A stretch of DNA of 64,000 bases, from the NCBI GenBank assembly GCA_030062745.1, contig CP099839.1:10104118-10168117 (forward strand). Direction: 5' to 3'. Of the stretch, positions 1 through 64,000 are shown piece by piece. Source of the stretch: Capitulum mitella (Eukaryota; Arthropoda; Thecostraca; Pollicipedomorpha; Pollicipedidae). The notes under the pieces were generated by a model, which was not told the origin of the DNA, ran no database searches, and saw nothing but the letters and a program-made list of their open reading frames with translations. Within the stretch, counting starts at the first letter, position 1; every line of letters starts with the position of its first letter. The translations under genes and the position numbers were made by a program.

Positions 1-3000
1 GCTGGTGGACGGCACCCTCCGGCGGTTTAAGCTCCGAAAATGCTTTGACGTCTCCATTTCAGGTTTCCACGGACGACTACTTTTCATCTCCTCCGACCAA
101 AGCCGGCTGCGGAAACGCTTCCACCTGCTACTGTGAAGTCCATTCGCCCGATTTAAGCGGGCTATCTTGGGAGGCTGGCCGCCGGCCGCCGAGATAGTGG
201 AGCTGTCTGCCAAATGGCCCGCCGTCGGGCCTCGCCTCAGCAGCGCCATAAATGACCAAACTGAAAGTAAAAACCTCCCCAAAGGGAGGCTGTCTAATGC
301 AGAAAAATGGTCAGGGAATTAGGCCTGAGGTCGAGCTTATGCGTTAGTTAGGTTGTATTTCCCACAATATTAGAACTGGACGAGCCATAAGTAAAGGGGT
401 GAGAAACGTCATAATTGCATCAGGGTTCGGAAGGTTGACACGACTCGACCCCGACATCGCCCCAAACTCAGCTGCCTGCGCATTGCGATAGACGCAAAAA
501 ATAGCATGATCTTTGATGGGACATCCCGAAGTACGTTTTGTTTCTAAGAGCCTATTAAGACATTTCGATGAACAGATTTAACAACTGGAACGAAGACGCG
601 CCCAAATTTCACAGCTCTTCCGTCACTGCTCAGAGCTTCTCGGAGCTAGAGCAGCCACCGAAGAGTTCCCCTCCTCAGCTACGCTAATGCGATTGCCACG
701 CTGGCCGACAACAACGCACTCCGCGCGCAGCAGCGGAAGGCTGCCGCCCGTCCTCACTCCGCCAACTCCGCCAGGTGAGTATTGAGCCGCCGCGGGCTCG
801 GCCGGCGCATCACACCTCTTAGAGGCGGCAGCGCGGCGGGCCCGGGCCCGGGTGTATCGAGCGCCGGCCGCCGCCGGCACCGCGCCCTCCGCGTCGGCGG
901 CGACGCGTCGGCCCGCCGCCCGGCCCGCCGCGGCGTCCGCCCCGGCGGTGTCGGCGGTGTCGGCGACGGCGCGCTCGCGCCGCGACGTCGCCGACGCTGG
1001 ACGCGAGAGACGTACCGTCCGGGCCGCACCTGGCGGTCGCTGTCGGACGGCATCGGCGCGGCGTGAGGAGGCACCGGCCGGCGACATTATCGGCCCGATC
1101 GGCCTGTCGGCGCTGGCCGGTGCGGTCCGTCGCTTCCTGTGGCGGCGGCCGGCGCACGTGCCGCCGGCTCCTGACGACCGCGGCCGATTTGGGCCGCGGC
1201 CGTATTGATCTCGGCTCTTTAGTTGATTCCCAGACACCGTGACTGGTGTTGCCTGAGGAAATGAAGCTATACTGGTGACGGCTGCGAGAGATGTGACGGT
1301 CGCTCGCGCTTCCACGAGCCGGCGCAGCAGATATTGGCCGTGCGCGCGCGGAGATTACTGATTGCCGCGGGCAGCGAGTCGCATTCGCACAGAAACAGAG
1401 CAAATCCTCGGCAGCGAATGTGTTTCATCGCTTATTCAGAGCAGTGTCTTTCACGAAATCTGGCATTGCTGGTGCTCTGGTCCATGTTCTTTTCAGCTAT
1501 CTTGTTCGCTTTTGCAAACTTTGTCTGCCTATTGAAGACAGACGATGAGCCGGATGACGAATGGGATGGATGTCTTAAAATAGAGCTCGACTTGTGATGG
1601 TTTCCTAGGATGCATTTTTACTGCTGCGCAGTCGTTTACGGGTCATTCCTGAAACTTTTTTTCGTCGTTTGCAGTATTTTACCATTTATGAGTCCCAGTA
1701 CCCTGGAACCAAAACGATTCATGACAGGCTTCAGGGGAACCTCAAGACGAACCTTAAACTGTGACGCCACACTATACCGTGTTGATGCATTGGGTCAACT
1801 GAGTGCAGAACCAGACAATGCAAAAGTTATCTGCTACAGTCTTCGTTTTGAATTTTTTTCTTCCTATTGTTTTCGACGTAGCAAAACACGCGCTTATTTA
1901 ATGGTGTTGTTTGCACGAGATTTCGCCAGCCTTCCTCTTTCGTGAACTTTTTTGCAACTTCCAATATTGGACAACAGGTTATGGGAGGTACTGGAAACTT
2001 CTGTGCAAAACTTTTTTTCGTTACAGCAAAGGCAGGAGAGGAATTTGTTAAATATAGCATGAATAGCCAATTTTAGAAGGGTGACGTCTTCCTATCTATG
2101 AGTCTTTATCTTCTGTCTGTGCGGATCAGCTATTTTTTTAGACCGAAATAACTGACTTCCAGGCATGTACAGCAACCTAAGGCTCTCAGTCTCCGTTGAT
2201 GCCTGTGTGCAACACACAGTCTCTGAAGACATCTGAAGTCCTTGGTGAGTGGTGTGGTCTGAGACCCTCAGTCTATGATGAGGCAGACTTCACTACCTGA
2301 TACGGTTTAGACCCCGATCTCTGGTTAGGTCTCACATAATGCCAGTCTCTGTGTGGTCCAGGCCTTTGGTATGGTCTGAGGTCTTGAGTCTCCGGTGTTT
2401 AAGAGCGTTTGGGGTTTAACCCTCAGATTAGACCCCACATTAAATCGTCTAACTGTCAGTCGTCAGACTACCCATTCAAACAAGCATATCTAGTATGACA
2501 TTTATCCCGTACAGGCTTTTGTCCCGATACAAGGCTTCTTTCATATCTCTAAACATTAAGCCGTGATATGGGGCTCTAAACGAGCGCGGCCTGCGCACTT
2601 TTCTTTAAATTTTGAAACATGCTTTGCAATAGTGTTTGCCACTTTTCTTTTCCATTTATGCGTCCCACAATATAAACGAATATTAATAGATCTACGCGTT
2701 CTACTACTTTATTGGTAGATAACATCTTGCACCCAGAGCATTGCAAGTTCAAAAGTAACTCGTGTCAGCGATAGCTATTGCTCGCCGTCGGTACTTTGCG
2801 GTTCAAGAACAAGGAAGAAAAAGTTGTGAGAGTGAAAACATCTCTTCCAGAATAAGAGTGTAGACAAAAGAGTTTGTAACTAATGTGTCGTGAATGTAAA
2901 GGCAAAAAGTTAAGAATTCGGCATTCTCCTGACCTCTGGCGTAAACTTTATGATTCATTGCCCAGTGGTTGCGAAGTTATTAGTCTGCAGAATCCGTTCT

Positions 3001-6000
3001 GCCGGATATGCCGGAGCCAGATCATGCAATCATTTGCGTCAGATGAGAACGAACATCACAAGAGGTGGGATAGCCCTGTGGCATGGGCATTTTGAGTAAA
3101 TTATCATCATGTACCAGCAACTGAACACCGCATCTAGTATCAATGTTTGGGATTTATGAAAAGTTGTGGATATGGCCCCTGCTAGTTCTATAATTGTGCT
3201 CTTTGTCTTACTTTGTTCCGTGACGTCAGTTTTTATAAAAATAGTGGATATCGTTATGCCTGTCGCTTTGCACATTGATACAGCCCTCAGCTGGAAAATG
3301 ATGTCCGTTTTTCTTGGCCAATTACAGTTTTAACTTTGGAAAGAGGCTCACAGAGAAGATGAGTTATTTAGATTTCAAACTTTTAGTCATTAAATACCTC
3401 GAAAAAGAACGGTCATTTCTTTTTTACGGCGAATGAATCAAATGTCCTCAAAGTTGAACGGTAAATCAACATTTTAAGAACATTGCACATACTCAAGCAG
3501 GAACGTGGCCAGAACTTTGCCGAATGGGAGCAAACCTAATCCACCTAAAAACAAAACGTCCCGGACTTCGGCGGCTTTATTCTCGAGTTCCGGAAATTTT
3601 CATATATTTCCATTTTCAAAGAGTAAAAAACATTGCATTTTCAGGGCCAAGGGTGATGGCCCCATCGGTCCCTCTTCGCCACGTCTATGCTCTTAGGTGC
3701 TTCGCACACGTTCCTCATAGTCGGAGCAGATGGCGCATGAGCAGGCGATGTCAGGCCCACCTGAGAGCCACTCGCCGGCAAGCACCATATGAGGCGCCTC
3801 ATCACGATCCGATTGCCGCAATCACCATACAAAGGCACCCCGCAGAACTCATTACCACTGACGCCAGCCGCGTCGGAAGAGACTGGCAGCTGGCTGGTGC
3901 CGATCGCGGTACGGCCGCCCGCACACTGACGGGTCGCTCCTGCCAGCGCGAACGCCCGGTTTTTGACGGCAGCGAAGTTTCCGACCATGCCGACGCGGGG
4001 TCTCCGCCCGGCTGGCGCAGGCGGAACGTTCTCAGAAGCGTGGCTACACGGCGACGGCCGACGCATTAGGCCAGTCTGCCGGCACGGGATCCAGCCTCGC
4101 CGGCGCCGCCGCGGGGGGTAATGAGTCAGCTAATGGGCCTCTCGGCCCAGCCTGGGTAACGCCTGCCTCTGAGGCCGGCAGCCGAGCGTGCTGCCGGCTT
4201 TTGACCAGCGCTAGTGGGTCGGCGGATATCGCCGAGCATGCCAGTTTTACTGATGGAGGAATTGTGCGCCTCTGCGTCGGAGTGGAAGCAAATTTAGACC
4301 TCTTTTTTCCGCTGTTTGTTGACTTAATGCGTTACCGCGTTGTTCTAATACCACTGAAGACTCATTTTTCGTTGCGCCAGTGTAATGCGTTCGCCATTTT
4401 TGTAAATAGCTCTGTCTAAACTCACCCAGTCAGAACCACGAGAAACATGTGTTACTCTGTCAAAACTGCCAAAAAGATGATGCCGGCAAACTTTTTTCCT
4501 GCGGCACTTCGCGAAACTCACATCGCAGCGCCAAGTTCTGGCAAATGAGGCACTACACTTTTCTGCCACTTGGACGTAGTAGTTGAGGAACGTCGATCGA
4601 TTTCGACGCAGCTTAATGACGAAAACCCGCGCTCTCTGTAGGGAGCAGATTGCAAATGATGGAACTCCTCACTATTCTATCTGACGACTGTGCTCGTCGA
4701 ACTTTCGCAACAAATCTTCCACTCTGCTGCAGTTCGGAAGGAGAAAATAGCGGAGTTGATTATGGCTGCACCCTCTTCAGAGAGCTCACAGCTCGGGAGG
4801 CCGGTCGAAGAAAGACTCCCCGGGGCTGGAGAATGTTTGGCTGGGCGACGGAGATCGGGAATTTTGGCTAATTGGGTAGCTTGGCTGGAAGGTCTCCCAT
4901 AATATGGAAGGCCTTGGTCTAGTGAACATTGCCATTCACAACGCCCTAACTTTTCAAGGGAATTTTCCATTTTCAGGATAAGATTTTCAAGTAAGTCATT
5001 TCAAAGCCTATGTCAGTGGACTTTGCCATCTACATACGTTTATTCGCTTATGTCTTGGTCTGACACCAATGCTGGAGAGCTCTGCAACACTTGTGACCTA
5101 GAAAGCATAATTTCTGATGACACAGAGGTACAAGTTTTTCGTTCTGTTATATTTTTTGGCCAGGAAGGAAGGGACATGGTCGCTGTCCACGGAGTTGAGG
5201 GAGGGTTGGAAAACGTGGAAATTTTCTTCACCGGAGACCCATTGATGACAAAGTAAGATGCAAAATACTGCGAGAGGGTCTTCCATTTCATGATGACAAT
5301 TCTGTGATGTTATATAACTCAGCTTCTTGAAAAGTAAGCTCAGAATGCATTCCTCAGAGCGCTTCTCTTCTGTGTAAGAGGCGTAGCCAAGGGAGGGGAA
5401 AGGGGGCCATGCCCCATCCCCTGGAAGTCAGTCGGGCCCTCTTGGCGGTCGTGTAGACCCCTTCAAGCCCAGGAAACTTCAAAGCACTGGGGTCCTCTGC
5501 CCAAGTGCTTCTGATAGTATGAGGCGTCTGGAGGGTGCCTTACAGCATCCGAAACAGTTCACTGAAGCAAAATAAGAATGTTTCAAGCATTAAAGAAGGG
5601 CTACGACTCTAAAAAGAACGTAGTCCGAATAAACAAAAGGACTATGTATGCTATGAAGAAAGGCCCATTGTATGAATGAGCGTTTAGGGGCCCATGCTAG
5701 CTTGCAGGGCCACTGCTGGTCTGGAGAAGTCCCCATGCCAGCCCATAAATGGCTCCTGTAGGCCTCCGGTGGAACGCCGTCTTGTAAAGAGGCCCCTGTT
5801 TGTTCGTAAAGACGTTCCTGCCGACTTGACGGGTGCCCTTTACAGTCGGCGTCATTTTGGTCATCAACTGTCGTTTTACGCCACGATAGGATAATAACCA
5901 CGAGGGTCCCGTTTGGTAACGAGGGCCGCCTGATCCAATCTGATTTTCCCCCTGCCGAAATCCTGACTACGGTCCTGTCTTCAAATGAGGATCACTGGCG

Positions 6001-6640
6001 GTGATTTGTTTATTGTCAGACGGTAACCAGAAACAGACCATCAACTTTGCATGTGCCGATAGGCTGAATAGCAGAGTATTCTGAGGAGCCGTTATACGTG
6101 AGTTGACTGTCGAGATCAAGGCAGCTGTCAACCATTAGCTGAGGATTTTTTTGCAACGTCGCGGAAACGCTTCGGAAGCGAAATCTCGCTGGGTCATCAT
6201 TTTCCGAGATTCAACAGATGGCTGACAGATTTCAAATCCACTTAGTTCTATTCACCTTTGATCTGAACATAGAACGCTGTGTGCTCGTGGCACTCAGCAA
6301 ATTGTGTCGCATCATGCTCTATATTCAGTAAGTATGCGGGCAGCTTAATTTCACAATTACGTGAAATTAGCTTTATCGTGAACAGGAGATAACCGGATTG
6401 ACGTTTTCATGACAGGATAAGTAGTTTATTCGAGATTTTGCAAGTCACGAACATCATAAGCCGTTATGAGGCCCCAGGGTAACGCAGCATTTCTGATCGG
6501 CGCTGTATCTGGCGACAATGAGGAAAGCAGGAAGGAGTCCCTGCATTAATCTGCTCCAGCGTAGCAGTGTACCTGACTGGTCGCCATGTTTGCTGCCTGT
6601 TGTCCGTGATGTGACGTCGCTTTCTTCCTCGCGCAGTCCG
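1..6640. other. Left flank, no firm gene
   Basis: I recognise no firm gene here. The first 136 bases stay open on the + strand (a 44-codon stretch ending in TGA) but encode nothing I recognise. A GC- and CpG-rich island covers about 770-1210 and gives long low-complexity Ala/Arg/Pro frames on both strands, typical of composition and not of coding. About 2160-2470 holds degenerate repeats of CTCAGTCT and GGTCTGAG words. At 5380-5420 there is a GGCGTAGCCAAGGGAGGGG-type segment resembling end sequences of dispersed animal repeats. The rest is unassigned. Confidence 0.5.
679..774 (+). CDS. Possible internal exon of an unknown gene
   Basis: A pyrimidine-rich acceptor (CCCTCCTCAG, AG at 677-678) and a consensus donor (GTGAGT from 775) bound 96 nt. 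One frame across it is open for 31 codons and reads ANAIATLADNNALRAQQRKA followed by an Ala/Arg/Pro/Ser tail. The first part looks like an amphipathic helix or coiled coil. Entry phase would be 1 nt, exit phase 2 nt. I do not recognise the family, and no partner exon was found within the window. It could be a chance open stretch at the edge of a GC-rich island, so this is a candidate only. Confidence 0.25.
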
Positions 6641-6649
6641 CCGCGGTCC

Positions 6650-6795
6650 GGATCAGTCCGCCGCCCATCCGCATCTCTCCGCAGCGCAAGGATCAGTCCA
6701 CCGCCCGTCCGCATCTCTCCTCCGCAGCGCAAGGATCAGTCCGCCGCCCAGTCCGCATTTCTCCTCCACTACGGACAGATCAGTCCGCAGACGGA
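6650..6795. repeat. 40-43 bp minisatellite
   Basis: The word GATCAGTCCGC (one copy GATCAGTCCAC) recurs at 6651, 6691, 6734 and 6777, giving steps of 40, 43 and 43 bp. Between them lie shared CCGCCC.TCCGCATCTCTCC and GCAGCGCAAG words. It sits at the start of the GC-rich stretch that precedes RASL10B, about 1.1 kb before the start codon. It may lie in the promoter or a 5' untranslated region. Confidence 0.8.
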
Positions 6796-6799
6796 GCGA

Positions 6800-7333
6800 G
6801 CCCCGATTCATCGCCCGCAGTTCGCACCGGCTGTCCCCGCGACCGCGAACGACCTACGACCAGCTGCGTTACCAGAATACGACTTCCGACGGCCAGGTCC
6901 AGACGGTTCCATAACGAAGCCGCCCCGCCCCGCCCCCGCTCCGGCCCGCCGCCGGCCGGCCGCCCACGGCGGCGCGGACGAGCGGCCAATCTCGCGCCAA
7001 GTGTCGGCCCGTGTTCGCCGACAGCTGGCGTGATCACGGCCCCGGCCGACGAGACGCCAATCTCGCGCCGGCCGGCGCGCCGCGTCTGCCGTGAGCGCGC
7101 CGGCGGCGGCGCGCGGCTCTAATTGGGCGGCGGCCTTGCCCGGCCCGGCCGCCCCGCGCCCGCTGCAAACGGCTTATTGAATTTCCGTCCACTTGGGTAT
7201 AACTCTTTCTCTATATCTGAGCATTTTGAGCCGCTTGATTGGATTCTGCAGGTTATTAAGGCTGAGCGGCGCGCGACCGGCGTAAAGGAGGCGTCCTGGC
7301 GGCCCTGCGACGCGCCGCCGGCCGAGGCAGCCT
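6800..7333. other. GC/CpG-rich island 5' of RASL10B
   Basis: A very GC-rich, CpG-rich stretch rich in CCGGCC and GCGCC words. Its position 0.5-1 kb before the first recognised coding exon makes it a reasonable candidate for the RASL10B promoter region. I see no clear TATA box or initiator, and the transcription start cannot be placed. The open frames here are low complexity and are not called as genes. Confidence 0.4.
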
Positions 7334-7452
7334 AGACAGGGGGACTCACCGCCCGACTGAGACCGACCAGACAGGGGGACTTACCGTCCGACTGAGGCCG
7401 ACCAGATAGGGGGACTCACCGTCCGACTGAGACAGCCCAGACAGCGAGACGG
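7334..7452. repeat. 35-bp tandem repeat, 3+ copies
   Basis: AGACAGGGGGACT-type units begin at 7334, 7369, 7404 and 7439, an exact 35-bp step; the last unit is partial (AGACAGCGAGAC). Each unit carries GGGGGACTCACCGTCCGACTGAG with a few substitutions. It lies about 0.4 kb upstream of the RASL10B start codon. Confidence 0.85.
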
Positions 7453-7499
7453 GGGGCCTGCTGAAACCTCCCAGCCAGGGCGCGGAGGGTCGGGCTAAT

Positions 7500-7835
7500 G
7501 CAGGTCCTGGTCCGGTGATAGGGACTAGGTCAGGGAGGGTCCTGCTTCCGTTACCGTAGGTCCCCAGGTTAGTGACGGCCCTGTCCCGCTGTTAAGTGCC
7601 CCAAGTCAGGGACGGTTCGGTTCACGTTATCGCGAGTCCCCCAGCCAGGATCTTCACCTGGTTCGAGTATTTGGGTCCAGGTTCGTTACAGCGTCCCCAG
7701 GCCAGTGACAGTGTTCCGCTCCCGTTACAAAGAGGTGTTCTGCTCTCTAGGTGGTCAGTGACGGTGTTCTGTTCCCGTTACAGTGTCCCTGACGGTGAGT
7801 GACGGTGTCCTGCTGCCGTTACAGAGGGTCCAGCC
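7500..7835. repeat. Degenerate repeat with recurring CGTTACAG
   Basis: Irregular units built on (T/C)CCCGTTACAG and CAGTGACGGTGTTCTG words. CGTTACAG or CGTTACAA occurs at 7684-7691, 7723-7730, 7776-7783 and 7817-7824, with steps of 39, 53 and 41 bp. Each copy ends like a weak 3' splice site. The last one (AG at 7823-7824) would be a plausible acceptor for the exon holding the RASL10B start codon if a 5' untranslated exon exists. The repeat is seen directly; the splicing role is inference. Confidence 0.6.
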
Positions 7836-7875
7836 GCCCAGACATGAGCTGCCGGTCTGCGGCGGGCCGCGCCAC

Positions 7876-7938
7876 ATGGAGGTCATCCGAGTCGTCGTCA
7901 TCGGTGCCCCGCAGGTCGGCAAATCCACCCTTGTCAAG
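7876..7938 (+). CDS. RASL10B: RASL10B coding exon 1 (P-loop)
   Basis: Twenty-one codons from ATG (7876) to a lysine codon, followed by the donor GTAAGT at 7939. It encodes the first beta strand and the nucleotide-binding P-loop GAPQVGKST. No in-frame ATG lies upstream before a stop codon or the acceptor-like sites. An upstream ATG at 7844 is out of frame and overlaps this start, so it could lower translation if the transcript begins before it. The exon ends in phase 0. Confidence 0.9.
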
Positions 7939-10900
7939 GTAAGTGCGCCCGTCTGTAATGCTTCTCCGAGGAGAGCGGCGGCTCGTCCACCCCTGCTCGG
8001 AGCTGCAGCGGCCGGGAGACGGTCCGTGATGAGATGGACGGGGCGGGCAGCGGGTCTTCCCCTGAGTAGAGCTGCAGCGGTCGGGAGACGGTCCGTGGTG
8101 AGATGGACGGGATGGGTAACGGGTCCGTCCCTGCGTAGAGCTTCGGCGGCCGGGGGACAGTCCGTGGTGGGATGGACGGGATGGGTAACGGTTCCGTCCC
8201 TGCATAGAGCTGCAGCAGCCGGGGGACGGTCCGTGGTGAGATGGACGGGATGGGTAACGGTTCCGTCCCTGCATAGAGCTGCAGCGGCCGGGGGACGGTC
8301 CGTGGTGAGATGGACGGGATGGGTAACGGATCCTTCCTTGTATAGAGCTGCAGCGGCCGGAAGACAGTCCGTGATGAGATGGACGGGGTGGGCAGCAGGT
8401 TTGCCGGGGCCGCCTTTGTTTCACCGGGAGGCTCACGGACACCGCTACTGGTCCGTTGCCGAGTTGTTAATGATGTTTATTTAGGGATGGCTATCCGGAT
8501 AGCTGCTACAGCGAGGAATCTGAACCTGTGATTCACAGAGCTTGTTGCGGCTTTTGCTACCGCCTGAACGTCGTGACTCTTGGCTTGCCACTGGCGACCA
8601 AATGCAGGGCCTAGTCCAGTTATCCCATGTCCCGTTCATCGCCGACCACACAATCGGCGATGGCGTGAATCACAACCGGACAACCGGCGTGAAAGGGTAG
8701 ACAAGCGGCTAAATGGATAGAGAGGAGAGAACGCTCCTGAGATTCGTGAGTCAACAAGTCCCGACGTTTTCACAGCGACGATGTCGTTAAACGGTTGACT
8801 GGCCCATTTTTTGATACGCATTGGAGTATTTCATTTTTCCTAAGAGGGTAGTCTTTTTGGTATAAAAACATACCTACGTTACTTTATTGTTCACATTGTT
8901 TGATACTGCCAACTTATGTGCTGTTTTACGTGTGGCTGTTTGTATGAAGGATGTTCATTGTTTGTTATGTTAAAGAAATGTGTAATTAATTTTATTAGTA
9001 TTTTAGCTTAAAAGTATGTTAATGGAAGCGAATCAGACTCAGGGAGAGTAAGAGTGGAGTGGAGCCCGTGCCGTCTAAGCTACTTTCGGACTGTGAAGAC
9101 GGAAGCATGTCCGGCCTGCTCGGCTACCGAGCGCTGCCCGCTCGCGGCTCAACATTTCCGAGCGAAGCCCGCATCATTAGGCCTGAGCCGTGGGAATTGG
9201 CCTGATTTGTCTTTGTTTGCCGTCGAGTGGGGTTTCGGGCGGAGCCGTCCGCCGTGGCGCCAGCAGACGAACCGCGCAACAAAGCCGCGCTCGTCATTAC
9301 CATGGTAACCGGCGGTTGGACGGACCCTATTTTCCGCACTTCCCTGGAGTCTGACAAGGCGCCTTTGTCATGCTAACCGTTTTCTGCCGGCCAGCCGTTT
9401 CCAAGGTGACCGGACCACTCTCGCTAGGCTGGCGCATGCAATATACATTTCTTTATTTTACGAACAATGGACTGGCCCATGCAACATACATTTCTGTATT
9501 TTATGAACAATAATTCATTTTTGCCGATCGCCTGGAGAGCGTGAAATCAGTTGGCTGATGACGAGCGCATCCGGCGCGAACGCGGACCGAGCCGCCAGCG
9601 CTCAAACTTGGCGGTCACGAACTTCAATTTTGTCTCTGGTCACGGCGATTGATCAGCTGAGAAGCTTGCTCATTCCGTCCGGGCGGCGCACGCGGAATAA
9701 TTTGGTTTCAGTCCGTCTCAGCTGTCCAAGTTTGAGGGAGCACCGTTCAGCCCGCAGGCACACATCGCGCATTGCTGAAGCGGACTCTGCGTGTGCGAGG
9801 ATTCGCGGCGGGCCAGCTGAGCCCGCACCAGTGTGGGAAATGGGTGGGAGACGGTGGGACCGGACGCATAATGAGAAATTGTCGCAGTTGGATACTGGGG
9901 CGGATGAGAAAGCAAACAAGGTGAACCGAAACTTGGAGGGCCTTAAGTTTTTGCTCAAAACACCGCGCATAATTTTCCGCAGTTTCGCTTTTATTGTCGT
10001 TCCATTTCGCTGAGGATACCTTTAACTTCCTTCCTACTGCTTGGTTTATAACATTTTTTAGCCATCTCCAGCAATCTTCAGCCTACCTAAACAATGAGCG
10101 ATATCCCGCACCACCACATAAATGGATTCACCCTTGACACAGATGTATGTACACCACTACTGAGTATCCGCACAACTAGCCCTTGTCAATACTCGCCATC
10201 TTCCCAACAACATATCCACCGTCCTCCCTGCGCGCTTTTCCAGCGTCTTTTTTGTTAGCGTATCCGCCGTCCCCGTGCCAGACGTCTACCATCTCTTGCA
10301 CCCTGTCAGCACATTTACTATCCAACAGGACCATCCATCCATGGCACTACGCGTCCTGTCCATATTTGTACGCCCTCATCAGCGATGCTTTTCTCTAGGC
10401 GTAGCTCCTTTCTCTTCACTATTGGCATAAATCCAGCCACAACTCCCTCCACGCCCGTTAAGTAATTTTCAGGAGGCACCCACCGCCATCCACCACGCAG
10501 TCCTTGCCTTCCGTAGCCCCCAGCTGTCCTGGCTCTGACGGAACAGTGCAGGAGCGTCGATTTCTGTAAATGACGGGGGGGGGGGCAAGCCGAGGGCCCG
10601 ACAACATAACCTCCTCCAAGCTTGGGTTTCTGAACGGATTTAGCCCGCTTTATTTTGACCCATGGAAATTCGCAAGATTTTTGTTACTTTTTATGAAATG
10701 AAAAATTACGTTTATCCTAAAGTATAAAGATGTATACGTAGATAGAAAAGAAAAGATAAGATACACCGCTTTAGACTTTAATCCTTTACTTTTTCCTCGT
10801 CTGTTATTTATTGCGGTCGTCATTTTCGTGACCATTATTCATTTCCCTTTAAAACCGGCAGAAAATATCGCAAGGGGCCCAAACCAACATTGGGTGGGCC

Positions 10901-13818
10901 CAAATCAACATTGGACGGGCCCAAATCAACATTGGGTGGGCCAAGGCTCTCTGAAGAGAATACAGATCGGCACCCCTGGAACAGTGTTCTCTAGGCCATT
11001 TAAACCGTTTTCCATCCCGTCCATATTCCATTCATTCCGCCAGAAACGGAGGGTCTGTTGTGTATCGTGCTATTTGGTGAATGGGATACTTCGGAGCTCG
11101 GCGAATGCATTCGCCGAAGCTTTTATCCCTCTGGTTCCATGGAGCCGGCCCGCCAGTCACTGATGCCCTGGTCTCTGATTCCAAGACCAAAAACGCCATA
11201 GCCTTTACCAAGGGCGGACCCAGGAAATGATCAAGCGAGCCTCAATCCCTCACAGCACGATCAAAGCGGGTGAAAATATCCGGGCAACGTGAGCCAGTTT
11301 TGGTATCTTCATAACGGAAATCGTGTAACGATACTGAATGGTTGGAAGCAAATGTTCCATTATGCACCATATTTTGTGAAGCATAGCAAATAACAACGGT
11401 CTATTTTCCCCAAATTATCAATTCAATTTACAATTCAAAATCCCCGTAATCCTCGCTCACACAGTTTGGCCTCTCCTGAAATGCCGGGCTGGAATCGCCC
11501 CTGCGATAACCACGGATCACGTGGTATTGAGTCCTGTGTAACTTCCAATAAAGACGGCGTCCGCGTCGGCCTGCATTCGAGTCTTGTCGGGGCGGCACGC
11601 AGCGAGACACAGCACAGCGATCACGACATCTGCCGGTGAGCCTGGTGACGTCGACGCCCACTTCACGCAACAGTGCGTGCGTGACGGCACAGCGTCCGTT
11701 GACCCGACTCGAGGGTCGGCCCCAGAGGTAACCCGCAAAATCGCACGTTCCAAACAGCTGCACCAATCTTCATGGCTCGGCGCTTCCAGGACAAGGCTTC
11801 AGTTGAAAGGATTAAATCTTCATGGTCTGTTCTTATGTCTCGGACTGCATGCGCTGCGCCGTGGCTGGCGATCCCGGGGATTGGGAGTCCGGACTCCCCA
11901 GTACCCAGGGATTTTAACATACGGCCTATGGCAATGGCTGAAAACAAACAGTCTAAAATCCTTCGTGGACCCCTTTCCCCCAATTACTTTTGGAGATCTC
12001 CAGCCATACAGCGCACGATGCAAGTAGCCAAACGGGTGCTATCGTGATTTCTACCGACTTACGCAAAGTCGGGCCTGATGGTCAATATCGTGCAGAGTTA
12101 CGAATATTTCACTAACGAATAATACTTCCACATACGCAACAACGTCCTATGTTTTTTCTTCGCCATTTTTATTTGAGACATGGCACTGTTTGCGACTTTT
12201 GACAGAAATGTATTACGTACGTATCTGGTCCGCATGATTTGCGAGGATGATGTTTCAGAGCAGAACCAGTACTCAACAGGGTTTGCTGAACGGGCTCTGA
12301 GCCCTACACCCGATCGTGCAATTGCAGATAACGGCTGACTTTGGGGAGAAGACTTGACGTGACGTCAAAGCTACGACATAACCGTGCAGTAGGCAGCATA
12401 ACCCTCTGTTGGCCAGCTCACCCCTGGGCCAGGCGGCGACCGCCAAGGTGACTCGATCGAAAGCGTAGGAACATCCAAAGAAATGTGTGTGTGAGGGAGG
12501 AGGGGCAGGCAGTTTTTGCGTTGGGTTGATGCTAAATTTCCAAAAAGTGCAGGTCATGGATCCTCCGGCCCGCCCCGTTCCTACGCCTATGGACTTGATC
12601 CCGTGCTGTCAGGACAGGGGGACCAGCGCTGAAACCAACGGAGCTACCGACCAGCTGCATTAATACGTCGTAAGGGCACTCTGCTCTGTGCTGCATTAAT
12701 ACGTCGTCGCTGTCTCACGCTCAAAATGCCTATAATTCGTGTTCTGTTCCTGGTTGCGTAAATACGTCTTAATTACCCTGCGCCATGTTGCGCCAAACAC
12801 ACCAGAAGTTCTGTGAAACTTGTTTAGTGCCTTTAGACTGTGCTGTGCGGTGCTTTCAGAGTTTCTAGGCGCCGTGTCGCATCACCGTGTATGGTGCAAC
12901 TGGGTGCCCTGTCTAGTAACCTGATATCACAGCCCGCCGTGCTCCAGCGTTAGCGCCGAACGCTGTGAGCAATAGACTGATGCTCTGTCCGCCGTGTTGT
13001 ACCAGTCTCTGCACACCATTCCCTGAATTACTCTGAGGTACCTGTCCCCGCTGTGTTGCAGCAGTTTGTGCCGACAGTCCTCTGACGTGCCTGTCCCCGC
13101 TGTGTTGCAGCAGTTTGTGCCTGGAGTCCTCTGACGTGCCTGTTCCCGCTGTGTTGCAGCAGTTTGTGCCGGTAGTCCTATGACGTGCCTGTCCCCGCTG
13201 TGTTGCAGCAGTTTGTGTCGACAGTCCTCTGACGTGCCTGTCCCCGCTGTGTTGCAGCAGTTTGTGCAGAGCGCGGCGCCGGAGCGGGCGCCGCGCGCGC
13301 TCTCCGACGGCTGCCCGCGCCACACCTACTTCCCGGCCGTGCTGCTGAACAGCCGGCTGTTCGCCTTCCGGCTGCACGACCTGCCGACGATCCGGCGCTT
13401 CCCGGCCTGCAGCGAGCAGGAGTGGCGCACGTGCCGCGCCATCGGCCTGCGCAGCGCCGCCGCCTACCTGCTCGTGTTCGACCTCACCTGCCCCGAATCG
13501 TTCCGCTACATCCGCACCATCCGCGACCAGATGCTCGAGTCGCGCGACATGCAGCGCGTGCCCGTCATCGTGGTGGGCAACAAGCGGGACCGGGCGGCGG
13601 CGCGCGACTCGCGCGACTTCTCCAACATCGTGCGCAAACAGTGGAAGTGGCCGTACGTCGAGTGCTCGGCCAAGTTCAACTACCGCGTGCTGCACGTGTT
13701 CCGGGAGCTGACGCAGGCGCTGGACGCGCTGCAGCGCGAGGAGGCGCCGCCGGCCGACGCGGCCGAGGCGGCGCGCGCCGCCGACGACGCGCTGTGCCGG
13801 CACTGCGTCATCCAATAG
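7876..13818 (+). CDS. RASL10B: RASL10B-type Ras-like GTPase (2 coding exons)
   Basis: Small GTPase of the Ras superfamily, RASL10 group, expected to bind and hydrolyse GTP and to be lipid-anchored to membrane. Exons 7876-7938 and 13258-13818 join in phase 0 across a GT-AG intron and give 207 aa; human RASL10B is about 203 aa. Visible motifs: P-loop GAPQVGKS (residues 10-17), LHDLPTI where classical Ras has DxxG (RASL10 proteins also lack it there), NKRD (129-132), ECSAK (156-160) and C-terminal CaaX box CVIQ (204-207), predicted to be prenylated. Family-specific stretches include EQEW, GLRSAAAYLLVFDL and TIRDQMLES. The start ATG places the P-loop at the usual distance from the N-terminus. RASL10A is the alternative paralog name. 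Biological targets of this group are poorly known. Confidence 0.92.
7995..8425. repeat. 69-bp tandem repeat, about 6 copies, at the start of intron 1
   Basis: Units beginning AGCTGCAGCGGCC recur at 8001, 8070, 8139, 8208, 8277 and 8346, an exact 69-bp step. Each contains GGTCCGTGGTGAGATGGACGG with few differences. Because 69 is divisible by three, the frame entering from exon 1 stays open through the array to a stop at about 8484, repeating a 23-residue unit with RSVVRWTGW. The opposite strand is also open throughout. I call it a minisatellite, with intron-retention coding only as a possibility. Confidence 0.9.
9430..9518. repeat. 43-bp duplication, 2 copies
   Basis: CATGCAATATACATTTCT at 9435 and CATGCAACATACATTTCT at 9478 head two units. 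Both continue with a TATTTTA.GAACAAT segment, and the step is 43 bp. It is AT-rich and noncoding. Confidence 0.75.
10875..10943. repeat. 21-bp minisatellite, 3 copies
   Basis: GGGCCCAAA(C/T)CAACATTGG units start at 10875, 10896 and 10917, with a partial copy at 10938. The 21-bp step makes a false seven-residue peptide repeat (GPNQHWV) in one frame. I see no sign that it is translated. Confidence 0.85.
13031..13262 (+). repeat. 49-bp tandem array copying the exon 2 splice acceptor (5 copies)
   Basis: CTGTGTTGCAG followed by CAGTTTGTG recurs with the post-AG base at 13062, 13111, 13160, 13209 and 13258, an exact 49-bp step. The last copy is the real start of RASL10B exon 2. Each copy holds the pyrimidine tract, AG and first three codons of exon 2 (Gln-Phe-Val). 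Entered in phase 0, copies 1-4 all reach TGA at the eighth codon. A more diverged sixth copy may lie near 12985-13012. Whether the upstream acceptors are used cannot be told from DNA. Confidence 0.95.
13258..13818 (+). CDS. RASL10B: RASL10B coding exon 2 (rest of GTPase domain and CaaX)
   Basis: 186 codons plus TAG (13816-13818). It starts after the fifth AG of the 49-bp array, because only this copy leads into the conserved family sequence. It encodes residues 22-207: the effector region, LHDLPTIRRFP, the NKRD guanine-specificity motif, ECSAK, an Ala-rich linker and the CVIQ prenylation motif. It is strongly GC-rich with C/G third positions. The Ala/Asp/Glu-rich stretch before the CaaX box is lineage-specific as far as I can tell. 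Confidence 0.93.
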   Translation, partial: QFVQSAAPERAPRALSDGCPRHTYFPAVLLNSRLFAFRLHDLPTIRRFPACSEQEWRTCRAIGLRSAAAYLLVFDLTCPESFRYIRTIRDQMLESRDMQRVPVIVVGNKRDRAAARDSRDFSNIVRKQWKWPYVECSAKFNYRVLHVFRELTQALDALQREEAPPADAAEAARAADDALCRHCVIQ

Positions 13819-16800
13819 CGTCGCGCCGCGCCGCGCGGCGGCCGCACAATCCCCTTTTTTATCGGTGTTCGGCGTGAGCGAGAGCGAGCCGTGAAACGAC
13901 GAAACCACGTACAAGCGAGGCAGTGCAAACGCGTGTGTGTGGGCAGGCCCGGCCGCGGGCGCAGGGCGCTGGACCGGTGACGGTTGCGCAATAAGGTGTG
14001 CTCTGGCGCGCGGCGCGTGCCGGCGGGTCGGACCGGGCGCCTGTTGTTGAGGGGCGCGCCGGCCGAGGCCGACCCGCCCCGAACCCGTCTTTCAGCGGCG
14101 CCGCCGGCCCGGCCTGTATCGGTGTACCCACCGCTCTCCCGCTCCCAATACACGTCATCCCGCCAGCCGGCGTCCGCCTCGCGTCGACGGCCGGCCCGGC
14201 CGAGCGCCGCCGCCGCCCCCGCCCCGCCGGCGGCCCCCGGCTGTCGCCGCCGACGACCCCCCGCCGGTCGCCGGCGGGACGCGCGACGCAAACGAGCACC
14301 GGCGACGCGGCCGGCTCGGTGACGTAGGGGACAAGTGACGCCGCCGGCGGGCGGTCCGGTCCGAGGCTGCTCGGCCCGGCGGGCGCAGCAGCGACCGACA
14401 CGACGCCGGCCGCTAACGAGGCGCCGCTTCGGCGCTCCGGAGACTCGACGGTCCACAGGGTATTAGGAAGCTGTCACACAGGGCTTAAGCACCCGAATAC
14501 GTCATTCGATACGTCGTAAAAGATTTAAAGAGAACGGCCCGCCTTAATGGGTGTTTTCAACTGTGACAGACACGTTGTGGTCTGTAATCTTAGAAGTCAA
14601 TCTGTAACGTACATAATGTCCCAGGACTTTACACATACGGAGGTTCAAAGCGATTCCTCGCGGTTTCCCTGCGATTCTTATTCAGTCGTGTTCTATTAAC
14701 AGCTCGTGCGTGCCGCCATGAGCGGGTACAGCCCACTGAACGCTTGCATCATTCGCCTATGCTGGGTTGCACTGCGTGAGGTTGACGGATGACTTCAAAG
14801 CTTAGCTTCCAGGAAAAGAATACTGAAAGCGATATCAGTGGCATTTTCAGACCACGTCAGTTTATGAAAAGTCGACCAAGGTAGAACATTCTTTTCACCG
14901 CGTCCGTTCAGCTGTACCAAGAACGTATGCACGAACCAAAAAACGCTTAAGGACACCAGCAGCGACTCATTTGTTCCATGAAACTTCAGTAGAGAGCAGT
15001 CCACACGAACCGCTGTTATTTTCGAACACCAATGTAGCTTAGTGCCGGGGTAGTGGCTAATCCATTCCATTTTCAGCGATGCCGAGCGCGTCGTGCTCCC
15101 GATTAAAGAGCAATGCCTTTATTATCGCCACACCGCATGTTTTGGTTGCATCAAAAAGCAGAACTTTACGTTGTTCATCTCGAAAAAAGCCGATGGCTGC
15201 TCTGGCTTGTTTCGGTTCTGGGTCTCACCGCCCAGAAGCATACCCTAACAAATCGGCCTCCCCGTCCTCAAAAAACTAACATCCATCGACGAAGAATGTC
15301 TTGCATCTTCTCTGGTGACGTTGTATATAACAAGCCCACTTTCCCGTCGCATAATCACAACATCCGCCGTCCCAGATGTCGTGCGATTTTAGTGCATTGT
15401 CGTGCGGCAGGACCTCTCACAAACACCGTACCACAAACTGTTCATTCAGTAACAGCAAACATACGAGGACATTCATTCACTTAACAAAATAATAAACATA
15501 GCGAAACTGGTTATCTAAGTCAGCCACATACCCCATACCCCAAATCCCCTGATAAGTGTAGATGTGCGTTCCCTGCATATGATATGACCTGATATTGTGC
15601 TGGTACAGATCGCTTGAAAGGTTATTGCACGTATATGGGATACAAATAAGAATCAGACAAGCCGCGACGGCACAGTGCCAGGGCAGAAAATCGATAATAA
15701 AACACACCCAGTCATTAGCAGTCTGACCACGACTGGGACCAGGATTATGAAACATTGCACGATGTTGTCATTACTGATCCAGAAGTGTCCCACGGTTTTC
15801 CCGTACGTTCTATTTGGCTATACCCTATTTACAGCTGATGCGTGACGTCACAAGCGGGCGACGGCCATTGACGACTGGGCAGGCTCGCATTAACTGATAT
15901 CGGCAGGTGAATGCAGCGTGTTTTTTTTTGTTTATTACTTTATTATTATTGTGTTTATTATTATTTTGAATCCTGTAGAATTGTTAAAAAAGACTAATGA
16001 AAACCTTTTTTACAATAACCAAGTCTATTTACGAAAAGTCAACGAAAGTGGAAGATTCCGTTCCAGATCCAATGGAGTGCAGACCGCGTCGAGAACGGTT
16101 ACCGACCACACCCGGCCCGTACCATCCGGCGCGACCACAGCACGCCAATCCGGCCGAGTGTACGGGGCGATAACCCGGTGCCGGCCGGACTGACCGGGCC
16201 GCCCAGCGACTGTCCCGGGGCAAGGCCGTCTGACTGATGGCCGGCCCGAGACGGCCCCGGGCCGGCACAGGGCAGCGCGCGCCACTGTCCGGCCCAGACG
16301 AATGGCCCGGGCACAAATCACCCGGGCACGAGCTTATCCCGCCGCGGTGCTGGGCGGACTCCCCCCCCTCCGACTGGGAGCGTCCAAAGGGCCGGTAACA
16401 GATCACAGCAGATAACAGAGCCGGCGCTTGGGACAGGCTGGCCAGTGATCTCACTTCACCGAGCAACATGTACAACGGACCATTTTTGTCACCACCGTGA
16501 TGGAAGAACAGGGGACGGGGATCTGTTGCGAACGGCTTCAGTACGTTAGCCCGGCTGAAAACACGCGAATGTTTCAGGACAACGAAAAGCCCCGGAACAT
16601 GCACCAGCCGCATTATTTTTAAAAGCAGTGGAAGAATGGAAATGAACGGTCGGGAAACGGCGCGCGAAGGTTTGAAAACGCGAGGAATATCCCCCAAATA
16701 ATAATGGTTTTCAGTTAGCACTTATGAGTCGTCAAATCGGAAAAACACCCACTCCTTGACCTTACGCGAATAGCTTAATGTGAAGTGTAACACAACAGTG

Positions 16801-18420
16801 AAGAGCACATGGTAATGCTTCATTGTCATGTTTAGCTTGAGGCCGCGGCAAACCCATCCATCACTTTCAGTCCCAGTCTTCTTATGCCGCCAGAGTCCAC
16901 TAACAGCTCCATGGTCTTCAGGCCTGACTCGTCCAGAGGTGGGTTGAACAATGCAGATGAATGCCTGAGGTGGGTGGGTGAGGGACCCGAATTTCCATTT
17001 TTACTGTCATCCCGTTTTTTGTACTTTCACTTCATTGGCTTTCTTTACGTCTTCGTGTCCACCAATGAATATACGCATACTTCCCATAGCAATAATCCAA
17101 CATGGGATATACGTCCACCACGGTCGCTAATAATTTTGGCTCCGTATCTGAACAAAACGCATGGCACCTGGAATGATTCACTTCGACAATTTACCTCGAC
17201 TTTTACACATACAAGTTGAATGATGGCGTTTCCATATGCTTACGAGTAACGGATCCTTTGAATTTGGTCGAAAGATAAATTAACTAGGATGTACACTAAG
17301 CGCGGAAACCAGATGCATGTCCCGCCAGATATTCCTCAACAGTAGTGCTGAAAACAAGGCTAACTTCCAGATCAAACGGCACTGAATGTCTTACTGGCCA
17401 CAGCCCGACAGCGATAGAGACGGAACGTCAGATCAGTGTGGCAGGTGTGAACAACGCAGCATGACAATGAATGTGGCAGACAGAACAATGAGCCTGGCAC
17501 ATACATAGTTCGAAAACTTTTTTTTAGAAAAAATGGTGAATTCCGTCGGATTTCTATCATTTTAAACAAGCAGATCCAAAGAATGTACAAACCCTACAAA
17601 AACTACGACTTCGTCATCCGTCCTAGTGGAACTGTGCTAAAAGACCTCTGAATGACCTATGGTGCAACAATGGTCTCTGATATCCCAGTTTTCAACAGCA
17701 AGGTGGGACCAGATCATTAAATTTGGGACAGCATACAAACACACGCTCCCTGTGACCTCACAACTAATTCCCCAAGTAAGAGGTATTGCCAAGTCGTTTT
17801 GTCGACTGTTTGATTATGCTCTGTGGACACGCAACGCTTCAAACAAGGCCTAGGAAAAGCTAACCGGGACCATCAGCCAACTGAAAACTAAAACTGCTGG
17901 CCAACTGAAAACTAAAATCACTGGCGTTCCATTAAACCCATGGATTACTGAAATACACGCGCTGGTGCACGTGACGAGACGACCGCAGTCCAGGGTGGGA
18001 CTTTCATACAAACTGAAGGAGCAACTTTCCCGTCGACCTATGGATATTAGCCGGGAACAACAGACTCAATGTCGTTACTTCCCCCTCATTCTGAAAGGTT
18101 CACCCCTGGTCTCAATCATAACCAAGCACCATCCACGCCACCTGACAAAGGTACGACGCGTTCCACGCATCCAAGGCAACACTGGGCAACAGCATCGCAC
18201 ACAGAAGACACACAAAAGAATTACAGTACATATTCACGTCCCCAGACAGCCACCAGCACCATATCCATCTCCACCTATCAGGGACGCCGCGTTTACTGCC
18301 GACCCTGCCGTCCGTCCGCAGTCCTCCCGTGTCGTCCGGGTAACCTCCGTCCCGCCGCCCGCCGCTCCGGGGGCTCCAGGCGGCACGGGCGGCGAGCTCC
18401 GCCTCCGCCCCCGCCGGCGG
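13819..18420. other. Convergent intergenic region RASL10B / ACSF2
   Basis: 4.6 kb between the two stop codons, so it holds both 3' untranslated regions. 13819-14460 remains very GC-rich, with low-complexity frames on both strands. No AATAAA close to either stop could be assigned with confidence. A 24-bp duplication (GCCAACTGAAAACTAAAA at 17876 and 17900) lies at 17876-17924. The 16029-16721 minus-strand open frame has no recognisable domain and is not called. Confidence 0.6.
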
Positions 18421-18546
18421 CTACAGCTCCAGTCCCAGCTCACGGGCCGTCGTCTGCCGCATCAGGAACTTCTGGATCTTGCCCGTCACCGTCTTGGGGA
18501 AGTCGTCGCGGAACTGGATGTAGCGCGGCACCTTGTAGTGGGCGAT
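18421..18546 (-). CDS. ACSF2: ACSF2 exon j (last; C-terminal domain, catalytic Lys)
   Basis: 41 codons plus TAG (18423-18421), after an acceptor CCCCGCAG. It encodes [20 protein letters not shown] and then TGKIQKF. The lysine of TGK is the conserved C-terminal catalytic residue of ANL enzymes, needed for the adenylation half-reaction. The product ends LGLEL. Confidence 0.95.
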
Positions 18547-21500
18547 CTGCGGGGCCGGGAGCGACGCGTCACGTGGTGCGGCCGTGACGCAGGGCCGCTG
18601 CCGACCGCAGAGCGGTGCCGGCGGCCACCACACCAGCCCGAACAGCCAGCCAAAGCCGGCCCACGGCCCCCGGCATCCGGTCCCGCGGCAATACAGACAC
18701 AGTGCAGGGACCAGATCAGCCCGCGGCTCGGCGGCGGAGCGTTGTGAAGTGGACGCCAGTGGCGATAACTTACATAGAGCCCATAGCGGCTGATTGGATT
18801 GCTGCCATCAAATGCGAATAATGCATGGGATTATTGAAATGAAATCGGCTCATGGCGCATCGTGGGTGATGTCTTCCTCTCGTTTGTTATCGAAGTATCT
18901 TTATACACTGGTGAATGTACTGACTTAATCGACTTTTAATGATAACGACACCGGGACAGTTCGAGAGAATTCGAAGAGGGAAAATGCGGAGCATGAGTAT
19001 GATTTACCCTGCGCGGATGTCACCTATCACATGGTCACTGGAAAGAAAGGCAAAATGCCTGGAAGTAAAAACCTTAAACCTACGTATTTCGGTCTTGCAA
19101 ATGTATTTAAAAGTAATTAGTCACAATTCTGGAATAGTTGCTGTAATGTGTTGCCAGTGCCCACTGACGAAGCAAAAAAAAACGCGTATCATGTTAGATA
19201 GGAACACGTTTGAAAACTCATCAGTCAACAATACCGCAGGTTGAAGCTCGATATCATATCTAGACGTGGAGATAAAAATTTCCGTGAAACCATTTAAACA
19301 ATTACAAAAACCATTCGAAAAATCAAGCTGCGTCTGGACAGGAATAACTAGATTTCAAAATCGAGTGTTGACTAAGAATAGAAGGAGCCATTTACAGATC
19401 GAGGGTTGCTGCTTTCTCCACTGCAAGCCCGGCAAAAGTACGTCACAGCCAGCCAACCGTTTGTCTCCCAATTCGCAGAAGACAAACACCACCAACGTTA
19501 TTCCAGTTTTGCACACTGCAAGCCGAATAAGGCTTCTCCGCAATGGCTAAACGCATGACGACGAATGCGGCCACAGCGCCTGAATGTTAACCGAAAGTCG
19601 CCGCTGCCGGTTCCGTCTAAAACTCCAGGCGCACAGACGGCAGACCGTGCGCGTTGACACGACCTGATCTGATCAAATCAGGTCAGGTCAGACCAATCGG
19701 TCACGCGCCGACAGGAAGAACGCAAAGTATCACGCGGAGACAGTATCACTTCCAGACCCGACCCAAGGGTTTTAGCAGTATACTGACTCCTGTCCTTCAA
19801 GCAACCCCAAGAAGGGTTTTAACATGTTACGATGAATACAGAGTAACCTAAGACGTTAATACTTCTTTCCTTTCCTGGCTCAAGCACATTTCTTCCAAGG
19901 GAACAACTAACAGCCGAGATGCCCACCAGCAGCAAAACTGCATTTAACAGTTTTACAAGCAAAAGATTTCACGACGCGCTTTGACAAGGGGACAAGTTAC
20001 ACCGATACAATCTGAATATTTATCCTGCATTCTGCTCTCCTTTCTGGGAACTTTTATGCAGGCAACAAAAACAGTACAAGACAATCTTTCAGCTCAGCTA
20101 GACAAAATGACGAAAGTCCTTAAAACCATACCATAAATAATATCTTCGCAAATCCGACTCCTTTGTGGTGTTTTATCTCTAAAATAGACGATCAAATGAA
20201 ATATGGACCACTTTGCAATCAGACATTTGGAAAAATTTCCCATTCAATAAGTTAAATTATATAACAAAACGCACAGAACGGCACAGAACGGCACAGAACC
20301 CCAACCACATAAGTGCTGGGGATGATTTCTGCATACCTGCAGACATGTTCCGTTCATACAAATGTAACATTCTTAGGCGGACCGTTCAAAACAAACAAAT
20401 TTGGACCCACTCCAACACTTGCAGCATAAAACGACTTCGCTAAATTCACGATTCGATTCATTTGCGATGAGTCATGACACATGAGTTTGCTGCTTGAATT
20501 CCAAGGCATAGCGTTTTTACATGTCCATGCATGCTTGTGCATATAGATGTCCCAAAAAGTTCAAACATATGCAGCAATGCAGTGCATTACGATCTTGTTG
20601 TATATGAAGACATCTGCTTTACTGCCGTATTCAGGACAAATAGTAATGCCTCATTCAGGACAGAAACGGCAATATATAAAATCATTTTCAAATAAAGAAC
20701 CAAGAAGAGAAAAAAAGTTGTCCAAACTTTTCACGTTTCTCCCCAATGCCTTTCAACCCCTTCAGTGAAAAAGGCAATAAAGCCGAAACAGTGACAATGT
20801 CTTGTGTTTTTTTAATACTCTATCCACATTCCGTCATTTTAAACTTGGATGAAGACATCCGTATTCAGCATGAAATCACATCGTGTGGCCAGATACACGT
20901 GCAATAAATCAAGGGAATGCATCTGTTAAGGCACTAGCCTGGAGTAAAACCAACCATATTTCATACAGGTTTGAGCACTGCGGCTTTTAAGGTCGCCATT
21001 TCCTCAGCAACATAGGCGAGCTCAGGTCATTGCGAACACAATCGAAATATATTCGAGGAGCCAGATTCGGTTTAAGCCTAATATAAAATACTATCTCCGA
21101 AAACGCTGCATCAAAGCTGGTCAGAAACGGCATGATATCAAGTCGTTTTCGCATGCAGAACCAAAAAAGGGAAAAGTTTTCAACGCTTTTCACGTTTCTC
21201 CCCATTGACTGTAAGCCCCTTTCAGTTCCAGCCAACTCACATCAGTTAGACCATCGCAGGAACCATGGGGCCGCGCCTTTATTATGCGCTCAGAGGTTCC
21301 GAGAACAATACGACCTTATTCCATATTCCCTGGAGGTTCCTCAGCACGGAAATCTGGGAAGTGTGACCTCCGGGGAAAACCGGACGGGTGTAATAAGACC
21401 ACCTTCCCCGGCTCGGTTTCGGCTTCCCCAGACAGCGAGCGGTTTCGCTCGCTGTCCGGTCGTAGCGCGCACGAACAGCGACACAGACCAGTCGGTCTCA

Positions 21501-24500
21501 TCGCCGGACGACCATCCAACCGGCGTCGCGGCGGCTAGTGAGGATTCTCAGAGCGTGGCTATTCAGATTTCCGAAACATTTACCGCCTCCGAATATCCCG
21601 AGAGAGATCAAAGGGTCGCCACTCATCCCTAACACTTGTGACGTCGCCGATCGCCTTCCGTTTGTTGACTCGCCCGTTACCGCGAGGCGGGGTTCCAAAC
21701 ACTGGCCGGAGGTGGGCGTTTGGTTTAAATTGGGATGCCGCGCCCGCACCGAAGCCACCGTAAAGCGGCGGGATGATTCCGATAGTCCGGTAACAACGCC
21801 CGTGTTAGATAACGCCCCTCATATATTAATGGCGCACAGGCTTCGCGCGAAGGCTCCCAAACAGCTTACGCATGCGCGCCAGAAATCCATGGGCTATTTG
21901 GAGGCATAAAGGCCGTTACCATGATGGCATAGCCCGCTGGCATATCCCGTATACCATACTGTGTGTCCGCTTTCACGGCACTCTCATACGACGCACCCGT
22001 CACGTTTCATTTGTCCCCCAGAAGGGTCATACGTACGGCTCACGTCCTACAGATGCCCAATAACTACCGTCCGGAAAGGAACAGAAGACCCTCCGACATC
22101 CCGTGTTCCGCTTGAGAGAGCGGCGCCGTCCGGGCCGGGCGTCCTCACCTTGCCCTTGCAGAAGCTCCTGATGTCGTGCTCCGACACGCAGCCCGGCGTC
22201 CGGGTCCGGATCCAGACGCACACCTCCTCGCCCATCCGGTCGTCGGGCACGCCGACCGCCTGCGGCAGAGACACGCGGTCCGCCGTCAGCCCGCCCGCCG
22301 CCGACCCCGGGCCGCGGCCGCCGAGGCCGCCGCCGGGTGTCAAGTCTCGCCACAGGAAACCGGAGCCACCGGCGGCCGGACGACTCTGTTTTAGTCCGTC
22401 TCCGCTCGGCAGCAGCGAAGGGCCGGGGCCGGCCGCCGTTCGCCGTTTGGTGGGCGGCTCCAGCTGGGGGCGGAGGCCTCACTCGGGACACGTCAGGAGG
22501 ATGGCCCCAGCTTTCCGCCGCACGACACTCCTCGCGAGCGCGGTCGGTGGCTCCGTCGACAGCCACGCTCCGCATTACATCCGCCGTCGGCGGCGAAAAT
22601 TAAACGGCGGCCCACCTGTCCGAGACACGACGCCCCTCTCCAGTGGGCGGCCCGAGACCGTTCAGCAGCAGGCCCGCCTGTCAGCGGCACGGCACGCTTT
22701 CCGCACGGGAGGCGGTCGGAGGCGGGCGTCGCCAGTTCGGGAGCCGGTCGGCGACGGCGGCGGCCGGGGACCGCTCCCGTCGGCCGCGCCCGCCGATTAA
22801 ACGGCCGGAGAGCGGCCATCGCCGGGCGCGATAGCGGACCGCTCCGCTGGCGGACCGATGCGGAATTTACGAGCGGAGGCACCGGCCGCCTCCCGGCCTA
22901 CGGCGTCGCCGCTCTATGGCCTCGTTACCGGTGAAACGGCGCGCCGGCTCCGGCCCGGTCCCGGCGTCCCGTGCGCTGAATACGGCCCGTCGCCGGCGTC
23001 GCGTCGGCGCCGACTTCTGCCGGCCGTCGGACGACGTCCGCCCGGCCGACGGGGTCGCGCTGGCTCGGGAGACGGCCGGGGAGGCTCGCATATGAAAATA
23101 GTTGGCGAAGAAAGCCAATAGAGACGGCTTCGGCGGCCTGGCAGCGCCGGGCGCCTCGGCTGTCGGAGCCGCGCGGCAAAACTTGGCCGGCGCCGGCATC
23201 GGGCGGAGCGGCCGCCCACGGCTAGGTGTCCCGCGCGCCCCAATCAGGGGTCGTCCCTCGTAGACGACCCGACCGCCCCGGCTCGGAGTCGTTCCCGCCC
23301 CTCCGCCATCAAGCCACATGGCTAGAGAGGATGGATTCTCGTCGACATCGATTTGGCGACAAACAGCTGCGGCGAGGCATCGGTTTCCGGAGTGCAGGAC
23401 ACTTCACTGCTCTTACATCCATGGATATGCCAGGCAAACGAGGTGATCATGGACCTGTGAAGGCTAATTTTTCGATACACCAAAGTCAGCCATCAGCCTG
23501 ATGCAATTTATGACAACCTTTATGTCATTATCTCGTGCCACATTATCCACCTCCGGAGACGAAACGTTATGCATCGTTCCAGCCTGTGATAAATATCAAT
23601 GCCGAAGCCAACAGCATAACAATGAGGCACCCAGGAAAATTGGACGCTTCCCGTAGACTGGTTGAAGGCCGAGAAGGGCATCAGCGGAAAGAAATGACTT
23701 TTACTCGCATTCTTTCAGAAACGAGAGGCCAAAGAAATGGCCACGCCGAGTGAACGAGACGGCGAGACCGTTCATAGAGCCACATTCTAACTCAAGCCCA
23801 ATTTCAGACAGGCCATCCATACCAGTCAAGCAGCGACGGCAAGGAGCGGACCGCAGTCCGCGGCAATAAACGCAGTCTGAAAACGCTGACCCCCTCTGGA
23901 GATGAACGAGAACTTAACGGTCAAGATAAATGCCCCGGTAAAGATGGCCGTCACATTGGTTTCTGTGGCTCAGCGAGCCACGTAGTTGCCCAGTGCTCAC
24001 ACAAGAAAACCACTGGCCAATCCCCGCCTGGTCGGCAAAAATCCTGACTTGAACGTGCACATATGTAAAGGCACAGGCGCGATTTTCTATAAAGTTCTGG
24101 GTTTTTAAGTACACACAAAACTGAAGCTGTCAACCGCAAATACTTCTCCATAGTTCAAAATTTTAGATACATTTTTTCACAACACAGTCGTGACCAGCAT
24201 CCCAGAAGAGCTGCATGATGAGGCTGTTGTAATAGTTGTTACTGCATTTTGTTAAAATCCTCATATCATGCGGAACACCATTTAGCATGAGTACCCACTT
24301 TGAAACTTTGGAAAAGCTCCGCCCCGTGCACAGGACAGCATCGGCAGCGAGTAATAACCCTCCCCGTACCAGGGGTAGGACCGTTCCATCCCGTAGTAGG
24401 GGGGGGGGTCTGAACACTACCCTCCTCTAAATCCCGCACCGTGCGTTGGAAAGACATGGAACTTACTGTATAGTAAAAGACTGATGAATACAGTTCGAAA

Positions 24501-24953
24501 CTGGTACCATGTTTGAAAATGGCCGAAAATAAAAAATCGTAAGAAAATTTTGAAGAAGGTGGAGGGTTTATACTACATGATAGCTATGCAACTAACAAAT
24601 ATTTCGAAACAAACGATACTTGAAACGATAGTTAATAGCACATGAAATGAATTCTGTCTACCAAAATTTTCCTCCCGCATGAATCATCTGGCGATTTGCT
24701 CGGTAGTTTTAACGCGTCTGTATACCGTGCGGATTTTCACGGCGCCCCCATCTACAGTGGCAGTTTTCCAGCGATTCGGTCTGCTTCCTGTCAACCCGTA
24801 GAGCATTGCGTCCGCCTCTTACGAGGATTACACCGTCCCTACTTTTACTGGAGAGGGACTGCTTGATCCCCCCAAACAATTTAACTTGCAGACAACATAA
24901 CGACTACAGACGGAAGTTTCATCCGTCTGAAGCTATATGGTGGGACATGTATG

Positions 24954-24998
<45 letters not shown>

Positions 24999-25306
24999 GT
25001 ATAAATGCATATATATGTTCGTGTATCGCGGTAAGACTTTCTTTCAGACACATCTTGTTAAAACCGACTAGATGTTACCAGCTTTCTTATCGTTTTTTTT
25101 TTCGATGCAGCGAGCTGTCACCCCAAGATCGTTCGTTGGTCGTGAAATGGGGGTCACAAAGGCATTCATTTTTCGGAACGTTATTAAATGAGTCTTTGTG
25201 ACCCTGATTTCACGATTAACGATCTTAAGACGGCAGCTCGCTGCACCGAAAAAACGATAAGAAGGCTGGTAAAAGGTAATGCTGCAGCTACTTTTTACAA
25301 GATATG

Positions 25307-25367
<61 letters not shown>

Positions 25368-28300
25368 ACGTGGCAGAAAAGACATCTTGGCGCGCGACCC
25401 ACACCCGGACATCTGGATAACTGACGACTCGTAACACACATCCCACCATACACCACGTGTGGTCGGGTATCTTAGCAATGCTGACCTGTTTTGTAATTGT
25501 GCGCACATGTGCTTCCGGTAAGGTCCAATGAAGTTCAAGCCGGCAATGACGGTTTATAGCTTCACGTCAGACGCATCCAAATTGCCTCTCGTCGTTGTGC
25601 TATCTTGTCGTCCTCCCCGAAACGGGGGAAGCGGAGATCGTGGTGAACTTTCGCTCCACAACCTCACTAACTATGCATCGTAGAAAGTTAAAAATTTGCT
25701 CACTCCCAGGGGTGTAGTTTTAGGAGGAGGATTTAGGATGACGATGGTCTGCCTAATAATCATTTAAACGACAACAATTTCAGCTGACTTTTGCATGGAG
25801 TGCTCCGTACCAAAGATATACGAAGCCACGGCTATGGTCACCCCAATATCTCGTACATAGCAAAGTTTCCAAAACACGGAAGGCTGTATCATCAGCATAT
25901 GTCTAGGCAATTCATATATATGCAGAAATAAATTGCACATCAAACCGTACCTAGAACACCAAATAACTTTCAATGACTTACTCTTTCAACACACATTTTT
26001 TTGCAAACATATACCGCTGAGCCCGAGCAAAATGGGCCCTGACGATCAACACACCCATGTCCTTGACCTTGAGGTTCGTTTGATGGACGGTCGGAGTTAC
26101 AAAATTGGATTCTGACAGCATTTAACCGGTAAAAGACAGGATAAAACATGAACGGTGTCTGTTTCAACAAAGAGGTCCAGAGGTTGAGTACAGTGTGAGC
26201 ATAACCTACCCTGACCTGATCCCAGGCCATTTCACAGAGGTCTCCCAAAAGCTTATGGAGGTTGTCCCAGAAGAGTATATAAGTTTCCAAACTGCCTAAA
26301 TCCCAATGTAAAGGGCGCAAGTTGTCCAAAATGGCGCAAGTCCTGGAAAAGTCATATCTGAAAAAGTCAAAAGGCCAAATTTGAGTCAGGGAGACGGTTC
26401 TTCTTCAACCGCACTGTAACTGCTTTTAACGATTTGCCACCAGCAGTTAGTTGACCGGTTTTAAGCAAGAGATTAAACGCTACCTGAGCCACGTCTAGTC
26501 GCACCTACACTTCTATACTTATACTTCATTGTTTGACTTGCCTTGTGTATACGTGTGCATGTGCGTGCGTGTGTGGGTGGGGGCGGGTGGGTGCTGTGCG
26601 TTTTACGCAAGTGATCCATTTCATTTCAACGAGCCCCATCTACTCATGACTGGCTTGTTAATAGCCATGCTGTACTGGATGAGCTGCAACGTGCTACAAT
26701 ACAATACGAAACAGGTCAAAACTGTCGTGGCTGTAAGTCAATGACCTGATGTTCCCCACAATATCTGGGGTATACGTTTTACAGTCAACATCCAGTTTTG
26801 CCTCTTTCTGAGTTTCCAATACGTTATCTTGTTGTTTCACTGAGTTACGACATATCAAAGTTTTTTGGAGGTGGCCTCCTTTGGCATGACTTAGGTCAGT
26901 GACCTGACCTGGCCAGGCGTTAAATTCTCCGAGGATATCTGCAAATGACGGCAAAAATGGTCCAACAAAAAAAAGCCTCCAAACTCAAAGTTTGGAGGCT
27001 TTGCGTTTTGCCGTTTTCCCACTATCGTAGACAAACTTCACAGGGGGATGTTCAACCCCCTGATACGGCGTGGGCTAAGACAGCGTTACGACGACCATGC
27101 CCACCTGAATACCATGACGAAATCGATCTCAGACACGCTTTGGAAACTACACGAGGCGTCCAAAACACAACACCAAAGAAATCCTGAACAGCTGTACGCC
27201 ACCCTTCGACGGCCGACAATCTGCACCTGTCCCCCAGCCGGCCGGCAATGCGCGGTGCAGGGGCCGCCGGGGGCCAGGGGGCCGCAGGGGCCGCCGGTCG
27301 GGGCGGCGGGGATCCGGCCGGAGCAGGCTCGGCCAGCTGCCGGTCATCATCAGTCGGCCGGCCTCGGCAGACCGGCCTCAGACGGCCGTTCAGCCGGCGG
27401 CCGGCCGCCCTATTAGCCGCCTGCCCGGCGGCGGGCCGGAAGGACGCGGTCCGGCGCCGAGACCGGGCCGACGGCCGGCCGCAGGTGGCGCGCGGGGGCG
27501 GCCGGCCGCCGCCGCAGCCGCGGGGGAACCGGCCGACCGTCCGAGAGGGCGGACCAGTGCCAGCGCTGAGCTCAGCACCACGCACCGCCGGCCGCCAGTC
27601 GGCGAGCGGCCATCGATCCCCATGAGAGGCCGTCGCCCGGCCGCGTCTGGGGCCGGCGGCGCCGGAGAGGTCCTTCAGCTCGGCCGGACACGTTCCGGCC
27701 CCACTCCAGACCCCGGCAACGGCGCCTCGCCGCGAAAACAAGTGCGCGGCGGTCCGGGATCGGAACAGGAGTCCTCACTACTCACGAGCGCCGGCTTAAC
27801 GCGGGCCCGTCTGCTGTAACTGCCTGCAAGCCCACGAAGAAACTGACTCATGTCTGTCCGAAAATCGAGAGAGGAGGTGAGCCACGCCCGCCCTCGCTCA
27901 ACCTCCGGCACGCGATGTACCGATTCTCCGTCCGAACCACAGATGGTGGCACATGCCATGCGCCCCGCGGGGCCACGACGCGTCGTTCGTTCGCTGTCAC
28001 GATGTCTCTAGGAAACGCAAGTGGAATCTCTAGGAAACGTATGCCCCATGTTTACGATGCGAACGCGCCTGAAAGACAGCATAATCCACTGTGACTTGCG
28101 CTGACGGGCGGCGAGCGGTATTAGCAAAGACAACATGAAAGTTTGAATCTCATAACTGCGTTCTTCATAAATCACAACTCCAGCCAAAAGTTTTTTTCCG
28201 ATGTTTTATAGAATTACACATAAACAAAGGTTGTCCCAGATATTCCCAAGCGAGGAGAAGCTGGTCACGGAGCCAAATGGTCGCGGGACCACTGATGCCG

Positions 28301-31300
28301 AACAGTTAAAACGAAAAAACTGCATCAAAAGGTCCTCTCCTGGATGCTTAAAGGTAAATTAAATATATCTGCTCTATATCTTCCGTTTTTTAGAACAGCA
28401 GACTGAAACCCTCTTAACCAGTATTCAGAAAACTAGACACCAAAAGCCGAATTTTCGGGACCAAATCATCTTCCTCTACCAAGCATGAATTATTCACCAC
28501 TACAAAAGGCTTTGAGGCCGAAATTGCGGACCAATCCGTTCGGGATCCCAACAATGAAAACGAAAAAAAACTACTGGGCTGACGCAGAGAAAGGAAAACA
28601 TCTCAATCGCGACCAAACTGCACGTCTCGCGATCTTCAACGGCATTATAAAAGTTATTTGTCTGACATAGTGGGCCGTCCTGGAAGAAAACCCTCTCAAT
28701 CGCGGCAAAAGTGCACGTCTTGCGACCCGCGCCACTGAAGACCTGGCCACAGCGAGATCGGACGGATCTGGCGAAATCCAGGGACCTTGTAACGGATCAA
28801 AAATTGCCGCCGCACGCAGGCGCTCCTCGACGCCGACGGCTGACGAAAACCAGGGGACGACTCAATGGTGGGCGCCCGGCCTCCCTCAATAGCCACCCAG
28901 CGTGCCCAACGGTGACCGAACGCACACAGCGGCCCACCCGCCAGCTCACCACAAAGCCTCCTCCCTCTGTCGCGCGGCCACGGACACTGGCCAGCGGCGC
29001 AGGGAAGAATGAATAAGACCTGGACCGACGGGGACTTCTGCCGGTGGTCAACGCTGTTCCCGCTGAGCTGGTCGTGGTACACTGCTGGTTTCACGGTTCA
29101 GTTCAACGAAGACTCACACAACTCTTGCAATGCACAGTTACTGTGCTGAACCGGATTCTGCGAGTTCTTACCATATTTCAGGATCTACAATGGCAGCCTG
29201 ACAACCTCACAACAAACCGGCACATGCACAGCGAACAAAAAGGTGACGCCCACATTGTTTCATGTAAAATGTGGTGCAATTTACATAAACACAACATATG
29301 AATATCACGGATACTACTGAGTACTACTTGGCACGGCATGGCAGTGAACCTGAAAAGCACCGGGTGGATCTCTTCAGTAACGTAAAACACTACCGACACG
29401 CAAATCATCTCCAAAAAAGTTCACCACGTCTATTTCTAAATAACTAATTAGGTCACGCATATCATGAAGCAGACGTCAGCAAGTTGTCGAAACTCCCAGG
29501 ATGTGACTGGTCAGTGGTTACTCAACTCGAATCGATGAAATTTTTGCAACTGGTAAATGCTTTAAAACATCGATCACTTTTATTACTATCATTTTTAACT
29601 TTTGCCGCGAATTAATCTTCAAGCTGTGACTCTATGTGTGGCTGGTAACTCAACTCCAATCGCTTAAATTCTTGGAACCGACGCATGCTTTAACATATAA
29701 ATTGCTTAACTCTCTGTCAGCCAAAACCCCCTGAAGGGAAACTGCCGCACAAAATTGGCGGGCTGCTAAAGCATACGCTGGTACTATGCAAGGAGAAAAG
29801 TCCCATTACGCCCGTATGGGACCACAGAACACTGGAGTTATTACAATTAAATGCATGATGTCCAGTTTCCTCCACGAGAGTTGCCTCAGAAATTTTCTCG
29901 CGTCATTTGCTGTCTTTCGAGAAGATGAAACATTCCTAACTACGTGCATTTTCTATTAATATATAGATAATATTACTAACTTAAACGTATTCTATGCGCT
30001 GAGCAAGTTTCAATCATTTTCCTGCATACAAAGAATGCTGATCGAGGAAACGTAATTCAAAAGTTAGCTGTGAATTACATTCAAGAATGGGCTCTTGAGA
30101 TGGAGAGGGAGATGAGAGAGATGAGATGGGCTCAGGTGGATGGAGAGATGCAACCCCTCCATGGGGATGCATCTCTCCATCCACCTGATTACCCGTGACA
30201 GTGGCATCACACGGCGACTATGCAACTCATCTTGCACAGAACTTCAGTAAACTCATCCCAGCGGTCAAACCTTCGTAATTTTCCAAAACGAAAGCTTACC
30301 TGTCGGAAGACTTACGCGTAAGGACAGGAGTACGTCTAGTAGTAGGTGTAAGACAGGTTTGGTTGGTCAGGTAAGGTATTATTAGGTTTGAATGCGCATT
30401 TAAAAACTGTCCACAGACCCAGGCTGTACCTAATCAGGCTAGCGAGTGGTGACCTGCTTAGATGTTGGTAGCGACACCATAAGGTGAAGTCTTCTTTTTG
30501 TGTGGTGAAGCCAACTCGTATAATACTGGCTTCGGTGAGCTTGTGTTCAAACAGTTCCACGAAATTTAACATTAACCCTAAATGAAACTGTTTAGTGGAT
30601 AATGAGGTGAAATTAGCGTTTGCCTTCTTCCCCCCCCCCCCACTCACCCGACTCAAACTATGGCAAATTTGGGTAAAACCTTCTTGGAACAATGGTGGGG
30701 TCAGCGGCCTGGGATGGACGCACTAGATTCGGGGAAAGCTCTCGGCATTTTGTGATAAAATGGAATTGTGCCATGTTTCGCTTTAAAACACAAAAATGGA
30801 AACAAAATGGAAATTATGCCATATCGCTTTCGTTGTACTGACGATGCAGAACGAATACATGCATGACATTAGCAAACTTGTTTAACCCTATTCCCGGCAG
30901 GGGCTGACTCGGCCCCCCCCCCCTCGGGTTTTTTGCATGCCAATTCCAGGGTTTTTAATGCAGCTTCACGGAAGTTGGTGACTTTTCCTAGCTATTCTTT
31001 CTACGTAATGTGACAAATTTCGAAATTCTGTTTTGCTCAGGGGCGGAGCCAGGCGACGTTTTTAGGAGACACCTCAAGCCAATTTTGGCCTTGTTGAGGA
31101 TAAAAGGAAAATGACTGCCAAAAATAGCGTTTTTGAGATAGAACTTAATACTTTAATTTTCTTAAACTTTAGATTAACTTCATATGGATGTATAGCTAAA
31201 TAAATGGGCAACGTGCAAATACAATTTTGTTCATCTGAGATCACTTTACAAGGTCAGGTCAAGGTCAAAAGTCAAAATTTGGTTTTATAGTGATAATTTC

Positions 31301-32791
31301 GGCAGCATTTTTTGAAATGCCAAACTCGGAATATATACGGCGTAGAATGATGCCCTCTACTTGTGTATCAAGTTTCAGCTTGATATCAGGTCGGGTCACG
31401 GAGCTATGACCTAAAATGTCAGTGCGCGTGCCCTATATCACAATAGCCATAAAATGGAATTTTTGAAATGGAGTGAATTCAAATGACTGAAAACGTTTAC
31501 AGACAATACTGAATGCACACAAGATGATTCCAAGCGATTCCAAGGTCACTGGAGGTCATTTAAGGTCAAAGGTCACAAGTTGACCTGAAGAGCAAATGAT
31601 CATGACTGTTCCCCCTTTTTCATGTCCCTGGCACCGCCTATGCTAACATTATGCAAACATTGTAATACGATTTGTACTTGTTTAGCATGCTATGACTAGC
31701 AGAAGCCAAAAAAGTGCTTTTACGTTTTTTCTTCATTCAGTTTTTGGAAAACTAATCCTCCTATTTTTAAAACTTTGTGAACGCCTACGAATTTTCTCAA
31801 AATTTCAAATGTGTGTATCAATGGTAAATGTCCTATCCATAATCTCTCGATTCATGTCAATTTCATTCAAATCGGTCCATAAACAACAGAGTTATAAAAA
31901 GTCCAAAAGCACTCCCATTTCGATATTTTTGCCCCCTTTATCCACCCCTTCCAAATTTTAAAAGTTTCTTTTCTTTAAAAATGTAGTTGACATCATGGCA
32001 AATCGATTGCCGTTTGTTGCGATAAAATCGGATTTGTAGTTCTCGAGATCTCAGGGGGGGAGGGAAATCCGCCTCCCTCTGCCGAGAATCGGCCATACCG
32101 TCTAGCCCTCCGGGAATAGGCTTAATCCGTAATTTCCCAAATCGAACAGGGGAGGGCATAACGCGTCAGTGTACGGGAAAGTGGGGCTATTAAACTACAC
32201 GGGTATGTTAATACAGTGGCAATTACAAGCTTGGACTCCAGATGCCTTGCGCTCAAACCACGTGACTTACGACCTTGACATCTCTCGGCGTCACTGTCTT
32301 CTTTGGCGCGAAGCGTACCGAGCTAACGGCGAGTAGAAGGGGGCTAAATGTTAAGTGTCAAGCACTCTTTGCTGGCCGAGCTACCCATTCATTTCCTTTC
32401 TTACCATATGAAGTTTGAGTCCATAATACATGCGCTTAGGATACGTCTACTGGTTTCTACATGGGGTTACGCTCATCCATATCAATCATACCGTTACATC
32501 AAAGCCTGCAGCAAGTCGCGGCACGTCACATGGCGAGAGGGCGGGGCGACTTGTTACACGCTGTACCAACAAGCCTAAACGTGTTTGTACGTGAGATTCT
32601 ACCGAAACGATCAACGGTGTCCGAGGGACCGTCCCGCACCATTTTGTCTTTACGCGCGTCCACCTCCAGGACTGCTTCCTGAACGGAGCTCCTGCAGGCT
32701 CATCGGGCACCGCCCATCCCTCTGGCTGAACGGAGGAAGAAGGGTCTGCGTGATGCAACATTTCCATAGGCACACACACACACACACACAT

Positions 32792-32848
<57 letters not shown>

Positions 32849-35800
32849 TCAAGTACCCAACCTCACCCGCAAACGAAAACTGCATTATCCAAATGCATCC
32901 TCTACTTTGCACGGACTTCGATCCCCTGTCATCATTCCATGAAGCCACTCGGATCAAATTTATGAAAAAAAAACTGTAAGCACATCTCATCCATGCAATA
33001 GTGTCTGGTACCTGAAAGAATACGAATCCGAGGAATTCTGGCCGAAATTCACTATGCTACAGGAGACCATGTGTGTTCGTCCGGGACACCTTGTCACGCG
33101 CCCGGGCCATACTTCTCTAGGCCATACTTAAGATGGGTTTGTGGGGCAACCTTTGCTAAACCACCAATAGAAATGACGTGGCGGAGTCCCTGCAATCAAT
33201 TAACCACACAAACAACAAGTACTCAAAACTATGGTTTTCATCGCTAATGTGAATGTGTTCATTTCGCTCGCTCACTACGGCTGAATTACCGGTCACGACA
33301 AAGTAAAACATCGAACACCGCTGACGCAACCCACCCACTACTTCCACCATTCCGCCCCGACAGCAATGGGGCTGCCTTCTCGAAAACGCTTACCTCGGAT
33401 GTCTTATAATATCCTCCAGAAGTCTCCGCGTTTTGACTTTCAAAACGAGCTAAATTGCATGGCCAAGATACACAAGCGGGCATTTCCGGGGGACATCAAA
33501 TTCAACTTTCTAGGCAACCCAAAGCTGCCGACCTAATGGAGGGCTGGCGAACGACGGGAGCAGAGCCTTGCAAACTTCTTAACGCGAGTGTCTTCCGCAC
33601 GACTCATCAGTCACAGACGTTTTAAACGGCCCAGCTCATTTAAAGAGCCGTCAGTAACACTCACATTATGAACATCTGGATCGACAACATGGAAAACCAC
33701 GTCTGCTCGCCAATATTCCACACCTGCTTTACGTCTCCCTTTGGACATCCTATAAACGTCTGCCACAACTACGATCAAGTGAGAGTATCGGTTTTACATT
33801 AAGTGATCCAAAGAAATCATCCGTCATGAAAAGCCACACCATTTCGGTGAGGAACGTTTACCTCAAAATACGGAGAAGGCAGGTGAGCTATCCTCAAGAA
33901 AACCCACGTGACACATTTGACACCGGTCGGGGTCTTGGAGTACAGAAACCACACAGACATCGGACAACAGCCATATCAACGGGCATTTATCCGAACAACT
34001 GTCTCCGACACACAAAACACCACGAGAGATACAAAACTCAGCCCGGCCTGCGGCTGGGAAGCCCCGCCATCGCTTCTTCTCGCACCGCATACGGAGCACG
34101 AATAAGGAGGGGCCGACGACACTCACGTAAGCCTCCACCACGTCCGGGTGGGTCATCAGGAAGTCCTCGATCTCGGCCGGGTAGATGTTCTCGCCGCCGC
34201 GGATCACCATGTCCTTGGCGCGGCCCACGATCTTCACGTAGCCGTCCTCAGTCATCACCGCCACGTCCCTGCGACCAGAGGAGGACCGGCAGTCAGCCGA
34301 GCGGCGGAGACCCCAAACGGCGCCTCCCGAGGGCGGACGCCGCCCAATGACGCCACGGCCCGCAACAACAGGGTATTCACCCATGCCAGCAGCCAGCACG
34401 GTGTTCGCCCCTGGAGCTGGATGGATCAGTGACGGCCGTTGATCACTACACAGCGTTTCGCCAAGGATCTTCCGAAGTGGATAATCCGTGGCAACCAATG
34501 GGCGCCTAATGTGGAGAGACATTTCTCGACGCAACATTCCGGCTGGATACTCCGCAGTCGTTATCGCAACAAAACAGCCCCACAATCTGGGATCAATGCG
34601 GCTAATCTGGCCGCACACGCGCATCCGGAGCAGCCATTTCCAAAACTGCACCAATACTATCTTGATTAACAGGGGGTCATGCTAACATCTGCTGGCTGCC
34701 CGGAGCAGAATGAGACTATTCATGTATTCGTCCATCCATTATGCAAATCCGGCGTCGGGTAGGATTATTCCCTGGGGTCAATGTGTCACCTGCCACTTTG
34801 GAAAGGCAATATTGCTGGCGGTAATGGACACATTCCACACACAGTGCCGCGTAAAATTGAAAAGAGTGTCACCAATCTTCAAAATGAGCTTCTGCTACAC
34901 TAGGACAGAACCCAGAATTTTAGACCTACCTAGGTGTCAGGCGGGGTTCGCGTAGTCCAAGAAAACATTTCCGGTATTCTCGCCAATGGCAACAATACCG
35001 GAAGTACCGAGGAAACAGCGGGGAGTTCTGTACTCATCTAATCTCAGTCCAAAACAAGCAGCTCGCTCAACGCGCGCAGTGGAAGGAAGCAGAGGCGAAA
35101 TCCAAAATACCTCAGGTTTTTTTGTGGGCAGCTCGTGAGGGGACCGAGGCGAAGTGCCACAGTTCTGGACATGTCTGCACGAGAATACCTAACACGCTAA
35201 TAAAAAAAGAAGACAAAAGAATCGACTAAAAAATTTTCAGTACTTGCATTCGGTACCACAGTTTCCGGCACGCCACTGCATTACAAAGCTAGAGTGATAA
35301 AATGGCTACATGGTTCACATGAGATTTCATCCTGGTTGAGGACGTTTCGTTTCAACCAAGATCCTCACAGATCACAACTCTGTTGCACGGTCCAAACATT
35401 ATGATATTCCACTCCTGGTATCCTTCCAATGCGAGGGTTCTCAAAGGCAATGCGCCAGCTGCGATTCGTCGATGCATATCACGACGGTAAAACTATGTAT
35501 TTTTCATTTTTTACCGCGACTGTTTGTAATCCATAGACTCTGTTTATACGGTACTCCTGCCCCTCTCATGCGGTGATTAACTTTCGCCAATAATATTAGT
35601 TAAAAAAGAAGACAGTCCGGACGGCCCAGAGTTGTTTCACAGGAGCGTCGGCCTCCGGGAACACGCCGTCGTCTCCGGGGTTCATTAATCTTGGCAGGTC
35701 CCACAGGGCCGCCCGCGAACCAATGACAACTGCATTTTTTCGAGCAGCCAGCTCGGCTCCTTCGACGAAGACGGCACTCTCGCCACCTCATTATCAACGG

Positions 35801-38800
35801 CATCCCCTTCCCCCACCGCAGCGCCTGCCGTTGTACCACGGCGGCGCCGCGGCAAAACGCGGCACCGTCCCACGCTGCGGAACACCACCGAAGGCTCCAC
35901 TTTGGCCACCATCAGGGTCGCAGTCCGTGAACGCGTCGTGAGGGGGGGGGGGCGTGGCTGCGAGCCACGTGATGCACAGCTGTCGGCGCCAAACCCCGCG
36001 TGCCCTATTTTTTTCTCGATGATCTCGAGCCTTCACGTTGACGAAACCATGGAAAATGCCATCTCAGCTCAAACGCCCATTTCCGGAAAATGTTTGCTTA
36101 ACATACGACATTACATAAAATTCTTCTCACTGACGCTCAATGTGAAAAAAAACAATCAGGGTGACTTAGCGTCTCGGATAGAAGTCACGGAGACGTGACG
36201 TCATACACTAAGCGCTAGGTTCCGATCACTACCGGAGAAGGACAGGCCGTGCGTCAGGCCATTCCTATCAGTGCTGCCCAAGGGGGGGGGGGTGTGACGA
36301 GCTACAATATGTCCAGAGCACCACGGTACATAAACAACTGAATATGAAACCCGACAACAGAAACGCTGTTGAGAGACAAGAATGATTCCAAAACTGTGAT
36401 TATGAACGCAGGATCGTTCAACATCAGGCCCACACGGAAGGAAGTTCAGGCTTCGTGTGGATGGCGGGGAGCCGCAACGCTGCAGTCAGCCGCAATAATT
36501 CCACGTTTCAAATCGGGCTAACAATGCAAGATGTAGACAATGGGCGGGTGCGGACCCGGATATCATATATTTATACCAGACCCGGCGTCGGCCGGTTTGT
36601 CGCGACGTCAGAACCTACTGTTGCCGGGTGTAATACCCGGCTTGGTGGCACGTGCTCCGTGGCCCGAGGGCATACGGGACGGCGATGGTTTCATCAGGCG
36701 GCGGCTGTCGGGTCGGCCCGGTGAGCGAGTGGGTCGCCACGGGGAACAGAGCTCGCGGAACCGAGCGGCGAGCGCCGTCACAGAGCCAGTGTGACGGTCG
36801 GGCTGGACCGGGTGACGGCCCGGGAGCTCAGGGAGACACGGGGCGCGGTCACTGCGGTGAACAGCCCGCGGCCGGCGGCCTGACTGAATCCAGTGACTAC
36901 GCCGGTAGGTCCGGAGGAGACGGTATGCAAATATGACTTGCACAGAGGGCCAGCGGGTACAGACAATTGCCCTCACACGTTATGTTTCCGTACGTTTTCA
37001 CGGGAGTTCGCTGAGCAACGCCAATGAGTTAAGACAATTCATAGACAGGTTTACGGGTTTTAACGTTACTATTAATCACAAAACAACAGTTTTCCAGAAC
37101 AGCCTAGGGCATTTCAACGGAAGACAAAGGACAGATAAGTGTAACACAACAGAGCTTCGAGCATCTTCTCCCATAGGAAAACTGACCATAGCAATCTTAC
37201 GCAATCCCCGGGACATAGATAATATGTCCGAGGCAAGGATATGACCATTATCTCGAAACACAGGGGCAAACAGGTCTCGACTGAGTTCATTTACTATCAT
37301 GGATCAGGCGATTGACAAAAGTACGTATTACTACCACTGTGTAACTTCAAAAACCCTTTCACCCACCCAGGATGCTACATAAGACTCCGCAGTCACTCAA
37401 TACCAAATGTCCACGTACTCCTTAGCAGTCTGCCATGTCTGCGACGAGTTTCAGCACATCCATTTTTCCGACCGGGGCGTAATATTTCAAAGAACAAAGG
37501 CACGCTGATGGGTTGCGGGTACCAGACACGTTTGTCTGCTGTTCCCTGGCGGACATATTACTCACAAGCCAGCCCATTTCGCAACTCTGAATTCCATTTC
37601 GAGGACGAATATTACACGCGTCTTTTCAGCCGACTGCTTTACATCTTAGATCAAAGCACGTGCTCCAAACTTTCACATCAAAGACTGGAACGCTGGTCAA
37701 CGACGCAGGAAAGAGTGCCATTTCAAACTGGAACAAAGGGAAAACGCACGGCAGAATACACAGGCGAAAATAAATATACGACAGGTGACGAGACCCACGG
37801 AGCTCAATCACAGTATGGTCGCCGCTGGAACACTTTCTGGACAGCGATAATTCATCTGCTCTTGATAAGGATATGAAAAAAACAGTTACAAAAAGTGTCA
37901 GCACAAAACACAGACGTTACTCCCAATATCGCACAATATCGCGATTCCGAAAAGGCAAATGGATGCGCGGCGTGACTCCATGTGTCTACGCCTTCCAAAT
38001 AATACTTAATTTCAGAACAACGATATCTAAAATGCCACAAGCACTTGTGATTGTTGGGCTAATTTTAACTATCCGGAACATTCCGCGAGCGACTGGAGTA
38101 GTCAAAAGAAGTCATGAGACCTTTCGGATCCTGATCTGAAACATCAGTTCCGTGGTCGTACCCCAGTGATATCACGCATCTCCAATGGGTTTTAGGACAG
38201 TGCACGGTAACTGAATACCGGACCCAACACATTATAAGGGTAAAATGCGGACAGATGCTTCATCAAAGGCAATCACTAGCAGCAAAGCAAGTAACCCCTG
38301 CTGTTGCCATAGCACGTGCCAAAGGCTGAGCTCAAGGAGTTGTCCAGCAGTCATCTTGGCTTACTTCATTCCACAAGCCAACGGGAGGAATCAATGTCTT
38401 CAGGCGCCAATGTTGCCCACACTGTTTGCATCTGTTCGCACAAGCGTTCTACGACATTGCACTGGGAGGGGATGCATTTTACGTACAGCAAAGATACCAC
38501 AAATCTCGATAATAAACTACCCCTAATATCCATTCGAACAGCCGCAGAGTACCGTCCAAACGCGCGCCAATGCCTCCGGTGAGCGCAAAGCGTACACATG
38601 CATCACGCTCCGGCCGCAGCTCCTGTCTAAATTACCACAACGAAGACGGACGGCCGGCCAGACGACGCCGGTCCGGAGCCATCCGTCACCGTTATTTCGA
38701 CGGCAACCCGCGCCCACTCAGGCCGGATGCAAACAGGCCCTAGGACGGCCGAGTCCGCCCGCGCCGCCCAGTAAGGGCCGCTTTATCGCCGCCGCCGTGC

Positions 38801-41800
38801 CGGCGCCACGCCGAATGGCCGGCCGGGCTTCCGCTGCCGCCTGCGGCCGCCAAATCTGCGGCCCGGCTCATCCGCGACGTCTGGCAACAGCTGCTCCGAG
38901 CGGCGGCAGCGGCGACACACAACACGCGCTCTTCATGGATAACGCGCGTCACAACGCCTGCGCACGCCGCAGTACGTTTGACTAAGGTCCGCACGTGACA
39001 TCTGCCGACTTATTTCCGGGGGGGGGGGGGGCAGGACGCCGGAAAGAGCTCAGCCGGAGAGGCCTCAGAGGGGCCGGAGAGGTCGAGACAATTAAATCAG
39101 TGCCGGTCTTTACGGGACACGCTGAGATCAATCCCACCCTGACGCGCCTAGCAACGCACTGAACAGTCCCGGTGCTTTTTCTGCACGGAAACGTTTAGTT
39201 TGTCGTCAGTCAACTCTGGCTTCATCATTCTCGCGAAAATATTGTTATATTTCCTGAGACAATATTTCTCACTGAATCATCCTCCGATGCCAGTACCCCT
39301 GGGCTATTTCTTCATGATTTCGACGACCAGGCTCATTTCGCGCACAAAGCCTTTCCGCCGGCTGTCGTGAGGAAATAGGAAATCTCTCGCGCAGCATGAT
39401 CCCCAAAATGTTGAGATTCCAGCCAGCACATTCAGTCCCGGTATGGTGAAATGCTGGTTAGTAAAATGGCTCAACCCAAACTGACGTATGCACAAAGGGA
39501 AGCTTCATGTCAGTGCTCTCTGATATACTTTTCCTCGTGTTTTGGCGTCCCATTTTTCAAATATTGACAAAGGAACCAATCTGATGTCCTAATGGTGACA
39601 GCGGCTACCATTTTCAGTACAAAATCGCTATAACTTGGCCCCAAAGTCGCTCTCATGAAACACAACGTTATCGCATTAAAGCAACATCGTGAAAAACGAC
39701 ACCCCAAATTTCGTGCAGGAAATCCGTCGAGGCGAAAGGAAATTCTTCGCGTCATTTGTAAGTTTGCACTGTATGGTGTTCTCTCACAATCGTTACTGAG
39801 ACCACTTTAGAACATAGCCACAGTTGACCCTTGCGAGAAAAGGGCAAACGCGCAAAGTTCCGAACGAAATCCCATCTCAGGAATGTGTCGCCGCCGGAAG
39901 AATTGGGTCATGCATGACAAGATCCGTTCGAGAACGCCTGATTTAACTTCACATGACAGTAGCTAAGTGGTCATCGTTAAACCGAGCGTCTGATGCTCCA
40001 CAAAGTTACGAATGGCAAGTTCTGCGGTTAGCCGTTTCCGTAGGTGTAAGCTTCCTTCTCTAAAAGCCTCCTTCCCCGAATCTCCAGTGGCAGATCTGCG
40101 TTTCTTCGTCTTCTGTACACAACATGATGCAAGAGTCAAGAAACTTTGATTACACCATCTATAAACGTTTCGTGGCTTATAGACGCAGTCACTGCTGCAA
40201 AGTCGCCCGTGTTTCCAGGGCGGGTTGCCAGGCAGTCTGGGCCGGTTCGCGCGGGGCACAGCTGCTCCGTGTGCCCCGCCTACTCACAGTTAAGCCTCGG
40301 ACGTCACCTCCTTGCGAGGCTCAGCGCGTTCGGCCCCACTGCAGCGTGGTAACGACCACCTACGTGAAGCCAGGCAGCGCCGTGCCAGACAGCGCTGTGT
40401 GCTGGAGGGCGGCGGGCGCGGGAGGGTGATGTCGCGGTCTGGAGAGGTGTGCGCTCACCACAGCCTCGTCCTCGACTGCACTGTTCTGGCACGCTGGGCC
40501 TGCGTGCCGCGGCTGGCAGACAACGGCACCGTTCGGCCGCCGTTTTACCCCACAACGCAGTGTGAGACCAGGTGCCGGCCGTCAGACGGTCAAACCGGCC
40601 GGGAGGTGCAATCTGAACAGACATGGTCCTCACCGGAACAGTTCGTCGCCCTCGGACGCATCATCGGACGGCCAAACTGGCCCACGGGTACACTCGGTTA
40701 TACCGGTTCTGGCCTGTGTCGGAGGGTGGCAATACTGACGGGCAGAAAGAGGTTACCGGCTCGGCAGTGTGTGGCCACGCCAGCCGGTATGTGAGCCCAT
40801 CACAATAGCCCTGTCGCTGGTATACCATGGCCGAAGCGATGTTGCATCGTAGCACAGCACATGTAGCACCGCTTCAAAAATGTCGCGAATATCGCGTATT
40901 TTAACATATTCTTCTATCCTCGATGCAAATTTCCAAGCCGTTTATCAGGTATGACAAGCTCCCTCCCGAGAAAAATGGTTTCGCTCTGAAGACCAATGAA
41001 AAGGCCAGGAAACTTTGCACTGTGGACGACCTTTATCACCTAAGTAACGTAACTTGTCAGACATGACAAACGTGAGCAACGAAACAGACGCCCACAGGTC
41101 GTCTTTTATTGAACGCCGGAACTTTTTTAATACTTCTGGCATTCTCTCCTTTCTCAGTGCAGCATTTGGGAAACAAAAACTTCAAAATGTGGAAGACATA
41201 ACTGTGTCTATGTCTCTCCGGAGTAGTACACGGGGATAGAATAGCTCAACGTCTAGAAGCACCTTCTCAAACGCAGCTTGGTGTCCAGAAATATCAGGTT
41301 CGCAAAAAGCAATTAAATGTCTAAAGACCTGTTCCCACAGGCAGCTCTATGTTCGGAAAAACGGAGCGGGGAATCGCCTGGGTCTCAAATCCTCCTGATA
41401 TACTGGCATCCCCGTCAGCGCGGGGCCGAAGGCTACAGCACATTCAATAGACCAACTGTAGCTGCGTCAGCAGAAAAATAAACCAGCCGACTCAGCTGGT
41501 CAGCGGAACTGTCCACTCGTAACTGGCCGCTACGGCTAAACACAGAGCCGGGCACGGCCGTCCAGTACAGCCAGGCAACTCGCAGTGGTCCAAAAGAGCC
41601 AGACATCAGGCCCAGCGCAGCCGTCCAACGCGACCATCCAGGCCGAAAATGGGCAAAGCGGCCACACGGACCATTTCCCAGGTGTGCCAGGACTGGTCGC
41701 TTCAGAAATATTACCGCCATCGCCATTCTCTCCCCTCGTAACCAATACAAATAGCACCTTCAAAGGGAAGACATTGTGTTCAGTCTTAAGCTCAGGAGAC

Positions 41801-44800
41801 GGCAGCGGCGAGGCAAAACTGACGAAATGGTATCCTTGAAGTGTTAACCGGTAAAATGACATCTTAACAAGGTATACTTGCCCGTGAAAATTTACCGTAC
41901 ATATGCTTGTGACAAACAGGAACACACTCCCCACGATGTCTGTCTAGCAGTGTCGTGCAGTTGAAGCAATGCAGCTACCAGAAACATAGGCGTCTGCCCA
42001 TGGCCTGTTACGCCTTGTTCATTCCAGACCGCTTCAGGAGTTACCAGCCTCCTTAGGTCCTCGGCAGGCCATGAAATATGATAAAACCATCGGACGACCA
42101 CATCGGGACCTCGGCGCTTAACCAGCAAACAAGACGTTCAGATCTCCGGCAGGACATGAAAAGAAGCCAGCAAACGTGGCTTCCGCTCATCTGCGCCGTG
42201 CGCTGCAAAACCAGTATGCCAAAACGTGTCAACGGAAGGCATTTTCTCAGCGCCAAGCCCCGGTGCCACAATGTTCTCAGAACACGCTTCAGTTGCCGGC
42301 ACGGTCCCTAGGACGTGACACTTTAAGCCCTGGCCCGAACTTCAGACACCGTCGGGTCGGTGACACATCTCCCCGCGCGGCAGACCCTGACTTCTGATGG
42401 CGGCAGCTCGGCACCAAAACAGACCCAGTGTGGACGCTCGGCCCGGCCTGCCGGCACGAGCCGCGGTCCAATTCGCCGTGATCCGATTACAGCCGCCACC
42501 CAGCCGGCACCGGAAAATGTTTTTCTGCGGACGTTCCGCGCGAAAATGGCGCAAAAAAGGACAAGGATACGGAAGAGGTGGAAGAGGAGGGCAGCAGAAG
42601 AGGCACAAACCGCGCCTCCTCGCCCCGCAACAGTCTTCACACACCTCACAAAGCAGGTATCAAGCATCACCCATCACGAGGCAACGCGAGAAGGACGTGA
42701 CACCGCATATGCCTTCTCCCAAAGTTATGCCGGATGTCGGCTGGTACAACGCGGCGGAGGCTGTGATATCTGGCACTTTAATTTACCAAGTGATGAGCCA
42801 GGGGCTCTCCGTCCATCCAATGACGGGACAGTGTCCATTCTACGTCGTCCCAGAGATGAGGCGATGATCTCCGCGCCAGCTCGCAAAAAAGGCCAAGCCT
42901 CCTTCCTGACGTAAGCGAGGTCGGACTCGTCATCAGCCTTTCAACAGTCGGCCTCCTATCGCCCAGCACCGCCAGGCGTCGGCCGCCCGCCCACTGCCAG
43001 GCGACGACACACCACTCCCCCTCCTCACCCGGTCAACAGCCAGCGTTCCGGCGTGAACGTCTCGCGCGTCTTCTCCTCGTCGTTCCAGTAGCCGCGGAAG
43101 GTGTTGTAGCCGCGCGAGCAGAGCTGGCCGGGGGTGCCGGGCGGCACGATTCGGCCCCGCTCGTCGACCACCTTCAGCTCGTTGTAGTCGAGCGGGTAGC
43201 CGACCGTGCCGCACCGGTGCTCCATGTCGTCGGTCGGGAAGCCGACGGTCAGCAGCGGGCTCGTCTCGGTCAGGCCGTACGCCACCTGAGGGCGTCACCG
43301 GCGTCAGCGGCCAGCCGGCGCGACGCTTCGGCCGCGGTCAGCTGGGGCAGACCGCCTGATGACGTCACGGCGTGAACAGCGGTCTCAGACCGCGGGCTGG
43401 CCGTGCCAGTCGCCTGAGCGCGCTACGTGGCGGGCAGCCGGCTGGTAAGGCGCTCAGACTGCGGTCTCATACCGCCCTGGGACGGCCACCAGACGGCATG
43501 AAGACGGCGACCAGGCTCAGTACTGGGGCAGAGGTTACACACGGCGCTCAGACGGTCACACGTAAACAAGAAAGAAAGCACACATATTCACATATGGGAG
43601 ACGCGGCTTACGCGGGCAGAACAACGTTCGGAACGCGGACAAACACGGCAGACGAATACCATAGACATTCAGGAGAAACCGCGAGAGTAGGTTCCGAACA
43701 AACCTGCCCCCAGTTTTTCGTCCAGACACATGGACATACGCAGGACATTTTGAGGCACACTTCACCGCAGCTGGGGCAGAGTATTGTTGCAGGCTGAATC
43801 ATTTCAGACAGACGCCACGAGCTAGCGATCAAAAGAATGGACGGCTTCATGACGTTGCTCATCAACAACGCATGGGAGTCGGGTATATTTGACGGCCCAT
43901 TGAATATTATTTGATTGCAAAAAAAACTAAGGAGAAAGAAAATTTTCGGCCACCCTTGGCTTACTGCATTCCAGATAACGCAATACCAAAGATTCCCTCG
44001 CAAAAAACAACACTGTCAAGTTGCATTAAAGAGAATGCTCCACCTTGGTCGACGTTTCGTAACTAGACTTGGCTGATGTGAAAAAGCCAATAGGTCTGTT
44101 TTCAGCATTCATTTCTACGAAAAACACACATATGCATCAGAAACTGTAATCAATAAGCAATTATATATTCAAGTCATCACCACTGTGCCATTATATTAAC
44201 CTTCTGTAAACGTTCACTAGACTGCAGCCGCCTGTGACATTGCACAAACAGGGCACACGGGAAAACCATGAGCAATCATTCGAAACGTCGTCAGTGTAGT
44301 GTTTTGAGACATCGCGCCAATTAGAAATACACATTTACGACTTCGGTCTACAAAAACGCAATTTCAGCTTCAAACACGTGTTCGCGATGAAAAAGCCCCT
44401 CTAAATCAAGCAATCGAGGCTGCCATACGTATTCCAGCGTGTATCGATGGCGGCATACAAGCTATTCAGCACCCACCAAATGTGAGATTCCTGCAACGAT
44501 CCTACCACTTTCTGTTCTTCCTGGGAGCATGTCAGTTCTACATTTTTCTTGGCGTACGTCATCCATGAGTGGCAAAGAGCGGCGAAATAACGTGAGATCA
44601 GGTATCAAACGAGGGATGTTGAAAGGAAACCGGTTGATAAGAATCGACACGAAGCATTCCTGGCACGCAGCGCAGTTTACCAGTTAGCTGTGCCGTTGAA
44701 CAGCTCGCAATACGGCATATGTAATGCGAATATTTATAGATTTTTGACGATGCATGATCACTCATGGTCTTCTGGGGGCCTGATACACGTTCGGCTGTGC

Positions 44801-47800
44801 AGTGCTGTCGCAGACGAATCGCAGAGGTCAACTTTAGAGCTGCCCCTTCGGAGAAGACTTCCGCCAGATGTCGTGCCGACGAACACGAGCTTGACTTCCG
44901 CAACTTGCAGCCCGAAAGATGCCCCAGGATAATCGCTTCCCAGAGCACAGAGGCGGGATATATTTGGCCAGAACGTCGTTTCCCACAAACACCAGAGCGG
45001 CTGGTGCGCCAACTCGGCAACCAAACGCCCGGGACGGCCGGGGAACGGGAGGGGGGGGGGGCGCCCGACCGACACTGTTGCGCCAAGCCTCCATTACCGT
45101 CGCCGACAAAACACATCATTTATGCATTCTGTTGATCTGGCGGGGGCCATTTCGCTTCTGAGTCTACGGGCGTTGACGGATCGCGTCGACGGCCGGCCGG
45201 CCGGCGGCGGAAACGGCCAAAAGGCCCTCCGGCGCCGCCTAATCGCGCCGATCGGCGCCGTCTCGTGCCGCCGCGGCCGCCGCGGCCGCCGCGGTCGATA
45301 CACGTGCGGGGCGGCCCGCGCGGCTGCGGCCGCCGCCCCACGCGCCGACCCGCTGTCTGATGGATAACACGCCGACTTTTTCGCCCGTAAAATCGGCGGG
45401 CTTTTTCGCGCCGGCAGGCGGCACAAACAGCGATTCAATCGGCGGTGAGAGCCCCGCTGCCGGCGGAAAGGTGCGGCGATCGAGAAGTTCGACAACGACC
45501 GAGGACAAATAGTCCCGACACAAAACGTTCGGGGGAGGGAGTTCGCGTCGAAACATGACACGTTCGAGCGGAGCGACCCAGGCTTACACAGAAAGTGACA
45601 TCAACACCAATATGCCATTGACCCTGCTCGCGTATGCGGGACGGGGCTTCAGGAGCCCCTCCGTTTTCCTCTTTTTCTCGCCATTTTTAGAGTGTCTGAA
45701 GCAGCTTCGAGAAACTTGGTGACTTTCCTTAACTGTTCTCAATTCTATTTCGTTCAGGGGCGGAGTCAAGACAAGTTTTTGGGAGACACCTCTGGCCATT
45801 TTTAATAGCGCTGAAGGTAAAAGAAAAAATGGCTGCCAAAAATGGAGGTTTTAAGATAGAACGTAAGACCTTTTATGGATGTAGAAGTAGATGCCTGGGA
45901 AAACATATAAAAAACTGTTCACTTGAGGTAGCTTCACAAGGTCAGGTGAAGGTCAAAAGTCTGAGTTTCATTTTATGTAAATATTTATGACGCTAATATT
46001 CAAAATGTAAAACAGGGAGTACGTATACCTCAGCATAGCGCCCTTTACTTGTGCTTCAGGTTTTAGGTCGAAATCAGGTCGGGTCAAGGAGCTATGACCT
46101 TAAACGTCCGCGCGCATGCCCTATGTCAAGAGCGGCCGCAAACAGGACTTTGAAAAACAGTCAGTTTAACTGCTTGGAAACGTTTCCAAGCACCATAAAA
46201 TGAAACCATGGCCACTCCACGTGACTCTCAGGCCATTTGAAGACATTTAAGGACAAAGGCCGTCAACTGACCTAATGAAGATGCGAGCATAACAGTTCCT
46301 CCTTTTTCATGCCCCTGGTATCACTTATGTTAACATTTGCAAACCGTGTAATACGATTTGTAGTTCTTAAGCATAACATGTCTGGTAAAATCTGAAAATA
46401 TACTTAACTTTCATTTTATCTCGTTTTTCAAAAAGTGAAGATGAAATACGACACTCCACGTATTTTCCAAGCCTCGTGAACGCCAATGAATTTTCCCAAA
46501 ATTCTAAACGCATGGTCCAGTGGGTAAACGCCACCGATAACCTCTCGATGCATGCTGATTATGCATGCTAACATGTATCAAAATCGGTCCAAAGCGGCGG
46601 AGTTATTACAAGTCCTAAATACCCCCACCCCTCCTGACCTTTCTGCCGGTTTCCACCCCTTTCAGGATTCTCAAAACTTTTTTGATAAAAATGTAACTTA
46701 TGTCACGGCGAATCGGATCGTCTGTTGCGATGAAATCGGACGGGTAGTTGTCGAGATCGGGGAAAGGAAGAGGGCGACGATTACATTCCCTATCCCATAC
46801 GGGACTGCGTCCTAGCGCTATGGGTACGGGAATAGGGTAAAGAAGCCCTGACGTGACCAGCATGACACGTTCATGTCCGAGACCAGCACATGCTCCAAGC
46901 ACTACGCACAGATGATACATATAACGCCGAGTTAGCTGCTCCATGCGGCAGAAGCCACTCACCACAGCTCCCTTCATGCCCAAGTCCTTGATCATCGCCT
47001 CCATCAGGTGGTACGGCACCGGCGCGCCAGCCACCAAGCCCGAATACAGCGAGCTCAGGTCGTATTCCTTCAGATTCGGCAGGTTCACCATGTCCACGAA
47101 CATGGTTGGCGTGCCGTACATGTAGGTTATCCTGCGCGGTCAAGGGGGAGGGTCACGACGCAACGACGGGGACTGGACGGGACGCACGGACAACCTGATA
47201 CCATGCTCGCAGGGACGACATGTACGTTTTGGTTCATTCAGGCAGAAATTGAAACAAAACTTTGGCTTCGCGTTGCAGGCCCCCCCCCCCCGCCTTAAAA
47301 AAACGAGTTCCAATCGAATCCGAGCGCTACAAGCTCTCTGGAAAGGACAATTACAATTCCCAAAGGACAGCGCTCCATTCACGGAGAGTGTGCACAGTCT
47401 CTTTGTCTAGCACACTTGGAATAACAGACTCCCAACATCTACGTGCGCAGTACATTATGTCTGTACCTGTTGATCGCTCTGTCCTTCCTCGACGTCAGAG
47501 CCGCCAAACGCTGGGGAAGCGCGGGCAACACGAGCCAGCTCACCGTTCGTCCTGCGTGGCGCGGATCGAGGCCTCTGCGTCGAAAGTCGCCGACGGGAAG
47601 ACGAGCGTGTTCCCGAACAGCGGCGCCAGGATCGAGCCGCCCACGCAGCCGAAGCAGTGGTACAGCGGCACCGACATGCAGATCCGATCGCCGCCCTTGT
47701 CGAACCCCACCCGGCCGGCCATCATCAGCATGTTGTTGACGACGTTGTGGTGCGAGAGGGTGGCGCCCTTCGGCAGTCCGGTGGTGCCCTGGCGGACGGA

Positions 47801-50800
47801 GCAGTCATGACTTCAGATCACGTCAGGTCAGGCAAGGTAAGACAAGCTCAAGTCAGGTCACGTACGGTCCGGCAAGGTCAGACGAGGTCAGGTCAGGTGA
47901 GATCACACAAGGCCAGGTCAGGTAGGTCAGGTCAAGTCAGGTCACGGCAGATCACTTCGGGTTAAAAACGAAGCCATGAGTTATGGCCGGCACGAGCACA
48001 CAAGGGTCCGACGACGCAAAACGGAACATCCAAGAGGGACAACGGTCGCCAAATCCACCGAACCGGTCATGAAATGTGAACGCGGTAGGTCGCGCCACGC
48101 CTTCAGCGTGCTTGTGACGTCAGACATTGGCCGTCTGACTGCTGTCAAGGTCGCGGGTATCGTTTCTGCGGCTCTCTGAAAAAGTCAGTTTCGTTCACCG
48201 CCGGTAACTGAATGAGACCACCACACCGACGCGGCCTGGCACAGGAAAACGTCGAAAAACATGCGGGGTAGTGTGTCGGGTGAGCTCCAAGCTTTCGCGA
48301 GCAAAACACAACGAAAGCAGCCGACGCGATGCAGTTCCAAAGCGGCAAAACACCAGTGGGGTGCTATTTTTGAAGCCAAGACGCAGCAAAATACAACCGG
48401 ACGGGACTCGGCGCGCCAAGCCACGGACCTCCTATTGCACCGTGGTGGAGCGAAAACAGCGCGCGTCCTGCATAATCCGCTGCAGCCCGAGCTCGAGGTT
48501 ACAGCCTTCGGGGATATCTCGAGAAGCCCGTCACCCGGACAAAAAACAAGGCCAAACGATGGGGTCATCTCTGAGTCTATAGCGACGCATAAAAAGGATA
48601 CTCTTACTGATGAATTAAAACATTTTTGGCGTACCCAAATGACAGCGCACGGTGCCAGGTACGCAAAACAAAGCGAACAAAACAACGACAAATTTGGCAG
48701 CAACACGACTTGCTTATTTGGCGCAACATGTACGGTGAAGTGCCAAATACGAACTTCAAAACTGCCGATCTTTAGAAACATGGGGCACAACTTTCGCGTT
48801 ATCATGACGTTAAAAAAAGAATGACGAGCTCCACCAAAACGAGGATCGGGGCGCAAGGCTTAAAATCAATCTTAAAATGGACTTAAATCAAGCGGGCGGG
48901 CGAAAATACACCACCACGAGTTCCATCTAGCGGCTGCTGTCGAAATATCAATGGTTTTATACGCACTAGATGGCGGCCTGCGCTTGCATCCCTTTTGTTT
49001 GGAAAACATTTACTGCCGACGTGTACGCACCCATGAGTCACAGCAAGCCATGAGGTGTCATACAACATGGCTGTGAAGTCAAAGGCCTTCTCGCTGGACC
49101 CACACTTTGGCAGTCGCATGGCGACAGAGCTCTAGGCTACCCCGATAATGAGAGATTTGAATCGCCACCATGTGTAGAGGACGACCTTGATAAACGTCTG
49201 GGTATGAGTCTGAATCTCGGTCACCGGCAGAGTTCCATTAAGCTGTGGCGAACAAATGCAGGACAGCCTTTTTCTTTCAGACGATTGGTACAAACAATTC
49301 CTGCGCAAATACAATACATCATTCACGGTAGAGCTGCGTAAACATAGTTTTTTCCAATAACTGATGTCATCCAGAACATCACTTTATTTCCATGTATTCT
49401 CATTCTACTTCACGTGTCGCCAAGAACATAGCTGGGTGTTAAGACATTCCACATGTCCCTTTTGTAGAGGGTCGCCTTAACCCGCGCCCGGCTGGACCTC
49501 AAAATACAATTCGCCCGACGAGTGTGGGGGGATGGATATCCCCCAGGCTGTGTGTCGCACGGAAAAATGGAATACCAGCAACAAGAACCTATGAAAGCGA
49601 GTCGAGTGAGTACATTTTTTAAATCTGGTTCAATACTGAGGTCATCTGAGGTCAAGCAGATCATACTCAGCTACGTGGAAGTGAGACAAAAAGGAAACTG
49701 GCATTGTGATTTCCATTATGGTGGAGTGATAAGATGATCAACATGCCGAACACATTCATAGCGCGAATGATCCAAGTAATGAAAGAGGTCAGGTGAGGCC
49801 ACGGCCTAGTTTCATGCAAGAATGTGGCGGTATCATGATACATCGCCTTCAATTTATGCGCTGGCTTTGGTAACAAGCGGGACTGTGGATGATGACCGTA
49901 ATATAGTACAAGACTTGATAAATATTTGCCACTGCTCGGAACGTCAACTTGGGTCAAGCGAGGTCATCAGAAGTTACTGGCCTTTGGTGACCCCCGTTGA
50001 CCTTAGGTAAGCTTACACTTGCCCTGAATTTGATTTCGTCGTCTATTTCTACCCTACAAAACAATAAACTACTGTCTCTAGACAAGCAAATTTGGCTTTA
50101 CGGAAATCGTATGTTGCGGGCAACGGATACCCATACCGGGATCATGACCTCAGCCAAGGTCACGCGTGTTCTGGTCATATGATGGCATCATGTCACTAGC
50201 CATGGTCCTGACAATACCTGAGCATCAAAACCCAGCAAAACTTCGCTAAAATTTGTCAGATCTCGAAAAATCCCAAAAGTGACATAACTTGAGGTCACTG
50301 ACCTTCGATTTCCCAAAAAATCCGAAGTATACAAGTTGTTACATTTATTACATTCTGCTACCTCTGCACGTTGCATAGCAATCTGCCCAATCCTGAAACA
50401 AAAATAATAAGGATTACGATTTTTCTGGAGGCTGACTTCTTTGACCTGACTTCGGTCAGTGATATAACCTGCTTGAATGTTTAAATTTCCACACAGGGAG
50501 TAAAATGGAAAAGAAAAAGGTACTGAAAATTTTGCGGTCCTGCGCAACGCCTTTTTTTCGCTACGCTCGAAAAGCCTTGGTGGGGAGGGCAGATTTCCGT
50601 CCTACACCCGGCCAGGCTTGGGCTAAGAAGCCCAAACACCATGAAATCTCCTTTCTGCAAATGAACCTCAATGCAACGTAGGCATGCGTTGCTCCCATCA
50701 TAGGTCTTTTAGTCGTTTTCGATGAGAGCTCCCGTTCTATCGTAGGAAACTTCATCCACAGAGGCTTCCCTCAAGCGGCTCTCCATGACAGAGTTGTCAC

Positions 50801-53800
50801 AGAACGCTCCTCTTGCTTTGCTGCAGATACCCACCAGGCACCAACCCGCCCCCGTACATTATCCTTCGTGCACATCCCCAGCACAAAAGCCACATCATCA
50901 ACGTCCACTCGTATTCCAGCCTGGACAGGAGTGTCGATTTGTGCTCTTTTGCGGGGGCCATGGCCCCCAATGTAGATCTTGGCCCCCCCAAAGGTGATTT
51001 TGGCCCCCAATATTTCCTGCCAGTTTCCACAAGTGGAATATATTTTGCTATTTGATAAATGAAAACCAAAAATAAAAGTAAAAATTGCCGTCAACAGAAC
51101 TAATGTGGGCAACATCCGTTAAGAACCTAACATTTGGGGGTAGGGGGTGGGTTAGGCTGTTGGGCTCTCATCTCGCCGCCCCCCCCCCCTTCCGCCATTT
51201 GCACAAAACGACATCCATGTACCCGGGAGTCACTTTTCCGTGCAATGACCTTTCCTGAAGTGCCGGTGACCTGTGACAAGGCATCACGGACCCTTTGCCG
51301 GAGATGTCTTTCTGATTTCGAGGGAATGGGAACTGAAAGCTACAAACGACAAAGCCTGCAGCAAGGGACGACGGGAAAGCGTGTGGTATTTACGCACGTG
51401 CACAAAACACACCACGACTCGGAAACAGCACCGACCAACCACTTCTGAATCCTGGTTACGTCTTGTCATCTATCGCCGCCTCGTCACTTGTATTATCAGA
51501 GGTACGCGACTACCAGACGTTAACAACTCGTCTCGAGGTAACCGGGTCAGAGCTGACCGAGCGGCAGGGGACGCGAGTTTCCCAGGTGAAACATAAAACA
51601 AGATCAGAGCCATGGCTCCTAACGCCCTGTGTCTTTCATGTTTATCTTAGGCCAATCCTTGCCGACCAATTTGTGTTCGTAAGCAGGAACTACAATATCC
51701 CACACCAGGTCTGAGTTCAAGCAGGCCCGATCGCATGCACCCTCCACCAGATCCCGAACCACTCGCAACTCAATAAGAGTTCCGAGCACCAACACCTACA
51801 GCAAATAAAAGAAAAAAGCCCAGCTAGCCATACATCGCACATCATATGGGTTCAATAATAATCCGGCTGAGGGCCGCAGCCTTCATGGGCTCGACACATG
51901 CGACCTTTTCAACTCTGGTGACTATGACAGCGGCCATGACCTTCCCGCGGGCCAGCGCTGCGGGCGGTCCACAGTCGGCAAACTCAGTTAACTGGAGGCG
52001 GGCCGAAAGTTCCTTCCACAGCCGCCGCCACGCGCCTCGGAGACCGTGCAGTAACAGTCTAGGAGGCCGACAGCACGTCCCCAGCACATAGGCCACATCA
52101 TCAACCTCTACTCTCCAGCGCCGCCTCTGGCCGCAGCAGAACCACTCACCGACGTGAACTGGATGCTGCACGGGTCGTCACAGTCCACCAGGGCCTGGCG
52201 CTTCTCCAGCTGTCCCGAGAGAGACTCCTTGCCGGAGTCTATAAAGTCATCAAAGCGGAGCACCCCGCTACCGGCGCACAGAGGGACGGCGTGAACGCAG
52301 GCGAGGCGGCGACGCGGACACCGACACGGGAGTAAGCAGTGCTGACAACAAGGCGAGCCCGTCTACAGGCCATGTTGACAGCGATATTAACAGAAGTGAA
52401 GCAGCTAGTTGCAGACATCACAGCCTAGCCCAAGCATAGTCAAAGGAACCGAAGAAAGCGTAGAAGAGCAATGCATGGAGTATTCCGCTGAACTATTCTA
52501 TGCAGAAATCTGGGCAGAATGAATAACAGAAAGCAAGGGTAGCATGCATTTATGCTACTCACTTCATTACCATTGCTTACAAAAAGGGACGAAACCTCTA
52601 CCTCGTGATAACGTGCATTCCATGTGCATTACTTCACCTCTACCGTACACAAATGCAAATCGTCGTACTTGACAGCACGTGCGGGACTCGATAAAAAAGG
52701 CTTTACCCGGTTTTACCTTGCACGGCAAACCGAGCTGCGACCGATTTTTCGGCTCCACGAACCCTCCGAACCGTAGCTGATCATCGTATCTATCGTAAGA
52801 TCAGAACTCCTGGAAACAGGAGCCGACATCGCTCGCCGCCTCGACCTCCTGCCGGGCCGGAACCTCACCGTTTCCGCTCCTGGCTGATCATGATGACGTC
52901 ACGCAGCTGCGGCAGCCGCTCGGAGCGCACCGTGAGCGGCACGTTCTGCTCGCCGTCGGCCAAAGCGGGAACCAGCTCGGTCAGCATGCTGTAGTAGTCG
53001 GACGTCTTGAAGCTGTCGGCGGCCACCAGCGTGCGTACGCCGACCTTCTTCAGACAGTACTCTAGCTCCTTGGTCTGGTACGCCTGGTTCACGTTCACCT
53101 GCAGCCGGAGACGGCGGGAGATTCCAGAATAGAAATTCTAGACATTGCTCGCTAACCAGTCTGCATCCGGGACAAACCTGGCAAACTGCCAGCTTGCCCC
53201 CGATTACTCCACTGTCAATAGCAGTGTGAGACCAACGTACTGCTAAAATGGGTGAAAGGAGGTGACCTTATTTATTTATTTATTTTATTTTGTAAATCGT
53301 GAGGTAAGTCAACGATATGTACAAAATCGGGAACACAGTCTTTCATGTGTTTGATTTTTTTCATTGAGGCATTCCTAGCACTCAAAGGGATACTCGACGA
53401 ATCGAACAGAACAGAACCACATGGGTAGTCCGGTGTCACGTGAAGGGGGCAGGGCGGCCGCACCTCGCGAGGCCGCCGACTGCAGACCGGCGCCTGCTAC
53501 TGACCAGAACAGCGCCGATCTTGCCAACCGCGTACTGCGTCAGCTGCCACTCGTACAGGTTGGTCGCCCAGATGCCGACCCTGTCACCGTTTTCCACGCC
53601 AAGAGACAGGAAACTGTTGGCCAGGCGGTCCGCCTGCGGAAGCAAATTGGACGGCGTCACGTAAGGTCAACTGAGGTCACGGCAGGGTCACCCTGAGCCG
53701 AGTCCAAGGTTGGAAAAGGTATTATTTTCTGGTGTTTAAGAGCATTACGAAATATGAGTCCCAAAAACACCTTATACTCCAAAAGTTGATCTTGTGCCTC

Positions 53801-54491
53801 CATTAAAAAGCTACATTATAAGCATGTTAATCAATTTCTAACTCGGGACACAAATGGCTGTCTTCCTTTCAGTAAGAAGCAGGTATGATGTCATAGCTGA
53901 CTTATCACAAGAACACCAACCTAAACCAGTATTGCTGTTTGCAAAATTTTGTACTGCAAACCAAAAACTGTGTTCCGACACCAAGAACAAAAACCAAATT
54001 TCCAACCCTCGACCAGTCAGTATCAGATGGATTTGATAGGAATCATATGAGGTTGCAGAGGATCAAGCCTGGGCTAAACATCTGATTTCAGATGAAGTCA
54101 ATGTGCTATCCGGGCATGATGACCTTCTGCGGCACAGATATCAATGTTCTCGTGATCACGCAAAGATCCTCGAGATAAATTAGCTCGTTTCGTTGCAAGC
54201 ACCCAAAAGATACCATTGCCTGGACAAACGAGGACCTGCACAAGACCAACGCATTTCTTGAACTCTGAGGCCAACACACAGCTTGTCTTCTGACAGCGAT
54301 GTGGGATTCGCACCTCCTGTTTCACTTCCCGCCACGTCTTCCTGATGCCCTGGTGCACGAAGACGAGCGCCTCTGTGCTGCCGAACTCGACGGCGGCCCG
54401 GTCAATGACCCTGCCGACGGTGAGGGCCGACATGGGCCGGCTGCCCGGACAATGGACGTAGCTCTCGTGCAGGTGGGTCGCCGGCGCGGTC
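18421..54491 (-). CDS. ACSF2: ACSF2, medium-chain acyl-CoA synthetase (10 coding exons, 5' end missing)
   Basis: ATP-dependent fatty acid-CoA ligase of the ANL (adenylate-forming) superfamily, ACSF2 family, normally in the mitochondrial matrix: fatty acid + ATP + CoA gives acyl-CoA + AMP + PPi. Ten exons (a-j, in transcript order) join in frame through nine GT-AG introns to 567 residues; human ACSF2 has 615, so about 50 N-terminal residues with the targeting peptide are absent. Core motifs, numbered on the visible product: [12 protein letters not shown] (215-226), YGLTETSP (359-366), LLTGD (439-443), GRAKD (457-461), RGGENIYP (465-472) and [10 protein letters not shown] with the catalytic lysine at 549. 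Nothing is frameshifted. Introns range from 406 bp to 11.9 kb. Other ACS families are less likely, given the family stretches [24 protein letters not shown] and [10 protein letters not shown]. Confidence 0.95.
18547..22148 (-). other. ACSF2: ACSF2 intron i-j
   Basis: 3.6 kb. It contains an imperfect direct repeat of roughly 110 bp (20660-20766 and 21118-21232), sharing TCACGTTTCTCCCCA and AGAACCAA words. The triple GCACAGAACG word lies at about 20270-20298. No coding candidate was found. Confidence 0.75.
20660..21232. repeat. Imperfect direct repeat pair
   Basis: Segments 20660-20766 and 21118-21232 share the order CAGAAACGGCA, AGAACCAA.AA, TTTTCACGTTTCTCCCCA and CCCCTT.CAGT. They look like two diverged copies, in the same orientation, of an unnamed repeat. 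Boundaries are approximate. Confidence 0.55.
22149..22259 (-). CDS. ACSF2: ACSF2 exon i (C-terminal domain)
   Basis: 37 codons, phase 0 to phase 0, acceptor TGCCGCAG and donor GTGAGG. It encodes [18 protein letters not shown] and then [12 protein letters not shown], the conserved start of the mobile C-terminal domain. The long plus-strand frames covering this segment are antisense shadows. Confidence 0.95.
24948..25366. repeat. Inverted repeat flanked on both sides by (TA)n
   Basis: Arms at about 25049-25161 and 25192-25300 are imperfect reverse complements. Shared words include TTACCAGC.TTCTTATCG, TGCAGCGAGCTG, AAGATCGTT, CGTGAAAT and GGGTCACAAAG, around a loop of about 30 bases. (TA)n runs occupy 24948-25018 and 25303-25366 just outside the arms. 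It resembles a foldback or MITE-type element inserted in, or generating, TA repeat. No coding capacity is seen. Confidence 0.85.
26972..27002. repeat. Perfect 14-bp stem, 3-nt loop
   Basis: AAAGCCTCCAAACT (26972-26985) pairs perfectly with AGTTTGGAGGCTTT (26989-27002) around CAA. It lies in an ACSF2 intron. It could be a repeat remnant; a terminator reading does not apply in this eukaryotic setting. Confidence 0.8.
30132..30188. repeat. Hairpin with perfect 20-bp stem
   Basis: TCAGGTGGATGGAGAGATGC (30132-30151) is exactly complementary to 30169-30188. The 17-nt loop can itself pair CCCC with GGGG. The total of 57 nt is compact, like a short pre-miRNA or the end of a small inverted-repeat element. 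It lies in the ACSF2 h-i intron. Confidence 0.85.
30886..32121 (+). mobile_element. piggyBac-like non-autonomous element, copy A
   Basis: 1236 bp, flanked by TTAA on both sides (30882-30885 and 32122-32125). It begins CCCTATTCCCG and ends CGGGAATAGGC, so the terminal inverted repeats match at 10 of 11 positions. TTAA target sites and CCC-starting ends are the piggyBac signature. No transposase frame is present. Two related copies lie at about 45.6-46.8 kb and 60.7-61.8 kb. Shared interior words include GGGGCGGAG.CA, ACAAGGTCAGGT.AAGGTCAAAAGTC and GGAGCTATGACCT. It lies in an ACSF2 intron, antisense to the gene. Confidence 0.7.
31563..31575 (+). promoter_or_regulatory. Perfect DR1 nuclear-receptor site
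   Basis: AGGTCA-A-AGGTCA, the consensus direct repeat with one-base spacing bound by HNF4 and RXR/PPAR-type receptors. It lies inside piggyBac-like copy A, in an intron of ACSF2. A TCAAGGTCA extended half-site (ERR/FTZ-F1 type) is present at 31259-31267. The motif match is seen; binding is inference. Confidence 0.4.
32771..32845. repeat. (CA)n(TA)n microsatellite
   Basis: An uninterrupted CA run followed by TACACACA and then a long TA run. It lies in the ACSF2 h-i intron. Confidence 0.95.
34127..34268 (-). CDS. ACSF2: ACSF2 exon h (hinge motif)
   Basis: One nt completes a split Gly codon, then 47 codons. Acceptor CTGGTCGCAG and donor GTGAGT. It encodes [20 protein letters not shown] and [14 protein letters not shown], the hinge (A8) motif at which the C-terminal domain rotates between the two half-reactions. 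The Gly-Asp of the LLTGD motif is split across the g/h junction. Confidence 0.95.
34269..43028 (-). other. ACSF2: ACSF2 intron g-h (8.8 kb)
   Basis: No coding candidate. G runs lie at 35942 (11), 36282 (11) and 39018 (14 bases). GC-rich islands lie at about 36.56-36.9, 38.6-39.0, 40.2-40.8 and 42.3-42.6 kb. Open frames in these islands are low complexity on both strands. Confidence 0.7.
43029..43285 (-). CDS. ACSF2: ACSF2 exon g (A5 motif, substrate/adenylate site)
   Basis: 85 codons plus 2 nt, acceptor CGCCCTCAG and donor GTGAGG. It begins [12 protein letters not shown], the adenine/acyl-binding A5 motif (human ACSF2 has AYGTTENSP), and continues through [32 protein letters not shown] and [13 protein letters not shown] to RWLLTG. 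The TG and Asp of exon h form the ribose-binding motif. Confidence 0.95.
43286..46962 (-). other. ACSF2: ACSF2 intron f-g
   Basis: 3.7 kb. It holds piggyBac-like copy B (45622-46837), a GC-rich island at about 45.15-45.55 kb and an 11-base G run at 45051. The first 300 bases next to exon g are also GC-rich. No extra exon is recognised. Confidence 0.75.
45622..46837 (+). mobile_element. piggyBac-like non-autonomous element, copy B
   Basis: 1216 bp. It aligns along most of its length with copy A, from GGGGCGGAGTCAAGACAAG near 45758 to the terminal CGGGAATAGGG at 46827-46837. The left end is eroded (CCCTGCTCGCG) and the flanks are TTGA and TAAA, diverged from TTAA. It contains a perfect 20-bp palindrome at 46172-46191 (GCTTGGAAAC and its complement). 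No transposase is present. It is in the same orientation as copy A, within ACSF2 intron f-g. Confidence 0.65.
46963..47131 (-). CDS. ACSF2: ACSF2 exon f
   Basis: One nt completes a split Arg codon, then 56 codons to phase 0. Acceptor CCGCGCAG and donor GTGAGT. It encodes [20 protein letters not shown] and [18 protein letters not shown], matching the family stretch YGTPTMFVD...AGSPAP. It forms part of the acyl-binding pocket. Confidence 0.95.
47132..47543 (-). other. ACSF2: ACSF2 intron e-f
   Basis: 412 bp with donor GTGAGC. It contains a 12-base C run (47280-47291, plus strand). Nothing else is recognised. Confidence 0.85.
47544..47788 (-). CDS. ACSF2: ACSF2 exon e (ATP/AMP-binding loop)
   Basis: 81 codons plus 2 nt, acceptor CCGTCCGCCAG. 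It opens [19 protein letters not shown], the second half of the AMP-binding signature, whose first half (QFTS) ends exon d. It then encodes [20 protein letters not shown] and a stretch ending ATQDE. The intron falls exactly at the Ser|Gly of the signature. Confidence 0.96.
47789..52149 (-). other. ACSF2: ACSF2 intron d-e (4.4 kb)
   Basis: Starts with donor GTGAGT and ends at the acceptor before exon e. Besides the AGGTCA array, it holds a repeat-like stretch at about 49.75-50.48 kb that resembles 26.70-26.95 kb in word order (GG.GG..GAC, ACTT.GGTCAGTGA). An 11-base C run lies at 51179. The open frames at 48185-48856 have no recognisable domain. Confidence 0.7.
47825..47944 (+). repeat. AGGTC pentamer array with nine AGGTCA half-sites
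   Basis: AGGTCA occurs at 47825, 47855, 47875, 47885, 47890, 47915, 47924, 47929 and 47939 among degenerate pentamers. The near edge is about 37 bp from the first base of exon e, inside intron d-e. In the transcript sense it reads TGACCTGACC, giving repeated CTGAC branch-point-like words upstream of the acceptor. It may be only a simple repeat. Confidence 0.9.
52150..52267 (-). CDS. ACSF2: ACSF2 exon d
   Basis: One nt completes a split Arg codon, then 39 codons to phase 0. Acceptor GCGCCGGTAG and donor GTGAGT. It encodes [16 protein letters not shown] and ends [10 protein letters not shown], leading into GTTGLPKG of exon e. It is the least conserved exon apart from its end, as in the human protein. 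Confidence 0.93.
52268..52868 (-). other. ACSF2: ACSF2 intron c-d
   Basis: 601 bp between donor GTGAGG and acceptor GGTAG. No feature is recognised. Confidence 0.85.
52869..53098 (-). CDS. ACSF2: ACSF2 exon c
   Basis: 76 codons plus 2 nt, acceptor CCGGCTGCAG and donor GTGAGG. It begins [20 protein letters not shown], closely matching the family stretch VSVNPAYQAMELEYVLKKVG. It continues with [11 protein letters not shown] and ends MISQERK plus part of an Arg codon. Confidence 0.95.
53099..53504 (-). other. ACSF2: ACSF2 intron b-c
   Basis: 406 bp, with donor GTCAGT (the least usual donor in the gene). It contains a (TATT)n microsatellite at about 53270-53291. Nothing else is recognised. Confidence 0.85.
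53505..53633 (-). CDS. ACSF2: ACSF2 exon b
   Basis: 43 codons, phase 0 to phase 0, acceptor TGCTTCCGCAG. It encodes [20 protein letters not shown], then [20 protein letters not shown] and AVL. It aligns without gaps to the human stretch following LKEEV. It belongs to the N-terminal domain. Confidence 0.95.
53634..54313 (-). other. ACSF2: ACSF2 intron a-b
   Basis: 680 bp, donor GTGCGA. No additional feature is recognised. Confidence 0.8.
54314..54491 (-). CDS. ACSF2: ACSF2 exon a (first recognised coding exon)
   Basis: One nt finishes a codon begun upstream, then 59 codons. The acceptor is TCTGCCACCAG. It encodes [12 protein letters not shown], then [20 protein letters not shown] and [24 protein letters not shown] matches the conserved SYV residues just after the targeting peptide in ACSF2, which argues that the exon begins before the internal ATG at 54433. 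The exon with the true start codon must lie at higher coordinates, possibly outside the window. Confidence 0.9.
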
Positions 54492-54892
54492 CTGGTGGCA
54501 GACAGGGTGCGCGCGTTAACTGGACCAATCTGGGGACGGACAAAAATGGTTGCGCTATCTTGGGTCCCGGGAGGAGAGAAAGGGTTGTGTTAGTACAGAT
54601 ACGCGGCCGCCCCGCGAAAGACGAGTGACTGCGCGGCGAGACAAGATCAGCGGTCCCGTCTACAACCGCAGTGAGGAGGGCGCCAGCGTAGCGACGGGCA
54701 GCGGTACAACCAGATACAATATGGTTACACAGAAACCACGGTTTCGACACTTTACCAAAAACGTACTAATCATCACTTAGGATATACAGAATGCATGATG
54801 AAACCAAATTCAATGCAACTATGACGGAACACATCGTGTTGCGAAGACCTGTCCCCCCCCCGCCGTACAACAGAACATCTACAGAACTGACT

Positions 54893-54930
54893 ACACTGGC
54901 CGCGAAGTCAAATGATTTCGCGGCCAGTGT
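54893..54930. repeat. 14-bp perfect inverted repeat
   Basis: ACACTGGCCGCGAA (54893-54906) and its exact complement TTCGCGGCCAGTGT (54917-54930) surround a 10-base spacer. A 9-base C run lies just upstream (54853-54861). It may be a small-element footprint; the origin is unknown. Confidence 0.8.
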
Positions 54931-57900
54931 GTCCCCAACACAAGTGCTCTTAAGACGGCGACGGCGTGACATCTAAAGACAAGGAGCACATGCAATGAAA
55001 TCCGCAGGGGAGAAATAACTGGTTTCGGTGTAGTACAGTTCCTATGGGGAGTATTATTACGACAGAGACGGCCCGGGTCGAGAAAAGCTGATAGCCTATC
55101 CTGTCCGGCACCTTATCAAAACCTACAGAATCAGTCCAGCAAGAATCTGGCGAACGCTGCGGTTCCCAGCGTCTCGCGTGGAGCGGCCGCCGATACCGCC
55201 GTGACTCGCAGGACTCGGACGGTGCGGTGGCCGGCGCGCGGCCTTGGTCTGGCACCGTGCCAGCCGGCCCAGAACACAAGTGGCGCGGCCGTTCCCGTCT
55301 AAACAGACGCTGTTTAAACCAGCCGGGCACGAAGGTCGGGGCAGCCCGGACCCGACGTCACCACAACAGACTGCTACGGGAGGCAGGCCGGCCGAGGCCA
55401 GAGGGCGGCCGAATGGGTCAGAGGCACGAGCGGCGAGCGCACTCACTGCGTCAGCACCAGCCGACTGCCAACCGTCGCCGGCAAAACAAGAGCGAAACTG
55501 TATCAGAACAGTCCACATGCGCTTAGGGCGCGCAAAAATGCAAATTTTCAACGATTTTTTGAGACGCAATAGGCAACAAATATAGAGACACTATTCCATA
55601 ACACTGAATGGCACCTTCTCCTGATATCTCGCACTTAGCTGATATCATGTCAGATACTATCATTCGAATAAATATAATACAACTGAAAACGTATCTAGAA
55701 TGGTTGGTCCATGCAGCCAAAACAAGCCCTTCCCGGCATATTACATACATCCAGATATGGAAAAAAAATCTCGGGTGCAGGAAATACACCAAACATCTGT
55801 TCCAGAGACAATTTTCCTACGGATGCCTCAGGGCGTCAGGGTCTCGGAGGTGATGAGAACAACACGGTAATACACGTGAGGAACACGATCCAAAAGTGCT
55901 CCTCTAGCGATAGAAGGAGACCTCACTGTGCAAAAAAGTGTTTCTTTAACCACCTCGTCATTCTGATTAAGGTTTGATGGGTCTTTCTAGGAATCTGAGT
56001 AAGCTGTAGGCTGTTGCTCAATATTCGGTTCAATGAGGTTTTCCTCTGGCCTGAAAACCAAATCTCAGCGTTAGAAACAACCATATCAATAGTGATCCCA
56101 AAAACGGTTCACCTATGATCCCACCCAAATAAGCTTTCTTTTTGTCCATTCACGGTTCGCTGAGGTAAACGCGTCGGGCAGCGCCAACAACAAAATGCAA
56201 CCGATTTTTTGCCGCCGTTTCGCACGAAGTGTGTGTAAACATATATACACATTGTGACCACCAAATAGCCGTAACGCGACCATCTAATGCTAAGGACAAT
56301 CGAGGTTTTCCGATCCAGGGGCTTGTCACCTTAGGTAACAGTCCTTCTGCCCCATCCCAACAGGCAACAGATAACTAACCGGGCGGGTAAGGAGACAAGA
56401 AAAGATTTTCGGCAGGATGTCACCGAAAAGAGCGGACGCCTTGGGTATAAAATCTTGCCTTTTATTTTACGGCGCATATTGCCTCCTTCAAGAACGAAAG
56501 CTCTGACGCTTCGTCGCAAGTATACAATGCAACAGAGCAGAATTACAATAGTGGGAGATGACAATCCTTTTCCGTCTTTTCAAAACGTAAGCCTTTTTAA
56601 TCGCTTTCGAATATTTTCCATGCTAAAAATTTCTTAACGCTTCGCGACCACTGCAATGAAATCCACTCCACCGCACGTCTGCCACTGCCACTGCCAATCC
56701 ACCGCACGTCGGAATGGATTGGCAATCGTGCATGACTGCCACGATTGTGCACAGGGTGCACAGCCATTGGCCAATGGAAACAGTGTGCTGATAACAAAAA
56801 CACTGAAGAACGTGATAGCATCATCTGCATAGTGTGGCAGAAAATCATTTAACGCAAGATCCAAAGATGGCGTAGACGCTATCTATACCGCAACTGCGAG
56901 ACAATACAAGTCATGCGAAATAAACTGTACTGCAAATACAGAGCATGTAATCCGTACTACCTAGCCAAGCAACAGAACAAAACAAACCAAAGCAATTAGC
57001 GCGAACAACATAGATCGTCATTTGTTAAACGAATGAGTCTTCAACGCAAAAATGTGCCTGAGCGACCGTAAAATCTTACTGACGTCACGGGCCAAATCCA
57101 CCCGACAAGATGGGACGAGACAGAACAACAAACAGACAGTGTCTGACGAGAACAACGAACACACCTGGGCTGGCATGCCTGACACTTCAGAGGGGCTGGA
57201 CGGCCAACATCTGAGAAGGCACGTGCGTCAGGATCAGTGATGTCGATGGCTGGCGGGAAACATTGGGAATGTGGAACCAACATTCAAAATCGACAGGGTA
57301 GAGTTGTGTCGATCGCTCTTGATTCACGGACCAAAACAGATTATTTAGGGATTCGGGTACGTTGTGAAATGATGATCGGCAATTATACAAGAAATCTTGT
57401 GTCCAAAACTCGTGCGCCTTCATCAAGTCCGACATATTGAGAGATTTTAGTTGGATAAGCCTCCGTAAACGAAGACGCTCTCACATCGATCTGACTTGCA
57501 GATGCTGGTTGTTCTCAATAAATATGTTATAAAACTAATATTTAAAAGCTCACACAGGGAAAGACTGCAGAGCAGCGACCATTTCGTTGCTCATATGGGT
57601 GTAGGTGAAACAACTCCTCGCCTTGTGCAGTGCGTAACCTGCGCTGACGTATTTCCGACAAACCAGAGAAAACACGCCACAGAACAGGACTTTAGAGTGC
57701 CAGGAAGGCCTGACAAGACTCAAATAACCCTGAACGCTGACTACTCACATATTCCATGCAGATTATCGCGAGGCATTTGCAAAGAACGTGCGTCGTTCAG
57801 CCATGCAGTAACGTAATATGTGGTAATGAGTATATGTTAACTATACATGGGACACATTTCAGGCAATTCCTTTATTCAATTCCATTTCCACAATGAGCTT

Positions 57901-59254
57901 TCTCTTTTCCTCTGTCAAAAACACCTTTTTCCGGACGTCACACATTTTTCAGGCGGCCGATGCCAGCATACCAGACCGACTGCCAAGCTCGCGGGTTTCC
58001 CTCTCCAACCCTCTCCGCAAAAAAGAACTGGCACGGAGCGTGTGCTCAGAGAACGCGGAGCCACGGCACCCGACCAACAGTCGCCAGCAGGCAAGGACGA
58101 CTGACTGACCGGGAACAGTCGACAACAGGCAGCAGGGGCAGCGCTGCTCGGTGCCGACTACAGCGGGCACGTGCGGGCTGGCGGGACGTCCTGCCGTCGG
58201 ACCTCGGCTGTCGGCGGGGAGGTCCCCGGACCAGGTGCCACCCACTGACGTCCTCACAGTGTCCCGTCAAGCCAGACCAGTGCTACAGGGGGCTGCTGGT
58301 GCCGTGGGAGGAATACGAAAGCAAAACCGACTGTCCGCATTCGACTTGGTGATGCCACTTCGTGATAAAACAAAGGAAATGGGCAAACCACAGCACGTGA
58401 GGAGCATCCTCAATCAATGCCGGCGATTTCACTTCCACATTTTTATCCACTCATGGTACCTCTAGAGGCCATCATGTTGTGTTCATCCGGTCACTTTCAT
58501 TCAAAATATCAGGATGCGTCCCGTTGATACTAATGGTCTGTGTAAGGCACACTAAACACCGTAATTAACGCTACATTCTGAGTCGCATTACGACTCTCTG
58601 GAAGATACAGATGGGAAAAGATGGATATGAAACCCCTTTAAAGCTCCTCACAGGATATTCTGCCGGTACTGTACGGTGCTTCGTGGAAGGGTCTCCATGT
58701 AATATCAATATGTATGTATCTCTACGTGACGCAAATAATGCGTAATGTGTTGCTGACACAGAGTTTCCAGACACCAACATCTATACGCATTTCATTTACC
58801 TTTCAGACGAAGTTGAAGTCGAACTGTTTCTAGAGAAGACCACATGGTTTCTGAGCAGTTTGCAGCACGCCCGGTAGTTTTTGGGGATAATCATTTTCCA
58901 GGCGGACAAAGATTGAGATCTTCAGCTGAAACAAGATCATTAATCAACATCGATTTCATAAGATTTTCGCCAACGATGCATGCATAATTCGCATTCAAGG
59001 CCATCTCCGTAATTTTTGCGTCTGATTTCCATTACACTGGGACTCACCGATTACTTGGTTCAACTAGGTTTCTGCGCCCCTCTGCCTCCGTAGTTTGCAA
59101 TATCAATTTCGAGCCATTCTGATATCTGGATCTAATTGCCAGTTATGAGAAATGGAATCAATGGGCATTCTGTCGTATATCACGTGCAATGTACAATTAT
59201 ATCACATGACAATGACGTGAGAATTTCTTTTCCACGTTAATATCAGGATGCGTT

Positions 59255-59282
59255 CCGGCTTAGACCTTAAGGTCTAAGCCGG
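59255..59282. repeat. 28-bp perfect palindrome
   Basis: CCGGCTTAGACC, central TTAA, then GGTCTAAGCCGG; every base is self-complementary. The preceding ATATCAGGATGCGT word also occurs at about 58507-58520. Confidence 0.9.
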
Positions 59283-60657
59283 CTCTTTACCTGATGCTTA
59301 TGGTAAAAAAACAAATGTAGCAGTGTATTTTCGTCTATACACGTAAAACGTACCCCTGAACATAACAAATACAGTTTACTGTTGGACGTGTATGATGCTG
59401 TACGATTCAGCTTCCCGTTTCCTTCGAGGCGATGCCCATTTCGAGTCACTCTGACCTCAGGATACCGATACAGCTTTCTACAAGCAAGACCGCTTTGAAA
59501 ACAAAGTGACCATTCTTTTTACGCAGCGGATTCCAGGTATTGGGCCGTGCGTGCGTCAGTCAGCTTATTTCACTTCAAACTTTGCCAGAGACTGCAGCTG
59601 GCAGGTGATTCCTTTTTTCCAAAACCCGCGTTGGGACATGCATGACTTTGAGAAAAGATGAATTGCAACCGAACCACAGAAACAAAGGATCATGTTTTGG
59701 GTGAATATAGAGCACTACATAACAGGCTAAAAGTCCGTGTAACTTTTAAAGCAAAAAATAAACGCCTTCTACGCGACAATGAAGTGGATTCAATGGGAGG
59801 TTCGGGAAAGAGTACATGATCCCTTTCAAGGCGGCGTGGCGCCCGAACCGTGGACCGGAGCAGCTGGATCGCCAGCACCACACGCCAATTTCAAAAACGT
59901 TCAGAAATGTTTTTTTTCGCACTGTCACCCATTGTACGTGGCATCTGCCGCGAGCACTGAAACGTACTGTGCACTACGCAATCACCCATTTCATCATCGT
60001 TCCAATATGACACGTCTGGAGCCGATCCGACCAGTGGTTGTCGAGAAAACTCGCCGGAACCGAGACGAAGTTTCGCGCTGCTGATGATTCTTGTTTAGCG
60101 TGTTATCGCTACGGGCTCAAAATCCCCTTAAAGCGTGTATCAAGCGCCAACGATGGAGTTAGCCGACAGCCGGAGACAGCCGATAGCCGACCCAATCACC
60201 AATGGTTATGTGTGTGACCCACGGTTAGGAAATTTTATCCGATAAAACGGAAAAAGGATTTCTTTGCTGAGCCGACAAGTAAATGGGCTTGTTGCTGCCT
60301 CTCCTCTTCATAGTGCTATATCATAAGGACGACAAAAGCCAGTGGGGAATACACCCAGTGTCCCCACATAATGCCATAGTTAGCTTTTTAGGAAAACATG
60401 GATGGTCAGATAACCTTAGGTCAGGCCATCACAATCATGAGCAGCCAAAACCTGAATCTAAAACGCATTTACGGCAAAGTCTCCAGTCTGAAATATGACA
60501 TTTCCTGGAAACATGACGCACCAGAACCTCATCATATACGCACCAAATTATGAGTGCAATTATGTTTATGCGCGGTCGATTCCGCTTGAAGTATATGTGG
60601 GGACGTCGAGACCTACCGATCTACCTAGCGGCCCGATTTCGACGAGACCAGGCTGAA

Positions 60658-61765
60658 CCCTTTTCCCGTAACCACAGCACTAGGGCGCAAATCCGTATGG
60701 GGGGGGGGCTTACTCGGTCCCCCTCTGAGATCGCGAGAACTACCCATGCGATTTCATCGCAACAAACGACAGTCGATTCCCCATGACGTAAACTACATCT
60801 TTATGAGAAGTCTTGAAAATTTTAAAACGGTTGCGTACAAGGAAGTAAAAAGCCCAGAATGGAGTATTTTCATTTGTTTTGACTCTGATGCTTATGGATC
60901 AATTTTGAAGCAACTGGCATGCATCGACAGCTAATCAATGGAGCATTTCCCATTGGCCGATACGATTGGAATTCCTCGAAAATGCATAGGCGTTTACAGG
61001 GTCTGGCAAATAGGAAGAATATAAGCTTTTTACTGAATTTACGTAGTAGTTTAACACATTTTTTTTTAGACTAGTAAACTAATCATGTTATACTAACAAT
61101 GAGCACAAATCTTGTCATACAACTAAAATTACGCGCAAGTCGTATTACACTGTTTGTATCATGTTGGTATAGGACATGCCATCAATATAAAACAGGGAGA
61201 GCTGTCATGGTCACACGTTCGTCGGGTCAACTTATGATCTTTGACCTTCAACCTCACGTGACCTCAGAGTCGCATAGAATGGCACTGAGTTCATTTTATA
61301 TTGTTTGAAAATGTTTCCAATCATTTAAACTGACCATTTTTCAAAAAGCCCTGTTTAACGCTGTCGTGATGTACGGCATGCGCACGAACATTTCAGGTCA
61401 CAACTCCGTGGCCCGAACAGTTATCACCCTGAAATTTGTCAGACAATTAGAGGACACCGTTCCGATTCATATATTCTCTGGACTTTGCATTTTGACAATT
61501 GGCGTCAAAAGCGACAAAAGCGAGAAAAATATTTACATAAAACCTAATTTTGCCTTTTGACTGTGTCCTGACTTTGTGAAGCGATCTCAGATTAACAAAA
61601 TACTACTGTACGTCTTCCCGTCTATTCACCTGTAAACTCATACAAAGTTTTAAGTTCCATCATAAAACTCTGTTCTTTGCAGGCATTTTTCTTTTACCTT
61701 TAACAGTGCAAAATATGCCCTGAGGTGGGATTCCAGGCGCAAACCTCCCAATTCTCTTAACTCCA
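60658..61765 (-). mobile_element. piggyBac-like non-autonomous element, copy C (reverse)
   Basis: Reverse-strand relative of copies A and B. The low-coordinate end reads CCCTTTTCCCG (60658-60668), the counterpart of CGGGAATAGG(G/C). On the minus strand, AAGGTCAAAGATCA and TAAGTTGACC align with the DR1 region of copy A, and GGTAAAAGAAAAATG.CTGC aligns with copy B. The other end is not clear and may be lost. No transposase. Confidence 0.6.
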
Positions 61766-62125
61766 GAAATCCGCGTAATTACCGTTATATTGTTATATAG
61801 TTATATTGGTACTAAAAGATGCGCAATTAAAAAAATAACCCCGTCGCAAGCAATTGGTGCCTTGCCACGATCACAGCATCCTCAAAATAATCTCTTTAGG
61901 TGATTTTGCCACCCATCGCTTCAACGAGCAAAGTTCGAAGCACGGAGCATCTCCGCGAGACAGATCAACGCCAATTTTTAAGTGTTGACGGTTGACAAAC
62001 GTGCCGTGAAATATGACGTCGCTGAAAGGCCTATAAAAATGTGGCCGTCTCGAAACTCGAAATAAGCTGAGACGATACTGGAACGGGACAGGGGATGGGC
62101 TGGGACTGAACAAGGACAGACATGA

Positions 62126-63030
62126 GTGCCTGGGAGGGAACAGGGGCAGACAAAGAAAATTGGGACAGTACAGAGATGTGGGGGACCTGGATGAGGTTAG
62201 GAGAGACATGAGGACTAACGGCACAGGCATGGAAGGGTAGATTAGGACAGAATGGTGAAAAGGGACTAGGCTTGGAAAGGGACAAGCAAAAGGACGGGGA
62301 CGGGATAGATACCAGAGGATAAGGCTACCAATTTCTCTCTGAATCAGCCGAATCGTGCGGTTGGTTCTCGAAATAAATAGGGCCTGGGTGTTTAAGACCC
62401 CCCCCCCAGTTTGTATGACGGGATAAAATGCTCCAGTCCGTGCCGGGTTAACGGTCCCGTGCAATATCCCGTCGTTGCGCCAGTCCCGTTTCAGTCCATA
62501 TTTGAATCTATCCCTTCATTACACCCCTTTCTGCTTCTCTCCCTCCCGGTCCCATCCCGCAGGGGAACAATATGGAATAGGACTGAGGAAGAGGGACTGT
62601 AATGGGACGGTGACAAAGAGTAGATTGGGATGGAACCGGGGGGAGATGCAGAAAGGGGGAACAAGGATCATGGGATAGAAGCAAATACGGACTGAAACGG
62701 GACTGGCGCAATGATGGGATAATGGACGGGACCGTTAACCCAACATTGACTGGGGCATGTCATCACCTTACACAGACTGGGGGGCCTTACACACCCCGGC
62801 CCTATTTATCTCGAAAACCAGCCGCACGATTCGGTTCACTAAAACAGAAATTAAAAGCCCCATCCCCTTACTTGTCCATCGCCGTTCCCATCATTTTGCT
62901 TGTCCCTTTCTAACCGTAGTCCCTTTTCGCCATTCTGTCCTAATATACCTATCCATGCCCGTTTCGTTAGTCCTCATCTCTGTCCTAAACTCATCGAGGT
63001 CCTCCACATCTGTCCTTGTTCGGCTAAAGG
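62126..63030. repeat. Large imperfect inverted repeat, about 0.9 kb
   Basis: The two halves are reverse complements around a centre near 62590. GCGCCAGTCCCGTTTCAGTC (62477) faces GACTGAAACGGGACTGGCGC (62691), and AACGGTCCCGT (62451) faces ACGGGACCGTT (62726). Further out, AGGACAGAATGG (62246) faces CCATTCTGTCCT (62930). The arms are rich in GGGAC/GTCCC words and show moderate divergence. No coding frame; it resembles a foldback element. Confidence 0.8.
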
Positions 63031-63457
63031 TAAGCTTCTTCCCGACGAAATCGCAAACAATCCTTTGTATAATTGCCATCAATGTAAAGAATGTATCATC
63101 CTGTTTCTAACCATACGTTCCACTACTTGATTTTCTAAAAAATAAGAACAAAATCGTAACGATAACGTGCCACCCCGTATACCGTGCTGCAGTCGACTGG
63201 CGGAGAACAACATTATTCCGCGGCGGAAAATGTAGTGCCGCCAAGGTTAAGGTTATTGACATCAAGGATGTGTAGACCCTGCATGCATCTTCAGCCGATT
63301 AATGACGTCATATACATGAAAATTCTATTCTGTTGCCACACATTGAACTTGGAGGAACTGCTGAATTATTACATCGTTATATTATTGTATTAGATAATTG
63401 TTGGGATATCTGACATCAGTATTATTGCATTATGACGTTTAATACTCGTTAGCTTAC

Positions 63458-63597
63458 ATTAGGTTGCTAGGTTGGGTTGTGCTGGGCCAGGTTAGGTAAG
63501 GTTAGGTTAGGTTAAGTTAGGTTAGGTTACGTTAGCTTAGGCCAGGTTAGGTTAGGTTAGGTTAGGTTGGGTTAGGTTACTATGTTAGGTTAGGGTA
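63458..63597. repeat. Degenerate (TTAGG)n interstitial telomere-type array
   Basis: About 140 bp of GGTTA/TTAGG pentamers, many in exact tandem (for example GGTTAGGTTAGGTTAGGTT), with scattered substitutions. TTAGG is the ancestral arthropod telomere repeat. The flanks are ordinary unique or AT-rich DNA, so this is not a chromosome end within the window. Confidence 0.9.
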
Positions 63598-63744
63598 ATT
63601 TTTATTTCTTGTTTTATTTCACTTCCTAATATTTTCCAGTTTTGTCACGTGATTTCTTTTCAGATATTTAATTTTACTGCTTTTTATTTTTATTTTGTAT
63701 TTTTCAAATTGCAACTTCACTTTTGCATCTTTGTAATATTTTTA

Positions 63745-63835
63745 CTTTTTATTATTATTGTTGTTTATTATTATTATTATTAATTTACAACTACTATTAT
63801 AACTATTTTATTATTATTATTATTATTATTATAAA
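63745..63835. repeat. (TTA)n-rich microsatellite
   Basis: Two runs of TTATTATTA separated by a short AT-rich spacer, in a strongly AT-rich last half kilobase. Confidence 0.9.
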
Positions 63836-64000
63836 CGACTAACTTTTTTATTTTAAAGATAATTTATATCGCATTAGTTATTTCCCCAACCTTTTTTATT
63901 ACTCTTGATTGGACCTTGAGTCCGGCTGACGACCAATCAGCGTCGAGATCTCACGTAAACAAACTATTTAACGCAGAAACGTCAAAAGTCCCTCCGCGAG

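Follow-up and report, generated by a model that had tools for sequence, protein, structure and literature searches.

Why should an intron end in five near-identical copies of its own splice acceptor, four of them leading straight to a stop codon, and does a gene gain or lose anything by carrying such an array? The question is raised by a gene on the plus strand of the window (the whole 64-kb stretch of DNA that was analysed), in which the coding part of exon 1, MEVIRVVVIGAPQVGKSTLVK with its P-loop, occupies 7876..7938 and ends in phase 0. There follow a donor at 7939..7944 (AAG|GTAAGT), which fits the consensus, a 5.3-kb intron and exon 2 (13258..13818), which supplies the rest of the protein and closes with CVIQ, presumably a CAAX motif, and TAG, an ending that fits its earlier description as the last coding exon. 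Joined in phase 0 to the fifth copy of the acceptor (13258), exon 1 opens a frame of 207 residues that matches the Pfam Ras model (PF00071) over profile positions 1-160 of 162, nearly its full length, with an E-value of 8.6e-20 and 71.4 bits against a cut-off of 21.6; the match of exon 2 alone is weaker (E 1.5e-14). The profile match thus spans both exons, and the gene product is a Ras-family small GTPase. The subfamily name RASL10B is the label of the first-pass annotation; our analysis places the protein at the Ras-family level, and no RASL10 chain stood among the best 60 of 445 PDB matches.

The array before exon 2 is a minisatellite at 13031-13267, to which TRF assigned a period of 49, 4.8 copies, 92% matches and 0% indels. 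It comprises five units in exact 49-bp steps, each built of TGA[C/G], a pyrimidine tract, TTGCAG and three exon codons, CAG TTT GTG. The 20-mer CTGTGTTGCAGCAGTTTGTG occurs five times at exact 49-bp steps and has no other occurrence at up to three mismatches anywhere in the whole 64-kb window, and 0 of 100 shuffled sequences contained a match to it; TRF and this count together confirm the five-unit structure that the first-pass annotation had described. Used as a query against the genome, with one candidate scored, the array found a single place, the window itself. Unit 1 (13031..13079) carries CTGAG, the pyrimidine tract, TTGCAG and CAGTTTGTG, with a decoy exon start at 13062; units 2 (13080..13128) and 3 (13129..13177) carry CTGAC and unit 4 (13178..13226) ATGAC, with decoy starts at 13111, 13160 and 13209, and the partial unit 5 (13227..13267), again with CTGAC, holds the working acceptor and the exon start at 13258, all five starts being as first stated. 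Two features absent from that first description are present in every unit, namely the branch-point-like TGA[C/G] and a NAGNAG (CAGCAG). The AG is kept in 5/5 copies, and by eye the units contain no clear donor. Substitutions between units fall a little less often within the acceptor core (P 0.04-0.06 in a post hoc test), which is too weak a basis for claiming selection.

The earlier claims that only the fifth copy leads into the GTPase, and that all four decoys run into a stop within eight codons, both stand: joined in phase 0 to any of copies 1-4, exon 1 gives 28 residues, so that any splicing to them would yield a short frame without the GTPase. Is so regular an outcome a sign of design? The stop met from each decoy turns out to be the TGA inside the branch-point-like motif of the next unit, at 13083-13085 from copy 1, 13132-13134 from copy 2, 13181-13183 from copy 3 and 13230-13232 from copy 4. 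The A of this motif is placed 25 nt upstream of the last intron base in the array unit, and among 48 acceptors taken from the genome 21 (44%) have a TGAC whose A falls 16-41 nt short of the end of the intron, against 67 of 611 upstream control windows (11%). Since TGAC is enriched in this way before acceptors, the motif is probably a branch point that brings its TGA along, and since the exact period keeps the frame equal at every copy, one coincidence is simply repeated. Indeed, when four-decoy arrays were simulated from the 48 genome acceptors, an in-frame stop arose before the real exon in 3191 of 3456 (92%). The recurrent decoy stop needs no selection, and given the branch-point-like TGA and the simulated stops we do not read it as a sign of design. 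The 48 acceptors, which also served for the score model described next, derive from 50 exons (18 AMP-binding, 32 myosin), of which two (at loci L002 and L018) were dropped because the junction was unclear or the frame broken; 16 AMP-binding and 32 myosin exons remained.

Could the decoys compete with the real site? The score model is mildly circular, since its acceptors were picked partly by pyrimidine content (TGAC was not used in picking); on it the real site scores 7.21 bits, at the 40th percentile, and the decoys 7.21, 7.21, 6.87 and 7.21. Local sequence cannot tell the decoys from the real acceptor, and the second AG of the real NAGNAG site scores 7.59. Counting the real one, 17 AG sites of the intron reach at least 7.21 bits, and as ten of these lie outside the array, score alone does not decide use. 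The first-pass annotation had added that decoy transcripts might escape exon-junction-dependent decay; this argument is not safe, because in arthropods a long 3' UTR generally counts for more, and an exon junction for less, in triggering nonsense-mediated decay, and translation that stopped at codon 29 would leave a very long one.

Such considerations bear directly on the idea, also raised at first pass, of an expression switch tuned by copy number, in which the decoys would compete with the real acceptor and the share of productive mRNA would vary with the number of copies. Five sites of about equal strength and a stop within reach of every decoy are what such a switch would call for, but the first is an automatic result of near-identity, the second arises in most simulated arrays, and ten AG sites elsewhere in the intron score at least as well as the real one. 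Precedents point both ways. A human CBS VNTR, whose unit (c.1444_1467+7) lies across an exon end, is associated with reduced activity in the title of a paper cited in PMC2630376, whereas the 'mirages' of amphioxus, which are minisatellite-like tandem copies of an exon-intron boundary, are reported to leave regular splicing undisturbed (PMC3087553, PMC3902484). Given those reports, we would expect the fifth copy here to be used almost always, or at least mostly. With no excess of arrays at the sampled junctions either, as set out below, we consider the switch to be quite improbable.

Do minisatellites, then, favour splice junctions in this genome? The array-bearing loci described below were found by reading arrays and hence are not countable as a rate, and the unbiased test took exons matched by two Pfam models and asked whether the 40-mer at each junction comes back in the 600 nt on its intron side. 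It covered 43 acceptors (five of the 48 were short of upstream sequence, and the score limit of 11.5 removed none) and 40 of the 48 donors, after a score limit of 7 and a flank requirement, the donor of L017 being moved by hand to a better site; a few of the automatically picked junctions may be wrong. Recurrence at 26/40 or better was seen at 2/43 acceptors against 123/3057 arbitrary anchors in the same loci, and at 1/40 donors against 136/3072; at 30/40 or better the figures were 2/43 against 83/3057 and 0/40 against 81/3072. In a 200-kb sample made up of 20 regions of 10 kb at round coordinates, L033 among them, 3.65% of 4000 anchors reached 26/40. There is no sign of enrichment at these 43 + 40 junctions, among which a two- to three-fold excess could escape, and the impression of enrichment gained from reading loci did not hold up in the anchor test. 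Arrays of period 15 or more number 36 in the same sample and add up to 6816 bp; at such a density, chance should place a few percent of the genome's junctions within minisatellites.

The same layout recurs at other genes. Five loci were fetched as encoding AMP-binding exons (L004, L012, L013, L014 and L017). On the acceptor side, L004:2234-2491 holds a 65-bp unit in four copies, whose exon starts fall at 2264, 2329, 2394 and 2459, and a long open frame begins at the last of these; L017:1247-1524 has acceptor copies at 1247, 1370 and 1503 by pattern, with two more between them by eye; L014:1646-1784, on the reverse strand, has copies at 1397, 1450 and 1513 by pattern; and by eye L013:67-359 is a 38-bp acceptor series up to an open frame and L033:3480-4170 a degenerate one into an open frame that looks, we presume, like noggin. 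L012:2225-2790 shows the donor side, with the exon's own donor at 2225 (GCGCAG|GTGAGA) and 12 more donor-context rows behind it, of which one is degraded (CTCAA|GTACG) and the final two have diverged further. The rows of L012 mostly read CTCAG|GTAAGA or GTAAGT and look nearer to the consensus than the real donor does. At a further locus, L009:2240-2265, what may by eye be a GC donor (CCAG|GCGAGT) closes an AMP-binding exon, and a 40-bp minisatellite follows it immediately. The units of the five acceptor series and the donor series are unrelated and their genes independent, and this recurrence of one layout with different units counts against an assembly artefact, in which the copy number would stem from a longer array that was collapsed or a shorter one that was expanded. 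So do the private substitutions found in each of units 1-4 and the absence of any N from the window. For one mirage of amphioxus the draft assembly is reported to be aberrant; here we think an artefact extremely improbable.

A different kind of function would be that of a redundant landing platform, with serial branch points and pyrimidine tracts guiding the spliceosome to the end of the 5.3-kb intron and the last AG being chosen. The units do repeat the whole 3' module, and by eye short-period TGACC-rich repeats, which resemble branch points and pyrimidine tracts and for the most part lack AG, lead to an acceptor at two other loci (L005:1275-1476 and L009:300-640). A platform would not fit the donor series of L012, however, and the acceptors tested are not above arbitrary points (2/43 against 123/3057). 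Furthermore, the six acceptors of another gene in the window have no repeat series, with best matches of 18-23 of 40. This gene, on the minus strand at about 18400-54500, consists of exons resembling one AMP-binding gene over some 36 kb, one of them a PF00501 match, and we take it to be ACSF2-like. Overall we judge the platform very improbable.

The surroundings of exon 1 add to the picture of a repeat-rich locus. A degenerate acceptor-like series occupies 7529-7824 on the plus strand, up to the probable acceptor before exon 1 (7824/7825), with copies at 7700-7730, 7753-7783 and 7794-7824. The 40-mer at that probable acceptor recurs at -41 and -94 with 29/40 and 27/40 identical positions, and 1.4% of 1252 anchors in the window reach 28/40 or better, so that the series is somewhat unusual; both acceptors of the GTPase gene end series of copies. 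Three more minisatellites lie around exon 1, at 8000-8392, 7334-7444 and 6650-6788 (periods of 69, 35 and about 44 bp), and by eye none of them includes the exon 1 donor. Elsewhere in the window, 63489-63594 is an interstitial block of TTAGG type (AGGTT, 21.6 copies, 79% matches), TTAGG being the arthropod telomere motif. Runs of TTAGG occur in the window and at loci L024 and L036, and about 330 kb of sequence contained no TTAGGG pair; a telomere repeat was found in none of eight contig ends of 600 bases, one of which is N at both printed margins. The genome also has at least 150 Chitin_bind_4 matches, which mark the host as an arthropod and exclude amphioxus; the TTAGG runs are in keeping with this.

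What best explains the array, then, is very probably a mirage, that is, an ordinary minisatellite that captured the intron/exon 2 junction and is most likely neutral. Its tandem units each carry an exon-intron boundary, the copy adjoining the exon continues into a real coding exon (207 residues with a Pfam Ras match), and the copies retain splice signals (AG in 5/5; 6.87-7.21 bits). On this reading a founding duplication would have spanned the intron/exon 2 junction, copying a complete 3' splice site, from the branch-point-like TGAC through the pyrimidine tract to CAG, together with about ten bases of exon 2, and slippage or unequal exchange would then have raised the number of copies to about five. 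The copy next to the coding exon would serve as the working acceptor and the other four would be spares within the intron. The first-pass annotation had offered a minisatellite that captured a splice site as one of its two readings, and this one is supported by the structure of the array, the same layout elsewhere and the lack of any excess at the sampled junctions.

How far does this reach? Several mirages in an arthropod, at a sampled rate not above background, suggest that splice sites become duplicated by chance in a genome dense in minisatellites. Loci of this kind offer natural experiments on how splicing chooses between acceptors that are nearly identical and exactly spaced, and they can mislead both gene annotation and short-read mapping. 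A bolder proposal would have a few percent of splice junctions, on both sides of introns, sitting in unstable minisatellites, with tandem decoys at many genes, some of which, perhaps including this one, set expression by copy number and feed new introns and alternative exon ends; we consider it unlikely. Full-text searches returned, among the matches listed, no description of mirages in arthropods, which is weak evidence of absence as most subscription papers lie outside their coverage.

Several known systems multiply splice signals in a comparable way. Intron gain by tandem duplication does so too, and differs in that no new intron is seen at 13031-13267. NAGNAG tandem acceptors are likewise present, as CAGCAG, in each copy of the array; their wobble of three bases is distinct from the 49-bp repeat. 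The original amphioxus report of mirages, in Adh, reportedly dates from 2002. Human genes in segmental duplications have internal tandem repeats at exon-intron boundaries, again with splice signals multiplied (PMC2812944). The 31-bp VNTR of human CBS, c.1444_1467+7(16_21), comprises by its notation the end of an exon and the first 7 intron bases, so that donors are repeated; it is unlike the array here in lying on the donor side, in having 16-21 copies and in being polymorphic in people, and as a title cited in PMC2630376 links the VNTR to reduced CBS activity, an effect of junction-spanning repeats is possible in principle. The closest relatives are the mirages of amphioxus, named in Adh3 and also described in the globins BflGb6 and BflGb9, TnC and PGBD5 (PMC3087553, PMC3902484). 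The host here is an arthropod, the unit of 49 bp compares with 10-72 bp in Adh3 and 150-160 bp in the globins, and length instability with normal splicing has been shown in amphioxus, whereas the present array is known from the sequence of one assembly. In both, minisatellite-like tandem copies of an exon-intron boundary are found at acceptors or at donors, AG or GT is kept in many of them, and the copy that adjoins the exon is the working one.
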